Translations under genes and position numbers: made by a program
Assembly (NCBI RefSeq): GCF_019039035.1
Contig: NZ_JAHNZT010000006.1
Coordinates: 62,001-126,000 of the forward strand
DNA length: 64,000 nucleotides
Direction: 5' to 3'
Source of the DNA: Citreicoccus inhibens
Lineage (GTDB): Bacteria; Myxococcota; Myxococcia; Myxococcales; Myxococcaceae
The notes under the pieces: generated by a model
Told to the model about the DNA's origin: nothing
Database searches by the model: none
Seen by the model: the letters and a program-made list of their open reading frames with translations, nothing else
Shown: positions 1-64,000 of the stretch, one piece after another
How positions within the stretch are numbered: position 1 is the first letter of the stretch
Layout: each line of letters opens with the position of its first letter

Positions 1-763
1 CCGTCCGCTTGTCCATCGCGACCACGAACGCCCAGAGGCCCAACGCCAGCCCCGCGCGAGACAACACGTGGGCATGCGTGGTGAAAGACAACAGCTCCAC
101 CATGGGTGAGGCGAGGTAGAGCGCGGCCGCCAGCAACGCCCCCGTCGGCCCATGACGTCGCGCCCCCCAGCCCATCACGCCCAGGACGCCCAGCGCGGCG
201 GCCAGCGCGAAAACCGCGGGCCCCAGCCCCGTCAACTCCGCCGTGGCCCAGGCGAGTTGCACGCCCAACCAGTCCAACCCCGCCCACTGCCCGCCATGGC
301 CATAGAGAAACAGGTCCGGGAATGCCGCGACCTGCGCGGGCCGAGGCAGCGCCACCTTCCCCAGCGCGAGCACCTGCCCGCCGAAGCGGGCAGCCCACTC
401 GTCATCAGTGAAAGGAAAGTCTCGCAGGAAGAAGGCATGGCCCACACGCGCCAGCCCGAACGCGAGACACGCCCCCATCACCGCCCCCATCCGCTGCTCC
501 GTGGGCGTCATCCGCTCCACGCGAGCGCTGACGGCCGCCAGCGCACGGACCATCCACGGCGCCAGGGCGACGCCCATCAGGCATGCGCCCGGGAGCGCGA
601 GCAAGAGCGTGCCAAGCCAGAGATAGGCCTCCCCCGGACTCACCTGGGTCCATGGGGGCTGGAAGCTGACGAACATGCCCGGCGCGGTCTGCGTGAGCCC
701 GAAGAAACAGCCATACAGGGTAACGCCGCAGAGCAGCAGGCCGACCCGATGTCGCGTGGTCAT
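1..763 (-). CDS. Membrane glycosyltransferase, GT39/GT-C type (3' end outside the window)
   Basis: The minus-strand frame is open from an ATG at 763 to the window edge (254 residues, no stop), so the C-terminus is missing. The protein alternates hydrophobic stretches (about residues 6-30, 46-80, 92-113, 150-175, 180-205) with short loops. An acidic cluster, DDE at 120-122 in the context 'FPFTDDEW', lies after an early membrane helix. That is where GT-C glycosyltransferases such as ArnT-like family 39 enzymes keep their catalytic acidic motif. These enzymes transfer sugars from polyprenyl-phosphate donors outside the cytoplasmic membrane. It is divergent from the sugar operon that starts near 892, whose GT2 member could make such a donor; that link is inference. 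Substrate unknown. Confidence 0.75.
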   Translation of the reverse strand, partial: MTTRHRVGLLLCGVTLYGCFFGLTQTAPGMFVSFQPPWTQVSPGEAYLWLGTLLLALPGACLMGVALAPWMVRALAAVSARVERMTPTEQRMGAVMGACLAFGLARVGHAFFLRDFPFTDDEWAARFGGQVLALGKVALPRPAQVAAFPDLFLYGHGGQWAGLDWLGVQLAWATAELTGLGPAVFALAAALGVLGVMGWGARRHGPTGALLAAALYLASPMVELLSFTTHAHVLSRAGLALGLWAFVVAMDKRT

Positions 764-891
764 GTGGGCCCCAGCCTACCAGCCCGTGCGGCGGCCGCAC
801 GAGGTGACGTGAGCGACCCGCGCGCGCGTTGACGGGCGCGGCCCTCATTCATCATGCTTCCGCGCACCGCCCCTCTTCCCCCCGGTGCTCA
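764..891. other. Divergent intergenic region of the glycan cassette
   Basis: This 128-bp gap separates the minus-strand membrane glycosyltransferase from the plus-strand aminotransferase operon and must hold promoters for both if they are not read from elsewhere. I see no convincing -35/-10 pair, sigma-54 element or operator. An in-frame TTG at 829 would extend the aminotransferase into this region, but the extension looks unlike the family. Confidence 0.4.
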
Positions 892-2046
892 TTGATTCTT
901 TTCACCCGGCATTGCTCCGCGCCGAACGAGACCCGCTACGTGAGCGAGTCACTCGCCTCGGGCCACACCGAAGGCGATGGGCCCTTCACTCGGATGGCGA
1001 GCCGCATGCTGAGCGAGCGGACAGCAGGGGCCCGGGTCCTGCTGACTCCGTCGGGAACGCACGCACTCGAGCTCGCGGCGCTCACGCTGGACGTGGGCCC
1101 CCAGGACGAGGTCGTCCTGCCCTCGTACACCTTCTCGTCCACGGCCAATGCGTTCGCGCTGCGCGGCGCTCGCCTGCGCTGGGCCGATGTGGATCCGCAC
1201 ACGTTCAGCATGGAGGCCCCGCAGCTCGAGGCGGCCTTGACGCCTCGCACCACGGTGGTGGTGACCATGCCCTATGGAGGCGTGAGCCAGGACACCGAGC
1301 GCATCGCGCGGATGTGCGCGGCGCGCGGAATCCGACTGGTGGAGGACGCCGCCCATGCGCTCTTCGCCACCACGAGCGGCAAACCGCTGGGCAGCTTCGG
1401 TCAACTGTCCGCCCTCTCGTTCCATCGGAGCAAGAACGTCTCGTGCGGCGAGGGGGGCGCACTGCTCATCACCGACCCCGCGCTGGCCGTGCGCGCGGAG
1501 ATCCTCCGCGAGAAGGGAACGGACCGCTCGCGCTTCCTGCGCGGTGAGGTGGACAAGTACACGTGGCAGGAGGCGGGTAGCAGTTGGCTGCTGGCGGATG
1601 TGCTCGCGGCGGTCCTCGCAGCACAGCTCGAGCACGCCGAGGAGTCACAGCGTCACCGGATGGCCTTGTGGAATCGCTACCACGAGCGCCTCGTGGACCA
1701 GCAGGGCCGCCTCGGCCTCCAGCTCCAAGCCACTCCCGAGGGGACGCAGCATCCGGCCCACCTGTTCGCCCTCAGGCTTCCGGCCCACGTCAACCGCGCG
1801 GCGCTCATCCAGCGCATGGCGGGTGATCAAGTCCGCGTCGCCTCCCACTACGAGCCGCTGCACCTGTCACCGCTGCAGGCGCGCGTGCGAGCCGAGGGGG
1901 AGACCACACCGGGCCTTCCCGAGACCGAGGCCCTCGCGCCTCGCCTCCTGCGGCTCCCCCTCCACGGAGGCATGAGTCTGGAAGACGTGGACCATGCCTC
2001 CGCCGCGCTCATCCGCGGCATCGAACAGGGGGCTCGTGGGTCGTGA
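892..2046 (+). CDS. DegT/DnrJ/EryC1/StrS-family sugar aminotransferase (WecE/RffA-like)
   Basis: A PLP-dependent aminotransferase of 384 residues. Family members convert a nucleotide-linked 4-keto-6-deoxy hexose to the 4-amino sugar, and WecE/RffA makes dTDP-4-amino-4,6-dideoxygalactose. Visible hallmarks are the substrate-binding stretch 'LLTPSGTHALELAAL', the acidic 'VEDAAHA' that contacts the PLP ring, and 'SFHRSKNVSCGEGGAL', where K181 should form the internal aldimine. Length matches the family (about 375-390). The TTG at 892 is chosen because the protein then begins 'MILFTRH', as relatives do. A TTG at 829 is possible but adds 21 residues unlike the family. Its stop overlaps the next start (GTGA), so it heads a coupled operon. 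Product sugar is inferred only. Confidence 0.88.
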   Translation: MILFTRHCSAPNETRYVSESLASGHTEGDGPFTRMASRMLSERTAGARVLLTPSGTHALELAALTLDVGPQDEVVLPSYTFSSTANAFALRGARLRWADVDPHTFSMEAPQLEAALTPRTTVVVTMPYGGVSQDTERIARMCAARGIRLVEDAAHALFATTSGKPLGSFGQLSALSFHRSKNVSCGEGGALLITDPALAVRAEILREKGTDRSRFLRGEVDKYTWQEAGSSWLLADVLAAVLAAQLEHAEESQRHRMALWNRYHERLVDQQGRLGLQLQATPEGTQHPAHLFALRLPAHVNRAALIQRMAGDQVRVASHYEPLHLSPLQARVRAEGETTPGLPETEALAPRLLRLPLHGGMSLEDVDHASAALIRGIEQGARGS

Positions 2047-3038
2047 GTCGAGCGCTGGATACCCGAACCGAATCCTCCCGCGAGGGCCCGCGCTACTCCT
2101 TCGTGGTCCCCATCTACAACGACGGCGAGCTGGCGGCCGACTTCGCCGCCGAGTTCGAGCGCGTCTTCCAGCGCCACCTCGGACAGGAGCGAATCGAGGA
2201 CCACGCCGAGCTCATCTTCGTGGACGACGGGAGCCGCAACGCCTCCGTCCACGTGCTGGTGAATGACGTGCTGCCACGCTTCAAGTTCGTGCGCGTCATC
2301 GAGCTGAGCCGGAACTTCGGCCAGCACATCGCGCTGTCGTGCGGCTACCAGCACGCGCGCGGGCAGTACGTCGGCATGCTCAACGTCGACATGGAGGACC
2401 CGCCCGACCAGATCCCCGCCCTGCTCGCGCACCTGGAGCGCGGGGAGGCGGACATCGTCCACGGCCTCTACGAGATGCGAGACGTCACCTGGTTCAACCG
2501 GGTGACGTCGCATGCGTTCAACTCGGTGCTCAACCGGCTCACGGGCTATGCCGTGCCGCAGAACAGCGCCACGCTGCGCATCATGAACCGGCGATTCGTG
2601 GACGCGTACAACTCGCTCACGGAGAAGAGTCGCTACATCCCGGGGTTGGAGTTCTGGCTCGGCTTCCGCCACGCCTACCAACCCATGCGGCACCAGCGGC
2701 GAACACGCGGCAGCTCCAGCTACAACTTCCGCCGCCGCCTGCGAATGGCCTTGGAGACCATCATCTCCTTCTCCGACCTGCCCCTGAAGATGGCGGCGGC
2801 GCTCGGCATGGGGATCGCGCTCGTGGGCCTGCTGATGGTCCTCTTCCTCGTCATCAGCAAGCTGTTCTTCGTGGACTACCAGGCCGGCTACACCTCCACC
2901 ATCTCCATCACGGTCTTCCTGGGCGGCGTGCAGATTCTCGTCGTGGGACTGGCCAGTCTCTACATCGGCCGCATCCTGCGCGAGGTGCAGAACCGCCCGC
3001 TGTACGTCGTGCGAGAAGTCCACGAGGCCCAACGATGA
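2043..3038 (+). CDS. GT2 glycosyltransferase with two C-terminal membrane helices (polyprenyl-phosphate sugar synthase type)
   Basis: 331 residues with a GTG start overlapping the aminotransferase stop. The N-terminal GT-A fold shows 'VPIYNDG', the nucleotide-binding 'FVDDGS', 'LSRNFGQH' and the 'NVDMEDPPDQIP' block, which sits where family members carry a DxD-type metal site followed by D-PP. 'TRGSSSYNF' is the family's R-x-G-S/K-x-Y element near residue 220. Two hydrophobic helices follow at about 255-280 and 290-318. This layout is that of ArnC, GtrB and DPM1-like enzymes, which move a sugar from a nucleotide donor to undecaprenyl (or dolichyl) phosphate on the cytoplasmic membrane face. 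Here it would load the amino sugar made by its neighbour; donor identity is inference. Confidence 0.9.
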   Translation: MSRALDTRTESSREGPRYSFVVPIYNDGELAADFAAEFERVFQRHLGQERIEDHAELIFVDDGSRNASVHVLVNDVLPRFKFVRVIELSRNFGQHIALSCGYQHARGQYVGMLNVDMEDPPDQIPALLAHLERGEADIVHGLYEMRDVTWFNRVTSHAFNSVLNRLTGYAVPQNSATLRIMNRRFVDAYNSLTEKSRYIPGLEFWLGFRHAYQPMRHQRRTRGSSSYNFRRRLRMALETIISFSDLPLKMAAALGMGIALVGLLMVLFLVISKLFFVDYQAGYTSTISITVFLGGVQILVVGLASLYIGRILREVQNRPLYVVREVHEAQR

Positions 3039-3832
3039 GCGCCGCCGAGTTGCTGAAGCACCCCACGCCCGAGCAACTCCGCGAGCGCATCGCCACCGAA
3101 GGCTACGCCGTGGTCGAAGGCGTGATGCCCCCCGAGTACGTCGCCCAGGCGCGTGAGGACCTCGCGGGGGCCGTGGCGCAGGAGAAGGCCTGGCACCAAG
3201 GGCGCGCCTACCGTGACGAGAACATGGTCCTGGTGTGCTCCCTGTACGGCGGCGCCTTCTGGACGCTCTTCGACCAGGAGCCCGTCATGCGCCCCTTCGA
3301 GGCGGTCATGGGCTCGGGCTGCATCGTGTACGCCTACACGTCCTCGTCAATGCCGCCCCGGGGCAACAACTACTCGACGCGCATCCACGTCGACTGCCCG
3401 CGCCTCATTCCCGGGTACGTCACCAACATGGGCGCCACGCTGCTCCTCAATGACTTCACCGAGGAGAACGGCGCGACCTGGCTGCTGCCCGGGTCCCACA
3501 CCCAAGCCGAGGCCCCGTCCGAGGAGGAGTTCTTCGCTCGGGCCCGCCGCGTCATCGCGCCCGCGGGCAGCGGCTTCTTCTTCAACGCACGGCTGTGGCA
3601 CGCGGGCGGAGTGAACCGGACGGCGCAGTGGCGCCACGCGCTCACGCTCAACATGTGCCGCCCCTACATGAAGCAGCGCATCGACATTCCACGCGCCATG
3701 GCGCAGATGGACCTGTCGACCCTGTCCCCCCGCGCGCGGCAGAAGCTAGGATTCCTGGCGCAGGTGCCCGCCTCGCTCGACGAGTACTACGCCCCCCCCG
3801 CGCTGCGGAAGTTCCAGCAGGAGACCGAGTAG
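3035..3832 (+). CDS. Phytanoyl-CoA dioxygenase (PhyH) family Fe(II)/2-oxoglutarate oxygenase
   Basis: 265 residues. The ATG at 3035 overlaps the glycosyltransferase stop in an ATGA. The double-stranded beta-helix signature is present: H118-x-D120 in 'RIHVDCPR', distal H189 in 'LWHAGG', and R200 in 'QWRHAL' to bind the 2-oxoglutarate carboxylate. Between them 'WLLPGSHTQAE' is the usual PhyH turn. All three iron ligands are intact, so the enzyme should be active. PhyH relatives hydroxylate or epimerise small metabolites, lipids or sugars. In this operon a nucleotide- or lipid-linked sugar is the most economical substrate, but that is context only. The following methyltransferase overlaps its stop by one base. 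Confidence 0.87.
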   Translation: MSAAELLKHPTPEQLRERIATEGYAVVEGVMPPEYVAQAREDLAGAVAQEKAWHQGRAYRDENMVLVCSLYGGAFWTLFDQEPVMRPFEAVMGSGCIVYAYTSSSMPPRGNNYSTRIHVDCPRLIPGYVTNMGATLLLNDFTEENGATWLLPGSHTQAEAPSEEEFFARARRVIAPAGSGFFFNARLWHAGGVNRTAQWRHALTLNMCRPYMKQRIDIPRAMAQMDLSTLSPRARQKLGFLAQVPASLDEYYAPPALRKFQQETE

Positions 3833-4686
3833 TGACCACGGCCAAGAATGACCAGGTGATTGCCGCCAACATCGCAGTCCACTCGCGACTGGCGGCCATC
3901 TACGAGAAGACGGAGCCTCACTTCCGCCCGGAGAATGTGCGCTTCGTGGAAGGGCGCCTGCGGGAGCTGGCCGCGCGCACCCAGGCGACGCGCATGCTCG
4001 ACCTGGGGTGCGGCACCGGGTTCGTCATCCGCATCGCGAAGCACTTCGTTCCCGAGATTCATGGCGTGGACGTCACCGCCGCCATGCTCGAGCAGGTGGA
4101 CCGGACGGGCCCCTCCCACATCACCTTGCACCAGCACGACACGGGGACCTTCCCCGCGGAGGCCGGCACCTTCGACCTGGTCACCGCCTACTCGTTCCTG
4201 CACCACCTCTATGAGGTCGAGCCCACGCTGAAGACCGCGGCACGCGCGTTGCGCTCGGGCGGGTGCTTCTACGCGGACCTCGATCCCAACTTCTATTTCT
4301 GGCAGCAGGTGGAGTCGCTGGAGCGCGGTGGAAACTACGCGCCGGTGCTGCGCCGGGAAATCGAGGCAGTCGCGTACAAGGACGAGGAGATGCAGCGCAC
4401 CTACGGCATCGACGCCGAGACGTTCAGCCACGCCGAGTACGGCAAGGACTTCCTCGGTGGCTTCCGCGAGGAGGTGCTGCGCGAGCAACTCCAGCGCGCG
4501 GGCTTCGGCCAGGTCGACTTCCACTACTACTGGTTCCTGGGCCAGGCCGCCCTCGTGAATGCCCCGGGGGTCGCCTCCGACGTGCGCCAGAGCAACGCCG
4601 CGATGGTGGACGAGACGCTCAAGGCCGCGCTGCCGCTGTCTCGCCCCCTCTACAAGTACGTGGGCTTCACTGCCATCAAGGCGTGA
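3832..4686 (+). CDS. SAM-dependent class I methyltransferase
   Basis: 284 residues from a GTG that shares its first base with the last base of the upstream TAG. Motif I is clear in 'MLDLGCGTGFVIRIA', with the acidic 'GVDVTAAMLEQ' loop binding the SAM ribose and 'FDLVTAYSFLHHLYEV' as motif IV. This is a ubiE/COQ5-like Rossmann fold. The C-terminal 100 residues are rich in aromatic residues ('DPNFYFWQQVE', 'FHYYWFLG') and look like a substrate-specific cap. Last gene of the plus-strand glycan operon; it could O- or N-methylate the sugar made upstream (inference). Its 3' end overlaps the convergent wbqC-like gene by 11 bp. Confidence 0.85.
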   Translation: MTTAKNDQVIAANIAVHSRLAAIYEKTEPHFRPENVRFVEGRLRELAARTQATRMLDLGCGTGFVIRIAKHFVPEIHGVDVTAAMLEQVDRTGPSHITLHQHDTGTFPAEAGTFDLVTAYSFLHHLYEVEPTLKTAARALRSGGCFYADLDPNFYFWQQVESLERGGNYAPVLRREIEAVAYKDEEMQRTYGIDAETFSHAEYGKDFLGGFREEVLREQLQRAGFGQVDFHYYWFLGQAALVNAPGVASDVRQSNAAMVDETLKAALPLSRPLYKYVGFTAIKA

Positions 4687-5383
4687 GCGCCGCGACGCGC
4701 TCCCGCCAGCCCCAGATGGACCGGGGCGCGTCCGGCCCCTGGTTGAGCAGCAGGTCCACCACGCTCACTTCGTGAACGAAGGGAGGATGGAGCTGCGGGT
4801 ACTCGGGGTAGCCCCGGTAGTTGAAGTACGTGAGCTGGATGCCCGCGGCGGCGAACGCGGCGGGGTCCAGATAGGCGGCCGCGGCGGGACCGGACACGTA
4901 CTGCGTCGTCCCGAGCTGCGTCAGTAGGTCCATCAGCCGCGCCCCCTTGTGTCCCGCCAACGTGAACTCACGGGAGTCACGAAACGCGGTGGTGATGCCC
5001 AGCTCCTTCGCCAGGAGGAGGATGAGGTGCTGGTTGAGCGCGGAGAGGTGAGTCCATTCGCGCCCGAGCAAGGCCTCCTTGAGAAGCGGCTCGTAGCGTG
5101 GCCAGAAGGCGGCGTGCCGGTAGTTCTGGCGGAGGATGTCGAAGTGGCGCGCGGCCCAGGTGCGCTCGGTGAAGGTCACCTCGCAGATGAGCCGGTGAAT
5201 CTTCGCGCCCACGGGGAGCGACAACCACTCGGGCCCTCGCGGCGTCTTGATTCGGTTGCGGTGGCGCCAGTCGTTCTTGGTGAACTGGACATCGTCGTAG
5301 AAGACGAACAGGTCCACCGAGCGCATCAGGTCGAAATACCCCTTCCACGGCAGGTAGTTGGACTGGAGCACCGCGACCTTCAC
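4676..5383 (-). CDS. WbqC-like family protein
   Basis: 235 residues starting at a GTG that overlaps the GNAT stop (GTGA). The N-terminus 'VKVAVLQSNYLPWKGYFDL' followed by 'FYDDVQFTKNDWRHRNRI' is the recognisable WbqC-family opening. The conserved 'YFNYRGYPEYPQ' block sits near the C-terminus. WbqC-like proteins are found in O-antigen and capsule clusters and are thought to act in attachment or transfer to an amino sugar; the reaction is not established as far as I know. Last gene of the minus-strand run pilS-pilR-GNAT-wbqC, and its tail overlaps the convergent methyltransferase by 11 bp. Family assignment is confident; function is not. Confidence 0.85.
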   Translation of the reverse strand: MKVAVLQSNYLPWKGYFDLMRSVDLFVFYDDVQFTKNDWRHRNRIKTPRGPEWLSLPVGAKIHRLICEVTFTERTWAARHFDILRQNYRHAAFWPRYEPLLKEALLGREWTHLSALNQHLILLLAKELGITTAFRDSREFTLAGHKGARLMDLLTQLGTTQYVSGPAAAAYLDPAAFAAAGIQLTYFNYRGYPEYPQLHPPFVHEVSVVDLLLNQGPDAPRSIWGWRERVAALTP

Positions 5384-5919
5384 GTCGTCACCTCTTCGTC
5401 CACGTGGGGCATCTCCGAGGCGAGCAACCCCATGTACAGCGCGTCCACGCGCCGCTCCCCGAGCAGGAACTCGCCGCGCAGGCGCCCCTCCTCCACGAAG
5501 CCCAGCGAGGCATAGGTGCGCCGCGCCGCCGCGTTCTCCTCGTGGACCACCAGCCAGACCTTGAAGAGGCCCAGCGTCCGGAAAGCGTGACGCAGCACCA
5601 GGTTGACGGCCGCGCGCCCCACGCCACGGCCTCGGTGGGTGGACTCGCCCACGTAGATGGAGAGCCGCGCGGTCCCCAGCCAGGCATCCACCCGGTCCAG
5701 GACCACGTTGCCCACATGTTGCCCGGCCTCGAGGATGGCGAACGCATGCACGCCGCTGTCGGGTGACAGCGCCCGGTGGATCCACTCGACCGTGCGCGCC
5801 ATCGAGGGCTCGGCGCGCACGCCGACGCCCCACCGCACCGAGGGCTCCCGCATCCACCGGAGCATCGCCGGCGCATGCGCCAGGGACAGGGGCGCGAGAC
5901 GAACCTCGCTCGCGCTCAT
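5380..5919 (-). CDS. GNAT-family N-acetyltransferase
   Basis: 179 residues whose ATG lies inside an ATGA shared with the pilR stop and whose own stop is shared with wbqC. The acetyl-CoA site is visible as 'HRGRGVGRAAVNLVLRHAF' (the R/Q-x-x-G-x-G/A loop near residues 92-101). 'VHEENAAARRTYASLGF' is the usual RimJ/RimL-type motif B. 'FVEEGRLRGEFLLGERRVD' resembles members that acetylate amino sugars (PseH, RffC/WecD-like) as well as those acting on protein N-termini. Beside a sugar 4-aminotransferase, acetylation of a 4-amino-deoxysugar is the likeliest job; acetylation of a pilus component cannot be excluded. Confidence 0.85.
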   Translation of the reverse strand: MSASEVRLAPLSLAHAPAMLRWMREPSVRWGVGVRAEPSMARTVEWIHRALSPDSGVHAFAILEAGQHVGNVVLDRVDAWLGTARLSIYVGESTHRGRGVGRAAVNLVLRHAFRTLGLFKVWLVVHEENAAARRTYASLGFVEEGRLRGEFLLGERRVDALYMGLLASEMPHVDEEVTT

Positions 5920-7379
5920 GCGCCGCTCCCGCCCCCCGAGCTTCGCCCGGACGCGGCATGCGGCTCGTCCAAGTCATCCGTGAGGCCGTGCTTGGCCAGC
6001 CGGTAGCGGAACGAACGGAACGACAATCCGAGCAACTCCGCCGCGCGCGTCTTCACGCCCCCCGCCTGCTTGAGCGCGGACAACAGATAGCGCCGCTCGC
6101 TGTCGTCCAGGTGGCGCTCCAGGTTGAAGCCCGACCCCAGCGACGGCTCCCCGGCCTCGGCGTGACGTGCCACGGGCTCGGCCTCGCCCCGCACCGCGGG
6201 CGGCAGCGTCGAGGGTCCCAGCAAGTCCGAGTCCGACAGCGTGGCGGCGCGCTCCACCATGTTCTGCAACTGCCGCACGTTGCCTGGAAACGCGTAGTGC
6301 TCCAGCAGCGCCAGGGTCTCCTGCGCGAAGCGCAGGCCCGGTCGCCCCAGCTCCTCCGCCATGCGCGACAGGAAGTGGTTCGCCAGCACCGCGATGTCTC
6401 CCACGCGGTCTCTCAGCGGCGGCAGCTCCACGGTGATGACGTTGAGCCGATAGAAGAGGTCCTCGCGGAAACGCCCCGCCTGCACCTCGGCCTCCAGCCG
6501 GCGGTTCGTCGCGGCGATGACTCGCGCCACGAAGGGCACCTCCGCCGCGCTGCCCACCGGCTTCACCTTGCGCTCCTGCAACACGCGCAGCAGCTTCACC
6601 TGCGTGGCCAGGGGCATCTCCCCGACCTCGTCCAACATCACCGTGCCCTCGCCCGCCGAGGCCAACAGGCCCTGCCGCTCGTGCGTGGCGCCCGTGAAGG
6701 CCCCTTTCACGTGACCGAACAGCTCGCTCTCCAGCACGCCCTCGTTGAGCGCCGCGCAGTTGAAGGGCAGGAACGGCTGCGCCGCGCGCTGGCTGCGCAG
6801 GTGGATGGCCTTGGCCACCAGCTCCTTGCCCGTGCCGCTCTCGCCCGCGATGAGCACCGTGCTCCGGCTGGGCGCAACCTTCTCCACGAGCTGCCACACC
6901 GACTGCATGCGCGCGCTCTGCCCCACCAGGAGCCCGCCCAGCCCCGGCAACAGCCGCGCCTTCAGGTGGGTGTTCTCCTGCCGCAGGGCGCGCTTCTCCA
7001 GCGCCTTCTGCACCAGCAGCCGCAGCTCTTCGTTGTCGAAGGGCTTGCAGAGGTAGTCGTACGCCCCCTCGCGCATGGCCTCCACGGCGGCGGACGGCGT
7101 GCCGAAGGCGGTGATGAGCACCACCTCGGGCGGCTCACGCCGATTCCGAGCCTCGCGCAGCACGTCCAGCCCGCTGCCCGTGCCCAGCTTCATGTCGGAG
7201 ATGACCAGGTCCACGCTCTCGCGAGCCAGCGCCTCGCGCGCGGGCTTCACGCCCGCCACGCTCGTCACCGAGTAGCCCTCTCGGATGAGCAGGACCTCCA
7301 GGTACTCGCGCATGGACAGCTCGTCGTCCACCACGAGGATGTGCCCGCGCAGCCCCACGTCTCCCGTCGTCGCGCTCAC
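5916..7379 (-). CDS. pilR: PilR, NtrC-family sigma-54-dependent response regulator of type IV pili
   Basis: 487 residues. Receiver domain (about 13-125) with acidic pocket D18-D19, phosphoacceptor D62 in 'LVISDMKLG' and the conserved K of 'LCKPFD'. The AAA+ domain (about 145-380) has Walker A 'GESGTGKE', the sigma-54 contact loop 'GAFTGA', Walker B 'GTVMLDEVGEM' and arginine-finger block 'FREDLFYRLNV'. The C-terminal helix-turn-helix 'TRAAELLGLSFRSFRYRL' is typical of PilR. The GTG start overlaps the pilS stop (GTGA). In Myxococcus and Pseudomonas PilR activates pilA from a sigma-54 promoter. No pilA follows here; a GNAT gene overlaps the stop instead. Confidence 0.95.
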   Translation of the reverse strand: MSATTGDVGLRGHILVVDDELSMREYLEVLLIREGYSVTSVAGVKPAREALARESVDLVISDMKLGTGSGLDVLREARNRREPPEVVLITAFGTPSAAVEAMREGAYDYLCKPFDNEELRLLVQKALEKRALRQENTHLKARLLPGLGGLLVGQSARMQSVWQLVEKVAPSRSTVLIAGESGTGKELVAKAIHLRSQRAAQPFLPFNCAALNEGVLESELFGHVKGAFTGATHERQGLLASAGEGTVMLDEVGEMPLATQVKLLRVLQERKVKPVGSAAEVPFVARVIAATNRRLEAEVQAGRFREDLFYRLNVITVELPPLRDRVGDIAVLANHFLSRMAEELGRPGLRFAQETLALLEHYAFPGNVRQLQNMVERAATLSDSDLLGPSTLPPAVRGEAEPVARHAEAGEPSLGSGFNLERHLDDSERRYLLSALKQAGGVKTRAAELLGLSFRSFRYRLAKHGLTDDLDEPHAASGRSSGGGSGA

Positions 7380-8986
7380 AGCGGCAACCCCACGATGAAC
7401 TCCGTGCCTTCGGCGGGATGCGAGCGCACCCGGATGCTGCCCCCGTGCGCGCGAACGATGGAGTGCGCGGTGGACAGGCCCAGGCCCGTGCCGCCATCCC
7501 GGGTGGTGAAGAACGGCTCGAACAGGTGCCCCATCATCTCCTCCGTGATGCTGCCCGCCGAGTCCCACACGCGAATCTGCGCCTCACGCTCCGCTTGCGA
7601 CAGCGCCACCCGCACCGCGCCCCGAGGCCCCGCCGCCTGCACCCCGTTGCGCACGAGGTTGATGAGCACTTGCCGGAGCTGATCCGGATCCACCGGCGCC
7701 GTCAGCCGGTCCGGCGCGGACACCTCCACCTTGACCTCGCGCGCCAGCGGATCCGCGCGCAGCATGTCCACCGTCTCCACCAGCAGCGCCTCCAGCGCCA
7801 CCTGGCGACGCTGGGGCTCGGGCGGCCTCGCGAAGCGAAGGAAGTCCTCCACCAGCCGCGCCAGCCGGTCCGCCTCGCGCACCAGGATGCCGGTGAGCTT
7901 CTGAACCATCGCGTCGCGCGCGTACTCCTGCGACAAGAGCTGCGCCGAGCCGCGCATCGCGGCCAGTGGATTGCGTAGCTCGTGCGCCAGTTGCGCGGAC
8001 AGCGCCCCCAGGCTGGCCAGACGATCCGCGCGACGCAGGTCCTCTTCCATGCGCCGCAGCTCGGTGAGGTCCTGGAAGACGATGAGGAGCGCGCCGGGCT
8101 CGCCATCCAGCGGCGTCACGGACAGCCCCAAGGTCCTGCGGCCTCCAGGCGTCTCCACGGACAGCTCGCCGCGGGACGCGCGCGGGGCCAGCGCGGCGGC
8201 GCCGGGCATCAATTTCTCAAGAGGCTGTCCCACGCACGCGGCCGGCTCCACATGAAGGATGAGGCTGCCCGCCGCGTTCACGAAGGTGATGCGGCGCTGC
8301 GCGCTGCACGTCACCAGGCCCGAGGGCATCGACGAGAGGATCTGCTGCTGGAGCCGTCCCAGCCGCCGCAGGTCCGCCTCGCTCTGCGACAGGGCCCCAC
8401 CCGCCGCGAAGAGCTGCCGCGACAGGTAGCCCGACAGCACCGCGATGAGCCCCAGCGCGAGCGCGTTCCCGCCCAGGACGAAGAGGAGCCGGCCCGTGAC
8501 GACGGTCCCCCCTTCCGCCACGGCGATTCGCCCCCCCACCAGCATGACCGTGAAGGCGAGCATCGAGCCCGCGGCGGCCCACAGCGCGCCGCGCCGATCG
8601 AGCACCGCGGCCGCCCCCATCACCGCGAGGCTGTAGAGGAACGTGAGCGGAGAGTCCGCCCCACCGCTCAGGTACACCAGGCCGGTGGCGATGACGACGT
8701 CGCTCAGCACCTGTCCCGCGGCATCCCCCTTGCCCGCCGTGCCCCGGCGCAGCCGCAGGCCCGAGACGACGGTGGAGATGTACGCGCCGACGATGACGGC
8801 GAAGAACCACGAGTCGGCGCGGCTGGGCTCCTGCAACGGATGCGTGAGCAGCCGCGCCACCGTGATGACGAGCGACAGGCTCGCCGACACGGTCCGGAAC
8901 GACACCAACCACACCAGGCGCGTGCCCAGTCCACTGGACTGCGTGCGCGCGCCAACCTCCGCGGGACTACTTGATGGCACCGGCAA
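7376..8986 (-). CDS. pilS: PilS, membrane sensor histidine kinase of type IV pilus regulation
   Basis: 536 residues from a TTG at 8986; an in-frame GTG two codons on is equally plausible. About six hydrophobic segments fill residues 25-200, as in PilS proteins. A PAS-like domain ('ILSSMPSGLVTCSAQRRI') covers roughly 215-310. The phosphoacceptor histidine is in 'AHELRNPLAAMRGSAQLL' near residue 335. The HATPase domain shows N box 'QVLINLVRNGVQAA', a G1 region with 'VWDSAGSI' and G2 'GGTGLGLSTAHSIVRAHGG'. It should phosphorylate PilR, whose gene overlaps its stop. It overlaps the pilC 3' end by 20 bp, so the block is co-transcribed. Confidence 0.93.
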   Translation of the reverse strand: MPVPSSSPAEVGARTQSSGLGTRLVWLVSFRTVSASLSLVITVARLLTHPLQEPSRADSWFFAVIVGAYISTVVSGLRLRRGTAGKGDAAGQVLSDVVIATGLVYLSGGADSPLTFLYSLAVMGAAAVLDRRGALWAAAGSMLAFTVMLVGGRIAVAEGGTVVTGRLLFVLGGNALALGLIAVLSGYLSRQLFAAGGALSQSEADLRRLGRLQQQILSSMPSGLVTCSAQRRITFVNAAGSLILHVEPAACVGQPLEKLMPGAAALAPRASRGELSVETPGGRRTLGLSVTPLDGEPGALLIVFQDLTELRRMEEDLRRADRLASLGALSAQLAHELRNPLAAMRGSAQLLSQEYARDAMVQKLTGILVREADRLARLVEDFLRFARPPEPQRRQVALEALLVETVDMLRADPLAREVKVEVSAPDRLTAPVDPDQLRQVLINLVRNGVQAAGPRGAVRVALSQAEREAQIRVWDSAGSITEEMMGHLFEPFFTTRDGGTGLGLSTAHSIVRAHGGSIRVRSHPAEGTEFIVGLPL

Positions 8987-10223
8987 TGGAGAAGATGGGC
9001 AGGTACATGGCGATGAGGAAGCCGCCGACCACGCCGCCGAGGAACACCATGAGAAGCGGCTCGATCATCGCCGTGAGCGCGCTGACGGCGGTGTCCACCT
9101 CGTCATCGTAGAAGTCGGCGATCTTGTTGAGCATCGTGTCCATGGCGCCTGTCGCCTCGCCCACGCCGATCATCTGCACCACCATGGACGGGAACACCTT
9201 GGTCTCCAGGAGCGGACCCGCGATGTTCTTGCCCTCGGAGATCTTCCCGCGCACGTAGTAGATGGCCTCTTCCACCGTGCGGTTACCGGCCGTCTTCGCC
9301 GTCACGTCCAGCGCGTCCAGGATGGGGACGCCGGAGGAGATCATCGTGCCCAGCGTGCGGGTGAAGCGCGCCACGGCCACCTTGCGAAGCACGGTGCCGA
9401 ACAGCGGCGCGGACAGGAAGGCCCGGTCCCAGAACTTGCGGCCCTTGGGCTGGCGGTAGCTGTAGTTGAACGAGACCACCACCACCGTGATGGTGATGAT
9501 GGCGTGCAGGTAGTACGCCTGCGCGATTTCGGAGATGTCCACCACCATCTGGGTGGGCGCCGGCAGCTTCTGGCCGAAGTCCGCGAACATCTTGGCGAAC
9601 ACGGGCGTCACCTTGAGGAGCAGCAGCGCCGTCACGCCGATGGCCACGAGGATGACGATGACCGGGTAGGTCATCGCGCCCTTGACCTTGCGCTTCAGCT
9701 TCTCGCTCTTCTCGCGGTAGGCCGCCAGACGGTTGAGGATGGTGTCGAGGATACCGCCGACCTCACCGGCCGCGCACAGCTGGATGTAGAGCTCGTCGAA
9801 GACCTTGGGGTGGTCCTTGAGGGCGTCCGCGAAGGTGCTGCCCTGCTCCACCTTGCCCTTGATGGCGAACACCACCTTCTTGAAGGCGGGGTTGTCCATC
9901 TGGCTGGCGAGGATGTCCAGACACTGCACCAGCGGCAGACCCGCGTCGATCATCGTCGCGAACTGACGGGTGAAGATGAGGATGTCCTTGCCCGTCACGC
10001 CGCCCATGCCGGGCAGGGAGATCTCCCCATCGAGCGCGCCCTTCTTGCGCACCTTCGTGGGATTGAGGCCGAGGGACTTGAGGCGGGCATTGACCGCCTC
10101 CACGTCCATGGCCTCCATCTCGCCCTTCTTCGTCTCTCCGCCCTTGGTCTTCGCCTCCCAGAGGAACTGGGCCGTGTTCTTCTTGGGCGCCGCCGCCTTC
10201 TGTTGCACTGCCGGTGCTGCCAT
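8967..10223 (-). CDS. pilC: PilC, inner-membrane platform protein of the type IV pilus
   Basis: 418 residues, the usual PilC/GspF size. A basic, Ala/Lys-rich N-terminus precedes two homologous type II secretion F domains. The first holds 'LPGMGGVTGKDILIFTRQFATM' and 'YPVIVILVAIGVTALLL'; the second holds 'RFTRTLGTMISSGVPILDALD'. A terminal hydrophobic helix follows 'TAMIEPLLMVFLGGVVGG'. PilC sits in the inner membrane and links the PilB and PilT motors to the pilin fibre. Located 55 bp after pilT on the same strand and overlapping pilS, matching the order known for Myxococcus. Confidence 0.96.
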   Translation of the reverse strand: MAAPAVQQKAAAPKKNTAQFLWEAKTKGGETKKGEMEAMDVEAVNARLKSLGLNPTKVRKKGALDGEISLPGMGGVTGKDILIFTRQFATMIDAGLPLVQCLDILASQMDNPAFKKVVFAIKGKVEQGSTFADALKDHPKVFDELYIQLCAAGEVGGILDTILNRLAAYREKSEKLKRKVKGAMTYPVIVILVAIGVTALLLLKVTPVFAKMFADFGQKLPAPTQMVVDISEIAQAYYLHAIITITVVVVSFNYSYRQPKGRKFWDRAFLSAPLFGTVLRKVAVARFTRTLGTMISSGVPILDALDVTAKTAGNRTVEEAIYYVRGKISEGKNIAGPLLETKVFPSMVVQMIGVGEATGAMDTMLNKIADFYDDEVDTAVSALTAMIEPLLMVFLGGVVGGFLIAMYLPIFSIAGAIK

Positions 10224-10278
10224 ACCTGGACCTCCGCGGAGGGGGGCGACTCTACCCCGTGGTCTTCATTCCCGAAAA

Positions 10279-11400
10279 CTAACGAGCGCCCGTACCGCCG
10301 GCCGGCCGCTGGCCACCAGGGCCCTGCCCGGAACCGCTGCTCGTGGACAGGATGTTGCGCAGCTCGTCTGGATCACTCGACCGGCCAAAGGCCTCGTCCT
10401 GGGAGATGAGGCGCCGACTCAGCAGCGCCGCCAGGGCCTGGTTGAAGGTCTGCATGCCGTACTTGGCCTGACCGACCTGCATGGACGAGTAGATCTGGTG
10501 GACCTTGTCCTCACGGATGAGGTTCCGGATGGCGGGGTTGGGCACCATCACCTCCAGCGCCAGCACGCGACCCGGGCTGCCCGCGCGTGACAACAGGGAC
10601 TGGCTCATCACGCCCTCCAGCACGAAGGAGAGCTGGGCGCGAACCTGCGGCTGCTGGTACGGCGGGAACACGTCCAGCACGCGGTTGATGGTCTGCACCG
10701 CGCTGTTGGTGTGGAGCGTCGCGTAGCAGATGTGGCCCGTCTCCGCGATGGTGAGCGCCGCCTCGATGGTCTCCAGGTCGCGCAACTCACCGACCAGCAC
10801 CACGTCCGGGTCCTGGCGGAGGATGTACTTGAGGGCCGTCTTGAAGTTCCGCGTGTCCGCACCCACCTCGCGCTGGTTGACGAGGCAGTTCTTGTGCGGG
10901 TGCAGGTACTCGATGGGGTCCTCGATGGTCATGATGTGCTCATGACGCTCGGTGTTGATCTTGTCGATCATCGAGGCCAGCGTGGTGGACTTGCCCGACC
11001 CCGTGGGTCCCGTCACCAGGATGAGGCCGCGCGGCTTCTTCACCAGCTCGGCCACCACCGGCGGCAGGCCCAGCTCCTGGAACGTGAGGATCTTGAACGG
11101 AATGGTCCGGAACGCGCCGGCCACCGCGCCGCGCTGCATGAAGATGTTCGCGCGGAAGCGGGAGAGCCCCTTCACACCGAACGACAAGTCCAGCTCGTTC
11201 TCCTCCTCGAACTTGTGCTTCTGCGCGTCGGTGAGGATGGAGTAGCAGAGCTGCTTGGTCTCCACCGGCGTGAGCGGTGCCGTCTTGAGCGGCACCAGCT
11301 CGCCGTCCACGCGCAGCTGCGGCGGAGAGCCGGTGGTGATGTGGAGGTCGGAGGCGCCCTTCTCGACCATCGCCTTCAGGAGCTGGTGCAGGTTGGCCAC
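10279..11400 (-). CDS. pilT: PilT, type IV pilus retraction ATPase
   Basis: 373 residues. Walker A 'GPTGSGKSTTLA' lies near residue 130, followed by the Asp box 'MTIEDPIEYLHPH', Walker B-like 'DPDVVLVGELRDLETI', the His box 'TGHICYATLHTNSA' and 'NPAIRNLIRE'. The last is the AIRNLIRE helix that distinguishes retraction ATPases from PilB. The C-terminus carries a Gly/Pro-rich tail of about 30 residues. PilT depolymerises pilin to retract the pilus, powering social (S) motility. Separated from pilB by 42 bp and from pilC by 55 bp, in one minus-strand run. Confidence 0.97.
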   Translation of the reverse strand: MANLHQLLKAMVEKGASDLHITTGSPPQLRVDGELVPLKTAPLTPVETKQLCYSILTDAQKHKFEEENELDLSFGVKGLSRFRANIFMQRGAVAGAFRTIPFKILTFQELGLPPVVAELVKKPRGLILVTGPTGSGKSTTLASMIDKINTERHEHIMTIEDPIEYLHPHKNCLVNQREVGADTRNFKTALKYILRQDPDVVLVGELRDLETIEAALTIAETGHICYATLHTNSAVQTINRVLDVFPPYQQPQVRAQLSFVLEGVMSQSLLSRAGSPGRVLALEVMVPNPAIRNLIREDKVHQIYSSMQVGQAKYGMQTFNQALAALLSRRLISQDEAFGRSSDPDELRNILSTSSGSGQGPGGQRPAGGTGAR

Positions 11401-11442
11401 GGATGCGTGTCCTGTCTCGGGGGTAGGGAGGAGAAGCGGTGA

Positions 11443-13143
11443 CTAGAAGCGGTCCGGCGCGGTGTTGCCCACCACTTCTTCGAGCGTGGTGAGGCCATCC
11501 ATCATCTTGCGCAAACCGCTCATGCGCAGGCTGCTCATGCCCAACCGGATGGCCTCCTGCTTCAGCTCGGCGGCGGACGCGCCGTTGATGACCAGCTCCT
11601 TGAGGCCATCCCAGAAAGGCATGACCTCGTAGATGGCCACGCGGCCGCGGTAGCCACGGTCGTTGCAGTCGCGGCAGCCAACCTTCTCGTACATGGTGAA
11701 GGAGCCCAGCTTGTCCGGCGGGACACCTGCGTCGATGAGCGCCTGCTCATCCACCTTGTCCGCGGGCTTCTTGCAGGCCGGGCACAGGCGGCGCGCCAGA
11801 CGCTGGGCCAGGATGAGGTTGAGCGAGGCCGTCACGAGGAACGGCTCGATGCCCATGTTGAGCAGACGGCTGACCGTGCCCGGGGCGTCGTTGGTGTGCA
11901 GCGTGGAGAGCACCAGGTGGCCGGTGAGCGCCGCCTTCACGCCGATCTCCGCCGTCTCGAAGTCGCGGATCTCACCGATCATGATGATGTCGGGGTCCTG
12001 GCGAAGGAACGAGCGCAGCGCGGCCGCGAAGTTCAGGCCGATGTCGTCATGCATCTGCACCTGGTTGATGCCGCCGAAGTTGAACTCGACGGGGTCTTCC
12101 GCGGTGGAGATGTTGGTGCCCACGTCGTTGAGCGACGACAGCGCGGAGTACAGCGTCGTCGTCTTGCCGGAGCCCGTGGGGCCCGTCACCAGCACCATGC
12201 CGTAGGGCCGGTCGATGGCCTCCTTGAAGTCCGCCAGCGGCTTCGGATCAAACCCCAGCTTGGTCATATCGAGCTGGAGGTTGCTCTTGTCGAGCAGACG
12301 CATGACGACCTTCTCGCCGAAGAGCGTGGGGCACACGCTCACGCGGAAGTCCATCTCCTTGCCGCCGCCCATCTTGATCTTGATGCGGCCGTCTTGAGGC
12401 AGGCGGCGCTCGGAGATGTCGAGCGAGGCCATGATCTTCAAGCGGCTGGTGATGGCGTTGCGCAGCTTCATCGGCGGGCGCATCACCTCGTACATCACGC
12501 CGTCGATGCGGAAGCGGACCCGGAAGTCCTTCTCGTACGGCTCGATGTGGATATCGGACGCGCGCTTCTTGATGGCGTCCATGAGGATGAGGTTCACGAG
12601 CTTGACGACCGGCGCGTCATCCGCGGCCTTGGCCATCTCCTCGAGGTTCTCGTGCTCTTCCTTGGCGAGCTCGATGTCGTCGCCCACGTCCCCGACGATG
12701 TCCTCGAGCGAGGGGCCCTTCTCCGCGTAGTAGCGCTCGATGGACTCACGGATGGAGACCTCCGAGGCCACCACCGTCTCAATGTTGTAGCCGGTGAGGA
12801 ACTTCAGGTCGTCCACCGCGAAGATGTTCGACGGGTCGCACATGGCGACGATGAGCGACGGCCCGGCGCGGTTCACCGGGATGACCAGATGCTTCTCGGC
12901 CACCTCCTTGGGAACCAGCTTGATGATGTCCGGGTCGATGTCGAAGTCCTTCAGGTTGATGGCCGGCACGCCGTACTGCTTCGACAGGAAGTCCGTGAGC
13001 TTCGACTCCTCGATGGCGCCCGTCTTGATGAGCGCGGTGCCGATGCGCGTGCCGCTCTTCTGCTGCTCCTCCTGGGCCTTGCGCAGCTGCTGGACGGAGA
13101 TGAGGTTCTCACGCACCAGCAGTTCACCGAGTCGACCGGACAT
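11443..13143 (-). CDS. pilB: PilB, type IV pilus extension ATPase
   Basis: 566 residues. The N-terminal MshEN-like region begins 'MSGRLGELLVRENLISVQQL'. In several PilB proteins this region binds c-di-GMP, but I did not verify the ligand residues. The GspE-type core has 'KRASDIHIEPYEKDFRVRFR', Walker A 'GPTGSGKTTTLYS' near residue 321, 'TAEDPVEFNFGGINQVQ', Walker B 'DPDIIMIGEIRDFETA' and 'LVLSTLHTNDAPG'. Two Cys pairs, in 'LCPACKK' and 'GCRDCND', form the usual zinc-binding tetracysteine insert. First gene of the minus-strand pilus block and presumably the one closest to its promoter in the 194-bp gap upstream. Confidence 0.97.
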   Translation of the reverse strand: MSGRLGELLVRENLISVQQLRKAQEEQQKSGTRIGTALIKTGAIEESKLTDFLSKQYGVPAINLKDFDIDPDIIKLVPKEVAEKHLVIPVNRAGPSLIVAMCDPSNIFAVDDLKFLTGYNIETVVASEVSIRESIERYYAEKGPSLEDIVGDVGDDIELAKEEHENLEEMAKAADDAPVVKLVNLILMDAIKKRASDIHIEPYEKDFRVRFRIDGVMYEVMRPPMKLRNAITSRLKIMASLDISERRLPQDGRIKIKMGGGKEMDFRVSVCPTLFGEKVVMRLLDKSNLQLDMTKLGFDPKPLADFKEAIDRPYGMVLVTGPTGSGKTTTLYSALSSLNDVGTNISTAEDPVEFNFGGINQVQMHDDIGLNFAAALRSFLRQDPDIIMIGEIRDFETAEIGVKAALTGHLVLSTLHTNDAPGTVSRLLNMGIEPFLVTASLNLILAQRLARRLCPACKKPADKVDEQALIDAGVPPDKLGSFTMYEKVGCRDCNDRGYRGRVAIYEVMPFWDGLKELVINGASAAELKQEAIRLGMSSLRMSGLRKMMDGLTTLEEVVGNTAPDRF

Positions 13144-13337
13144 TCTTGAAGCCTCTTGAGCGGATGGAGAAAACGGACCAGCTCCCCACCGCGCTCGGAG
13201 CGCGACGGGGATGTGCTTCAGTGGGTCTTCACCTTGGCACGATTCCCTCGGGATTAGAGGAAACGGACCCGAGGACTGTCAAGGCGCCCCCGTGGCCCTG
13301 AGGTCACGCCAACCCATTGAAGGGACACGGGAAATCG
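13144..13337. other. Intergenic region upstream of pilB, downstream of ribF
   Basis: The 194-bp gap should contain the pilB promoter on the minus strand and the ribF transcription end. I see no clear -10/-35 pair or T-tailed hairpin. A sequence resembling the -24 half of a sigma-54 promoter (TTGGCACG, starting at 13232) faces the plus strand and lacks a -12 element, so it is not annotated. Confidence 0.4.
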
Positions 13338-14264
13338 TCAACCGTCGGCGCGGGCAATCACCGCGCGTGCGGCCTCGACATCGCGCTTGATCTGCCCCAC
13401 CAGCTCGGCGGCGGAGCCGAAGCGCTGCTCGGGGCGCAGCCGCTCCAGGAACTGCACCCGCAGCTCCTGGCCGTACAGGTCCCCACTGAAGTCCAGCAGG
13501 TGCGCCTCGATCGTGACTTCCGAGCCACCGAAGGTGGGCTTCACACCGATGTTCGCCGCGCCCGGGCGCCAGGGGCCGTTGGGTTCCGCCTTCAGGCGCA
13601 CACGGATGGCGTACACCCCCGGCGCGGGGCGCAGCTCGTTCTGCGTGTCCACGTTGGCGGTGGGGAAGCCGATGGTGCGCCCCCGCCCGGCGCCAGAGAC
13701 GACCGTGCCATCCAGGTCGAACGGGCGGCCGAGCAGCCGACGCGCGGCGCTCACCCGACCCTCCAGGATGTACTCGCGCACCTTGGACGAGGAGGCCACC
13801 ACGCCGTCCACGTTCACCACCGGGACCACGTGGACCTGGGCACCTCGGCGCGCGGCCGCCTCGCGCAGCGTCGCCACCGTGCCGCCTCGCGCGGCGCCGT
13901 ACGTGAAGTCACCGCCGACCACCAGGTGCGCGACCTTCAGCTCGTCCAGCAGCGCGCGCTCGAAGTCGGCGGGAGACACCCGCGCATACTCGCGCGAGAA
14001 CGGCTGGACCACGGCCGCGGACAGGCCGCACGCCTCGAACAGCTCCAGCTTGCGCGGCAACAGGGTGATGAGCTTGGGCGCCAGCTCGGGCTGCAACACC
14101 TTGCCCGGATGCGGCAGGAAGGTGAGCGCCGCGGCGGGACCGTGCTGGCGCGCCTCCGCGAAGAGCGCCTGGTGACCCAGGTGGACGCCATCGAAGTTGC
14201 CCAGCGCGAGCGCCTGCCCAGCGAGCTGGTGCCCGGCCTCCGGCACCGAGTGGAAGACCTTCAT
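13338..14264 (-). CDS. ribF: Bifunctional riboflavin kinase / FAD synthetase RibF
   Basis: 308 residues, the normal RibF length. The N-terminal FMN adenylyltransferase half has the nucleotidyl-transferase motif 'ALGNFDGVHLGHQALF' and 'VVGGDFTYGAARGG', followed by the 'SSSKVREYILEGR' helix. The C-terminal riboflavin kinase half (from about residue 190) has 'GRTIGFPTANV', 'PAPGVYAIRV', 'NIGVKPTFGG' and 'VEAHLLDFSGDLYG'-type motifs. It phosphorylates riboflavin to FMN and adenylates FMN to FAD. The ATG at 14264 is chosen because the frame upstream loses all similarity. Divergent from trmB across 84 bp. Confidence 0.96.
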   Translation of the reverse strand: MKVFHSVPEAGHQLAGQALALGNFDGVHLGHQALFAEARQHGPAAALTFLPHPGKVLQPELAPKLITLLPRKLELFEACGLSAAVVQPFSREYARVSPADFERALLDELKVAHLVVGGDFTYGAARGGTVATLREAAARRGAQVHVVPVVNVDGVVASSSKVREYILEGRVSAARRLLGRPFDLDGTVVSGAGRGRTIGFPTANVDTQNELRPAPGVYAIRVRLKAEPNGPWRPGAANIGVKPTFGGSEVTIEAHLLDFSGDLYGQELRVQFLERLRPEQRFGSAAELVGQIKRDVEAARAVIARADG

Positions 14265-14348
14265 GGCTCCCCGGTATACCACCGCCAGCGCTTTTGCCCT
14301 GGTCAACCGCCGCGCCTCCATGTTTAGAGGCGCCCCCTCGCGCCCGCC

Positions 14349-14969
14349 ATGCCCCGCCCTCCTCTGCTCCCCGACCCGGTCGGACTCAAGTTCGTCACCC
14401 TGGACACCCCCCCGGACTGGGATGCCGAGTTCGGCTTCACCGGCCCCCTGGAGCTGGAGATTGGCTCGGGCGCGGGAGGGCACGCGCTGGAGTACTGCCG
14501 CCGCAACCCCACCGTGCGCTTCGTCGCCTTCGAGTGGCGCAAGAAGTACGCGCGCGACACCCAGGCCCGCGGCGAGAAGCTCGGCCTGAAGAACCTGCGC
14601 GTCATCGAGTCCGACGCCCGCTTCGTCGTCCCGCGCATCTTCGCGTCGGGCTCCCTGGCCTGCATCCACCTCCAGTTCCCTGACCCCTGGTGGAAGCGCT
14701 CCCACGCCAAGCGCGCCGTCATTCAGCCGGAGTTCACCCAACTCCTCTTGGACAAGCTCGCTCCGGGCGGCCGCTTCGACATGCGCACCGACGTCCAGGA
14801 CCGCGGCGTGACCATGCTCTCCATCCTGGAAGCCTCGGGATTCAAGAATCCACTAGGTTCCGGTGTTTTCCATCCTTATGACCCGGAGGAGGTGCCCTCG
14901 ACGCGAGAGCGGCGCTATCTGGCGAGCGGGGAGCCGGTCTACAGGGCACGGCTGGTGAAGCCAGGCTGA
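14349..14969 (+). CDS. trmB: tRNA (guanine-N7-)-methyltransferase TrmB
   Basis: 206 residues. SAM-binding motif I 'LELEIGSGAGGHALEYCRR' and the characteristic 'LQFPDPWWKRSHAKRAVIQP' block, in which PDPW(P/W)K-x-RH defines the TrmB family, are both intact. 'FDMRTDVQDRGVTML' and the terminal 'PSTRERRYLASGEPVYRARL' are also typical (S/T-x-x-E-R motif near the end). It methylates G46 in the variable loop of tRNAs. It starts 84 bp from the divergent ribF; no partner gene follows closely. Confidence 0.96.
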   Translation: MPRPPLLPDPVGLKFVTLDTPPDWDAEFGFTGPLELEIGSGAGGHALEYCRRNPTVRFVAFEWRKKYARDTQARGEKLGLKNLRVIESDARFVVPRIFASGSLACIHLQFPDPWWKRSHAKRAVIQPEFTQLLLDKLAPGGRFDMRTDVQDRGVTMLSILEASGFKNPLGSGVFHPYDPEEVPSTRERRYLASGEPVYRARLVKPG

Positions 14970-15076
14970 CCCTTGGGGCGGGCGCCCCCTCGGGACCTCT
15001 TGGCTTCCATGACACGCCGGGTGAGAATCGCCGGGGCTCCCGCTCGGCGGGAGGACGGCACCGGGGGCGACTCAGC

Positions 15077-16129
15077 ATGGGAGACGGCGACAGGAAGAAG
15101 ACTCAGGAGGTCCCCCGTCGATCACCGCCCGGCAACGAGTTCATGGGTCGCACCGTGTTGCTGGTGGACGATGACCCGGCCCAGCTCGCCCACGTCCGCG
15201 ACGGCTTGTCTCCGTATGGTTACACCTTTCGCGAGGCGAACAACGGCGCCCAGGCGCTGTCCGCCATCCGCGAGAACCGGCCCGACCTCATCCTGATGGA
15301 CGTGGAGATGCCGGGGCTGGGCGGCGTGGAGGTGTGCCGCATCGTCAAGGCGAATGGAGGCGAGGGCGGCTTCGGCTTCATCCCCGTCATCCTGATGACG
15401 GCGCGGCAGGCGGCCGGCAAGGTGGAGGGGTTGGAGCTGGGCGCGGACGACTACCTGGTGAAGCCCTTCGACATGCTGGAGTTGGGCGCGCGGGTGAAGT
15501 CCATGCTGCGCCTGAAGGTGCTGCAGGACGCGCTGGTGGAGAAGAACCGCGAGCTGGACAAGGCCAACAAGGAGCTGGCGCGCAAGCGCGAGGAGCTGCT
15601 CGCGCTCAGCCGCACCGACGCGCTCACGGGCCTGTTCAACCGGCGATACTTCGAGGAGCGGATGAACGAGGAGTTCCTCCGCGCGCGGCGCTACCAGTCC
15701 CACCTGTCGCTGGTGATGCTGGACATCGACCACTTCAAGCGCATCAACGACACCTTCGGGCATCCCTTCGGGGACGAGGTGCTCAAGGCCGTGGCGCAGA
15801 CGGCGCGCGCCCGACTGCGCGAGGTGGATCTGCTGGCGCGCTATGGCGGAGAGGAGTTCATCGCCCTGCTCCCCGAGGCCGCGCCCACCGACGCCCTGCG
15901 CGCCTGTGAGCGCGTGCGCGAAGCCATCGAGAACCTGGAGGTCGTGCATCCCAGGGCGGACGGGACGCGACAGAGCGTCCGCCTGACCGCGTCCCTGGGG
16001 CTGGCGACGGTGCCCGCCACGGACCTGCCGAGCGCGGAGACGCTGCTGCGCGCCGCCGACGCGAGCCTCTACGAAGCCAAGGGCGCGGGCCGCAATCGCG
16101 TCCACCAGCACCCGGGCGGCCTCACCTGA
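15077..16129 (+). CDS. Response regulator with GGDEF diguanylate cyclase output
   Basis: 350 residues. Receiver domain (about 25-145) with 'LLVDDDPAQL', phosphoacceptor D75 in 'LILMDVEMPG' and 'DDYLVKPFDM'. A coiled-coil linker at about 150-180 (heptad-like 'ELDKANKELARKREELL') leads to a GGDEF domain starting 'SRTDALTGLFNRRYFEER'. The active site is GGEEF at 257-261, catalytically competent. An RxxD inhibitory site lies five residues before it (R248-D251). This predicts phosphorylation-controlled synthesis of c-di-GMP with product inhibition. An in-frame ATG at 15143 would give a protein starting 'MGRTVLLVDDDP' and may be the real start. No histidine kinase is adjacent. Confidence 0.93.
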   Translation: MGDGDRKKTQEVPRRSPPGNEFMGRTVLLVDDDPAQLAHVRDGLSPYGYTFREANNGAQALSAIRENRPDLILMDVEMPGLGGVEVCRIVKANGGEGGFGFIPVILMTARQAAGKVEGLELGADDYLVKPFDMLELGARVKSMLRLKVLQDALVEKNRELDKANKELARKREELLALSRTDALTGLFNRRYFEERMNEEFLRARRYQSHLSLVMLDIDHFKRINDTFGHPFGDEVLKAVAQTARARLREVDLLARYGGEEFIALLPEAAPTDALRACERVREAIENLEVVHPRADGTRQSVRLTASLGLATVPATDLPSAETLLRAADASLYEAKGAGRNRVHQHPGGLT

Positions 16130-16135
16130 GGCTTT
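16119..16135 (+). terminator. Weak hairpin overlapping the end of the diguanylate cyclase gene
   Basis: GCCTCA (16119-16124) and TGAGGC (16127-16132) form a six-base stem with a two-base spacer that includes the stop codon, followed by TTT. The T-run is short, so termination is only possible. Confidence 0.2.
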
Positions 16136-16169
16136 CCCCCGGCGACGCTTTGACCTAATACCGGGATTC

Positions 16170-16604
16170 ATGCGCGCGACCTCCACAACGACCTGTCTGT
16201 TGCTGGTCCTGCTCGCCGTGGGCGGCTGCAGCGTGAATCAGCCCGACACGCCCATGAAGGCCTACCGGACCTTCCACGGGCATGCGCAGCGCGGCTTGAC
16301 CCAGCGCGATGAGCAAGACTTGCAGAAGGCATACGCCGCGCTGTCACAAGGGACTCAGCAGACGCTGGCGAAGCGCGCGCAGCAGGTGAGCGAGGCCTCG
16401 GGTGGGAAGGTGAAGCCCGAGCCGCTCGCGCTCTTCTTCGCGAATGTCCCCCCGCCTCCCGATGTTACGGAGGTCTCGCTGGTGCGCCAGGAGGGCGACG
16501 AAGCCACCGTGCTCGTTCGCTCATCGGGTGGCACAAGCGAGGTTCGGATGGTGAGGGAGCCGTCCGGATGGAAAGTCGACCTCTCAGCATCCCTCCAGCC
16601 GTGA
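16170..16604 (+). CDS. Small lipoprotein of unknown function
   Basis: 144 residues. A lipoprotein signal peptide is clear: Arg near the start, hydrophobic 'TCLLLVLLAVGGC' and a lipobox with Cys at residue 20. The mature part has a region of about 45 residues containing 'DEQDLQKAYAALSQGTQQTL', then a C-terminal beta-rich stretch ('VTEVSLVRQEGDEATVLVRS', ending with 'GWKVDL'). This resembles NTF2-like or stress-response lipoproteins that end in a similar 'W-K-V' strand. No catalytic residues are recognised. It lies 40 bp after the diguanylate cyclase gene and could share its transcript. Confidence 0.8.
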   Translation: MRATSTTTCLLLVLLAVGGCSVNQPDTPMKAYRTFHGHAQRGLTQRDEQDLQKAYAALSQGTQQTLAKRAQQVSEASGGKVKPEPLALFFANVPPPPDVTEVSLVRQEGDEATVLVRSSGGTSEVRMVREPSGWKVDLSASLQP

Positions 16605-16647
16605 GTCTGGGCATGCCCGGCGAGCGCGCATCAGGTAACGTACAACC

Positions 16648-17820
16648 GTGAACGATCGGAAGACACGGCGGGTGGTCCCCGCAGTCGAAGTCATCCGGCG
16701 CCCGGGCACGACGCCCGGAGGCGCTTCGACGACTCCACCCGCGACCCCTTCGGCCTCGCCGCGGCCCACGCCGACTCCTCGGCCCGTGGGCGCGGCGCCC
16801 AGTCCCTCGCCCGTCCCGCGGCCCACGGGCGTGGCCCCTACGCCTCGGCCGGCGCAGCCCGCGGCTCCGGCCGCTCCAGCGGCGCCCTCGGAGCCCGTGG
16901 AGGACACGTCCGCGCAGGCGGCGGCGCGCCCCGCACCGCGGCCTCTGGCTGGCACCGCTCCGCGGCCGATGAGTCCGCGCGCGCCAGGCGCCGCTCCGTC
17001 GGGCCCGCCGCGTCCGGGAGGCTTCGGCGGAGGTCGCTTCGCGCCTCGGCCCAGCACGCCCCGGCCGCCGCCCACGCCCGAGCAGATTCTCGCGCTGGCC
17101 ACGCGCGAGCACGTGCCCGCGCGCATCGCCAAGGGCGAGCTCGAAGGCAAGATGAAGTGCCGCATCTGGCGCAAGCTCCACGCCGAGGAAGCCAAGCGGT
17201 TCGATCAGGTCTACGAGCTGATGGGCCAGAACTCGGCGCTGACGCTGGGCGACGCCTTCGGCGTGCTGCAGAGCGGCCTCACCGTGGCCGAGTTCATGGC
17301 GCGCAAGGAGCGCACGCAGCGCAAGGCCGCCATCAAGCAGGCGCGCGGCGAGGTGGACAACGCCACCGTGTCGGACTTCCTCTCCACGCTCATCCAGCAG
17401 AAGACCGAGCTGTCGGTCGTGCTGGCCGAGCGTTCACTTCTGGACACCCTGGTGACGGAAGAGGCCATCGCGCTGACGCTGGAGCGCACCGGCCGGATGG
17501 AGAAGCTCCAGGTGGTGCTCATCGCGCGGCGCGCGGACTGGGAGCGACTGCTGCCGGCCGTGGAGCGCGACGCGAAGCTCACGCAGAAGCCGGCGCAGGT
17601 GGCGCGTCAGCCGGACAAGCGGCCCTACTCGGATCCGCGCCCGTTCCTGCCGCACCTGGGCGACAGGGTGAAGCTGGTGCTGCGCAACGGCATCACGGTG
17701 CAGGCGCCCATCATGCATGTGGGGCGCTTCGACCTGTTGTTGGGAGAGCCGGGACACGAGCTGTTCGTTCCGTTGCACGCCCTGCTGCGCTTCGAGCCCG
17801 TGGCCACGCCCGAGGCCTGA
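16648..17820 (+). CDS. Proline/alanine-rich protein with helical core and Hfq/Sm-like C-terminal segment
   Basis: 390 residues from a GTG at 16648. Residues about 15-125 are Pro/Ala/Thr/Arg-rich and probably disordered. About 130-330 is helical and unrecognised ('KMKCRIWRKLHAEEAKRFDQ', 'SGLTVAEFMARKERTQRKAA'). Residues about 340-385 read 'VKLVLRNGITVQAPIMHVGR' then 'FDLLLGEPGHELFVPLHALL'. That pattern of NGI, Q, I, F-x-x-LL, a V-x-x-H-A-like turn and final P matches the five-stranded Sm fold of Hfq (where NG and the KHA turn are the key motifs). The C-terminal helix seen in Hfq is missing because the Sm-like part is last. RNA binding is a hypothesis. Confidence 0.72.
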   Translation: MNDRKTRRVVPAVEVIRRPGTTPGGASTTPPATPSASPRPTPTPRPVGAAPSPSPVPRPTGVAPTPRPAQPAAPAAPAAPSEPVEDTSAQAAARPAPRPLAGTAPRPMSPRAPGAAPSGPPRPGGFGGGRFAPRPSTPRPPPTPEQILALATREHVPARIAKGELEGKMKCRIWRKLHAEEAKRFDQVYELMGQNSALTLGDAFGVLQSGLTVAEFMARKERTQRKAAIKQARGEVDNATVSDFLSTLIQQKTELSVVLAERSLLDTLVTEEAIALTLERTGRMEKLQVVLIARRADWERLLPAVERDAKLTQKPAQVARQPDKRPYSDPRPFLPHLGDRVKLVLRNGITVQAPIMHVGRFDLLLGEPGHELFVPLHALLRFEPVATPEA

Positions 17821-17897
17821 AGCCCGCTGAAGGACGGGCGTCCCGCTCCGGGGCGTCCGTCCGCGCTGTCCCTCCGTTCGCGCCGTCCAAGGTCCCC

Positions 17898-18323
17898 ATG
17901 CGCCCCTTCTTCTCTCGCATCATCAAGCCGTGGCTGGCGGTCACCGCGGCGGCCACCCTCGCGGCGCTGGGCGCCTCGCAGCAGGGCTGCACGAAGGAGT
18001 CCGGCACGGCGGCGGCGCCGAGTCAGCCGCAGGTCCCGGAGAAGCGCGAGAACGGCGTGCGCGTGGTGGACCTCACGGTGAACGAGCACGGCTTCGAGCC
18101 CAGCCCCGTGACGCTCAAGCAGGGCGAGCCCGTGAAGCTGGTGGTGACGCGCAAGACGGACCAGACGTGCGCCACCGAGCTGGTGATGGACGAGTACCAC
18201 ATCGACACCCAGCTCCCGCTCAACACGCCGGTGGAGATCTCCTTCACTCCGAGCAAGTCCGGCAAGCTGGTGTACGGCTGCGCGATGGGGAAGATGGTCT
18301 CCGGGACCTTCCTGGTGGACTGA
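17898..18323 (+). CDS. Cupredoxin-like lipoprotein
   Basis: 141 residues from an ATG at 17898. The N-terminus is a lipoprotein-type signal: basic 'RIIKPW', a hydrophobic Ala/Leu stretch, and 'LGASQQGC' ending in the acylated Cys (residue 33). The mature domain 'VRVVDLTVNEHGFEPSPVTL' followed by 'QGEPVKLVVTRKTDQTCATE' is a typical cupredoxin_1 (EfeO N-terminal-like) beta-sandwich. Candidate metal ligands are the Cys in 'DQTCATEL' and the terminal 'YGCAMGKM' Cys and Met residues. A full blue-copper His-Cys-His-Met set is not evident. Probably periplasmic copper or redox related; the role is unknown. Confidence 0.82.
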   Translation: MRPFFSRIIKPWLAVTAAATLAALGASQQGCTKESGTAAAPSQPQVPEKRENGVRVVDLTVNEHGFEPSPVTLKQGEPVKLVVTRKTDQTCATELVMDEYHIDTQLPLNTPVEISFTPSKSGKLVYGCAMGKMVSGTFLVD

Positions 18324-18378
18324 GCAGGTTGGTGAGGACTGGCGCGCCGCACCGGGGCAGGTAGGCTGCCAGCCCTTC

Positions 18379-21300
18379 ATGGGCGGCGCGGCGGAGCTCT
18401 TCACCCGACATGTCTTCCTCGACCTCGAAACGACGGGACTCGATCCCCGCGTGGACGAGATCATCGAGGTTGGCTGCATCTTCTTCGAGCAGGGCCGAGA
18501 GGTGGAGCGCCTCGGGCGCTTGTACGCGGCCTCTCGTCCTCTGAACCTCACCATTCGCCGGCTCACGGGCCTGAGCGACGCGGACCTCGCGGGGCGCCCT
18601 CGCTTCGGGACGGACGCGGCGGAGCTGCGCGAGCGGCTCGCCGGGTGGACGGTGGTGGCGCACAACGCCCCCTTCGAGAAGGGGTTCCTCCCGGACGTGC
18701 TGGGGCCCATCCAGGCGCCGGTGCTCGACTCGTGCGAGCTCATGCACTACCTGCATCCGGAGCTCCCCAGCCACTCGCTGGAGTCGCTCTTGCGCTGGGC
18801 GAAGCTGGGCGTGCGCCAGCCGCATCGCGCGCTGCATGACTGCGAGGCGGTGCACGCGGTGCTCGTGCAGGTGATGGACGCGTGCATCGCGGGCGGGCGA
18901 GGCGATGACATCGCGGACCTGCTCTCCACGTTGGATCGGCGCGTGGCCACGCGACGCACCGGGGACGCGGCGACGTTCGACGAGGAGGAGCGCCCGCTGC
19001 TGGAGCTGCTCACGGGGCTGCGCGAGATGTGTCGCCAGCGGCCCGCGCCCCTCGCGCTGGAGACCCAGGGCTTCCTGCGCGCAAAGCCCGAGCGGCTGCG
19101 AGTCGGGGGGCCCACGGCTCGCCCGGAGCCCGAGCCGGATACGCCCGTGCTGCCCGTCCACATCGACGAGGTCACCGCCGTGCTCGGCCCCGAGGGCGCG
19201 ATGGAGAAGCGCGGCGATGGCTTCCTCAGCCGCCCCGCGCAGCTCGACGTGGCGCACGCGGTGGCGCGCGCGCTGTCGGAGGGTGGGCGCCTGGCGGTGG
19301 AGGCCGGCACGGGCACGGGCAAGTCGCTCGCGTACCTCACGCCCGCCGCGCTGTTCGCCGCGCGCAATGGCCGCAAGGTGGGCGTCGCGCCGCACACGAA
19401 GACCCTTCAGGACCAGCTCCTCGACAAGGACCTGCCGCGCCTGCATCGCGCCACGGGCGGCGCGTTCGGCTACGCGCTGCTGAAGGGCCAGTCGAACTAC
19501 CTGTGCCGGCGACGCGCGTTGGAAGCCACGCGGGTGGAGCCGGGCATGAGCCACGCGGCCCGCGCGCCTCGGGCGTACCTGCGCGCGTACCTGCGCCGCA
19601 GTGGCGATGGGGACCTCGACAAGCTGAGCCACTGGTTCCGCGAGCGCTTCCCGGTGCTGCTCGGGCTGGTGCCGGCGGTGCGCTCCGAGGCGGCGACGAC
19701 GCTGGGCGAGAAGTGCCCGCATCACCACCGCTGCTTCTACCACTCGGCCGTGGCGCAGGCGCGCGAGGCGGATGTCCTCGTCATCAACCAGTCACTCGCG
19801 TTCGCCTGGCCCGCGCGCTACCCGAAGCTGGAGCACCTGGTCCTCGACGAGGCGCACGAAGTGGAGGACGTCGCCACCACGGCGCTCGCGGTGGAGCTGT
19901 CCGACTCCGCCTTCTTCCGACTCACCGAGCGACTCCACGGTCGCGACGGACGGCACGGCCTGTTCGCCGAGCTGCGCCGAGCCTTGAGCACCACACGGCG
20001 CGCGGACTCGCGCACGGTGATGGGCGAGGTCGAGAGCGCGCTCCAGGGCCTGCTCGTCGAAGCGCGCGACCTGGGCGAGCGCATCACCGCCCTGTGCGAG
20101 CCTACCTCCGCGACGCCAGGCGAGGACGCCGAGGAAGGCGCCTACGCCCCCGAGTTGCGCGTCACCGCCACCGTGCGCGCCCTGCCCGCTTGGGCTCCCG
20201 TTCAGGACGGACTCCTGGCGGTCCGAGGCGCGTTGCAGCGCCTGCACCTGTTGCTGTCCGTGCGCACCCTGGAAGCCCTGCCGGAGCTCGCGGCGCGCAT
20301 GCCGTCCCTGGAGCGCGAGCTGTCCGGCGCCAACACGGAGCTGCAAGAGCTGACCGTGCTCGCCGGCGAACTGTCGGGAGAGCCGATGGATGGGCGGTGC
20401 TACGCCGCCACGGCGGAGCCTCGCCGCCAGCGATGGAGCGTCGGCGCGCAGCCCGTGGACGTCTCCAGCTACGTGTCGCGCGACTTCGCGGCGAGCAAGC
20501 GCACGCTCGTCATGGCCTCCGCCACGCTGGGCACCGGCGATGGCTTCCCTTTCGTGCTGCGGCGGCTCGGGTTGGATGGACGCAACGAGGCTCCGGCGCC
20601 GCGGCTCTTGCGCGCAAGCACACCGTTCCAACTGCGGGAGCAGGCGCTCGTCGTGCTCGTCACGGATGCGCCGCGCGCGCATGAAGAGCCCTTCATCGAT
20701 TGGGCCGCGGGCCGCGTCTCTGGACTGGCGCAGGTGATGGGAGGCCGGCTGCTGGGCCTCTTCGCCTCTACGCGGAGATTGGAGCGTGTGGCCCGCGAGG
20801 TCCAATCGCGACTGGAGCCCCACGGCATCGAGGTCATGCGCCAGTCACGCGGCCACAGTCGCTCGCTCGCGGCGCGGCAGGAGCGCGACACGGGCACGGT
20901 GTTGCTGGGCACCAAGAGCTTCTGGCAGGGCGTGGACATCCCCGGGCGCGGCGTGGGCTGTGTCTTCATCGACAAGCTCCCGCTGGAGCCCGCCACCCGT
21001 CCGCTGGTCGCCGCGCGCGAGGAGCCCATCGCCAAGGGCAACGAGTATCTGGGCTTCCTCCACTACCGTCTGCCCCGCGCGCTGCTGTTGCTGCGACAAG
21101 GTGTGGGCCGGTTGATCCGCTCGGCCTCGGACCGCGGCATCGTCATCGTCGCGGACCCGGGCCACGCGAGCTACCGCCCGCACCTGATGCAAGCCCTGGC
21201 GGGCTACCGCGTGGAGGCGCTGCCCTGGGCTCAGGCCCGACTGCTGCTGCACACGGAGCTGAAGGAGATGGGGCTCACCGCCGACAACACCCGCGTGTGA
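18379..21300 (+). CDS. DinG-type helicase fused to an N-terminal DEDD 3'-5' exonuclease
   Basis: 973 residues. An N-terminal DnaQ-like exonuclease (1-170) has D15-x-E17 in 'FLDLETTGLDPR', 'VAHNAPFEKGFL' and 'HRALHDCEAVH'. The helicase part has Walker A 'AGTGTGKS' (G310-S316), DEAH at 490-493 in 'LVLDEAHEVEDV', and C-terminal motifs 'MASATLGTGDGF', 'TKSFWQGVDIPGRGVGCVFI' and 'LLRQGVGRLIRS'. Fusions of this kind (as in Bacillus DinG) are known, although some are nucleases rather than helicases. Fe-S region: C376, C446 and C452 are present, but T441 occupies the fourth position (C-x4-C-x5-C in E. coli DinG). Likely role: processing of damaged or R-loop DNA. Confidence 0.9.
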   Translation: MGGAAELFTRHVFLDLETTGLDPRVDEIIEVGCIFFEQGREVERLGRLYAASRPLNLTIRRLTGLSDADLAGRPRFGTDAAELRERLAGWTVVAHNAPFEKGFLPDVLGPIQAPVLDSCELMHYLHPELPSHSLESLLRWAKLGVRQPHRALHDCEAVHAVLVQVMDACIAGGRGDDIADLLSTLDRRVATRRTGDAATFDEEERPLLELLTGLREMCRQRPAPLALETQGFLRAKPERLRVGGPTARPEPEPDTPVLPVHIDEVTAVLGPEGAMEKRGDGFLSRPAQLDVAHAVARALSEGGRLAVEAGTGTGKSLAYLTPAALFAARNGRKVGVAPHTKTLQDQLLDKDLPRLHRATGGAFGYALLKGQSNYLCRRRALEATRVEPGMSHAARAPRAYLRAYLRRSGDGDLDKLSHWFRERFPVLLGLVPAVRSEAATTLGEKCPHHHRCFYHSAVAQAREADVLVINQSLAFAWPARYPKLEHLVLDEAHEVEDVATTALAVELSDSAFFRLTERLHGRDGRHGLFAELRRALSTTRRADSRTVMGEVESALQGLLVEARDLGERITALCEPTSATPGEDAEEGAYAPELRVTATVRALPAWAPVQDGLLAVRGALQRLHLLLSVRTLEALPELAARMPSLERELSGANTELQELTVLAGELSGEPMDGRCYAATAEPRRQRWSVGAQPVDVSSYVSRDFAASKRTLVMASATLGTGDGFPFVLRRLGLDGRNEAPAPRLLRASTPFQLREQALVVLVTDAPRAHEEPFIDWAAGRVSGLAQVMGGRLLGLFASTRRLERVAREVQSRLEPHGIEVMRQSRGHSRSLAARQERDTGTVLLGTKSFWQGVDIPGRGVGCVFIDKLPLEPATRPLVAAREEPIAKGNEYLGFLHYRLPRALLLLRQGVGRLIRSASDRGIVIVADPGHASYRPHLMQALAGYRVEALPWAQARLLLHTELKEMGLTADNTRV

Positions 21301-21303
21301 GCC

Positions 21304-22332
21304 TCACGGCCAGAGCCCCGCGCGAACGGCCTGGAACAGCAGGTCCGCGAACACTTCCTGGCCTTGGTCCTCGTCCACGAAGGGCAGCGTCAGGCGAGGC
21401 ATGCGCAGCAGCCGGTCATCGACCACGGCATGTGGAGCGCGCCACCGGAGGGCCTCCATCAACGCCTGGAGGCCCGCGACGTGCGTCGGCGCGCGGCGCG
21501 CAGCGCCCATCCCCCCCAGCTCGGTGCCCTCATCGAAGGACGCGCGGAAGCCCTCGCCGAAGACCCACAGGAAGTGCTCGGTGGACGCGTGCTTCGCGGC
21601 GGCCGGTGCCGTCCTCCAGCGAGGGGACTGCGGGAAGATGGGAATCAGCTCGGGCGCGGGCGCCACGCGGGCTCGCTGGCCCCGCACCAGCAATCGGACA
21701 TCCGCGAGGGAGACCTCCAATGGCACGGCCATCTCGGTCGTGAGGTGCAGCCGCTCGACATCGAGCGCGAACGTGCGAACCCGAGGCAGGTGGAGCGTGG
21801 AGCGAGACGCCAACTCGCACACCACCGGGGTGAAGCTCGCCGCGCGCAGCGCCTCGACCAGCGTGGCAGCGGCCTCTTCATTCACCCTCGCCAGCAGGAC
21901 CGGTGGCGGTTGGGAGAGTCGCAATCGGATGTCCACCGCGGACAGCTTCAGCACCTCCGACAGCGCTCGCACCACCTCCTCCGTCACGCCAGGAGGACGC
22001 GGCAACGCGACGAGCGTGTTCGCCGGGCGAAGGGGTCGCTCGGGCTCGTGCGAGGGGACGTGCATCCCCTGCTCACGAGACCGGGACGCGGTGGCTTCGC
22101 GCGACCGCCGCAGCTCGGCCTCGCGGGCTTCCGCCTGCTCCGCGCGCGCACGCTGGAGGCGTCCCTCGCGCCGCGCCTCCTCCAGCGCGTCTTGAAGGGC
22201 GTCACGCTCCCTGGCGTGATGTGCCCTCAGCTTGTCCAGGTGCTCGCGCGTGCGACGCAGCTCCGCCTGAGCCACCTCCAGGGCGTCGCGCAGCTCGCGA
22301 GCGTCCTCCGAGGCATCGCCCGGTCGCTTCAC
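21304..22332 (-). CDS. Coiled-coil protein of unknown function
   Basis: 342 residues from a GTG that overlaps the upstream HAMP-protein stop (GTGA). Residues about 5-95 form a long Arg/Glu/Ala-rich coiled coil ('LRDALEVAQAELRRTREHLD'). A linker leads to a compact segment at about 110-180, 'ALSEVLKLSAVDIRLRLSQP' then 'VLLARVNEEAAATLVEALRA', an alternating helix/strand pattern that vaguely recalls the ribosomal L7/L12 C-terminal fold. The remaining 160 residues are beta-rich and unrecognised. Last gene of the HEAT-HAMP-coiled-coil operon; the coil may contact the HAMP protein (inference). Confidence 0.75.
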   Translation of the reverse strand: MKRPGDASEDARELRDALEVAQAELRRTREHLDKLRAHHARERDALQDALEEARREGRLQRARAEQAEAREAELRRSREATASRSREQGMHVPSHEPERPLRPANTLVALPRPPGVTEEVVRALSEVLKLSAVDIRLRLSQPPPVLLARVNEEAAATLVEALRAASFTPVVCELASRSTLHLPRVRTFALDVERLHLTTEMAVPLEVSLADVRLLVRGQRARVAPAPELIPIFPQSPRWRTAPAAAKHASTEHFLWVFGEGFRASFDEGTELGGMGAARRAPTHVAGLQALMEALRWRAPHAVVDDRLLRMPRLTLPFVDEDQGQEVFADLLFQAVRAGLWP

Positions 22333-23069
22333 CGCGCCAGCCGCTCCCGGTAGCGCGCCTCCAGCGCGCTCAGCGCCTCCACCCACTCACCGGACGCACC
22401 CGACTTGCGCGCCTGCGCCAACGCATGCGCGAGCACCCGCGCGTCCTCCTCCTGCAGGGTGCGCAGGCGCTGCACCATGCCGAGCGTGGCGTCGAACACG
22501 TCGCGCAGCTCGTCCCCATCGCGCAGGCCGTAGGGAGGTGGGCGCAGGCGACCCTCGGCCACGTCGCCCACCATGCGCTTGATGCGGAACAAGGGGCCGG
22601 CCACCCGGTGCGTCACGACGATGGTGCCCAGGGCCACCACCGCGATGAAGCCCACCAGACAGCCCCCCAGCACCCACCAGGTCATCTGCTGGTGGTGCTC
22701 CAGCTCGGCGCGCTGCGCGACGATGGCGGACCGCTCGGCCTCGTAGCTGGCGTCGATGAGCCGCGCCTGCTCGCGGAACTTCGCCTCGAAGGAGGGGTCC
22801 GCCATGTGCGTCAGCAGCTCGTTGGACAGCGTCGCGCCGGACAACTCTCGGCTCACCTCCGCCGCGCGCGAACGCGCCTCGACCGCCGTGGAGGTCTCTC
22901 GCATCAGCGAGTTGGCCGCGCGCACCAGGAACACGCCCAACAGCGCCGCCAGCACCAGGGACACCCCGACGATGTACGCGGTGAGCTTGAGCTGGAAGCT
23001 CGCGTCGAGGAGGAAGTTGCGCCAGCGCCGCCGGGGGGCTGCGCCGGGCGCGGTGCTCGTCGTCGTCAT
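22329..23069 (-). CDS. Membrane protein with two helices and a HAMP domain, no output domain
   Basis: 246 residues. The ATG at 23069 sits in an ATGA shared with the upstream stop. Two transmembrane helices (about 22-50 and 128-152) flank a short periplasmic helix-rich segment of about 75 residues. A HAMP domain follows ('VTHRVAGPLFRIKRMVGDVA', with the conserved P and the later 'DELRDVFDATLGMVQRL'). The protein ends about 45 residues later in a helical tail, so there is no kinase, MCP or cyclase domain. This is the layout of stand-alone HAMP proteins. It may pass a membrane signal to the downstream coiled-coil protein (inference). Confidence 0.82.
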   Translation of the reverse strand: MTTTSTAPGAAPRRRWRNFLLDASFQLKLTAYIVGVSLVLAALLGVFLVRAANSLMRETSTAVEARSRAAEVSRELSGATLSNELLTHMADPSFEAKFREQARLIDASYEAERSAIVAQRAELEHHQQMTWWVLGGCLVGFIAVVALGTIVVTHRVAGPLFRIKRMVGDVAEGRLRPPPYGLRDGDELRDVFDATLGMVQRLRTLQEEDARVLAHALAQARKSGASGEWVEALSALEARYRERLAR

Positions 23070-23815
23070 GTCTCGCTGCTCCACTCGAAGGTGTCCGCTG
23101 CTTCCTCGATGGCTTTCGGGATGAGCGCCTTGAGGAGATCCGCGGCCGGCGCGCCCGCGGCATGGACCTCCACTTGCCCCATCAACGTGAGCTCGGGATA
23201 GCTCATGCAGACGATGCCGATCCTCAGCCCACCGTTCTCCGCGGCTTGGATCTCAGCGGTGATGCGGTAGCCGTGCACGCCCCACTTCTTCAGCACGCCC
23301 TTGGCCGCCGCCTTGGGCTCGCGCGCCGGCGCCAGCCACGCCCCCTTGCGCATCAGCCGGGAGCGCAGACGCGTCTCCGTGGCCTTCACCAGGTCCGGCG
23401 ACAGCGTGCCCGTCCGGTCCTTCACCGCGTCCACCGCCAGGTACAAGCGAGGCGCACGCGCCTGGTAGCCCTTCAAGGCCTGGATGGCGTCCGCCACCAC
23501 CGCCTGGACCCCTGCGTCCGCTTCGCCCTTGTGCTCCTGGAGACACGTCAGGCCCGCAGGCTCCAGCAGGGACCCGAGCCCCTTGGCCACCGCCGAGCGC
23601 ACCAACTCGCTGGGGTCACGGAGTCCCGAGCAGAGCACGGGCACCGCCTCGGGGTCCTCGGTGGCGCCCAGCACGAGGGCCGCCTGGGAACGGGTACGCG
23701 GGTCCTTCCCCTGCCCGAGCTGGCGCCCGAGAAAGGCGATGCGCGTGTCCATCTGCGCGGAGGCGGCCCACGGCGCGAGCAGGAGACAGAGGAGAAAGGC
23801 GGTGGACGGCCACAT
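23066..23815 (-). CDS. Secreted HEAT-repeat protein
   Basis: 249 residues. A cleavable signal peptide 'MWPSTAFLLCLLLAPWAASA' ends with A-S-A. HEAT-like helices occupy about residues 25-115 ('RTRSQAALVLGATEDPEAVP', 'DPSELVRSAVAKGLGSLLEP', 'GVQAVVADAIQALKGYQ'), with the D-P/A-V-R pattern typical of HEAT repeats. The second half (about 120-245) has beta-strand and helix segments with no recognised family. First gene of a coupled three-gene operon with the HAMP protein, so it could be its periplasmic partner (inference). Confidence 0.78.
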   Translation of the reverse strand: MWPSTAFLLCLLLAPWAASAQMDTRIAFLGRQLGQGKDPRTRSQAALVLGATEDPEAVPVLCSGLRDPSELVRSAVAKGLGSLLEPAGLTCLQEHKGEADAGVQAVVADAIQALKGYQARAPRLYLAVDAVKDRTGTLSPDLVKATETRLRSRLMRKGAWLAPAREPKAAAKGVLKKWGVHGYRITAEIQAAENGGLRIGIVCMSYPELTLMGQVEVHAAGAPAADLLKALIPKAIEEAADTFEWSSET

Positions 23816-24034
23816 GGTGGGGGACTCGGAGTGTAGCCCCGCGCACGCTTCCCCGAACAGCGGGGGGCCGATTGGACGCCCCCCGGGTCCGGCACCCGAG
23901 CGTCACCCACCCGACGCTGCACACCCGTGCACCCGCGAGAGGACCCGCCCCCTCGGGCAGAGCCCCCTGTCCCCCCTCCCCGCCCGAGACCAGGAACTGC
24001 TGCGCCGCGCCATCTTGTGGCATATACCCACACC
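23816..24034. other. Divergent intergenic region between HEAT operon and alaS
   Basis: 219 bp carry the start regions of both transcription units. The plus-strand part just before alaS contains the AT-richer patch TGTGGCATATACCCACACC. No clear promoter consensus, T-box or attenuator was seen. Confidence 0.35.
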
Positions 24035-26728
24035 ATGCCTTCCGCCCTCACCGCCTCCCAGATTCGCGAGGCGTTCCTCGCGTTCTTTGAAGAGCGGAGC
24101 CACCGCCGCGTGGCCTCCTCTTCGCTGGTGCCCGCCAACGATCCGACCCTGCTCTTCACCAACGCCGGCATGGTGCAGTTCAAGGACGTCTTCACCGGCC
24201 GCGAGAAGCGCGACTACAGCCGCGCCACCACGTCGCAGAAGTGCGTGCGCGCAGGCGGCAAGCACAACGACCTCGACAACGTGGGCTACACCGCGCGGCA
24301 CCACACGTTCTTCGAGATGCTCGGCAACTTCTCCTTCGGCGACTACTTCAAGTCCGACGCCATCGCGTACGGCTGGGAGTTCGTGACGAAGACGTTGGGC
24401 CTCTCGACCGAGCGGCTCGCCGTCACCGTGTTCAACGGCGAGGGCGGCATCCCGTGGGACGAGGAAGCCTACGAGCTGTGGGCCAAGCAGGGCGTCGCGC
24501 GCGACCGCATCTACAAGCTCGGGCTCAAGGACAACTTCTGGGCCATGGGCGACACCGGCCCGTGCGGTCCTTGCTCCGAGATCCACTACCACCAGGGCGA
24601 TGACATCCCCTGTGTGGAGGAGGCCCAGGGCAACAAGTGCCAGGGCGTCGCGTGTGACTGCGACCGGTGGCTGGAGATCTGGAACCTCGTGTTCATGCAG
24701 TTCGAGCGCAAGGAGAAGGACGCCCCGCTCATCCCGCTGCCCAAGCCGTCCATCGACACGGGCGCCGGTCTGGAGCGCATCGCCTCGGTCGTGCAGGGCA
24801 AGCGCTCCAACTACGACACGGACCTCTTCCAGAGCATCATCTCCACCGTCAGCGCGCTGACAGGGACGGCGTACACCCAAGAGGGCGGCGCCTCCATGCG
24901 CGTGGTGGCGGACCACGCGCGCGCCACGGCATTCCTCGTGGCCGATGGTGTCCAGCCCTCCAACGAGGGCCGCGGCTACGTCCTGCGCCGCATCATGCGC
25001 CGCGCGGTGCGCCACGGCACGCTGCTCGGCCTGAAGGAGCTGTTCTTCTTCAAGGTCGTGGATCGCGTCATCGAGCTGATGGGCGAGGCCTATCCCGAGC
25101 TGCGCGAGAGCCGCAGCTTCATCCTCGAGGTCGCGAAGCATGAGGAGGAAGGCTTCCGCAAGACGCTCGACCGCGGCCTGAAGCTCATCGACGAGGAGCT
25201 GGGTCGGCTCCAGCAGCGCGGCGAGAAGGTGCTCTCCGGCAAGGTCGTCTTCCTGCTGCACGGCACCTACGGCTTCCCGTGGGACCTCACGCAGATCATC
25301 GCGCGCGAGCGCGGCCACGACGTGGACCTCGATGGCTTCAAGAAGGAACTCGAGGACGAGGCCAACCGCGCGGGGTTCTCGGGCTCGGGGCAGAAGGCGG
25401 TCGGCGAGGTCTACCAGAAGCTGCTGGCGAACCTGGGCCCCACCGAGTTCCTTGGCTACACCGGCGAGGGCCATGAGGGCGAAGGCAGCATCCGCGCCAT
25501 CGTGCAGGACGGCGTGGAGGTGATGCAGGCGTCGGCCGGAGCGAAGGTCGAGATCATCATCGACCGCACGCCCTTCTACGGCGAGTCCGGCGGGCAGGTG
25601 GGCGACACCGGCCGCATCGTGGGACATGGCGGCAAGGCCGTGGCGCGCGTGCTGGACGCGCAGCGCCCGGTGCAAGGACTCATCGTCCACTCCGCCGAGG
25701 TGTCCGAGGGCACGCTCAAGGTCGGAGACATGGTGCAGACGTCGGTGGACGTGGAGCGCCGCAAGGCCATCCGCGCGAACCACTCCGCCACGCACCTGCT
25801 GCACAAGGCACTCAAGCTCGTCCTGGGTGAGCACGTGAAGCAGGCCGGCTCGGTGGTTGCTCCCGAGTCGCTGCGCTTCGACTTCTCCAACTTCTCGCCG
25901 GCGACGCTCGAGCAGCTCGAGCAGGTCGAGGACCTGGTCAACAGCTGGATCCGCGACAACGCCGAGGCGCAGACGCGCATCATGGCCATCGAGGACGCGA
26001 AGAAGTCCGGCGCGGTGGCGATGTTCGGTGAGAAGTACGGCGACACGGTGCGCGTCGTCACGGTGCATCCGGAGTCCACCGAGTTGTGCGGCGGCACGCA
26101 CGTGCGGCGCAGCGGCGACATCGGTCTGTTCAAGGTGGTGAGCGAGAGCGGCGTGGCCTCGGGCGTGCGGCGCATCGTGGCCGTCACCGGCGTGGGCGCG
26201 CTCCAGCACGTGCGCGAGCAGGAGCACGAGCTGCGCAAGGCCGCCGAGCTGCTGAAGACCTCGCCCAAGGACATCGCCAAGCGCATCGAGGCGACCCAGA
26301 AGCGGGCGAAGGAGCTGGAGCGCAAGGTGGAGGAGGTCTCCGTCAAGGCGCAGACGGCCGGCAGCAAGGACCTGTTGGAGCAGGCGCGCGAAGTGAACGG
26401 CATGAAGGTGCTGGCCACGCGCGTGGACCCCGCGGACGACAAGGTCTTCCGCGGCATGGCGGATCAGCTTCGCGATCGCATCCGCTCGGGCGTGGTGGCC
26501 ATTGGCGGCGAGAAGGACGGCCGCGCCATCATCTTGGTGGCGGCGACCAAGGACGTGGTGGCCCGGGGCATCAGCGCGGGTGACCTGGTTCGCGAGATGG
26601 CCAAGGAAGTGGGCGGCAAGGGCGGCGGCAAGGCGGACATGGCGCAGGCCGGTGGTCCGGATCCGTCCAAGCTGCCCGCGGCGCTCGAAAAGCTGTACGA
26701 GCTGGTGAAGGGCGCGGGCGCGGCGTGA
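24035..26728 (+). CDS. alaS: Alanyl-tRNA synthetase AlaS
   Basis: 897 residues, close to the usual bacterial 870-900. The catalytic domain starts 'ASQIREAFLAFFEERSHRRV' and includes 'FTNAGMVQFKDVF', 'RHHTFFEMLGNFSFGDYFK' and 'DTGAGLERI'. The editing domain has 'HSATHLLHKALK' and 'ELCGGTHVRRSGDIG', giving the zinc/editing His and Cys residues. The tail carries the coiled coil 'RIEATQKRAKELERKVEEVS' and C-Ala domain ending 'KADMAQAGGPDPSKL'. An upstream in-frame extension to 23927 has no similarity, so the ATG at 24035 is used. It charges tRNA-Ala and clears Ser/Gly mischarging. The following lipoprotein gene overlaps its stop. Confidence 0.98.
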   Translation: MPSALTASQIREAFLAFFEERSHRRVASSSLVPANDPTLLFTNAGMVQFKDVFTGREKRDYSRATTSQKCVRAGGKHNDLDNVGYTARHHTFFEMLGNFSFGDYFKSDAIAYGWEFVTKTLGLSTERLAVTVFNGEGGIPWDEEAYELWAKQGVARDRIYKLGLKDNFWAMGDTGPCGPCSEIHYHQGDDIPCVEEAQGNKCQGVACDCDRWLEIWNLVFMQFERKEKDAPLIPLPKPSIDTGAGLERIASVVQGKRSNYDTDLFQSIISTVSALTGTAYTQEGGASMRVVADHARATAFLVADGVQPSNEGRGYVLRRIMRRAVRHGTLLGLKELFFFKVVDRVIELMGEAYPELRESRSFILEVAKHEEEGFRKTLDRGLKLIDEELGRLQQRGEKVLSGKVVFLLHGTYGFPWDLTQIIARERGHDVDLDGFKKELEDEANRAGFSGSGQKAVGEVYQKLLANLGPTEFLGYTGEGHEGEGSIRAIVQDGVEVMQASAGAKVEIIIDRTPFYGESGGQVGDTGRIVGHGGKAVARVLDAQRPVQGLIVHSAEVSEGTLKVGDMVQTSVDVERRKAIRANHSATHLLHKALKLVLGEHVKQAGSVVAPESLRFDFSNFSPATLEQLEQVEDLVNSWIRDNAEAQTRIMAIEDAKKSGAVAMFGEKYGDTVRVVTVHPESTELCGGTHVRRSGDIGLFKVVSESGVASGVRRIVAVTGVGALQHVREQEHELRKAAELLKTSPKDIAKRIEATQKRAKELERKVEEVSVKAQTAGSKDLLEQAREVNGMKVLATRVDPADDKVFRGMADQLRDRIRSGVVAIGGEKDGRAIILVAATKDVVARGISAGDLVREMAKEVGGKGGGKADMAQAGGPDPSKLPAALEKLYELVKGAGAA

Positions 26729-27381
26729 GCTCCCGGTCCTCGCAATTGCCCGTGGCGTTCCTGGCGGCGGCCCTCCTCGTGGGGGGCTGCACGAAGGATG
26801 ATGCCTCGCCCAGCGAGGCCCCGGGCGCCGAGGACCGCACGCTCCAGAAGCTGCGCGCGGAGGCGGACCGGGTCCGCAAGGGAGGCGCGCCCTCCGCGCC
26901 TCCCGACGCCGTGGCGCCGCCTCGAGGAACGTTGGCGGACCTCGCGGCGGTGAGTGACGAGGGGGGCAAGCACCGCCTCGCCCTCCCCGAGCACACCGAC
27001 ACGGTGCACGTCGATACCGTGGCGATGAAGCTCACGTCCCTGGAGTCCTCCCATTCGCTCAAGGGCAATGGGAAGCTGGGGCTCACCACGGAGGACCTGT
27101 TCCTGCGCGTGCAGCTCGTCACGCAGAACGTGGGCGCGGCGGCCGTCACGCTGTCCATGGACGGCGCGCGACTCGAGGATGCGCAGGCCCAGGTGTACCG
27201 GCTCGCGCGGGATGCGCAGGCCGTGGCGGGCACGCGGCCGATGACGCGCAGCTATCCTCCGGAAGAGCGCTCGGACCTCGTCTTGCTGTTCGAAGTACCG
27301 CCGGCAACCCTGCAACAAGATGGCAGCTTGACCCTGGTGGTCCAGGGCTCTGGCGGGGACGTGCGGATCCCCTTGCGATGA
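26725..27381 (+). CDS. Lipoprotein of unknown function
   Basis: 218 residues from a GTG inside the alaS stop (GTGA). Signal peptide with lipobox 'LLVGGC' and Cys at residue 22, then a charged disordered linker ('EDRTLQKLRAEADRVRK') and Pro/Ala-rich stretch to about residue 75. The mature C-terminal domain (about 85-218) is beta-rich, with 'LFLRVQLVTQNVGAAAVTLS' and 'RSDLVLLFEVPPATLQQDGS'. This resembles immunoglobulin-like domains of the DUF4352 kind, though I cannot confirm the family. It overlaps the next gene (ATGA), which ties it to the PilZ-Hsp70 protein. Confidence 0.8.
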   Translation: MSSRSSQLPVAFLAAALLVGGCTKDDASPSEAPGAEDRTLQKLRAEADRVRKGGAPSAPPDAVAPPRGTLADLAAVSDEGGKHRLALPEHTDTVHVDTVAMKLTSLESSHSLKGNGKLGLTTEDLFLRVQLVTQNVGAAAVTLSMDGARLEDAQAQVYRLARDAQAVAGTRPMTRSYPPEERSDLVLLFEVPPATLQQDGSLTLVVQGSGGDVRIPLR

Positions 27382-30300
27382 GCGGGCAGACCCCCAAGCT
27401 CCTGCCGCTGCGCATCCGGCTCCCGTACACGACGGAAGAGGAGTTCATCGAGAAGTACGGCTCGAACGTGGCGCGTGCGGGCGTCTTCGTCGCCACGCGT
27501 GCGCTGAAGCCCGAGGGGACCGGGCTGGCCTTCGAGTTCGTGCTCGCGGATGGCACTCGCCTGCTGCGCGGCGAGGGCGTGGTGATGAAGACGCAGTCCG
27601 AGGCGGGCAGCGGTCGCACCGGGATGAAGGTGCGCTTCGTGAAGCTCGATGCCGCGAGCAAGGCGCTCATCGACCGCGTGGTCGCGAAGCGAGGCGGCGC
27701 GGAGGCCTTGCTGAAGGACAGCGCGGCGCTGCCTCCGGGGCTCGTGCGGCGGACCCCTCCGTCGCATCACGCCGGGCCACCTCAAGCACCGGCGCCCCGC
27801 CCTGCGCCCCCGCCACCCACTCCAGAGCCCGACGACTTCGATATCGACGTCAATCCGTCGTTCTTGGAGCCGCCTCGCGGGCCGGACCCCGTCGCGCCGG
27901 TCTCCCAAGATGAAGTGAAGGCACAGCGGCTGGATGCGTGGCTGCCCTCGGATGCGATGGGACACGCCGCCCACGCAGAGTCCGAGCAGCGCACGACACA
28001 CACCGAGTTCGCCCGTTCCACCGCATACGGTGAGGACTCGCAGCACGTCCCAACGGCCACGGACGGAAGCGCTCGCTCCGCGCCCATTCACAGCGACGAC
28101 ACACACCACGCGCCTGGGGCTGCGCACGGCGACGCTCTTCACCCGCCCTCCCTCTCTTCCAGCGAGGACACGCGGAGTTCGCGAGCCGCGGATGAAGGAC
28201 CTCGAAGCCAACACGAACGCTCGCACGTCAGCGCGGAGACTCGGACGAGTCCCCCGCGCACGGAGACGCCGTCCTGGTATCAAGCCCCGGACGAGGACAC
28301 GTCCAACGAGGTACCGCGCGCATTCACCGCGAAGCTCGGGACCACGCAACTCGGCGCGCCAAGCGTCTCCGCAGGGCCACCGCCGAGTCGACCGACTGAC
28401 GCTCCGACACGTTCGGACACGAGCCACGGTGACGGGAGGCTGCTGGCGACGCCGCATTCGGTTGAGTCGCTCGAACCCGCCTCGCTGCTTCAGCCGGGCA
28501 GCGCGTTCTCGAAAGCAGCAGCGGGCCAGCCGTCGACCTCTCCTGCAACCCGTCCTGCTTGGGAGGATTCGAACCGTCCCTCTCTGGCGGCATCAGACTC
28601 GGACGACGCTGACTCCAGCGCCCATTCTGCCTCTGCTCGCATTGACGGCCATGACGAGACAGAAGCCCCGAACAAGTCGGATGTGCTTCCCAGCCTGCGC
28701 GATCGCGTTAGCGCCGAGGAGCGTGCGGAAGCGCCCACTCAGGTCACAGAGTTCGACACGGAGTCTGGCTCCAAGACCGCGCATCCGCGCAGCCTGGACG
28801 TGTCACCCGAGGCCACGTCCCACCGCGAAGCATTCGCCGCCGATGCGCTCGCGACGGGGCAATCTCCTGAGTCGGTATCCGCAGCGACGGGCAGCGCGGA
28901 CACGCTCGATGAGCCAAGCGGCGTAGCGACACAGGCAATCGCACGCACAAGGACATCCGACCCCGAAGGCATCAGTGAGTCCTCGCTCGAAGGAGGAACG
29001 GAGACCCCTCCATCTGTCGCCCCGCTGATTCGCGAGAGCGCGACTTCATCCGCCGCCTCCGACAGCCATTCGACGCACAACGTTGACCGAAACGCGACGT
29101 CGAGCACGGGCGACGCCGAGGGCGATGCCTTCGCGGCGGCGTTCGAGTCCGCATCCCTGCCCAGCGACGTGCCCTCGTCCGCTCGCACGTCACCGGTTCA
29201 AGCCGAGCATTCGGCGGTCATCGCTTCGACAAACAGCGCGGAGCCGATGCGTCCTCACGAGGGGGCACCACCGGTCCGTTTCGAGGTGCAAGAGACCGCG
29301 AGCCCAGCGATTGACTCGGCCCACATTGGCAACACCGAGCTGACGAATCCGTCACCCGAGGCATCGGGGTCGGAACTCAACTCGGGCGACTTCAGCCGAG
29401 CGACGACAGACTCCACCGCCGTGCCGACGGTGGACCTTCTGGGCCATGAGCCCGCGACGTCTCGTTCGGCGCTCGACTCGACGTCGTCAGGGGATGGCGC
29501 CTCGCATGACCCGCTCGCTGCGAATGTAGATGCGCCACAGGTCACTGCTGAGGTGCCTCGCGCTCAGCTCGACTCCGCGCCGCTAGGGGAGGTCGCCGCG
29601 GCGGACTCGCTCGCGGCGAACGCAGAGACCCCGCAGGGCACTGCCGAGACTCATCCCTCCGAGTTCAGCTCGATACCTTCAGGGAATGTCGCCGCGACTG
29701 AGTCGCTCCCGGCAAGCCCAGAGACACCGCAGGGCACTGCGGAGGCGCCTCGCTCGCAGCTCGACTCAGCACCTCAGGAGAATGGTGTCGCGACTGAGTC
29801 ATTCGCGGCGAACTCGGAGGGACCGCAGGACACTTCAGCGAATCCTCGCTCGCAGCTCGACTCGGCGCATCTAGTGAATGGCGCCGCGACCGAGTCGTTC
29901 GGGACACACACAAAGGCCGCGCAGGACGCTGACGAGGCGCATCCCTCGCGGCTCGACTCGACGCCTCGGGAGAATGGTGTCGCGACCGAGTCGCTCGCGG
30001 CGAACGTAGAAGCACCGCAGGTCACTGCCGAGAGTCCTCGCCCACAGCTCGATTCGACACGCCGCGAGAATGGTGTCGCGGCTGGAGCGTTCGCAACGAG
30101 CGCCGAGGCACCGCAGGGTTCTGTCGAGAGTGTTCGCTCGCCGCTCGACTCAGCGGCGCTGGGGAATGGCTTCGCGACTGGGCCGCTCGCGGCGAACGCG
30201 GAGGCGCATCAGCAGGCCACGGCGGAGACGCCTCGGTCGCCACTCGATGCGACCCCTCCAGGAAATGGCTCCACGGGCGATTCGCTCGCAACGAGTGCAG

Positions 30301-32318
30301 AGGAGCATCGAGTCACGGCGGAGGCACCTCCGTCGAAGACGGATTCGACGACGCCTCGAGATGGCGTTGCGACCGGGCCACTCGAAGTGCACGCGGAGAC
30401 ACGTCGAGGCGGTGCCGAGAGTCCTCCGTCATCGCTCGACTCGATGCACTCCGAGGTGGCCTCGACTCGTGCTTCGGGGGTGACGTCTCCGGAGGTGGCT
30501 CACACCCCCGCCGAGGGTGCGTCTTCGCCTCCTCCTGCGGCGCACTCTCACGTGCCTGCAACGGAGCCCCGGGCGGCAAATACCTCCCACACTTCAGACG
30601 CGGCCCGGGCACTGCCTCACATTGGCGCGGACTCCCTCCCGGCGACTCCTCGCGCTGAGCCCGCTTTCGACTCCGACTCCGCGCTCCCTCGCAATCGGCG
30701 CCGTGCCTTGCTGGAGGTTCCGGTCTCGGGTCCCACCCCCACGCTTCCCGAGGTGGTCCTCGGCATCGACCTCGGCACTTCGCATGCGCGGGTCGCCGTC
30801 TTTCATGACGGTTCGGCCACGCTCGTGCCCCTCCCCGGCCTGGATGAGCCCCACCTGCCGGCCATGCTCGCGGTCGACAGCGGTGGTGAGCTGCTCGTGG
30901 GCTCCGCCGCGCTCGTCGAGAGTTCACGCGCCCCCCGCCGCGCGACCGGCGCCCTGAAGCGACTGCTGGGCTTGCGCGCCCGCTCACCGCTGTTGCGCTG
31001 GCTCGGACCACAGCTTCCTTTCACCGTGGCCACCGATTCACGCGGTGACGCGGGGGTGGAGCTCGGTGGGCGCGTCGTCGCTCCCACGATCTTCGCGGCG
31101 ATGCTGCTGCGAGAGCTTCGCCATGCGGCTTCGACGTTCGTCGGCCGAAATGTGACCCGCGCGGTCATCTGCGCCCCCGCGCACTTCACCGAGCGCCAGC
31201 GCGCGGTCCTTCGCGAAGCGGCCGCCATCGTGGGCCTCGATGTCCCTCGCGTCCTCACCAACGGGGCTGCCGCCGCGCTCGCCTACGGTCACGGCCGAGG
31301 GCTCGCTCGCAAGCGCGTGCTGGTGGTGGATCTCGGCGGAGGAGGGCTCGAGGTCTGCGTCGTCCAGGTCACTGGCGATGACCTGGAGATCATCACCACG
31401 GGCGCGGACCCCACGCTCGGCGGACTCGACTTCGATGCCCGCATCGCCGAGGCGCTCGTCAGCGACCTCTCCGAGCAAGGTGTCCCCCGTCCCGAGCATC
31501 TCCTCGACTGGGGTCCGCTGCGCAGCACCGCCGAGAACACCAAGCTCACCCTCTCCGAGCGCGAGCAAGCCGAGGTCTCACTCCCCGCTGGCACCGTGCC
31601 GCCGCTCACGCGAGAGCGCGCGGAGGCACTCACCGCGGACCTCGCGCAGCGCGTGGTGTCCGTGACACGCGAGGTCCTCGAGTCCAACGCGTTGTCCCCC
31701 CAGGGACTCGACGCGGTCGTCCTCGTGGGTGGCCAGTCGCGTGCCCCCCTGGTGCGGCGGCGGCTCGAAGAGAGCCTCGGCGTCCCCGTGCGCGAGGAAG
31801 CGGATCCGCGTGGCGCGGTGGCCCGAGGTGCCGCCCTGCTGGGCCAGGCGCTCCTGCTCGCCGAGGCGGGCCGTCCCGCGGCCACCATCTCCGAGGTGCT
31901 CTCCCTGCCCATCGGCGTGGCCGAGCAAGGCGGCGCGCTTCGCCGAGTCCTGGAGCGCAACACGCGACTCCCGGCCACGAAGACGCTGGTGCTCCCGGTC
32001 CTCCCCGGAGCGCTGGACCTCACCCTCTTCCAAGGGACAGCCACCCCCGCCGCGGAGAACGAGTACCTCGGCCGCCTCTCCCTCGTGGTCGAGCGCCCAG
32101 GCGACGCGGAGCTGCACTTCCACCTGTCCGCCGATGGCGCGCTCTCGCTGGAAGCCACGCTCCCCCATGGCAAGCGCCAGCCCGTCGCCCTGTCCACGGA
32201 GGACCTGGACGACGCGGCACGCGACGCCATCATCGCTCGCTCGCCCCTCGCCACCGCTCCCGAGCCGCGCCCCGCCGGGCTCCTCTCCGGACTGAAGAAG
32301 CTCTTCGGCCGGCGCTGA
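27378..32318 (+). CDS. 1646-residue PilZ-like / repeat / Hsp70 fusion protein
   Basis: Three parts. (1) Residues 8-105 form a PilZ-like domain of the Myxococcus paralogous type ('YTTEEEFIEKYGSNVARAGV'). The c-di-GMP RxxxR motif is not visible and the D/NxSxxG motif reads N30-x-A32-x-x-G35, so ligand binding is doubtful. (2) Residues about 115-1120 are Ser/Thr/Ala/Glu/Pro-rich and presumably disordered, including a 32-residue tandem repeat from about 695. (3) Residues 1125-1646 are Hsp70-like: phosphate-1 'LGIDLGTSHARVAVF' (D1131), phosphate-2 'VVDLGGGGLEVCVV' (last T of GGGT replaced by G), adenosine motif 'VVLVGGQSRAPLVRRRL' and a short beta substrate-binding domain without a long lid. It ends in basic 'LKKLFGRR'. 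Confidence 0.88.
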   Translation: MSGQTPKLLPLRIRLPYTTEEEFIEKYGSNVARAGVFVATRALKPEGTGLAFEFVLADGTRLLRGEGVVMKTQSEAGSGRTGMKVRFVKLDAASKALIDRVVAKRGGAEALLKDSAALPPGLVRRTPPSHHAGPPQAPAPRPAPPPPTPEPDDFDIDVNPSFLEPPRGPDPVAPVSQDEVKAQRLDAWLPSDAMGHAAHAESEQRTTHTEFARSTAYGEDSQHVPTATDGSARSAPIHSDDTHHAPGAAHGDALHPPSLSSSEDTRSSRAADEGPRSQHERSHVSAETRTSPPRTETPSWYQAPDEDTSNEVPRAFTAKLGTTQLGAPSVSAGPPPSRPTDAPTRSDTSHGDGRLLATPHSVESLEPASLLQPGSAFSKAAAGQPSTSPATRPAWEDSNRPSLAASDSDDADSSAHSASARIDGHDETEAPNKSDVLPSLRDRVSAEERAEAPTQVTEFDTESGSKTAHPRSLDVSPEATSHREAFAADALATGQSPESVSAATGSADTLDEPSGVATQAIARTRTSDPEGISESSLEGGTETPPSVAPLIRESATSSAASDSHSTHNVDRNATSSTGDAEGDAFAAAFESASLPSDVPSSARTSPVQAEHSAVIASTNSAEPMRPHEGAPPVRFEVQETASPAIDSAHIGNTELTNPSPEASGSELNSGDFSRATTDSTAVPTVDLLGHEPATSRSALDSTSSGDGASHDPLAANVDAPQVTAEVPRAQLDSAPLGEVAAADSLAANAETPQGTAETHPSEFSSIPSGNVAATESLPASPETPQGTAEAPRSQLDSAPQENGVATESFAANSEGPQDTSANPRSQLDSAHLVNGAATESFGTHTKAAQDADEAHPSRLDSTPRENGVATESLAANVEAPQVTAESPRPQLDSTRRENGVAAGAFATSAEAPQGSVESVRSPLDSAALGNGFATGPLAANAEAHQQATAETPRSPLDATPPGNGSTGDSLATSAEEHRVTAEAPPSKTDSTTPRDGVATGPLEVHAETRRGGAESPPSSLDSMHSEVASTRASGVTSPEVAHTPAEGASSPPPAAHSHVPATEPRAANTSHTSDAARALPHIGADSLPATPRAEPAFDSDSALPRNRRRALLEVPVSGPTPTLPEVVLGIDLGTSHARVAVFHDGSATLVPLPGLDEPHLPAMLAVDSGGELLVGSAALVESSRAPRRATGALKRLLGLRARSPLLRWLGPQLPFTVATDSRGDAGVELGGRVVAPTIFAAMLLRELRHAASTFVGRNVTRAVICAPAHFTERQRAVLREAAAIVGLDVPRVLTNGAAAALAYGHGRGLARKRVLVVDLGGGGLEVCVVQVTGDDLEIITTGADPTLGGLDFDARIAEALVSDLSEQGVPRPEHLLDWGPLRSTAENTKLTLSEREQAEVSLPAGTVPPLTRERAEALTADLAQRVVSVTREVLESNALSPQGLDAVVLVGGQSRAPLVRRRLEESLGVPVREEADPRGAVARGAALLGQALLLAEAGRPAATISEVLSLPIGVAEQGGALRRVLERNTRLPATKTLVLPVLPGALDLTLFQGTATPAAENEYLGRLSLVVERPGDAELHFHLSADGALSLEATLPHGKRQPVALSTEDLDDAARDAIIARSPLATAPEPRPAGLLSGLKKLFGRR
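29460..30527 (+). repeat. Eleven in-frame 96-bp repeats (32 residues each) in the PilZ-Hsp70 gene
   Basis: The core motif L-D-S (or variants F-S-S, L-D-A, T-D-S) recurs with codon 1 at 29472, 29568, 29664, 29760, 29856, 29952, 30048, 30144, 30243, 30339 and 30435. Every step is 96 bp except one of 99. Within each unit a consensus like P-R-S-Q-LDS-x-x-x-x-NGVAT-E-S-LAAN-x-E-APQ-x-TAE can be followed. A degenerate unit with L-N-S lies exactly 96 bp earlier, at 29376. Some blocks are conserved at the DNA level, for example GAGAATGGTGTCGCG in three units. Confidence 0.92.
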
Positions 32319-32460
32319 GGCCCGCGACCGGCGCCATCCAAGAGGTACGCCGCTCGACCCGAGGGGGAGCAGGACGCCCACCGCTCGCTGGGCCGCGCGT
32401 GCGGCGTGGCGCCCAGGTGCCCATCCTTCCGCCAGCCAACAGACGCCCGGGAGGACGCGC

Positions 32461-33087
32461 ATGGAATGGCACGCAGTGGCGAGACGCTTCCTGGTCGCGG
32501 GCACCTGCGCCATGGCCAGCCCCGCGCTCGCGGCGGATGCCACGCAGGTGGCGAAGGCCTTCGACTTCCACGCGCGCCACGTCGAGGTCGGCTTCGACGT
32601 GCGCATGGGCATTGGGTCCTTCACGGGTGACCTGGGGAAGCGCACGGATGTGGGCCCCACCTTCGGCATCAACGCATTGGCGCAGCCCTGGTCACTCGTC
32701 GGAGTGGAGCTGGGCTACGAGGGCCAGCGACTGCCCATCGACGACTCGCGTGTCCCCGCGGACGCTTCGCTCTGGCGCCACAATGGGACGTTGCTCGGCA
32801 AGTTTGGCCCGCTGCTCAAGCGCAACTGGCGGCCCTTCATCGGCGCGGGCTTCGGCGTGAGCTACCTCAACCCCTCGGATGACACGCGGGGCGTCTACTC
32901 GACGGACGTGCAGACGGAGTTCCCGCTCGCCGCGGGTGTGGACTACCGAGTCGGCCACATCTTCGCGGGCGTCCGCGCCACCTACCGCTTCATCGGGGGC
33001 GAGGGCCTCACCCTCATCCCCGGCACGCAGCAGGAGTCTCGTGGCGGACTCTTCAACGGAAACCTCGCGGTGGGCGGCCACTTCTGA
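32461..33087 (+). CDS. Outer-membrane beta-barrel protein
   Basis: 208 residues. A signal peptide ends 'SPALAAD'. The mature protein has alternating amphipathic strands separated by short turns ('HVEVGFDVRMGIGSFTGDLG', 'SLVGVELGYEGQRLPI', 'WRPFIGAGFGVSYLN', 'HIFAGVRATYRFIGGEG') and ends in 'GNLAVGGHF', with a C-terminal Phe as required for BAM insertion. It resembles small OmpA/OmpW-like eight-stranded barrels. No enzymatic motif. Stands alone, 142 bp after the large Hsp70 fusion gene. Confidence 0.78.
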   Translation: MEWHAVARRFLVAGTCAMASPALAADATQVAKAFDFHARHVEVGFDVRMGIGSFTGDLGKRTDVGPTFGINALAQPWSLVGVELGYEGQRLPIDDSRVPADASLWRHNGTLLGKFGPLLKRNWRPFIGAGFGVSYLNPSDDTRGVYSTDVQTEFPLAAGVDYRVGHIFAGVRATYRFIGGEGLTLIPGTQQESRGGLFNGNLAVGGHF

Positions 33088-33112
33088 CAGCGGCCGCCAC
33101 CCCCGCGTGGCG

Positions 33113-34450
33113 CTACAGCACGAAGCGAGACAGCAGCGTCTCCGGCCGAGGGTCCTGCGTCCACGCGTCCAGCACCGCGCGCGCGGGCGAGCGGCCCGAC
33201 GCGGCCACCTCCGCCAGCGGCGCGAGCAGCGGCGCGTCCGCGGGATCCAACCGCTCCAAGCCGCGCTTCGCGATGGCCACCATCTCCGCGGCCAGCGCGC
33301 TCAGTGACTGCGCCCCCAGCTTGCCCTCGAGCCCCTCGCGGCGCGCGGTGTCGTGGAACGCCTGGTGCTGCGCGAAGGTGAGCTTCGGCAAGAGGTTCCC
33401 GGCCTCCTCCAACGCGGTGGCGTCGTAGAGGATGCCGCGCCACAGCGCCCCCAGCGCACCCGTCATCGCCGCACTGGCGCAGTCCGCGCCGCGCACCTCC
33501 AGCACCTTCTTCAACCGCACCTCGGGGAAGAGCGTGGACAGGTGGTCCGTCCAGTCGCCCAGGTCCGGCGGTTGCCCCTCGAAGCCCTCCTTCATGAGCT
33601 GGCGGAAGGTGAGCTTGGGATAGAGGTACTGCCCGTTGCGGCGCAGGAAGAGCAGCGGCGCATCGATGGCCCAGTCGACATAGGCCTTGTACGAGAACGA
33701 GCCATCGAACCACGACGGCAGGTAGCCACAGCGCGTGGGGTCCACCTCTTCCCAAACGCGGCTGCGGAACGACATGTAGCCCGAGGGCTTGCCCTCCAGG
33801 AGCGGGCTGTTGGCGTAGAGCGCCACGAGCAGCGGGGCCAGCCGCGCCACCGTCACGGTCTTGCGCACACAGTCCGCCTCGTCCGCCCAGTCCAGCGACA
33901 CCTGTCCGGTGGACGTCATCAGCATCATGTTCAGCGCCAGCCGGCCGCGCTCCGGCAACGTGCGCCGCATGACGAGGTAGCGCGTCTTGGGCATCCACGG
34001 CATCTCCGCCGTCGTGCCCGTGGGGCGGTAGCCCAGCGCCACCAGGCGCAGGCCCAGCGACTCGGCAGCGGCCTTGGCCTCGGCGAGGTGGCCCAGGTTC
34101 TCCGCGTGCGCCTCGCGGGCCGTGCGGAAGGGACTGCCGGACAATTCCAGCTGCCCGCCCGGCTCCAGCGAGATGGCGGCCATGCCGCGCTGCAACGCGA
34201 TGACAGGGGACTCCGGCGTCTCGCGGAACGGCTGGTACCCCGCGGGTTCCATCCGACCGAGCAGGGCGCCAATCCCGGAGGCGCCCTCATAGGGCACGGG
34301 CTGGGCCGACGCGGCGGGGTAGACAAACTTCTCGTGCTCCAAACCCAGCCGATGCTCGGACCGGGGCTTTTCCGCACTGCGGAAGCCGTCCACGAGCATG
34401 TCGACGGAGGTGATGGGCTCGGAGGTCGCGCGCTTGAGGTCGAGGGACAT
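33113..34450 (-). CDS. Glutamate-cysteine ligase, GCS2/plant type
   Basis: 445 residues. 'RSEHRLGLEHEKFVYP' (G-x-E-x-E-K-F) near residue 30, 'ISLEPGGQLELSGSPF' at about 95, and 'MLMTSTGQVSLDWADE' are signature blocks of the class III (plant and alphaproteobacterial) gamma-glutamylcysteine synthetases. 'LEVRGADCASAAMTGALGAL' follows towards the C-terminus. It catalyses the ATP-dependent joining of Glu and Cys, the first step of glutathione synthesis. No gshB lies nearby. Divergent from the EI24-type gene across 59 bp that includes a CTATATAA patch. Confidence 0.93.
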   Translation of the reverse strand: MSLDLKRATSEPITSVDMLVDGFRSAEKPRSEHRLGLEHEKFVYPAASAQPVPYEGASGIGALLGRMEPAGYQPFRETPESPVIALQRGMAAISLEPGGQLELSGSPFRTAREAHAENLGHLAEAKAAAESLGLRLVALGYRPTGTTAEMPWMPKTRYLVMRRTLPERGRLALNMMLMTSTGQVSLDWADEADCVRKTVTVARLAPLLVALYANSPLLEGKPSGYMSFRSRVWEEVDPTRCGYLPSWFDGSFSYKAYVDWAIDAPLLFLRRNGQYLYPKLTFRQLMKEGFEGQPPDLGDWTDHLSTLFPEVRLKKVLEVRGADCASAAMTGALGALWRGILYDATALEEAGNLLPKLTFAQHQAFHDTARREGLEGKLGAQSLSALAAEMVAIAKRGLERLDPADAPLLAPLAEVAASGRSPARAVLDAWTQDPRPETLLSRFVL

Positions 34451-34509
34451 GTGGGCGCCCTATATAACGGGGGGACTGGACCTCGCCCTCATTTGAGCAT
34501 TCTCGCGCC

Positions 34510-35337
34510 ATGAGCCCCCCCTCCCCCGTCGTTCCCGCCATCGCCCCCCAGGCCCGCCTGTCGGATTTCTTCCAGGGGCTGGGGCTGCTCGGACGCGCGT
34601 TCCGGCTCGCGTTCGGCTCCCGGCGTCTCTTCCTCCTGTCCGCCGCCTGCGCCGTCATCACCGCCGTGGCGCTGGTGGGGCTCGCCGTCGTCCTCTACCG
34701 CTACGCGCCCGGGCTCCTGGAGTCACTCTGGACCAAGCCCGAGTCCTGGTACGGCCGCATGGGCTGGTACCTCGTGCTGGTGTTGACGGCCCTCGTCGCC
34801 TGGGTGGTGGGCGCCAACGTGGTGCCGCCGGTGCTCCTCGCGCCGCTGCAGGACCCGCTGTCCGAGGCCACCGAGGCCGAGTGCGGCAACGAGGCAGTCC
34901 CCCCCTTCACCCTGGCCGGCTTCGTCCGCGGCACCGTCACCGGGGTGCTCCATACCCTGGCGCGGGTGGCGTTCCTGATGCTGGGGCTGCTCGTCCTGAT
35001 GCCCCTTCACCTGGTGCCGGGCGTGGGCAGCATCGCGTTCACGGTGCTCGCCAGCCTGTGGACCATGCTGTGGATGGCTGGCGAACACCTGGCCGCGCCC
35101 ATGACGCGCCACCTCTACCCCTTTGCCCAGGTGCGCCGCATGCTGCGCGAGCGAGCGGCCCTGTGCCTGGGCTTTGGAGCGGGCGTCTACGTCCTGCTCT
35201 GGGTGCCCATCCTCAACACCTTCTTCCTCCCGGTGGCCATCATCGGCGGGACGCTTCTGTACCGCGGCCTGCGCGCGGCCGGCGCGCTGCCTCCGCCCCC
35301 CGATGCGGGACCCGCGCGCTCGCTCCCCATGAAATAA
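34510..35337 (+). CDS. EI24-domain (CysZ-like) integral membrane protein
   Basis: 275 residues. 'LSDFFQGLGLLGRAFRLAFG' at the N-terminus is the family's entry helix. Four to five hydrophobic segments follow (about 40-65, 88-112, 150-175, 180-200, 225-255), with the typical 'PLQDPLSEATEAECG' and 'PILNTFFLPVAIIGGTLLY' motifs. Bacterial relatives include the sulfate permease CysZ, but no cysteine-biosynthesis gene is adjacent apart from the divergent glutamate-cysteine ligase. Sulfate uptake is therefore suggestive, not shown. Confidence 0.85.
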   Translation: MSPPSPVVPAIAPQARLSDFFQGLGLLGRAFRLAFGSRRLFLLSAACAVITAVALVGLAVVLYRYAPGLLESLWTKPESWYGRMGWYLVLVLTALVAWVVGANVVPPVLLAPLQDPLSEATEAECGNEAVPPFTLAGFVRGTVTGVLHTLARVAFLMLGLLVLMPLHLVPGVGSIAFTVLASLWTMLWMAGEHLAAPMTRHLYPFAQVRRMLRERAALCLGFGAGVYVLLWVPILNTFFLPVAIIGGTLLYRGLRAAGALPPPPDAGPARSLPMK

Positions 35338-35550
35338 AGGGGCGCTCCACGTGTCTGGCCACAGCGGGCGGGAACGCATTGCCCGCCGAAGACGTTCTCG
35401 ATCCTCGGCAGCGGGCGATGCCTTGAAGCACCGGGAACCCGTGATTAGGCTTGGCCGGCTGCCCCCAGTGCCTGTTTTTCGCCGTCAACCTTTCGGATTC
35501 ACAAGGCTTTCTCGCAACAACCCGGGGCGCCGAAAACCGCTCCAGCTTGG
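35338..35550. other. Intergenic region before the carboxy-terminal protease gene
   Basis: 213 bp between same-strand genes. It contains no convincing intrinsic terminator for the EI24 gene and no clear promoter, only a relatively AT-rich patch (about 35470-35515) that could host one. Confidence 0.3.
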
Positions 35551-38500
35551 ATGAATCAAATGCCGCGCATTTTCCGCCGGATCATCGCCGTCGCCGTGCT
35601 CCTTGGCGCCTGGGCCTTCGCGGGCAGCGACCGCGCGCCCTTGCCGCTCACCCTGGGAGCTGCCGAGGCGGGGCAAGGCTCCTGGGACGGGGCCCTGCCT
35701 TCCCAGGGCAAGGGTGAGAAGGCCCCGCACGACCTCAACAGCCTCCGCGTGCTCACGAAGGTCATCCTGTACGTCAAGGAGAACTACGTCGACCCCAAGC
35801 GGGTGAAGCCCAAGGAGATGATGATCTCCTCGCTGGAGTACGTGGAGAAGAGCGTCCCGGACGTGCTGGTGGATGGCAACGCCGACGCCGGCAAGCTCAC
35901 CGTCAACGTCAACGGCAAGACGCGCGAGTTCGACATCTCCCACGTGGACTCGCTGTGGAAGATGTCCTTCGCACTGAAGGACGTCTTCGACTTCCTGTCC
36001 AAGAACATGCGGCCCATCGAGGACACGCGGGACATCGAGTACGCGGCGGTCAACGGCATGCTGTCCACGTTGGATCCGCACTCGGTGCTGCTGCGCCCGG
36101 AGCTGTACCGGGAGATGAAGCTGTCCACCAAGGGTGAGTTCGGCGGCCTGGGCTTCGTCATCCAGATGAAGGAGGGCAACCTCACCGTGGTGAAGGTGCT
36201 GCCCAAGACGCCCGCGGCGCGCGCCGGCATCCAGAAGGACGACCGCATCAAGAAGATTGGCGAGGAGTCCACCGTCAACATGGACCTCAACGAGGCCGTG
36301 TCCAAGCTGCGCGGTCCGGTGGACAGCAAGATCACCATCACCGTAGAGCGCGAGGGCTGGGACAAGCCGCGCGTCATGACGCTGGCGCGCGCGATGATCT
36401 CCATCGAGAGCGTGCAGCACAAGCTCCTGGCTGGCGGCGTGGGCTACGTGCGGCTGAAGAACTTCCAGGGCAACACCACGCGCGACCTGGAGGCCGCGAT
36501 GACGGACATGCGGCGCGTGGCCGAGACCAAGGGCGGCTTCAAGGGCCTGGTGCTCGACCTGCGCGGCAACCCCGGCGGTCTGCTGGAGCAGGCCATCCAG
36601 GTGTCCGACACGTTCGTGTCCAACGGCACCATCGTCGCGACGGTGGGCCTGTCGGACAAGCTGCGCGAGGAGAAGCGCGCGCACCCCACCGAGGGCGAGG
36701 AGAACTACCCCATCGCGGTGCTGGTGAACGCGGGCAGCGCCTCGGCCTCCGAGATTGTCGCGGGCGCGCTGAAGAACCTGAACCGCGCGGTCATCATCGG
36801 GCGGCAGACGTTCGGCAAGGGCAGCGTGCAGGTGCTGTACGACTTCCCGGATGACAGCGCGCTCAAGCTGACCATCGCCAAGTACCTGACGCCCGGCGAC
36901 GTCTCCATCCAGGAGGTGGGCATCGTCCCGGACATCCAGCTGGTTCCCACGCGCGTCACCGCGGAGCGCCTGGACGTGTTCGCGCCGCGCAAGAGCATGG
37001 GCGAGGCGGACCTGGATCAGCACTTCAGCAACCCGGACTCCACCACCGCGGCCAAGAAGCGCGAGGACGTGCTGGACCGCGAGAAGCCGTGGGAGAGCAT
37101 CAAGTACCTGAAGATTGATGAGAAGGCGCAGCAGGCCGCCATCGCCAAGAAGGAAGAGGCGGCGAAGAAGGCCGAGCCCAAGGTGGCCGCGAAGGACGCC
37201 AAGGACGCGAAGGACAAGCGCGCGCACGGCGAGCATGATCCGCTGCTGGACGTGGACGTGGCCGGCCAGGGCGAGGACCTGGATGACCAGCTCGACGCGG
37301 AGTCCCAGGAGGAGATCAAGGAGGACTTCGAGGTCCAGTTCGCGCGGGACTTCGTGCTCCGCGTGCCGGCCAACACGCGCCCGCAGCAGCTCGCGCAGGG
37401 CAAGGCGTTCATCGAGCAGCGCCGTCAGGAAGAGGAGCAGCGCATCAACGGCGCCATCGGCGCGCTCGGGGTGGACTGGAGCGCGGGCCCCACGCCCAAG
37501 AACGTGAAGCTCGACGCGAGCTTCTCGCCGGGCGCGGACCAGAAGGTGCTGGCCGGCGAGATGCTGGAGATGGTGCTGACGGCGGAGAACAAGGGCACCG
37601 AGCCGCTCAAGCGCGTGCGCGCGTGGACGGACAGCGACAACGGCATCCTGGATCGCCGCGAGTTCGTCTTCGGCGCGCTCAACCCGGGCGAGAAGAAGTC
37701 CTGGAAGGTGCAGGTCCGCCTGCCCAAGGACCTCACCAGCCGCCGCGACGAGGTGAAGGTGAAGTTCGTGGACGACAACGGCCCGCTGCCCGAGACGCTC
37801 GTGTCCGAGCTGAGCTTCCTGGAGCTGCCCCGCCCGTCGTTCGCCTTCAACTGGCAGGTGGTGGATGACTGCGCCGAGTGCAACGGCGACGGCGTGGTCC
37901 AGCGCGGTGAGGACGTCTCGGTGATTCTGGACGTCACCAACACGGGCGCGGGCCCGGCGCTGGACTCGTTCGCGCAGATCAAGAATGGCGGCGACGCGAA
38001 CATCTTCATCGAGAAGGGGCGCTTCAAGCTGGGCGAGCTCAAGCCCGGCGAGACGAAGACGGCGCGCTTCCAGCTCGAGGTGAAGAAGGGCTTCAAGGGC
38101 GACACCTTCCCGCTGAAGCTGGCCATCCTCGACGAGCCGCTGGAGGAGTTCGTGCTGGAGAAGCTCCAGTTGCCGGTGAAGGACGCGCCCGTCGCCACGC
38201 TGGAGGCCAAGAAGGGCCTGGTGCGTGTGGCGGACAAGGCGGAGATCCTCGGCGCGCCCACGTCGGACGCGCGTCCGGTGGCGCGGCTGCCCCAGGGCAC
38301 CGTGCTGACCTCCACCGCGGTGACGAAGGGCTACTACAAGGTCGAGCTGGACAAGGACCGGGTGGGCTTCGTGCGCGCGCAGGATGCCCGCGAGGTGAAG
38401 ACGGGCCGCGCCACGCCGCCCAAGAGCATCGCGTGGGCCACCACGCACCAGCCGCCGGAGATCAAGCTGGACGCGGACCCGTCGCACGGGGGGCTCGTCA

Positions 38501-38811
38501 CGAATGGTGACAAGTTCACGCTTTCCGGCACGGTGAAGGACCCCAACGGGCTGCTCGACGTGTACGTCCTGGTGAACGACCAGAAGGTCTACTTCAAGGC
38601 GGTGGACCCCAAGGGCGGCGAGCCCAACACGCTGAAGTTCTCCACGGACTTCCAGCTCAAGGAGGGCAACAACAACGTGCTGGTGGTGGCGCGAGAGAGC
38701 ACGGAGTTCGCCAGCCGCCGCACGCTCGTCATCCGCCGCCGCCCGGCGGAGGTGGCGCAGAAGGTGAGTGCGCCGTCCACGGCCACCGCCACGCCGGTGA
38801 AGCCGCAGTAG
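35551..38811 (+). CDS. S41-family carboxy-terminal processing protease with a long C-terminal extension
   Basis: 1086 residues, about twice the usual CtpA/Prc-like length. Signal sequence or anchor at 5-25, then an N-terminal helical region and a PDZ domain ('GFVIQMKEGNLTVVKVLPKT', about 200-285). The S41 core has S396-S400 in 'NAGSASASEIVAGAL' and catalytic K423 in 'IGRQTFGKGSVQ'. After a Lys/Ala-rich charged linker (about 510-570) come beta-rich segments at about 640-880 resembling CARDB/Ig-like repeats, an SH3-like stretch (about 885-950) and a final Ig-like domain. Periplasmic or outer-face proteolysis is expected; the extra domains may bind envelope partners. A strong terminator follows. 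Alternative ATG three codons in. Confidence 0.93.
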   Translation: MNQMPRIFRRIIAVAVLLGAWAFAGSDRAPLPLTLGAAEAGQGSWDGALPSQGKGEKAPHDLNSLRVLTKVILYVKENYVDPKRVKPKEMMISSLEYVEKSVPDVLVDGNADAGKLTVNVNGKTREFDISHVDSLWKMSFALKDVFDFLSKNMRPIEDTRDIEYAAVNGMLSTLDPHSVLLRPELYREMKLSTKGEFGGLGFVIQMKEGNLTVVKVLPKTPAARAGIQKDDRIKKIGEESTVNMDLNEAVSKLRGPVDSKITITVEREGWDKPRVMTLARAMISIESVQHKLLAGGVGYVRLKNFQGNTTRDLEAAMTDMRRVAETKGGFKGLVLDLRGNPGGLLEQAIQVSDTFVSNGTIVATVGLSDKLREEKRAHPTEGEENYPIAVLVNAGSASASEIVAGALKNLNRAVIIGRQTFGKGSVQVLYDFPDDSALKLTIAKYLTPGDVSIQEVGIVPDIQLVPTRVTAERLDVFAPRKSMGEADLDQHFSNPDSTTAAKKREDVLDREKPWESIKYLKIDEKAQQAAIAKKEEAAKKAEPKVAAKDAKDAKDKRAHGEHDPLLDVDVAGQGEDLDDQLDAESQEEIKEDFEVQFARDFVLRVPANTRPQQLAQGKAFIEQRRQEEEQRINGAIGALGVDWSAGPTPKNVKLDASFSPGADQKVLAGEMLEMVLTAENKGTEPLKRVRAWTDSDNGILDRREFVFGALNPGEKKSWKVQVRLPKDLTSRRDEVKVKFVDDNGPLPETLVSELSFLELPRPSFAFNWQVVDDCAECNGDGVVQRGEDVSVILDVTNTGAGPALDSFAQIKNGGDANIFIEKGRFKLGELKPGETKTARFQLEVKKGFKGDTFPLKLAILDEPLEEFVLEKLQLPVKDAPVATLEAKKGLVRVADKAEILGAPTSDARPVARLPQGTVLTSTAVTKGYYKVELDKDRVGFVRAQDAREVKTGRATPPKSIAWATTHQPPEIKLDADPSHGGLVTNGDKFTLSGTVKDPNGLLDVYVLVNDQKVYFKAVDPKGGEPNTLKFSTDFQLKEGNNNVLVVARESTEFASRRTLVIRRRPAEVAQKVSAPSTATATPVKPQ

Positions 38812-38839
38812 CCAGCGCGACTGCGCGGTCCGCCTGACT

Positions 38840-38898
38840 CGGGCGGCCTTGCTCCAACTTCCCCACCGGGGTGCTGGAGCAAGGCCGCCCGTTTTGTT
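38840..38898 (+). terminator. Rho-independent terminator after the carboxy-terminal protease
   Basis: A 17-bp perfect inverted repeat (38840-38856 with 38875-38891, 18-base loop) is followed directly by TTTTGTT. This is the most convincing intrinsic terminator in the window. Confidence 0.88.
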
Positions 38899-38979
38899 GA
38901 CGCTCCAGGTGGGCCGGGTCTAGCGTCCGGCGCGGTGGGCGCCTCCGGGCCGCGCGCGCCCGGGAGGCGGTGACCCCAG

Positions 38980-39897
38980 ATGCGGACGTTCAGTCGGTGG
39001 ATTGCGCTCGCGACGGTGTTGTCGGGAATGACCGCGTACGCGGATGACAACGACCTGCACATCTCGCAGTTCGGCAACCCGCGCACGGGCGAGGGCGTCG
39101 TCAACGGGAGCGCGACGGCCAACGCGGACTTCCGCGCGTTCGCCCGCACGTTCGCGGCGGTGATGACGTCCACCAACCTGATGCCGCCGCAGACCACGGG
39201 GCACTCGGGCTACGCGCTCAACATGGAGTTGTCCGTGGTGTCGCTGCCGGACACGGTCCGCATCCCCACGGAGAAGGCGCAGCCGGGCACGGTGCTGGTG
39301 CCCTCGCTCCACGTGCGCAAGGGCCTGCCGTTCTCGCTGGAGCTGGGCGGGCGCGTGGGCTGGGTGGAGAAGAGCCGGATGGTGACGGCCACGGGCGAGG
39401 TGAAGTGGGCCATCAACGAGGGCTTCACCTACCTGCCCGACGTGGGCGTCCGCGGGCACGTGACGAAGCTGTTCGGCGCACATGACCTGGACCTGACCAC
39501 GCTCGGCGTGGACATCGGCATCGGCAAGCAGTTCCCCATCGGCGGCATGGTGACGCTGACGCCGTACGGCGGCCTGGACTTCGTGATGGTGGGCGCTACC
39601 TCGCGCACGCTCCAGTTCGACACGGGGCAGACCCTCGACGATTCGCTCGCGGACAACTCGCGCGCCGCGCTGGTGAACGCCGCCGCGTACCAGAAGGTCT
39701 CTTTCGGCGACAACATGAACCAGCGCCTCTACGGCGGCGCGCGCTTCATCGGCGGCGCGCTGCAGTTGGGCGTGGAGCTGTCGCTGACGCGCACGGGCAG
39801 CGTGGACATGCCCACGGGCACGGACCCGTCCGTGACGGAGAGCCGGGGCCTCCCCGCGGTCTTCTCCGTCAACACCACGCTGGGCCTCGACTTCTAG
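38980..39897 (+). CDS. Probable outer-membrane barrel protein
   Basis: 305 residues. A signal peptide (about 1-21, 'TVLSGMTAYA' before 'DDND') precedes a Gly- and aromatic-containing series of likely beta strands ('SLELGGRVGWVEKSRMVTAT', 'TLTPYGGLDFVMVGATS', 'LYGGARFIGGALQLGVELSL'). The last residues 'TTLGLDF' end in Phe, as outer-membrane barrels usually do. A purine-rich GGGAGG lies 11-12 bases before the ATG. No family recognised. The stop codon shares a CTAG with the convergent glycerophosphodiesterase stop. Confidence 0.75.
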   Translation: MRTFSRWIALATVLSGMTAYADDNDLHISQFGNPRTGEGVVNGSATANADFRAFARTFAAVMTSTNLMPPQTTGHSGYALNMELSVVSLPDTVRIPTEKAQPGTVLVPSLHVRKGLPFSLELGGRVGWVEKSRMVTATGEVKWAINEGFTYLPDVGVRGHVTKLFGAHDLDLTTLGVDIGIGKQFPIGGMVTLTPYGGLDFVMVGATSRTLQFDTGQTLDDSLADNSRAALVNAAAYQKVSFGDNMNQRLYGGARFIGGALQLGVELSLTRTGSVDMPTGTDPSVTESRGLPAVFSVNTTLGLDF

Positions 39898-40616
39898 GCG
39901 CCGCGCAGGGCCGCGCGCATCAGGCCCGGGCGGTTGGTGATGAGGTAGGAGACCCCCAGCGCGTCCAACTCCTGGGCGCGCTCGGGCGAGTCCACCGTCC
40001 ACGCCGCCACACGCAGGCCCGCCGCGTGCCATGCCGCCATGCGCTCCTGGGTGCACGCCTCGTGGAACGGGTGCACCGAGTGCGAGGACACCAGCGGGCT
40101 CAGCACATGGGCCTGAGGCGTCCAGGACTTGTCCGGGTCGATGAGGAAGCCGCGCCGCAAGGAGGCATCCGCGGCGGCGAGCCGGAAGAGGCACAGCGGG
40201 TTGAAGCTGGAGACGACCACGCGCTCGGCCATGTCCCGCCCGCGCACCAGCTCCGCGACGCGACGCGCGAGCCCGCCGTCATCGAAGCGGTCGCACTTCA
40301 GCTCGATGTTGACCAGGAAGTGGTCCGGCAGCGCGTCCAGCACCTCCTCCAGCAAAGGGATGCGCGCCGGCGCGAAGCCCAGCGAGGAGCCCACGTCCGC
40401 GCGCTGGAGCTTCCACCACGGCGTGTCTCGCACCTCCCAGGGCTGCCCCGAAAGCCGCTCCAGTCGCTCATCGTGGCACACCACCACCTCGCCGGAGGCG
40501 CACACCATCGCGTCCAGCTCGATGCCATCCGCGCCCTGACGCACGGCCTCCGCGAAGGCCTCCAGGGTGTTCTCGGGGGCGTCAGCGCTGGCACCTCGGT
40601 GGGCGAGCAGGAGCAT
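39894..40616 (-). CDS. Glycerophosphodiester phosphodiesterase (GDPD family)
   Basis: 240 residues starting 'MLLLAHRGASADAPENTLEA', the GDPD signature: catalytic His with the H-R-G and E-N-T motif. 'GADGIELDAMVCASGEVVVC' and 'HDERLERLSG' supply the metal-binding E-x-D and second His. 'HFLVNIELK' and 'RVVVSSFNPLCL' are further family blocks. It hydrolyses glycerophosphodiesters from phospholipid turnover to sn-glycerol 3-phosphate and an alcohol. No signal peptide, so cytoplasmic (UgpQ-like). Convergent with the barrel protein gene, the two stops overlapping within CTAG. Confidence 0.93.
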   Translation of the reverse strand: MLLLAHRGASADAPENTLEAFAEAVRQGADGIELDAMVCASGEVVVCHDERLERLSGQPWEVRDTPWWKLQRADVGSSLGFAPARIPLLEEVLDALPDHFLVNIELKCDRFDDGGLARRVAELVRGRDMAERVVVSSFNPLCLFRLAAADASLRRGFLIDPDKSWTPQAHVLSPLVSSHSVHPFHEACTQERMAAWHAAGLRVAAWTVDSPERAQELDALGVSYLITNRPGLMRAALRGA

Positions 40617-40732
40617 GGCGGCCAGTCTGCGCCGGAATCCCGCCGGGCGGGCAGACTCTTGTGGGGTGGCGCGTTCGCCGCCGGACGCGCGGCTTGCCTC
40701 CCCTCGCCCTTTGCTGCACTGTGCCCCGCATC

Positions 40733-40954
40733 ATGCTGGGCCTCGGCGAGCTCATCGTTCTCGGATTCATCCTGCTGGTCGTCTTCTCGGCGTCGAGGAT
40801 GGGGCAGCTCGGCAACGCGGTGGGCAAGTTCGTCTACTCGTTCCGCAAGGCCTCGCGCGGGCAGGACCTGGTGGACGCCAAGCAGCTGCCCACCAGCCGC
40901 CGCGGCTCCAGCGACGCCGAGTTCACCGAGGGCCCGAAGGACCGCCGTCCGTAG
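40733..40954 (+). CDS. tatA: TatA/E-like twin-arginine translocase subunit
   Basis: 73 residues. Short N-terminus 'MLGLGELIVLGFILLVVF' gives one membrane helix with the conserved early Glu (E6), followed by the hinge 'SASRMGQLGNAVGKFVYSFR', an amphipathic helix and a charged, disordered tail. This is the TatA layout, but the usual F-G after the helix is replaced by F-S. TatA forms the pore that moves folded RR-signal proteins with TatC. No tatB or tatC is adjacent. A GTG at 40721 would add four residues. Convergent with the repeat-protein gene, 3 bp from its end. Confidence 0.85.
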   Translation: MLGLGELIVLGFILLVVFSASRMGQLGNAVGKFVYSFRKASRGQDLVDAKQLPTSRRGSSDAEFTEGPKDRRP

Positions 40955-40957
40955 GCG

Positions 40958-41710
40958 CTAGCGCCCGAGCGGAACCTCGGTGAGCAACCGGGTCGCCTGC
41001 TCACGCAGCGCGGAGTGCACGCTCGTGTCCGAGGCCAGCTCGCGCAGGTCCGCCGCGTTGAGCAGCGGGACGAGCTTGGCGCCGATATCCACCGGCAGGT
41101 AGGGATTGAAGACGAGCGCGCGCCGCACCGCGTGGCGAACGGACCAGCGCGGCGACCTCCAGATTTCCACCAAGGGCTCGGGACGCGCGGGGCGCCGCGC
41201 GGCGATGCGCACCACCAGTTCCTCGGTGAGGCGCGGGTTGATGAGCACGTTGCGCAGCACGGACGGGTCGCTCACCGTGGCGAGCCGCGAGAGCACGTCC
41301 GGGTCGCGCGTCAGCCGGGCCTGCTGCTTGAGGTGTCCGAGCGGTTGACTGAAGGCCAGCGCATCCGAGCGGGCCGCCGCATCCGCGTCGAACTCGCGCC
41401 GAGCCGGCCCCTTCGCGAACAGGTCCGCCACCGACTCCAGGGACTGCACGTGCGCCAGGCGCTTGAGCGCGGCCGCGTGCGGGATGTTCTCCGACTCCTC
41501 GGCGAGCGCGGCCATGAAGTCCGGCAGCACGCAGGTGGCCGGCTCCCAGCCCTCGCGGGACAACAGGAGCAAGTGACCGATGAGCTCGTTGGCGTCGAGC
41601 GGATCCCTCCGCGCCAGCTCGCGCGCGGCGGCCTTGCGGCGCACGCCCGGGCCCCCCGCGAGGGCGTGCAGGTGGCGCGCGGTGGTGCGGGCCTCGTCCA
41701 GCGTGGCCAT
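40958..41710 (-). CDS. Alpha-helical repeat protein of unknown function
   Basis: 250 residues, Ala/Leu/Arg-rich and all-helical, without a signal peptide. The second half resembles leucine-rich repeat variant or HEAT-like units ('RDPDVLSRLATVSDPSVLRN', 'PRLTEELVVRIAARRPARPE', 'SPRWSVRHAVRRALVFNPYL'), each with the pattern N/D-P-x-L/T-x-x-x-L. Protein-protein interaction is likely. The gene follows the zinc-ribbon protein gene with 6 bp spacing on the minus strand, so the two are probably one operon. Confidence 0.75.
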   Translation of the reverse strand: MATLDEARTTARHLHALAGGPGVRRKAAARELARRDPLDANELIGHLLLLSREGWEPATCVLPDFMAALAEESENIPHAAALKRLAHVQSLESVADLFAKGPARREFDADAAARSDALAFSQPLGHLKQQARLTRDPDVLSRLATVSDPSVLRNVLINPRLTEELVVRIAARRPARPEPLVEIWRSPRWSVRHAVRRALVFNPYLPVDIGAKLVPLLNAADLRELASDTSVHSALREQATRLLTEVPLGR

Positions 41711-41716
41711 GCCCTG

Positions 41717-43441
41717 CTACTCCGCCTTCGGGGCCGGTGGCGCGGAGGCCGGCGCCAACTCGAGCGTCACTTCCAACCGGAAGCTGGCGAGGTCCGCCGG
41801 GTACTCGTGGAACAGGACGAGGAAGGGCACGGCGCCGCCGGGCTGAACCACCGTGGCGGCCGCGTCCAGTCGCTGGCGCAGCGCGGAGACGGACTCCGCG
41901 GTGGACAGGCCGAACAGGTCCTCGGGCGTGGGCAGCGCTCCGGCCAGTCCCTCCGTGGAGCGCACGCGCTGGTCCCCGTCAAAGAGCGCGGCACGCACGC
42001 GGACGCGCGAGGCGGAGGTCGCCGTGCTCCGCACCTCGCCGCGAACCAGGAAGAGTTGCTGGCCATCGCGCGTCTCGTACAGGCCATTGGACACGTCGCG
42101 CGCCTGGAGGGGACGAGACGCGGTCGGCGTGACGAGCGCGCGCAGGCGCTCGGGGGACAACGCGGACAGGTCGAGCCGTCCCTCGCGCAGGTAGACATGG
42201 CCCACCGCGCCCAGGCCCACCACCAGCACGGTCGCGATCGCCACGTTGGCGACGAGCCCGGTCACCTTGCGCGCTCGGCTGGAACCGCTGCGCTGGGGAA
42301 TGCCCACGTCCTCGGGCCGCGCGGACGGCTTCGCCACGGAGACGGCGGGCCCCGCGCTGGCCGGGACGTCCTGCAGGTCCACCACGTCGCGCCACATGCC
42401 CGTGGGCGCATCCGAGGCGTCCAGCGCGGGCAGGTCTCCGAGCAGCGACACGCCCGGAGGCTCGGCGGGAGGCTCGTGGCCGAGCAGCGCCGCGCGCCCC
42501 GTGTCCGTCGCCCCGAGGCCCTCTTCTCCCGAGGCGCCGCCCGAGAAGTCGAACAGGTCGCCCAGGTTCTCCGTCGGCACGGTGTCCTGCACCGTCGACC
42601 CGGGCTCCTCCACGGGAGGCGGCGCCACCGGCGACGGAGCGTCGAGGTCCAGCGAGGCGAAGGGGTCCTCCTCCTCGACGGCAACCGGAGCGGGCGCGCT
42701 GGCGGTCCGCAGGGGCCCCAGCGGGCTGGCCCCAGCGGGAGCGGACGTGGGCGCGCTGGCGGCGCGGAGCAGCGACTCAGCCCGAGGCGCCGGAGGGGGC
42801 GCGGACGGCGGAACCGGGGCCCTCACCGCGGCCGAGGCCACCGGCACCGCGACCGCCGGAACCGGCGCACGCGGCGGAGCCGGCGGCGGTGACATGGCCC
42901 GCGGCGGCGCGGCGGGGGTCGGCGCGCGAGGAGGCGCCGCGCCCACCTCTTCCGCGCCCAGGTCGAAGTCACTGGTGAGCGGCGCGGTGGCCGGCGCGGT
43001 CATGAAGTCCGAGAACGGATCCTCGCCGGACAGGCTCTCGGGGCTCGGCTGCCCTCCGGCCAGCGCGGGCGGATACACGCCCACGGGCAGCGTCAACGTG
43101 CGCGTGGGCTCCTCGTTGCCCTCCTCGTCCACATCGATGTCGACGTCATTCCAGGACGACGCCGCGGGCAGCGGACGCGTCGCCTCGACCCCCGCGCCGT
43201 AGAACCCAGGGCGCGTGATTTCCACGCCCTTGGGGTCAGGTGCGACCCCAAAGTCCTGGAAGGGGTCAACCTGCCCGGACGGCTCCGGAGCAGCCACCAG
43301 GGCGCTCGGGTCCGACGCGGGCTCACGCGCGACGCGAAACGTGTTCTGACACTTGGTGCAGCGGACCTTGACCCCCTTCTCGGTGACTTTCTCGTCGGGG
43401 ATCTTGAACCGCGTCTGGCACCGCTCACACTTGACGATCAT
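41717..43441 (-). CDS. Zinc-ribbon (MJ0042-type) protein with a membrane helix and DUF3426-like C-terminus
   Basis: 574 residues. The N-terminal zinc ribbon 'MIVKCERCQTRFKIPDEKV' plus 'KVRCTKCQNTFRV' has two C-x-x-C pairs, a motif common in myxobacterial membrane proteins including gliding components. A Pro/Ala/Glu-rich region of about 340 residues follows, probably disordered. One hydrophobic helix ('VANVAIATVLVVGLGAVGHVYL', about 395-415) precedes a 150-residue beta-rich domain ('VRGEVRSTATSASRVRVRA', 'VPFLVLFHEYPADLASFRLE'), as in DUF3426 proteins. Cytoplasmic ribbon with an envelope-facing C-terminus is the expected topology. Role unknown. Confidence 0.85.
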   Translation of the reverse strand: MIVKCERCQTRFKIPDEKVTEKGVKVRCTKCQNTFRVAREPASDPSALVAAPEPSGQVDPFQDFGVAPDPKGVEITRPGFYGAGVEATRPLPAASSWNDVDIDVDEEGNEEPTRTLTLPVGVYPPALAGGQPSPESLSGEDPFSDFMTAPATAPLTSDFDLGAEEVGAAPPRAPTPAAPPRAMSPPPAPPRAPVPAVAVPVASAAVRAPVPPSAPPPAPRAESLLRAASAPTSAPAGASPLGPLRTASAPAPVAVEEEDPFASLDLDAPSPVAPPPVEEPGSTVQDTVPTENLGDLFDFSGGASGEEGLGATDTGRAALLGHEPPAEPPGVSLLGDLPALDASDAPTGMWRDVVDLQDVPASAGPAVSVAKPSARPEDVGIPQRSGSSRARKVTGLVANVAIATVLVVGLGAVGHVYLREGRLDLSALSPERLRALVTPTASRPLQARDVSNGLYETRDGQQLFLVRGEVRSTATSASRVRVRAALFDGDQRVRSTEGLAGALPTPEDLFGLSTAESVSALRQRLDAAATVVQPGGAVPFLVLFHEYPADLASFRLEVTLELAPASAPPAPKAE

Positions 43442-43596
43442 CAGCAGGCCCGGCAGGGGACGCGAGTATAGGCATACCGGGCGAACACGGCGAGCACGGT
43501 TCGGGCGGCTTGCTCGCTCCCAACCCCTCTGGTACGAGATCCGCCCCTTCGAGACCCAGGCATGGCACAGTCAGGAAGCATCCAGCCGCCTGGGTC

Positions 43597-43600
43597 GGAG
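43597..43600 (+). promoter_or_regulatory. Ribosome binding site supporting the ATG at 43607
   Basis: GGAG lies six bases before the ATG at 43607, an ideal distance. The upstream in-frame ATG at 43562 has no comparable element. Confidence 0.55.
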
Positions 43601-43606
43601 ATAGAC

Positions 43607-44272
43607 ATGAGCGAGGCCGAGCAAGCAGGCGCTCCGAGCAAGGAGCCGAAGATCATCAAGCGGTACACGAATCGGAAGCTCTACGACACCGTGGAGAGCC
43701 GGTACGTCACGCTCGATGAAATCGCCGCGATGATCAAGGAAGGCACCGAAGTGCGGATTGTCGACAACCGCACGAAGGAGGACCTGACCTCCGTCACGCT
43801 CGCGCAGATCATCTTCGAGGAGGAGAAGAAGAAGAACCAGATGCCGCTGTCGGTGCTGCGGGAAATCATCCGCCACCCCGGCGAGTCCATCTCCGGCTTC
43901 ATCCAGAAGGAAGTCACGCCGCGTGTGGCGTCCATCCGCGAGGAGGCCGAGTCCCGGCTGGACAAGCTGCTGCGCCGCGAGGACGGCCGCCGCCCGGACG
44001 AGGTTCCCCCCTCCGAGCCCCCCGCCGAGGAGGCCGCTGCCCCGTCGGACGCCAGCGGCGCGGGCCTCAATCCCGCGGACCTGCTCAAGGCCAGCCAGCG
44101 CGCGTTCGAGGACTGGCAGCGCAAGATTGACGAGCGCGTGAAGCACGTCGTCGAGAACCTCACCGGCAACCTGCCGGCGCTTGGTCGCGACATGCAGTCG
44201 CTCACGCAGCGCCTGGAAGAGCTGGAGAAGAAGCTCGAGTCGCTGGAGAAGAAGGACCCGAGCGCGCCGTAG
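43607..44272 (+). CDS. PhaR-like polyhydroxyalkanoate synthesis regulator
   Basis: 221 residues from 43607 (236 if the ATG at 43562 is used). 'KIIKRYTNRKLYDTVESRYV' with 'TLDEIAAMIKEGTEVRIVDN' and 'LAQIIFEEEKKKNQ' is the PHB/PHA accumulation regulator DNA-binding domain. PhaR is known to bind promoters of phasin genes and PHA granules. The C-terminal half is an acidic, Pro/Ala-rich linker then a coiled coil ('LTQRLEELEKKLESLEKK'). Whether this lineage makes PHA cannot be judged here. It lies convergent to the parA-like gene, with a coiled-coil gene behind that. Confidence 0.9.
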   Translation: MSEAEQAGAPSKEPKIIKRYTNRKLYDTVESRYVTLDEIAAMIKEGTEVRIVDNRTKEDLTSVTLAQIIFEEEKKKNQMPLSVLREIIRHPGESISGFIQKEVTPRVASIREEAESRLDKLLRREDGRRPDEVPPSEPPAEEAAAPSDASGAGLNPADLLKASQRAFEDWQRKIDERVKHVVENLTGNLPALGRDMQSLTQRLEELEKKLESLEKKDPSAP

Positions 44273-44278
44273 CCGCCC

Positions 44279-45079
44279 TCAGGCGCGCCGAGCCGCCCGC
44301 CCTCGCCTCGGGGCGGGCTCGCCATGGATTTCCGCCGCGATGGCCGCCAGCATCCGCGCGCCAGGGCTCCGCGGCGCGTACTCCCAGATGGTCTTCCCGT
44401 GGCTCTGGGCCTCGTCCACCTTGACGCTGTATCCGAGCGGCGTGGCCGCCAGCGCGTCCGGGAAGTACGCCTTGAGCCGCTCCAGGATGGCCGTGGCGAG
44501 CGCTGTCTTCCGGTAGAGCGTGGGCACCACCTTGGTGACGCGCAGCTCAGGACACCCCTCGGCCTCCCCCACCTGCCGCACCGTCTCCGCCACTTCCGCG
44601 CAGCCATCCAGCGCCAGGTACGTCAGCGCCACCGGCACCACCACCTCGGTGGAGGCCACCAGGATGTTGCGCGTGGTGAGGCCCAGCGAGGGCGGCGCAT
44701 CGAACACGACCGTGTCGTAGCCCGCGGCCTCCGCGGCCTTCAGTCGCTCGGCGAGCCGGTGCGCGCGGCGCGCGTCGGACGCCACCGCCACGGGGAAGTC
44801 CGCCATCTCTTTGTAGGCCGGCACCACGTCCAAGCCCTCGACCTGGGAGGGCTGAACGACCTCGTCGAAGCGCACCGCCGCGTCCGTCAGCAGGTGGAAG
44901 ACGTTGCGCGGCAGCCGCCGCACGTCCAGGCCCAGCACCTTGCCCGCGTGGCCCTGGGTGTCCAGGTCCACCAGCAGCACCTTCTGCCCTCGCTCCCGCG
45001 CGAGCCACGCCGCGGTGTTCACCGCGAGCGTCGTCTTGCAGGTGCCGCCCTTCTCGTTGATGAAGGCAATGCGCCGCAT
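44279..45079 (-). CDS. ParA/MinD-superfamily ATPase
   Basis: 266 residues. A deviant Walker A 'KGGTCKTT' at 10-17 keeps the signature Lys K10 and the P-loop Lys K15, with Cys in place of the usual Gly at position 14. Walker A' 'VLLVDLDTQGHAGKVLG' and Walker B 'YDTVVFDAPPSLGLTTRNIL' are intact. ParA ATPases dimerise on ATP binding and often bind DNA non-specifically to position plasmids, chromosomes or protein cargo. No ParB-type gene or parS-like site is adjacent; the preceding gene encodes a small coiled-coil protein (4 bp away), a natural cargo or adaptor. Confidence 0.92.
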   Translation of the reverse strand: MRRIAFINEKGGTCKTTLAVNTAAWLARERGQKVLLVDLDTQGHAGKVLGLDVRRLPRNVFHLLTDAAVRFDEVVQPSQVEGLDVVPAYKEMADFPVAVASDARRAHRLAERLKAAEAAGYDTVVFDAPPSLGLTTRNILVASTEVVVPVALTYLALDGCAEVAETVRQVGEAEGCPELRVTKVVPTLYRKTALATAILERLKAYFPDALAATPLGYSVKVDEAQSHGKTIWEYAPRSPGARMLAAIAAEIHGEPAPRRGRAARRA

Positions 45080-45083
45080 GCGG

Positions 45084-45386
45084 CTACTTCTTCGACTTCG
45101 CCGCGACGAGCGCGTCCAGCTTGCCCTCGACGGACGCGAGCAGGCGCTCCAGGTCGTCCACCTTCGCGCGCAGTTGCTCCAGGTCCGCCGTGGACGGCAG
45201 GTTCATGGCAGACAGCGCCGTGCGCAGCGTCTGGTCCATGGTCCCCTTCGCCGCCAGCGAGCGCGACACCAGCGTCTGCACCGCCGCGACGAACTTCTCG
45301 TTCGAGAGCAGTTGCTGCGCCAGCTTGCCAACGCGCTCCTCGCCCGTCTCCACGAGCTTCTTCATCACCGGGTTGTTCTTGAGCAT
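45084..45386 (-). CDS. Small phasin-like coiled-coil protein
   Basis: 100 residues from an ATG at 45386. Two helical parts: 'GEERVGKLAQQLLSNEKFVA' with 'AVQTLVSRSLAAKG', then a C-terminal coiled coil 'DLEQLRAKVDDLERLLASVE' ending in 'KSKK'. The size and helix-plus-coil design resemble phasins and PHA-associated proteins, and the PhaR-like gene is nearby. That is a resemblance, not a family match. Co-directional with the parA-like gene and probably translated just before it. Confidence 0.75.
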   Translation of the reverse strand: MLKNNPVMKKLVETGEERVGKLAQQLLSNEKFVAAVQTLVSRSLAAKGTMDQTLRTALSAMNLPSTADLEQLRAKVDDLERLLASVEGKLDALVAAKSKK

Positions 45387-45559
45387 GACCGTGCGTTTCG
45401 CCCGACGGCTCGCACGGCCCTCGGGAAGTCGGGATTGAGACGCCGCACTCTGTGGGGCTCCAACGCGGCGTGTCAAGCCGGGCGACACTGAGGGTGGCCC
45501 ATGGCGGTCGGTCGTTGACTCCCGAGGGGGCCATCCCTACGGTTCGCCGCTCGTTTTTT
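45387..45559. other. Divergent intergenic region, ParA operon and ArsA operon
   Basis: 173 bp hold both start regions. The plus-strand part ends in TCGTTTTTTATGG, where a T-run abuts the ArsA start codon and leaves no recognisable Shine-Dalgarno. Leaderless or weakly initiated translation is possible. Confidence 0.35.
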
Positions 45560-46474
45560 ATGGCCGGACTGCTCGACAAACGACTGTGGATCGTCTCCGG
45601 CAAGGGGGGCGTGGGCAAGAGCACCATCGCCGCCGCGCTGGCGCTTCGCTCGGCCCGTGCGGGCCGCCGCACCCTGGTGTGCGAGGTGAACACCCAAGAG
45701 CGCATCAGCGGGCTCCTGGAGCGCCCTCCCGCGGGCCCCGACGTGAAGCGCTTGGAAGAGAACCTCTGGGCGGTGGACGTGCGTCCCCAGGAGGCCATGC
45801 GCGAGTACGGCATCATGGTCCTGCGCTTCGAGACCCTCTACAAGACGGTCTTCGAGAACCGGCTGGTGCGCTATTTCCTGCGCTTCGTCCCCTCGCTGCA
45901 GGAGCTGGTGCTGCTGGGGAAGATCATGTTCCACCTGCAGGAGAAGCTGCCGGATGGGCGCTGGCGCTATGACACGGTGGTGCTGGACGCGCCGGCCACG
46001 GGCCACGCCATCTCGTTCCTGAGCGTGCCCCAGGTGCTGCTGCAGACCCTGCCCCCCGGGCCCATGACGCGCGAGGCGCTGAAGATGCGCGACCTGCTCG
46101 TGGACCCGGCGGTCACGGCGGCGGTGCTGGTGGCGCTGCCCGAGGAGATGCCGGTGAACGAGGCGGTGGAGCTGCACGCCGCGCTGAAGGACAAGGTTCG
46201 CATCCGCACGCACGCGGCCGTGCTCAACCAGTCCTTCCCCGAGCGCTTCACGGACGGCGACCTGGAGGCCCTCGCGGGCCATCCCGAGTTGCAGCGCGTG
46301 GCCCAGGCTCACCATGACCGGGCGGCGCTGGCGGTCCTGGCGGGCACCAAGCTGGAGCGCAACCTGCACGCGCCCGTGTATGCGGTGCCGCGGCTCTTCG
46401 TTCCCCGCTTCGGACGCGACGCGGTGGAGCAGGTGATGGGGCACCTGGAGCCCCTGGTGACGGGAGAGACGTGA
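45560..46474 (+). CDS. ArsA-family ATPase, first of a pair
   Basis: 304 residues. P-loop 'IVSGKGGVGKSTIAA' has the signature Lys K15 and Walker A Lys K20. Switch II 'TVVLDAPATGHAISFLSVP' parallels the D-T-A-P-T-G-H signal-transduction motif of ArsA and Get3. 'TREALKMRDLLVDP' and 'LPEEMPVNEAVELHAAL' are also family-like. It lacks a second ATPase half, so it would act as a dimer. Such ATPases serve in arsenite export or tail-anchored protein delivery; no ars genes are near. The paired gene overlaps its stop. Confidence 0.9.
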   Translation: MAGLLDKRLWIVSGKGGVGKSTIAAALALRSARAGRRTLVCEVNTQERISGLLERPPAGPDVKRLEENLWAVDVRPQEAMREYGIMVLRFETLYKTVFENRLVRYFLRFVPSLQELVLLGKIMFHLQEKLPDGRWRYDTVVLDAPATGHAISFLSVPQVLLQTLPPGPMTREALKMRDLLVDPAVTAAVLVALPEEMPVNEAVELHAALKDKVRIRTHAAVLNQSFPERFTDGDLEALAGHPELQRVAQAHHDRAALAVLAGTKLERNLHAPVYAVPRLFVPRFGRDAVEQVMGHLEPLVTGET

Positions 46475-47589
46475 GCACGACGGCACTCGGACCCGCGCTC
46501 GCGAGCAAGCGCGTCCTCATCTGCGTCGGCTCGGGAGGCGTGGGGAAGACCACGGTGGCGGCCACGCTCGCGCTGCGCGCGGCGGTGGAGGGGCGCTCCA
46601 GTCTGGTGTGCACCATCGACCCGGCGAAGCGACTGGCCAACTCCCTGGGACTCAAGGCGCTGGGCAACGCGGAGGCGGAGGTCCCCGCCTCGGTGCTGGA
46701 GCCCATGGGCGTGAGCCCCAAGGCCTCGCTGCACGCGATGATGCTCGACATGAAGGCCACGTGGGATGACCTCATCACCCGCGTGGCTCCGCCCGAGCAG
46801 CGCGAGCGCATCCTCGCCAATCGCTTCTACCAGTCCCTCTCCACGGCCCTGGCGGGCAGCCAGGAATACATCGCCATGGAGAAGGTCTGGGAGCTGCGGC
46901 GCCGCGACGACTACGAGCTCATCGTCCTGGACACGCCGCCCACGGCGCACGCCATGGACTTCCTCGACGCGCCCAACCGCGTGCTCGACTTCCTCGACAA
47001 CGAGGCGGCGAAGTGGCTGCTCACACCCGCGCTGAAGGCGGGCAAGGTGGGCCTGTCCCTCTTCAACCTCGGCGGCAGCTACGTGACGCGCGCGCTGGCC
47101 AAGTTCACCGGCGCGGAGATGCTCCAGGAGCTGTCCAATTTCATGCTCGCCATGTCGAGCATGAACGAGGGCTTCCGCGAGCGGGCGCGCGGCGTGCGTG
47201 CGTTGCTGGAGGACGCGCGAACAGGCTTCGTGCTGGTCACGAGCCCCTCGCCGGAGCGACTGGACGAGGCCATCCAGTTCCACGCCCTGATGAAGCAGAA
47301 CCGCATGGACGTGCTGGCGCTGGTGGTCAACCGCGTCCACCCGCTGCCTGCCCCATCGCTCTGGGATGAGGCCGCCACGCTGGCTCCCGGTCGCCGCACG
47401 AAGGTCGAGGAGACGCTGCGCGAGCTTCGCGTCCTCGCGGAGCAGGACCTGCGGGGCATCGCGCAGTTGAAGGATGCCTGCCCCGGCACGCCCATCATCC
47501 AGGTGCCCCGCTTCGGGCTGGACGTGCACGACCTCACCGCCCTGTGGAACACCGGCCGCTACTTGCTCGGCGACGACGTGCTCGCCTGA
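46471..47589 (+). CDS. ArsA-family ATPase, second of a pair, without the signature lysine
   Basis: 372 residues from a GTG in a GTGA overlap with the first gene. The P-loop reads 'ICVGSGGVGKTTVAA': P-loop Lys K26 is kept, but the signature position that is Lys in the first paralogue is Ser (S21). Switch II 'LIVLDTPPTAHAMDFLDAPN' is close to the Get3/ArsA form. Helical inserts 'SSMNEGFRERARGVRALLED' and 'PERLDEAIQFHALMKQNRMD' are longer than in the first copy. The unequal signature residues suggest a specialised heterodimer (inference). Confidence 0.9.
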   Translation: MSTTALGPALASKRVLICVGSGGVGKTTVAATLALRAAVEGRSSLVCTIDPAKRLANSLGLKALGNAEAEVPASVLEPMGVSPKASLHAMMLDMKATWDDLITRVAPPEQRERILANRFYQSLSTALAGSQEYIAMEKVWELRRRDDYELIVLDTPPTAHAMDFLDAPNRVLDFLDNEAAKWLLTPALKAGKVGLSLFNLGGSYVTRALAKFTGAEMLQELSNFMLAMSSMNEGFRERARGVRALLEDARTGFVLVTSPSPERLDEAIQFHALMKQNRMDVLALVVNRVHPLPAPSLWDEAATLAPGRRTKVEETLRELRVLAEQDLRGIAQLKDACPGTPIIQVPRFGLDVHDLTALWNTGRYLLGDDVLA

Positions 47590-47722
47590 GCGCCCCTGCT
47601 CGCCCGCCCGCTGCACGCCGGGCGCACTTGTGCAGTCCCACGCATGCGCCGGGCGCGCGGCGCCCGTCGGTCGGGGAGGCGGGGGCGCGCGGCGCGCATT
47701 AAGCTGCACGAACCCCACGGGA

Positions 47723-47776
47723 GGCGGGAACCCCCAGCGTTCCGCCGCTGTCCGGAGGGGGCCGGTCCACCGGCCC
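47723..47776 (+). other. Two adjacent hairpins in the leader of the TPR lipoprotein gene
   Basis: The first hairpin pairs GGCGGGAA (47723-47730) with TTCCGCC (47740-47746), with one bulged G. The second is a perfect 8-bp inverted repeat, GGGCCGGT (47759-47766) and ACCGGCCC (47769-47776), ending one base before the Shine-Dalgarno. They could modulate translation. I found no match to a known riboswitch consensus. Confidence 0.4.
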
Positions 47777-47782
47777 AGGAGG
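47777..47782 (+). promoter_or_regulatory. Strong Shine-Dalgarno fixing the start of the TPR lipoprotein
   Basis: AGGAGG lies eight bases before the GTG at 47791, which fixes that start over the upstream in-frame ATG at 47644. Confidence 0.75.
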
Positions 47783-47790
47783 ATGTCAGC

Positions 47791-48957
47791 GTGAACGGTT
47801 GTCAGAGGACACACGGGGCCCGGGGCGTCCGGCGCTGGGTATGGCTCGGGGTGCTGGGCCTGGGGCTCGCGGGCTGCCGCACCGCGGGCACGGCCGTGAA
47901 GCCGGACGCGCCGCCGGTGACCCAGCAGGTCCTGGAGTTCGAGCCGGTGACGGTGACGGCGGACCTGGAACTGGACCGCCTCAACGACGAGGAGCTCTTC
48001 GCGGGAGGCACCTCCGCCTTCGCCGCCAACGACTTCAAGCAGGCGGCGCGCTACTTCGGGCGGCTCGTGGACTTCCACCCCAACAGCCCGCATCGCCGGC
48101 AGGCGCTCTACAACGCGGGCCTGTCGCACCAGCGGCTGAAGGAGTGGGAGGAAGCCTGGCACCGCTTCTCGGAACTCGCGGACGCGGCGCACGGACAGGA
48201 TGACGCGCTGGACGCCGCCTTCCGCGTCGCCGAGACGCTCTACCATCTGGAGCGCTTCGACGAGGCCGCCACGATGCTGGCGACCATCGCCGCGCGACAG
48301 GACCTGAGCATCAACCGCCGGGTGGAGGCCCAGGTCCAACAGGGCATCTGCCAACTCGAGGCCGGCAAGTCCGAGGACGCAGAGACCACGCTGCGCAAGT
48401 CCATCACCACCTACGAGGCGCTCCAGGACAAGGCCGAGGTGGACGACTACTTCCCGGCCCAGGCCCACTTCTTCATCGGCGAGATCTATCGGCTGCACTA
48501 CGAGGACGTGAAGCTGGACCCCGCCAAGGGCAGCGACGCGCTCGCGCACGACCTCAACTACAAGGCCGAGCTGCTGCTGTCCGCGCAAGGGCACTACCTG
48601 CGCTCCATCCGCGTGGGCAACGGCTACTGGGCCACCGCCTCCGGCGCGCAGATTGGCGCGCTGTACGAGAACCTCTACGACAACATGGTGAACTCGCCCG
48701 CGCCCGCGGAGCTGAACGCCGAGGAGGCCCAGGTCTACCGCCAGGAACTGCGCAAGAAGATCCGCGTGCTCCTGACCAAGTCCATCAACATCTACGAGCG
48801 GACGCTGGAAGCCGCCGAGCGCATTGGCTCCCAGAGCGCCTTCGTGGACCGGACGCGCGAGAGCCTGGAGAAGGTCAAGAAGCTGCTCCTCGCGGACGCG
48901 GACGCGGAGGGCGAGCCCACGCCCACGCCCCCCAACCCGTCCGCGCCTCACTCCTGA
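47791..48957 (+). CDS. TPR-containing lipoprotein
   Basis: 388 residues from a GTG at 47791. Signal 'VRRWVWLGVLGLGLAGC' has a lipobox and Cys at residue 30. The mature protein contains TPR-like helix pairs: 'DLELDRLNDEELFAGGTSAF' leads into 'NDFKQAARYFGRLVDFHPNS', then 'RRQALYNAGLSHQRLKEWEE', 'ALDAAFRVAETLYHLERFDE' and 'RRVEAQVQQGICQLEAGKSE'. The layout resembles BamD/YbgF-type outer-membrane TPR lipoproteins. The last 100 residues form further helices with a Pro-rich tail. Probably an outer-membrane scaffold; the partner is unknown. Confidence 0.85.
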   Translation: MNGCQRTHGARGVRRWVWLGVLGLGLAGCRTAGTAVKPDAPPVTQQVLEFEPVTVTADLELDRLNDEELFAGGTSAFAANDFKQAARYFGRLVDFHPNSPHRRQALYNAGLSHQRLKEWEEAWHRFSELADAAHGQDDALDAAFRVAETLYHLERFDEAATMLATIAARQDLSINRRVEAQVQQGICQLEAGKSEDAETTLRKSITTYEALQDKAEVDDYFPAQAHFFIGEIYRLHYEDVKLDPAKGSDALAHDLNYKAELLLSAQGHYLRSIRVGNGYWATASGAQIGALYENLYDNMVNSPAPAELNAEEAQVYRQELRKKIRVLLTKSINIYERTLEAAERIGSQSAFVDRTRESLEKVKKLLLADADAEGEPTPTPPNPSAPHS

Positions 48958-49007
48958 CGTCCCCCTGGCTGGGCATGGGAGGGGCTCCGGGAATAGCGTG
49001 ACGGAGC

Positions 49008-50201
49008 ATGGAGCCCCTCTTCACTCCTGAGCAGCTCGCGGACATTCACGCGTACCACCTGCCCTATTACATCCGGGCCGCGGTGGATCCCTTCGTGAGC
49101 CTGGGCCTCCTCGCGTTGATGCTGGGTGTGCTCGTCCACCCGCTCTACCGAGGCGCCAGCGCCGCCGCGGCGGGCCTGGAGCGCCGCTTCGGCGCACTGC
49201 GCGAGGCCCCCGTCCTGCGCGTCGTGTTCCACGCCATGGACCGGCTGTGGGGCGAGTCGGGATGGGGCGCCGCCATCCTCTTCGCCCTCGGCGTGGACCT
49301 GTTCATCAAGGTGCTCTACCTGCCGGTGGACGTCTGGTTCTCCTACGTCCTGGAGCATCGCCACGGCCTGTCCACGTACACGCCCGGCGCCTTCGCCTGG
49401 GACCTGCTCAAGGGCACGCTCCTGGGAGCCGCCGCAGTGGTGGCACTCGTCATCGGGCTGTATGGGCTGGCGCGCCGCGTGCGCCGGTGGTGGTTGGTGC
49501 TCGGAGTGCCGGTGGCGGTGCTGATGCTCGTCGCCTCGGCGTTGGACCCCTACCGCGCTCGGCTCTACTTCGATCAGGCGCCCCTCCCCGCCGGCACGCT
49601 GCGCACGCGCATCACCGGCTTGATGGCCCGCGCGGACATCGCCTTCGCGGACGTGGTGGTGGAGAAGACCTCCGTCGCCTCCCGGCGCGTGGGCGCGTAC
49701 TTCGCGGGCCAGGGGCCCACGCGCACCATCGTCCTCAACGACGTCATCGTCCGCGAGCTGAGCGAGGACGAGATCCTCGCGGCGGTGGCCCATGAGGCCG
49801 GCCACGTCAACGAGAGCCGCTGGCCTGGACGGATTGCCTCGTCCCTGGCCCTGCTGGCCCTGTTGTTCGCCATCGACCGACTGCTGCGGCTTGCGCAGGC
49901 ACGCGCCTGGTGGGGCGCCACGCGCTTCGCCGACATCCGCACCCTCCCCCTCATCTCTCTCCTCCTGTTCTTCGTCATCATCCTGTCCAGCCCGCTCTCC
50001 GGCGCCTTCTCTCGTGAACGCGAGCGCGAAGCGGACCGCTATGGACTGCGACTGACCGGCGATCCCCAGGCCTTCCGGCGGATGCTGGTGAAGGCCGCTC
50101 GGGTCAACAAGATGGACCCCGAGCCCCCTCGCTGGGTCGTGCTCAAGGGGATGAGCCATCCCCCCATCGGCGAACGAATCGCGGACATCCCTGTGCCTTG
50201 A
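49008..50201 (+). CDS. M48-family membrane metallopeptidase (Ste24/HtpX-like)
   Basis: 397 residues. Several membrane helices, about five before the active site and two after. Zinc site H262-E263-A-G-H266 in 'VAHEAGHVNESRWPG', with the third ligand in 'SREREREADRYGLRL' (E-x-x-x-D). 'YLPVDVWFSYVLEHRHGLST' matches the Ste24 loop upstream of the catalytic domain, closer to the CAAX protease type than to HtpX. Substrates in bacteria are usually misfolded membrane proteins; no prenylated CAAX partner is apparent here. It starts 50 bp after the TPR lipoprotein and may share its transcript. Confidence 0.93.
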   Translation: MEPLFTPEQLADIHAYHLPYYIRAAVDPFVSLGLLALMLGVLVHPLYRGASAAAAGLERRFGALREAPVLRVVFHAMDRLWGESGWGAAILFALGVDLFIKVLYLPVDVWFSYVLEHRHGLSTYTPGAFAWDLLKGTLLGAAAVVALVIGLYGLARRVRRWWLVLGVPVAVLMLVASALDPYRARLYFDQAPLPAGTLRTRITGLMARADIAFADVVVEKTSVASRRVGAYFAGQGPTRTIVLNDVIVRELSEDEILAAVAHEAGHVNESRWPGRIASSLALLALLFAIDRLLRLAQARAWWGATRFADIRTLPLISLLLFFVIILSSPLSGAFSREREREADRYGLRLTGDPQAFRRMLVKAARVNKMDPEPPRWVVLKGMSHPPIGERIADIPVP

Positions 50202-50270
50202 AAAAGCGGCCGGCGGGCGGGCTCCCCTGAACTCCCTCGACACGCCGCCCGAGCCCACCCACCGGCAGCC

Positions 50271-50302
50271 GCCACCGGCCTTCCCCCTTTCAGGCCGGTG
50301 GC
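50271..50302. terminator. Hairpin between convergent genes
   Basis: An 11-bp perfect stem (GCCACCGGCCT at 50271-50281 with its complement at 50292-50302, 10-base loop) lies in the 145-bp gap between the convergent M48 peptidase and TPR chaperone-like genes. Neither side has a T-run, so it may act as a transcription barrier rather than a classical terminator. Confidence 0.4.
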
Positions 50303-50346
50303 ACTCCCTCCCCCCGCGGGCGCGCCCCCTGTCGCGCCCACCCCCT

Positions 50347-50877
50347 TCACGCCGACGACGGCGTGGCGTCCCCCCGCAACTGCTCCACCGCCACCAACGC
50401 GATGGCCTTCACCAGCGCCCTCGCGCGACGCCCCGCCGCCGTCTCTCCGTGAGGATCCACCTCGACCGCATTGGCGAGGTCCGTGAAGCCCTGACGCTCC
50501 CCCTTGCGCAGGTACAGCTCGCCTCGGTTGGCCAGGGCCACCGGGTTCGCCGAGTCCCGCGCCAGCGCGGCGCTGTACTCCGCCACGGCCTCATCGAGGC
50601 GTCCGAGCTTCTGGTACACCGTGCCCAGCGCGGCCCGCGCCGCCGAGTCCCGCGGGTTCCCCTCCACGAGGCCCTCGAACAGGATGCGCGCCTCGTCCAG
50701 GCGCCCCGCCGCGGCCAGCTCACACCCCACCTGCGCGATGGCCTTCGCCTCCTCGAACGTCATCCCCTCCACCTCGGCCCAGGTCGACTCGCCTCGCGCG
50801 AACGCCTTGAGCTTGCGCGCTGTGCCCACGTCCATCCGCGGCTCCATGCCCTCTGCGTGCTTGATGATTCGATTCAT
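50347..50877 (-). CDS. TPR protein resembling type III secretion LcrH/SycD chaperones
   Basis: 176 residues. Three TPR units are visible ('EEAKAIAQVGCELAAAGRLD', 'DSAARAALGTVYQKLGRLDE', 'NPVALANRGELYLRKGERQG'), flanked by an N-terminal helical part and a C-terminal tail, close in size and layout to LcrH/SycD/CesD class II translocator chaperones. In the family these bind translocator proteins before secretion. The gene follows a candidate translocator gene by 8 bp on the same strand, which is the classic arrangement. Family-level match only; no other secretion gene is in the window. Confidence 0.75.
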   Translation of the reverse strand: MNRIIKHAEGMEPRMDVGTARKLKAFARGESTWAEVEGMTFEEAKAIAQVGCELAAAGRLDEARILFEGLVEGNPRDSAARAALGTVYQKLGRLDEAVAEYSAALARDSANPVALANRGELYLRKGERQGFTDLANAVEVDPHGETAAGRRARALVKAIALVAVEQLRGDATPSSA

Positions 50878-50885
50878 GGCGGACC

Positions 50886-52415
50886 TCAGGCGCTGCGCAG
50901 GTTGGAGATCGCCGTCTTCGCCATCTCGTTGAACTTGGACGACATGTTGCTCATCAGGTCGAACATCGCCTTGCGCTTCTCCATCAGCTTCTGCAGGCGC
51001 AGCTCCAACTCCTGCATGCTGGTGTCGAGCTTCGCGGCGCGCTCCTTGTCCTTCTGACCCGTGCCGAGCTTCGCGCGCTCATCCCGCGCGCTCGCCATGT
51101 CGTTCATCACCGACAGCAGCTCGTCGTCCGTGTCCTCGGTGATGACCATGAGGATGGCTTGGATCTTCTCCTCGATGCTCATGTTCGGGTTGTCGAGGAT
51201 GTCCCGCACCTTCGAGCTGCTCCCGCCCGAGGCCTTGCTGCCACTGCCCGATGATGAAGACGATGAAGTGGAGGACTCGGGCTCCGGCACCGCCGCGACG
51301 GACTGGAGCGCCGCCGTCAGGTCCTTTCGGCTCGCCGTTCCATCCGGCCCGCCGATGCCGGCCGCCATCTCCAGCCGGTTGAAGTACGCCGAGTGGTCCA
51401 CGAAGAACTGCGCGCAGCGCTTGAGCGTGGGGGAGGCGGCCTTGTCCGCCAGGATGGCGTGGAAGTTGGCCATCGTGAGCTTGTCGTCCTTGCGCCCCAC
51501 CGCCGTGTCGAAGGTGTCCCAGTTCCCCGACAGCACCTTCAACGCGTCGCGATACCCCTCGAAGTCGGGGTCCAGGGCGCCGTCCTTCGACGCGCCCGTA
51601 CCGCCCGACGTACCGCCCGACGTACCGCCCGACGACGACGTGCCTCCCGACGAGGGCGCCCCTCCGCCGGGCCTGGGCGAACACCCCGTGCCCGAAGTGC
51701 CGCCCGGCGTGGACGGCGCCCCGTCGACACCCTTCGGCGGAGGCTCGGACGGCGGGCACGGGCGCGAAGCCTCTGGCTTCTCCGGGCGACCGTACTTCGC
51801 GAAGTCGGCGGAGAGTCCCGCGAGCGCGCCCTTCACATTGAGCAGCGTGATGCGGTCATCGTCGCGCATCGAGGCGATCACCGCGAACGGATTCCCGGTC
51901 AGTCCCGGCGTGGTCTCCCATTGCTCGAAGCGGGCCGAGTCCGACACCAACACGCGCGCGGCATCTCGCAGCGAGGGGGACACGTCGCGGTCCGCGGCGA
52001 CGCGCTGGAGGTCCGCCTTGGACAGCGAGCCGTCCTTCTTTCCATCCAACATGTCCAGGTAGCTGAAGTTCGCTTCGACCGTCTTGAGCGCGACCTCGTG
52101 GTCCAGCAGCTTCGGATCGAGCGGACTGCCCGGACTGGACGGGGGCGCGGACCGGCGGGCATAGCCATCACACGCGCGGGATGCGTCCTGCTGCGCGCGG
52201 TACTCCGTCTTCGCGGGGGGATGCTTGGACAGCTCCTCGGCCACCCCGATGGCGCCGCTGGCCGCCATCATCACGTTGCCCGTCATCACGCCCCCCACCG
52301 TCTTCACGGCGTTCGTGACAACGGGTGGCAGGCCCAGGGCGTTGCCGGCGAGGTCCACCACGCTGCTCATGGGACCGCCCAGCAGGTTCGCCACACCTTT
52401 CAAAACTTCGAGCAT
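50886..52415 (-). CDS. Candidate type III translocator/filament-like protein with duplicated EF-hand-like modules
   Basis: 509 residues from an ATG preceded by GGAG at five bases. Residues 1-65 contain an amphipathic hydrophobic helix region ('VTNAVKTVGGVMTGNVMMAA'). Two similar modules lie at about 100-195 and 280-370. Each carries 'D(G/T)x(x)KKDGxLS/T' type loops (module 1 'DGKKDGSLSKADL', module 2 'VGRKDDKLTMANF'), like NolX/HrpF translocators and EF-hand calcium loops. Between them is a Gly/Ser/Thr-rich low-complexity linker. A C-terminal coiled coil ('LELRLQKLMEKRKAMFDLMS', ending 'AKTAISNLRSA') recalls T3SS translocators or filament subunits. Candidate only. Confidence 0.7.
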   Translation of the reverse strand: MLEVLKGVANLLGGPMSSVVDLAGNALGLPPVVTNAVKTVGGVMTGNVMMAASGAIGVAEELSKHPPAKTEYRAQQDASRACDGYARRSAPPSSPGSPLDPKLLDHEVALKTVEANFSYLDMLDGKKDGSLSKADLQRVAADRDVSPSLRDAARVLVSDSARFEQWETTPGLTGNPFAVIASMRDDDRITLLNVKGALAGLSADFAKYGRPEKPEASRPCPPSEPPPKGVDGAPSTPGGTSGTGCSPRPGGGAPSSGGTSSSGGTSGGTSGGTGASKDGALDPDFEGYRDALKVLSGNWDTFDTAVGRKDDKLTMANFHAILADKAASPTLKRCAQFFVDHSAYFNRLEMAAGIGGPDGTASRKDLTAALQSVAAVPEPESSTSSSSSSGSGSKASGGSSSKVRDILDNPNMSIEEKIQAILMVITEDTDDELLSVMNDMASARDERAKLGTGQKDKERAAKLDTSMQELELRLQKLMEKRKAMFDLMSNMSSKFNEMAKTAISNLRSA

Positions 52416-52628
52416 GGAAACTCCCGCGCGGCGGGTTCGAGTGGTTGCCGCTGGACGCCGCGCTCCGTCTGTCGGACGGGCCGTGAGGGTTGCAGCACGG
52501 GTGCCGACGGCCGCGGCGGGGACCCCTCCAGCGAAATCCGCCAGTTAGGTCGGCGACCAACCAGGACACGTCCCCGACCGCGGACGGAGCGGTCCGCTGA
52601 GGGAGATTGCGGTTAGAGTCCCGCGCCC
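52416..52628. other. Divergent intergenic region of the translocator-like unit and ruvX
   Basis: 213 bp containing the promoter regions of both transcription units. I found no clear -10/-35 pair and no sigma-54-type element. Confidence 0.35.
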
Positions 52629-53084
52629 ATGCGCACCTTCGGCCTGGATTACGGAACCAAGACCATCGGCGTGGCCGTCTCGGACGGCCTGGGCCTGACG
52701 GCGCAGACCGTCACCACGGTGCGCCGCACCTCGCTCAAGGCGGACCTCGCCGCGCTCGGCCGATTGGCGCAGGAGCATGAGGTGAGCCGCATGGTCATCG
52801 GGCTGCCGCTCAACATGGACGGCTCCGAGGGGCCTCGCGCGGAGGCCTCGCGCAAGTTCGCGGACGTGGTGGCTCAGGCCCTGTCCATCCCCGTGGAGCT
52901 CTGGGACGAGCGCCTGTCCACCGTGGCCGCCACGCGCACCCTGCTGGAGGCGGACGTCTCGCGCGCCCGCCGCAAGGAAGTCATCGACCAGCTCGCGGCG
53001 CAGTTCATCCTTCAGGGCTGGCTCGATGCCCACCGGCCGCCCGAGACCCATCTCCACGCCGATGACTACGACCCGGAGCCGTAA
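52629..53084 (+). CDS. ruvX: Putative pre-16S rRNA nuclease / Holliday junction resolvase RuvX (YqgF)
   Basis: 151 residues. RNase H-like fold: 'MRTFGLDYGTKTIGVAVSDG' with catalytic D7, 'VIGLPLNMDGSEGPRAE', 'LWDERLSTVAA' and terminal 'KEVIDQLAAQFILQGWLD', whose Asp completes the acidic site. The E. coli protein takes part in 16S rRNA 5' end maturation. The mltG gene follows immediately (next base after the stop), a common pairing in bacteria. Confidence 0.95.
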   Translation: MRTFGLDYGTKTIGVAVSDGLGLTAQTVTTVRRTSLKADLAALGRLAQEHEVSRMVIGLPLNMDGSEGPRAEASRKFADVVAQALSIPVELWDERLSTVAATRTLLEADVSRARRKEVIDQLAAQFILQGWLDAHRPPETHLHADDYDPEP

Positions 53085-54155
53085 GTGAAGAAAGTCCTCC
53101 TCGCCCTCCTCGTCCTCGCGCTGCTCGCGGGCGCCGCCGCGGGCGGCTGGTACCAGTTGCGCGAGCAGCGCATCACCGAGTTCGCCGCCACCGCCGTCAC
53201 CCTCGCCACGCCCGTCACCGTGGAGATTCCCTCGGGCACCGGTCCGCGCGCGCTTGCCCGGCTGTTGACCGAGCAGCACGTGACGACCGACGCGGAGCTG
53301 CTCTACCTCTACATCCGCCGCGAGAACCTGGGCCCCAAGCTCAAGGCCGGCGAGTACGAGTTCAGCGGCGACCTCACGCCCACCCAGGCCCTGGAGAAGA
53401 TTCTCTCCGGTCAGGTGAAGGTGTATCGCTTCACCGTCCCGGAGGGCCTGCGCGCCGAGGAGATTCTCCCCATCGTCGCGGACTCCGAGCTGAAGCTCGA
53501 CCTCAAGAAGCTGGAGGCGCTCGCGGCGAGCCCCGCGTTCCTGCGCAAGGCGGGCGTCCCGGCGCAGACCATCGAGGGCTTCCTCTTCCCGGACACGTAT
53601 ACGTTCACGCGCAACGCCACCGAGGAGTCCGTGCTGACCAAGATGGTCGCGCGCGCGCTCGAGGAGTACAAGCACGCGGACGCGGACCGGAAGAACGGCG
53701 TGAAGTTGGATCTGCTCCAGACCTTCACCCTGGCCTCCATCGTGGAGAAGGAGACCGGCGCGCCGCAGGAACGTCCGCGCATCTCCTGCGTGTTCCACAA
53801 CCGCCTCAAGAAGGGCATGCGGCTGGAGACCGACCCCACGGTCATCTACGCCATGCGGCTCTTGCGCGGCGTGTACAACAAGAACATCACGCGCAAGGAC
53901 CTGGAGACGCTCCACCCGTACAACACGTACAAGGTCGCGGGCCTGCCGCCGGGCCCCATCGCGAGCCCTGGCACCGCCGCGCTCCAGGCCGCGCTGCATC
54001 CCATCGAGTGCGAGGACCTGTTCTTCGTCTCGCGCAACGACGGCACGCACCTGTTCTGCCCCACCTACGAGTGCCACGAAGCCAACGTGCGCAAGTGGCA
54101 GGTGGAGTTCTTCCGCAAGCCCCAGAAGCAGGGCGCGAACTCCGCGCACCCGTGA
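53085..54155 (+). CDS. mltG: Endolytic murein transglycosylase MltG
   Basis: 356 residues from a GTG directly after the ruvX stop. N-terminal membrane anchor 'VLLALLVLALLAGAAAGGWY', LysM-like segment ('ARLLTEQHVTTDAELLYLYI'), then the YceG core: 'FPDTYTFTRNATEESVL', 'TLASIVEKETGAPQERP' with expected catalytic E221, 'VFHNRLKKGMRLETDPTVIY' and 'YNTYKVAGLPPGPIASPG'. MltG cleaves nascent glycan strands in the periplasm and is thought to set glycan length. Ends in a short basic tail. Confidence 0.96.
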   Translation: MKKVLLALLVLALLAGAAAGGWYQLREQRITEFAATAVTLATPVTVEIPSGTGPRALARLLTEQHVTTDAELLYLYIRRENLGPKLKAGEYEFSGDLTPTQALEKILSGQVKVYRFTVPEGLRAEEILPIVADSELKLDLKKLEALAASPAFLRKAGVPAQTIEGFLFPDTYTFTRNATEESVLTKMVARALEEYKHADADRKNGVKLDLLQTFTLASIVEKETGAPQERPRISCVFHNRLKKGMRLETDPTVIYAMRLLRGVYNKNITRKDLETLHPYNTYKVAGLPPGPIASPGTAALQAALHPIECEDLFFVSRNDGTHLFCPTYECHEANVRKWQVEFFRKPQKQGANSAHP

Positions 54156-54225
54156 CACCAGGCGGGCGCTCGCGCCCATCGGATGAAGCCAGGCGGACGC
54201 GAACGTCCGCCTTCGCACACGGAAG

Positions 54226-55803
54226 CTATGGCCGGCGGCGGTACACGTGGAGCGGCGCGGAGAAGCCGTCCTGCTCCTCGTACGTGACGCCGTCGAGCAC
54301 GAGCGTGCGGCCCTGCAGCTGGACCCCGGCATCCTTCACCAGGGCGCCCTGGTCGAAGCGCACCAGCACCTGCGGCTGCGTCTCCTTCAGGCGCTGGCGG
54401 AAGGTGTCCCAGCGAACGCGAGCCATCCGCATCTCGGGCAGGCCCGAGAAGAAGGCGAGCTGAAGGTCGAGGTACCCGGGGTCATCGTCGATGGCCGCCG
54501 CGCCGCCCTTCGCCGCCACCTCTTCCTTGAGGAAGTGCGCCACCTTCATCACCGCCACCGGATTGGTGGAGGTGGGACTCACGGGTCGCAGTGAGTCTCG
54601 CAGGCCGCCTTCCGCGCGGAACGTGAAGAGGCCCAGCGCCACGGGCAGCGCCACCGCGAGCCCACCGCTCAGCCACAACACGCCCTGCCGCACCCACGCC
54701 GCGCGCCCCGCCACCACCGCGCTGAAGCCCAGCGCCACGAAGACGGGCAGCACCACCAGCTGCGTCACCGTGAAGCGCGCCAGCGGAACGAAGTTGAGCA
54801 GCACCACCGCGCGGAAGGTGAAGTACGCGGCCGGCACCACCGCCGCGGCCACCAGCCAGCGCGTCTCGGGCCGCTCGCGCCAGGCCTTCACCATGCCCAC
54901 GCTGCCCAGCAGCGCCACGCCGGGCGTCAGCGTGAAGAGCGCCACCCCGGGCCAGAATCCCAACTGTTGCAGGCGCCATCCGATGGCGCCGCCCCCCGAG
55001 TCCGCGACCCACTGCTTGTGGAAGTTCTCCACCGCCTTGATGGGGAAGAACGGATCGCCATGCGCCATCTCGTTGCCCTGCATCCAGAGCAGCGGGAACG
55101 GGAGGCACACCAACCCGAAGCCCACGGCGCGCGTCAGCGCCACCACCTTGTCCTCGCTGCTGAAGACGAGCGCCAGGGTGAGCAGCGGGATGTACATCCA
55201 CGCGTCGTAGCGCGTCGCGCAGGCGAAGTTGAGCAGCACCGCCGCCCAGAACAAGGGCGAGAAGCGGTTCTCGTCCACCGCCTCCGCATAGAGCGCGAAC
55301 ACCCCCAACATGAAGAAGAGCGACACGGCCTCGCTGCCAGCCGTGGTGGAGAATTGCAGGTGCATTCCCCACGCGGCGAACACGAGCCCCGCCACCATGC
55401 CCGCGCGCCACCCGAACAACCGCCGCGTCAACGCGAACAGCGGCACCACGGACAGCACGCCGAACACGAGGCTCACCGCGCGCCCCGCCAGTTCGCGGTC
55501 CATCACCGACAGCGCCGCCCCCACCGCGTACACGTGCAGCGGGCCGAACTGATAGGCCCCGTCACCGTAGGATTTGATGACGTGCGGCGACTGGAGCCAC
55601 CGCTCGGCCAGCTCCGTGCGCACCACCGCGTCGCCGTAGAAGTTCTCGTTGACGGCGAACACCACCAGCCGAGGCACGAGCGCGAAGAGCAACAACAAGC
55701 CCAGGAGCAGCCGGGTGCTCGGCTCGACTTCGGGCGCGGGCACCGCCGCGAGGGCGGGCGCGGTGGCGGGGGGGACGGTTGCGGAGCTGGGGGCAGTCGC
55801 CAT
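54226..55803 (-). CDS. GT39/ArnT-like membrane glycosyltransferase
   Basis: 525 residues from an ATG at 55803. The first membrane helix ('LLLGLLLLFALVPRLVVFAV') leads into 'NENFYGDAVVRTELAERWLQ' with an acidic residue (D) where GT-C enzymes bind the metal or acceptor. About ten further membrane segments follow, including 'YAVGAALSVMDRELAGRAVS' and 'MLGVFALYAEAVDENRFSPL', then a soluble C-terminal domain (about 430-525) as in ArnT. Such enzymes transfer sugars from polyprenyl-phosphate to proteins or lipids outside the membrane. An in-frame extension upstream of 55803 has no similarity. Separate from the glycan cassette at the window start. Confidence 0.85.
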   Translation of the reverse strand: MATAPSSATVPPATAPALAAVPAPEVEPSTRLLLGLLLLFALVPRLVVFAVNENFYGDAVVRTELAERWLQSPHVIKSYGDGAYQFGPLHVYAVGAALSVMDRELAGRAVSLVFGVLSVVPLFALTRRLFGWRAGMVAGLVFAAWGMHLQFSTTAGSEAVSLFFMLGVFALYAEAVDENRFSPLFWAAVLLNFACATRYDAWMYIPLLTLALVFSSEDKVVALTRAVGFGLVCLPFPLLWMQGNEMAHGDPFFPIKAVENFHKQWVADSGGGAIGWRLQQLGFWPGVALFTLTPGVALLGSVGMVKAWRERPETRWLVAAAVVPAAYFTFRAVVLLNFVPLARFTVTQLVVLPVFVALGFSAVVAGRAAWVRQGVLWLSGGLAVALPVALGLFTFRAEGGLRDSLRPVSPTSTNPVAVMKVAHFLKEEVAAKGGAAAIDDDPGYLDLQLAFFSGLPEMRMARVRWDTFRQRLKETQPQVLVRFDQGALVKDAGVQLQGRTLVLDGVTYEEQDGFSAPLHVYRRRP

Positions 55804-56122
55804 GGAGCGCGGGAGGATACGCAGGAAGGGCCCAAAACCAAGCCGGCGCCGCGCTCTTGTGAGCCGCGTGCTCATGACCGAGTGAGGCCCGGCTCGCCAG
55901 GCCCGGGAGCACCCGTGCACGGCCGGTCGCACCATCCGTGGGGTACACGGTCCCTCCCTAACGCGGGAGCCGCGAACCCATGGCGGGCCCACGCGCCAAA
56001 CACCACGAGGCATCGCCTATGGCGCCCGCCTCACGTCCGGGCAACGCGCCAAGCGAGCGGGCGCAGTCCACGGGCCGAGGCCTCGGGAAGACACCCGGTG
56101 CGATTTCGGCTCCAATGCGCGG

Positions 56123-56878
56123 ATGCCGCAGGTCGAGGTCGTCGCCCTGGAGAAGACGTACCCGCCGCCGCCCTTCGCGTGGCTGCGCGGACGCCGTGCG
56201 AGGCCACGACCCGCGCTGCGCGGCCTGTCCTTCCATGTGGACGCGGGCGAAGTGGTGGCGCTCATCGGCCCCAACGGCGCGGGCAAGTCCACCCTGCTGC
56301 GCATCCTCTGCGGCCTCTTGCTCCCCGAGGGAGGACACGCGCGGGTGGCGGGACTCGACGTCGTCGAGGGACGTCCCGAGGTTCGCCGCCACGTGGGCGC
56401 CGCCCTGAGCGATGACCGCGGCTTGTCCCCTCGCCTCACCCCGCGCCAGAACCTGCGCTTCTTCGCCGCGCTCTATGACGTGCCCTCGCACGAGGTGGAC
56501 CCACGCATCGAGGAGCTGGCGCGGATGCTGGAAGCCCAGCCCCTGATGGACCGGGAGGTGCGCACCCTGTCCTCCGGCGAGAAGGCCCGCGTGGTGCTCA
56601 TGCGCGCGATGCTCCACCAGCCGCGAGTGCTGCTCCTCGATGAGGTGACTCGCTCGCTGGACCCGGGGGCCGCGCGGCGCGTGCGCACCCGCGTGCTCGG
56701 CGAGGCGGCTGCGCGAGGGACCGCCGTGCTCTTCGCCAGCCATGACCTGGAAGAAGTCCGCGCCGTCGCCGCGCGCGTGGTGCTGCTCGACCAGGGGCGC
56801 ATCGCCGCCCAGGGGCGCTACGCGGACGTCCATCCCGCCGCTCAGGCGCTGTTCGCGCTCGCCGAGGCGCCAGCATGA
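56123..56878 (+). CDS. ABC transporter ATP-binding protein
   Basis: 251 residues. Walker A 'GPNGAGKSTLLRIL', Q-loop region 'VGAALSDDRGL' (with D-D where many have a Q), signature 'LSSGEKARVVLMRA' and Walker B 'RVLLLDEVTRSLDPGAARRV', with 'LFASHDLEEVRAVA' as H-loop. 'RARPRPALRGLSFHVDAGEV' precedes Walker A, as in DrrA/LolD-type exporters. The signature L-S-S-G-E is one change from L-S-G-G-Q. The Q-loop sequence is odd and worth checking. The permease gene overlaps its stop (ATGA). Confidence 0.92.
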   Translation: MPQVEVVALEKTYPPPPFAWLRGRRARPRPALRGLSFHVDAGEVVALIGPNGAGKSTLLRILCGLLLPEGGHARVAGLDVVEGRPEVRRHVGAALSDDRGLSPRLTPRQNLRFFAALYDVPSHEVDPRIEELARMLEAQPLMDREVRTLSSGEKARVVLMRAMLHQPRVLLLDEVTRSLDPGAARRVRTRVLGEAAARGTAVLFASHDLEEVRAVAARVVLLDQGRIAAQGRYADVHPAAQALFALAEAPA

Positions 56879-57672
56879 GGCGGCTGCTCGCGTTCCTCCG
56901 GCGCGACCTCCAGGTCGCCACCGCCTATCGCCTCAACGCCTTGCTGCTCGCCACAGGTGGGCTGTTCACCCTCACGCTCTTCTATTTCCTCGCCCGCGCC
57001 GTGGGTCAGCCCGCGGCCCTCCAAGGCCGGTACGGGGGGGACTACTACTCCTTCACGCTCGTGGGGCTCGCCACCGCGACGTTGTTGCGCTCGCTCCAGC
57101 GAGGCTTTGGCGAAGCCGTGCGCGCCGCGCAGAACGATGGCTCGCTGGAACCCTTGCTCGCCGCGCCGCTTCCCACCGTCCAGGTCGTGACCCTGATGGC
57201 CGCGGGCCCCGTGGCGGCGAGTCTGGTGCGCGCCGGCATCCTCCTGTTCGCGGGGACGCTGCTGTTCGGTGCGCGTCTGTCGTTGAACCCCCTGGGGTTC
57301 GCGGTGACACTCATCCTCAGCGTCGTTTCCTTTGGAGCGCTGGGCCTCTTGTCCGCCGCGTTCGTGCTCGTCTTCAAGCGCGGCGACCCATTTGCCTATG
57401 CGCTGGACATGGCCAGTTATCTGTTCGCGGGTGTCCTCTATCCACCGGACGTCCTCCCTCCAACATTGCATGCGCTCGCACGCCTGCTCCCCGCCACCCA
57501 CGCCTTGCATGGGCTCAGGGCCGCCGCGCTGAAGGGTGCGGGAATCCCTGAGCTGCTCTCCACCTGGGGCGTCCTGCTCGCCTTCAGTGCCGTGTTGTGG
57601 CCATTGGCCGCATTCGCACTCGCGGCGGCGCGCCGACATGTGGAGCGGACGGGGACGCTGCCCCACAGTTGA
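56875..57672 (+). CDS. ABC-2 type transporter permease
   Basis: 265 residues with six predicted membrane helices (from 'RLNALLLATGGLFTLTLFYF' to 'VLLAFSAVLWPLAAFALAAA') and the ABC2 membrane motif around 'EPLLAAPLPTVQVVTLMAAG' and 'ASYLFAGVLYPPDVLPPTLH', resembling DrrB/CcmB-type exporters. A polar N-terminus 'MRRLLAFLRRDLQVATAYRL' precedes helix 1. Together with the overlapping ATPase gene it forms a minimal exporter, probably moving a lipid, glycan or small molecule out of the cell. Substrate unknown. Confidence 0.9.
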   Translation: MRRLLAFLRRDLQVATAYRLNALLLATGGLFTLTLFYFLARAVGQPAALQGRYGGDYYSFTLVGLATATLLRSLQRGFGEAVRAAQNDGSLEPLLAAPLPTVQVVTLMAAGPVAASLVRAGILLFAGTLLFGARLSLNPLGFAVTLILSVVSFGALGLLSAAFVLVFKRGDPFAYALDMASYLFAGVLYPPDVLPPTLHALARLLPATHALHGLRAAALKGAGIPELLSTWGVLLAFSAVLWPLAAFALAAARRHVERTGTLPHS

Positions 57673-57998
57673 GGGAAGCGAACGTCCACTAGTCGCGTGG
57701 GCAGCACAGCGCGGGCGTTCACCAATCACACCCTCGCGAGGGGGGACCTACCCCCGTGGACGAGGCTCCCTATAATCAGGCTGCCTTTTCACCCCGTGGT
57801 GGGGATGCGCTTGCCTCACCACGAGCTGACGCGCGGTCCCACTCCGCGGCGGGGTCCCGAAGGGGCAACAGGGCTGGCGCTGTGCCTGGGACCTCGTTGG
57901 GGTGGGTGTGGAATGGCTATCCAGCCCTTCAGGTTCACCATTTTGGCCCCTGTCGGCGGCGACTTTTCGCACCCGCCGGGCGGCCCCGAGGGAGAGAC
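57673..57998 (+). other. 326-bp leader upstream of prkA with a possible structured RNA
   Basis: It contains short inverted repeats: palindrome CCCTCGCGAGGG at 57731-57742, a GGGGG/CCCCC pair next to it, and CCCC/GGGG around 57794. A TATAAT lies at 57771. The frame of prkA stays open upstream to an ATG at 57756, but that sequence looks unlike the family, so it is untranslated leader here. I see no gene in this stretch. Confidence 0.4.
57771..57776 (+). promoter_or_regulatory. Possible -10 element for the prkA operon
   Basis: A perfect TATAAT, rare in this GC-rich sequence, lies about 223 bases before the prkA ATG. The region 16-18 bases upstream has no good TTGACA match, so housekeeping sigma use is uncertain. 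Confidence 0.3.
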
Positions 57999-60062
<2,064 letters not shown>

Positions 60063-60086
60063 CACCGAAAGAAGGGGCGACCCGTC

Positions 60087-61196
60087 GTGACCTTGAAGAT
60101 CCACCAGGACCACTCGCGCTTCAAACAGATCGTCCGCGGGAAGATCAAAGCCAACCTGCGCCGCTACGTGCAGAAGGGCGAGATGATCGGAAAGAAGGGC
60201 AAGGATGCCATCAGCATCCCCATCCCTTTCATCGACATTCCGCGCTTCAAGTATGGCCACAAGGAGCAAGGCGGCGTCGGGCAGGGCGAGGGCGAGGTGG
60301 GCCAGCAGTTGGGCCCCGGGGCTGTCGAGCCCGGGGACGGGCACCAGGCCGGCCAGGGCGAGGGAGACCACGCCCTGGAGGTGGACATCACCCTGGACGA
60401 GCTGGCGCAGATATTGGGCGAGGAGCTGCAATTGCCCAACATCGAGCGGCGCCAGAACGAGCGGCTCATCACCCAGCGCATCCGCTACACGGGGGTCAAC
60501 ACCACCGGCCCGGAGTCCCTGCGGCACTTCAAGCGCACCTTCAAGCAGGCCCTGAAGCGGCAGATCGCCACCGGGACGTATGACCCGAAGATGCCGGTCA
60601 TCATCCCCACGCGCGAGGACCGCCGCTACCGCAGCTACAAGCTGCAGGACCTGCCGGAGACGAACGCGGTCATCATCTACATGATGGACGTGTCCGGCTC
60701 GATGGGTGACGAGCAGAAGGAGATCGTCCGCATCGAGAGCTTCTGGCTGGATACGTGGCTGCGCCACCAATACAAGGGATTGGAGTCGCGCTACATCATC
60801 CACGACGCCGTGGCGCGCGAGGTGGACCGGGACACGTTCTTCCACACGCGCGAGTCCGGCGGGACGATGATCTCCAGCGCCTACAAGCTCTGCCGGGACA
60901 TCATCCTGGCGGACTACCCGAAGAGCGCGTGGAACATCTACCCGTTCCACTTCAGCGACGGGGACAACTGGAGCGCGGATGACACGCGCCAGTGCATCGA
61001 CATGCTCCGCAACGACGTGCTGCCCAACGTCAACCAGTTCGCCTACGGACAGGTGGAGTCCCCCTACGGCAGCGGCCAGTTCATCAAGGACTTGCGCGAG
61101 GCGGTGGGAGACACGCCCAACGTCGCGCTGAGCGAGATCGCCGACAAGGACGCCATCTACGCCTCCATCAAGGACTTCCTCGGCAAGGGCCGCTGA
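60087..61196 (+). CDS. YeaH/DUF444 protein with a von Willebrand A fold
   Basis: 369 residues from a GTG. '[20 protein letters not shown]' and 'IDIPRFKYG' open the DUF444 family pattern. A Gly/Gln/Glu-rich linker (about 55-90) follows. The VWA domain has MIDAS '[14 protein letters not shown]' (D201-x-S203-x-S205), then '[20 protein letters not shown]' and '[19 protein letters not shown]', supplying the third metal ligands. Always near prkA in many bacteria; acts with PrkA in the stress response by an unknown mechanism. SpoVR follows. Confidence 0.95.
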
Positions 61197-61231
61197 CGCG
61201 GACCCACCGGGGCATGCCGGAGCACCCGCCG

Positions 61232-62725
61232 ATGCCCAAGAGCCTCACACCCCGCCTCGCCCAGCTCCGGGATGAAATCCATGGCCACGCCAAGGAGTTC
61301 GGCCTGGACTTCTTCGACACCGTCTTCGAGATGGTCAGCTACGACGAGATGAACATGGTGGCCGCCTACGGCGGCTTCCCCACGCGCTACCCGCACTGGC
61401 GCTGGGGCATGGAGTACGAGCAGCTCGCCAAGGGCTACGAGTACGGCCTGAGCAAGATCTATGAGCTCGTCATCAACAACGACCCTTGCTACGCGTACTT
61501 GATGGAGAGCAACCCGGAGGTGGACCAGAAGCTGGTGATGGCCCACGTCTACGGACACTGCGACTTCTTCAAGAACAACTTCTCCTTCCGGCACACCAAC
61601 CGCCGGATGATTGACGAGATGGCCAACCACGCCACGCGGGTGCGCCGCTGGGTGGACAAGCTGGGCGTGGAGAAGGTGGAGGACTTCATCGACCGGGCGC
61701 TCAGCCTGGAGAACCTCATCGACCAGCACTCGCCCCACATCCGCCGCAACCCGGACCCCAAGCGGGTGGAGGACGAGCGCAAGGCGAACGAGGGCGTGGA
61801 GGGCTTCAAGGTGGGCCGCGAATACATGCGCGGCTACATCAACCCGTCCGAGTTCCTCGACTCGCAGCGGCGCAAGGTGGAGGACGAGAAGCAGCGCGCG
61901 AAGCGCTTCCCCGAGCGCCCCCAGCGCGACGTGCTGATGTTCCTCCTGGAGCACGCGCCGCTGGAGCCGTGGGAGGCGGACATCCTCGCCATCCTGCGCG
62001 ACGAGGCCTATTACTTCGCGCCCCAGGGCCAGACGAAAATCATGAACGAGGGGTGGGCCAGCTACTGGCACTCCACCATCATGACCCGGCGGGCCCTGCG
62101 CGACGATGAAATCATCGACTACGCGGACCACCACTCGGGCACCATGGGCACGCGCCCCGGCGCCATCAATCCCTACAAGCTGGGCATCGAGCTGTGGCGG
62201 GACATCGAGGACCGGTGGAACAAGGGCAAGTTCGGCAAGGAGTGGGACGAGTGCGATGACCTGCGCGCGCGCCACGCGTGGGACAAGAAGCTGGGCGCCG
62301 GCCGCGAGAAGATTTTCGAGGTCCGCAAGCACTACAACGACATCACCTTCATCGACACGTTCCTCACGCCCGAGTTCGCGATGGAGCAGAAGCTCTTCGT
62401 GTATGGGTTCAACGACAAGCGCAACTCGTGGGAGATCCTCAACCGCGAGTTCCGCAAGGTGAAGGCGAAGCTGCTCCAGGGCCTCACCAACTTCGGTCAG
62501 CCCATCATCGAGGTGGTGGACGGCAACTTCGAGAACCGCGGCGAGATGCTCCTCGCGCACAAGCACGACGGGCAGGACCTCAAGGGCGACTACGCCCGCG
62601 AGACGCTGCGAAACCTCCAATCGCTCTGGCGCCGGCCCGTGAACATCATCACGCGCTACGACGCCAAGGGCGCCATGCTGCGCTTCGACGGGCAGAACCA
62701 CTCGGAGAAGAAGGTGGAGCTGTAG
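61232..62725 (+). CDS. spoVR: SpoVR family protein
   Basis: 497 residues from an ATG at 61232 (an ATG at 61214 adds six residues). Family signature blocks are '[20 protein letters not shown]', '[19 protein letters not shown]', '[14 protein letters not shown]', '[15 protein letters not shown]' and '[19 protein letters not shown]'. SpoVR (Bacillus) is required for spore cortex formation and its YcgB relative is stress-induced. Third gene of the operon, 35 bp after yeaH. In a fruiting-body former, involvement in sporulation is plausible but not shown here. Confidence 0.96.
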
Positions 62726-62821
62726 GCCCACCCGAAGCAGCCAGCCAGGCGGGCCTGGAAGGTTTCCCAGTCAGGAGTTGGGCGAGGGCGCGGGTGTCCA
62801 CTACACTCGCGCCCCTTGCTC

Positions 62822-64000
62822 ATGAAGACCTCTGCCCTGCTCTGTCTGCTCGCCCTGCTGGTGGCCTCGTCCTCCGAAGCCGCCATCCGCTACGACATCA
62901 AGAACCGGCGCATCCAGCCGAGGCAGACCCTGGCGGGCGCGCTGCATGAAGCGGCGCTGCCGGACGCGCAGGTGGAGGCCGTCATCGCGGCGCTCGAGGG
63001 CGTGTTCGACTTCCGCAAGTCCCGCGTGGGCGACCAGTTCCGCCTGGTGATGCGCGATGGCGAGCTGGACTTCTTCGACTACCGCCAGAGCACCGTGGAC
63101 GAGTGGCAGGTGCGCCGCGACGGCGAGAAGTACGTGGGCAGCAAGCGCTCCATCGAGGTGGAGAAGCAGGTGTCGCTCGTCGCGTTGGAGATCAACACGT
63201 CGCTGTACGAGGCGGCGTTGGAGGCGGGCGAGGACCCGGCCATCGGGCTGGTGCTGTCGGACGTGTTCGCGTGGGACATCGACTTCTACCGCGACGTGCG
63301 CAAGGGAGACACGGCGCGCGCCCTGGTGGAGAAGTTCGTCTCCAAGGGGCGCGTGCTGCGCTACGGCGAGGTGCTGGCGGCCACGTACGAGGGCGGGCTC
63401 GTGGGGAACAAGAAGGTGTTCCGCTACGTGACGCCGGACGGGCAGGCCAACTACTTCCAGGAGGACGGCGCGAGCGCGAAGAAGTCCTTCCTCAAGAGCC
63501 CCCTGAAGTACGCGCACGTCACCAGCGGCTACGGCTCACGCTTCCACCCGGTGCTCCAGTACGTGAAGAACCACAACGGGGTGGACTACGGCACGCCCAT
63601 TGGCACGCCGGTGTGGGCCGTGGCGGACGGCACCGTGGTGCAGGCGGGCAACGCGGGCGCGGCGGGCAACATGGTCGTCCTGCGCCACAGCAACGGCTTC
63701 GAGACGCAGTACATGCACCTGTCGGGCTTCGCCCAGGGCGTGCGCGCGGGCCTGCGCGTCTCCCAGAAGCAGGTGATTGCCTATTCGGGCAACACCGGCC
63801 GCTCCACCGGCCCGCACCTGCACTTCGGGCTCAAGCGCGGGGGCCAGTACACCAACCCGCTCACCCAGAAGTTCCCCCGCGCGGATCCGCTGCCCAAGGC
63901 CCAGCTGCCGGACTTCCTCGCCAAGACGCACGAGCTGGCGCAGCAGCTCCAGGCCGTCTCCGTGGCCGCGGTGGCCGGGCAGGCCCCCGCCCCCGCCGCC
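62822..64000 (+). CDS. M23-family metallopeptidase (LytM-type), 3' end outside the window
   Basis: At least 393 residues with no stop before the window edge. Signal peptide 'TSALLCLLALLVASSSEA' precedes an N-terminal OapA/LysM-like region ('IQPRQTLAGALHEAALPDAQ', 'RDGELDFFDYRQSTVDEWQV', 'FAWDIDFYRDVRKGDTARAL') typical of DipM/MepM-like enzymes. The catalytic M23 domain has 'HPVLQYVKNHNGVDYGTPIG' (H and D ligands) and 'TGPHLHFGLKRGG' (H-x-H). It should cleave peptidoglycan cross-links in the periplasm. C-terminal tail is Ala/Pro/Gln-rich where the window ends. Confidence 0.92.
   Translation, partial: MKTSALLCLLALLVASSSEAAIRYDIKNRRIQPRQTLAGALHEAALPDAQVEAVIAALEGVFDFRKSRVGDQFRLVMRDGELDFFDYRQSTVDEWQVRRDGEKYVGSKRSIEVEKQVSLVALEINTSLYEAALEAGEDPAIGLVLSDVFAWDIDFYRDVRKGDTARALVEKFVSKGRVLRYGEVLAATYEGGLVGNKKVFRYVTPDGQANYFQEDGASAKKSFLKSPLKYAHVTSGYGSRFHPVLQYVKNHNGVDYGTPIGTPVWAVADGTVVQAGNAGAAGNMVVLRHSNGFETQYMHLSGFAQGVRAGLRVSQKQVIAYSGNTGRSTGPHLHFGLKRGGQYTNPLTQKFPRADPLPKAQLPDFLAKTHELAQQLQAVSVAAVAGQAPAPAA

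Follow-up and report, generated by a model that had tools for sequence, protein, structure and literature searches.

A syntenic operon of Myxococcaceae encodes a candidate outer component of T3SS* and a SycD-like chaperone

Introduction

From the sequence alone, two adjacent genes of Citreicoccus inhibens had been proposed to encode a translocator of a type III secretion system (T3SS) and its chaperone, detached from other secretion genes. Which system could such an orphan pair serve? Predatory myxobacteria depend on a T3SS* for the lysis of their prey, and a T3SS* mutant kills prey without lysing it (PMC12075869). Recent papers describe the T3SS* as a system that has neither a needle nor a translocon and no identified effectors (PMC12075869, PMC10433427). 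A loss of SctF in the myxobacterial T3SS* lineage has been argued on evolutionary grounds (PMC3459982), and a model of the evolution from flagella to injectisomes rests on this needleless, translocon-less T3SS*. We asked whether the pair could contribute an outer component to T3SS*, i.e. a translocator or a tip.

Results

Gene layout and conservation of the pair

The window, i.e. the whole stretch of 64 kb that was analysed, represents C90:62001-126000 of the 9.05-Mb genome of C. inhibens (123 contigs). The two open reading frames were found as originally described, both on the minus strand. P0001 (509 aa, 50886..52415) is followed after a gap of 8 bp by P0002 (176 aa, 50347..50877). Searches of the contigs of relatives yielded 23 related loci, and the closest named relatives belong to Corallococcus, Myxococcus, and Pyxidicoccus. 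On contigs that span the locus, the gene order is constant across the Myxococcaceae, and the pair is flanked by the genes W40 and W43, which encode an M48-like peptidase and a RuvX-like protein, respectively (both judged by eye). The pair also occurs in other, more distant families of the order, and P0002 immediately follows P0001 in every such locus that is not truncated by a contig end. The side-by-side conservation in the same neighbourhood indicates that P0001 and P0002 are real genes, and the operon that they form is ancient and syntenic in the Myxococcaceae and their relatives. A Myxococcus-type locus with full synteny was also found on a contig titled Comamonas sp. (BNCN01000001.1), the public label of which looks wrong.

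The mean pairwise identity of P0002 is 84%. The values for P0001 are uneven, i.e. 74% for the N-terminus, 64-66% for the repeats, 33-55% for the linkers, and 92% for the last 37 residues. BLAST detected no paralog of P0001 in the same genome, and no RNA families were found around the operon. A blastp search with the T3SS proteins of the same genome revealed no further T3SS gene in the 64-kb window. The claim that the window contains no other secretion gene is thus valid for T3SS genes, but the window is probably not wholly devoid of secretion genes, because a small TatA-like protein (recognized by eye) is encoded at 40661-40954.

A sigma-54-like promoter element (GGCACCCGTGCTGCA, GG-N10-GC; 52491..52505, minus strand) is located about 91 bp upstream of P0001 and is conserved in orthologs. 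Of 19 other orthologs that were inspected, 18 have the pattern GGCAY-N5-CTGCA 59-92 bp upstream of the gene, and the element 5′ of P0001 is the sole match of the pattern in the whole window. Co-regulation of the operon with the T3SS* cluster by sigma-54 was considered and rejected, because the strict pattern has no match in the cluster of the same genome and relaxed scores are at the background level. The absence of the element from the T3SS* genes counts against an outer component of T3SS*.

P0001 contains HrpF/NolX-type repeats

The N-terminus of P0001 (residues 1-66; 52218..52415, minus strand) is conserved, helical, and mildly hydrophobic; its model has low confidence. The best 19-residue Kyte-Doolittle mean of P0001 is 1.34, below the usual threshold of 1.6 for transmembrane (TM) segments, so that P0001 was not assigned to the YopB/YopD-type class of hydrophobic translocators. 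The hydrophobic N-terminal region of the original prediction is therefore present in a mild form, but its hydrophobicity had been overstated. The lack of a TM-grade segment in P0001 counts against the outer-component reading.

The presence of NolX/HrpF-like sequences was corroborated. Two EF-hand-like repeats of the HrpF/NolX type were identified, i.e. residues 99-210 (51786..52121, minus strand), which include a Pfam NolX match at 123-163, and residues 281-376 (51288..51575, minus strand), which align with the first repeat and are modelled with a pLDDT of about 90 over residues 285-350. A repeat profile detected one to three such modules across the orthologs. The match of P0001 itself to Pfam NolX (E 0.0011) is under the cut-off, which is a further point against an outer component. 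The NolX profile matches 12 of 13 relatives, with 3.2e-7 as the lowest E value, the HrpK1/HrpF profile matches six of the 13, and one ortholog in the same neighbourhood (genome G081, L097) is over the Pfam NolX cut-off, with an E value of 1.8e-12 and three matching stretches. A search for NolX relatives on plasmids gave no match. Calcium-binding EF-hands were rejected, because the loops are degenerate (repeat 1, DGKKDGSLSKAD) and a canonical loop (DTNGDGKITSGE) is present in a single distant ortholog only. A protein that is otherwise unrelated to P0001 and seems to be anchored in the membrane also contains an EF-hand/NolX-type module in its central part (L103:8827-10560, contig C9 of genome G043). 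The module thus seems to be mobile, and the repeat alone is no proof of the function of P0001, which again counts against the outer-component reading.

The proposed C-terminal coiled coil was modelled as a helical hairpin (residues 403-509; 50889..51209, minus strand) with helices at 414-449 and 454-508. The model of P0001 consists of two compact modules and this hairpin, and its mean pLDDT of 63.6 represents a low overall confidence. Foldseek retrieved no PDB match for the model at E ≤0.001, VIA-align covered the coiled-coil hairpin only, which is generic, and searches of PDB and Pfam with P0001 or with its tail alone returned nothing useful. No catalytic or toxin domain was found in P0001, and the searches likewise revealed no unrelated family with which P0001 is clearly homologous.

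P0002 resembles SycD-type chaperones

The designation of P0002 as an LcrH/SycD-like TPR chaperone was supported by the family search. LcrH_SycD (TIGR02552) is the best NCBIfam family for P0002 (E 4.8e-13) and for all 13 members of the P0002 family. The score of P0002 is 49 bits, compared to a cut-off of 104.8, and P0002 is therefore called SycD-like and not filed as SycD. For comparison, the true SycD of the long T3SS cluster reaches 115 bits. The top four structural matches of the P0002 model are PcrH, PcrH-PopD, PcrH-PopB, and SycD, with Z values of 16.6-15.9 over 128-129 residues and 2.4-2.8 Å. The family score below the cut-off and the generic TPR structures, which are only about 1 Z away from PcrH, both weigh against the outer-component reading.

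A paralog of P0002 (57% identical) is encoded at C35:274424-274873, just downstream of a gene for a 189-aa Gly-rich, mildly hydrophobic protein, and the two represent a second orphan pair in the genome (L104:9925-10973). Homology of that 189-aa partner with the N-terminus of P0001 was rejected as not significant (E 8.7).

In the T3SS* clusters of several relatives, a protein of 370-400 aa is encoded directly 5′ of a P0002-like chaperone (L129:862-2073, L137:6077-7267, L140:7978-9096, and L141:11731-12831). Two of these proteins were tested (L129 and L137), and both are over the Pfam cut-off for DUF1521, which in secreted NopE proteins is an autocleavage domain (PMC6506597). The DUF1521 protein is a candidate T3SS* substrate.

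This pairing of a DUF1521 protein with a P0002-like chaperone within T3SS* clusters speaks for the alternative that P0001 is an effector delivered by T3SS*, the repeats of which act in prey, while the tail is only a chaperone-binding or export signal. SycD-type chaperones may also serve effectors, and the fast-evolving linkers and variable repeat number of P0001 are compatible with such a role. However, the lack of a catalytic or toxin domain, the vertical inheritance at a single locus, where neither polymorphism nor immunity genes were evident, and a needle-like tail (see below), which is unexpected in an effector, make this alternative unlikely.

The tail of P0001 is similar to needle-like proteins

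As the original prediction had suggested, the genome was checked for T3SS clusters elsewhere, and two were found outside of the window, C57 (long) and C45 (short). The best link of P0001 to T3SS* itself is its 92% conserved tail (residues 473-509; 50889..50999, minus strand), which the original prediction had missed. With hhalign, the tail aligned to the family of needle-like proteins of about 73 aa from T3SS* clusters with a probability of 93.6% and a score of 36.6, over 37 ungapped columns that extend to both C-termini. None of 650 shuffles, including phase-preserving ones, reached this score, and the shuffle maximum was 24.4.

A six-frame search of the same genome with the needle profile retrieved the needle genes of both T3SS first and the P0001 tail in sixth place (E 0.08). 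The profile also recovered the P0001-type tail in five other genomes; the tails are nearly identical, and these recoveries are thus not independent evidence. In the reciprocal search, the best non-self matches of the tail profile were needle-like proteins, in which the searched set was enriched. Two intermediates corroborate the link. One is a protein of genome G097 with T3SS*-type genes as neighbours, which is recognized by the profiles of the needle and of the P0001 tail and also matches the Pfam needle family. The other is a protein of genome G049 at the position of P0001, which is matched by the needle profile and by the repeat module. The tail had no direct hit to PF09392, the canonical needle family, which also counts against an outer component.

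Needle-like genes are present inside the T3SS clusters

In cluster C57, a needle-like gene of 73 aa, the product of which ends in ...MKKMDEMAKAAIGNLK, is present three times in tandem. Needle-like (SctF-like) genes of C. inhibens are located at C57:149896-151043 (L027:2897-4044), C57:167323-167898 (L043:624-1199), and C45:65410-66120, and those of both T3SS loci of M. xanthus AM003 at L129:2-124, L129:2293-2517, and L130:17483-17941. Relatives have up to nine matches, several of them as tandem arrays between a SycD-like gene and sctV. A further needle-like protein, which is longer and Gly-rich at its N-terminus, is encoded in each of C57 and C45. Eleven of 19 members of the needle-like family match Pfam T3SS_needle_F (best E 4.9e-5), the family matches a solved needle peptide with an E value of 0.0011, and two longer needle-tailed proteins of T3SS-type loci are above the Pfam needle cut-off. 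Among the papers searched, none was found on NolX, or on SctF together with needle and T3SS, in myxobacteria. Judged by their sequences, the needle-like genes in T3SS* clusters call the needleless premise into question.

Large “needle-tailed” open frames were rejected as a group, because most of them turned out to be short or to be needle genes of T3SS clusters within longer open frames. In Myxococcus-like genomes, the T3SS* cluster includes two identical needle-like genes of 74 aa (L126:19252-19476 and 21667-21891, genome G062; the same genes are present in L129). They have the reverse orientation relative to the other T3SS genes and flank a substrate-chaperone-like pair, as if this stretch had been duplicated or inserted. 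A free-standing C-terminal domain of SctU/FlhB (93 aa; C57:152851-153132, L027:5852-6133) adjoins the full-length sctU in long T3SS clusters.

The results for the tail raise the possibility that P0001 acts as a subunit of the needle or filament type (SctF- or EspA-like), or as a needle regulator of the periplasm, without ever reaching the prey. The needle-like tail and the helical hairpin are in accord with this view, needle-like proteins with long N-terminal extensions adjoin TPR chaperones in T3SS clusters, and no outer-membrane secretin has been reported for T3SS* (PMC10433427). In contrast, P0001 has large translocon-type repeat modules and is encoded by a single-copy gene outside of the cluster, while the small needle-like genes are multicopy. 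We thus regard such a role as quite improbable.

Co-occurrence of P0002 with SctV

The distribution of P0002 was assessed by a hand count in 79 genomes of the order. P0002 was called at E <1e-30, and SctV was counted as long-type at an identity of 63% or more. P0002 and long-type SctV were both present in 27 genomes, long SctV alone in four, P0002 alone in two, and neither in 46. P0002 was found in 29 of the 55 genomes with some SctV homolog; the other 24 genomes had no SctV homolog and no P0002 either. The weaker SctV hits may include the flagellar FlhA. Due to these possible FlhA hits and the clade structure, the co-occurrence is consistent with a dependence on a T3SS, but is no proof of it. 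The fact that it tracks clades, with four genomes that have a long T3SS without P0002 and two with the reverse, counts against the outer-component reading. Genome G001 contains P0002 together with short-type SctV only, and, as judged from the co-occurrence, either the long or the short T3SS may be the exporter.

The distribution is also relevant for the view that the pair is a coincidence, i.e. that P0001 is merely EF-hand-like with a coiled coil, P0002 is a generic TPR protein, and both belong to a non-T3SS pathway. TPR and coiled coils are common, P0001 has weak Pfam hits to unrelated coiled-coil families, and the matches of P0001 and P0002 themselves are each below the curated cut-offs. However, three different T3SS signals coincide on two adjacent genes, orthologs and relatives in T3SS clusters do reach Pfam cut-offs, no shuffle attains the tail score, and the pair is absent from all 24 genomes that lack a SctV hit. 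A coincidence is, therefore, very unlikely.

Discussion

The predicted detached translocator-chaperone pair is supported by the repeats of the HrpF/NolX type and the needle-like tail of P0001, by the PcrH/SycD-like fold of P0002, and by the restriction to genomes with an SctV homolog. Together with the needle identity of the cluster family and the strict pairing and synteny, they make it fairly probable that P0001 is an exported outer component of T3SS*, either a translocator or a tip, with its own class II-type chaperone and a tail that docks on the needle. We infer from these features that P0001 is exported, that it binds P0002 and docks on the needle, and that it contributes to the lysis of prey. 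P0002 would bind P0001 in the cytoplasm and keep it unpolymerised and export-competent, and the export gate of the T3SS would pass it outward. The needle-like C-terminal helix may then dock on, or continue, a filament of the ~73-aa needle-like proteins of the cluster, and the repeats and the amphipathic N-terminus would face the envelope or the prey.

A more daring variant is that P0001 unites a needle subunit and a translocator in one protein, the C-terminal helix of which polymerises as the last turn of an overlooked T3SS* needle. The translocator would thus be built into the filament of a T3SS that targets bacteria and not eukaryotes. This variant is possible, but we consider it doubtful.

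As an outer component, P0001 is a candidate for the missing translocon of T3SS*. The operon and the needle-like genes in the clusters are specific genes that can be deleted or tagged, and secretion by T3SS* thus becomes directly testable.

Comparison with known systems

The putative translocon proteins of T3SS in Xanthomonas, rhizobia, and Ralstonia include HrpF, NolX, and PopF (PF05819, PF16937). HrpF/NolX proteins contain one to three imperfect repeats of about 110 aa and no predicted TM segment (PMC5483457). The P0001 family shares the number of repeats, P0001 itself shares the lack of a TM segment and the occurrence in a genome with a non-flagellar T3SS, and, like popF, the P0001 gene is located away from the main T3SS cluster. 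In contrast to these proteins, P0001 has a needle-like tail, its N-terminus is conserved and amphipathic, and its gene is adjoined by that of a SycD-like chaperone. The likeness is confined to the level of the repeats, and the bearer is a bacterial predator.

P0002 resembles the class II chaperones SycD, LcrH, PcrH, and IpgC in its size, its three TPRs with terminal helices, and the position of its gene beside that of the presumed substrate. It differs from them in its low family score and in forming a separate, very conserved myxobacterial branch. With regard to SctF needle subunits (PF09392), the resemblance lies in the tail of P0001, the ~37 residues of which match the C-terminal helix of the needle-like proteins of myxobacterial T3SS, but P0001, with 509 aa and extra domains, has no PF09392 hit.

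The gene set of C57 matches that of the T3SS* of M. xanthus (MXAN_2434-2464), i.e. SctI, J, L, N, Q, R, S, T, U, and V, and several LcrH homologues. The SctV of C57 is 90-91% identical in Myxococcus-like genomes, and, based on gene content and this identity, C57 is presumably the orthologue of MXAN_2434-2464. M. xanthus AM003 has orthologs of both the C57 cluster and the orphan pair. The T3SS* has been described as devoid of a needle and a translocon (PMC12075869, PMC10433427, PMC3459982), whereas here needle-like genes are found inside the cluster and a translocon candidate outside of it.
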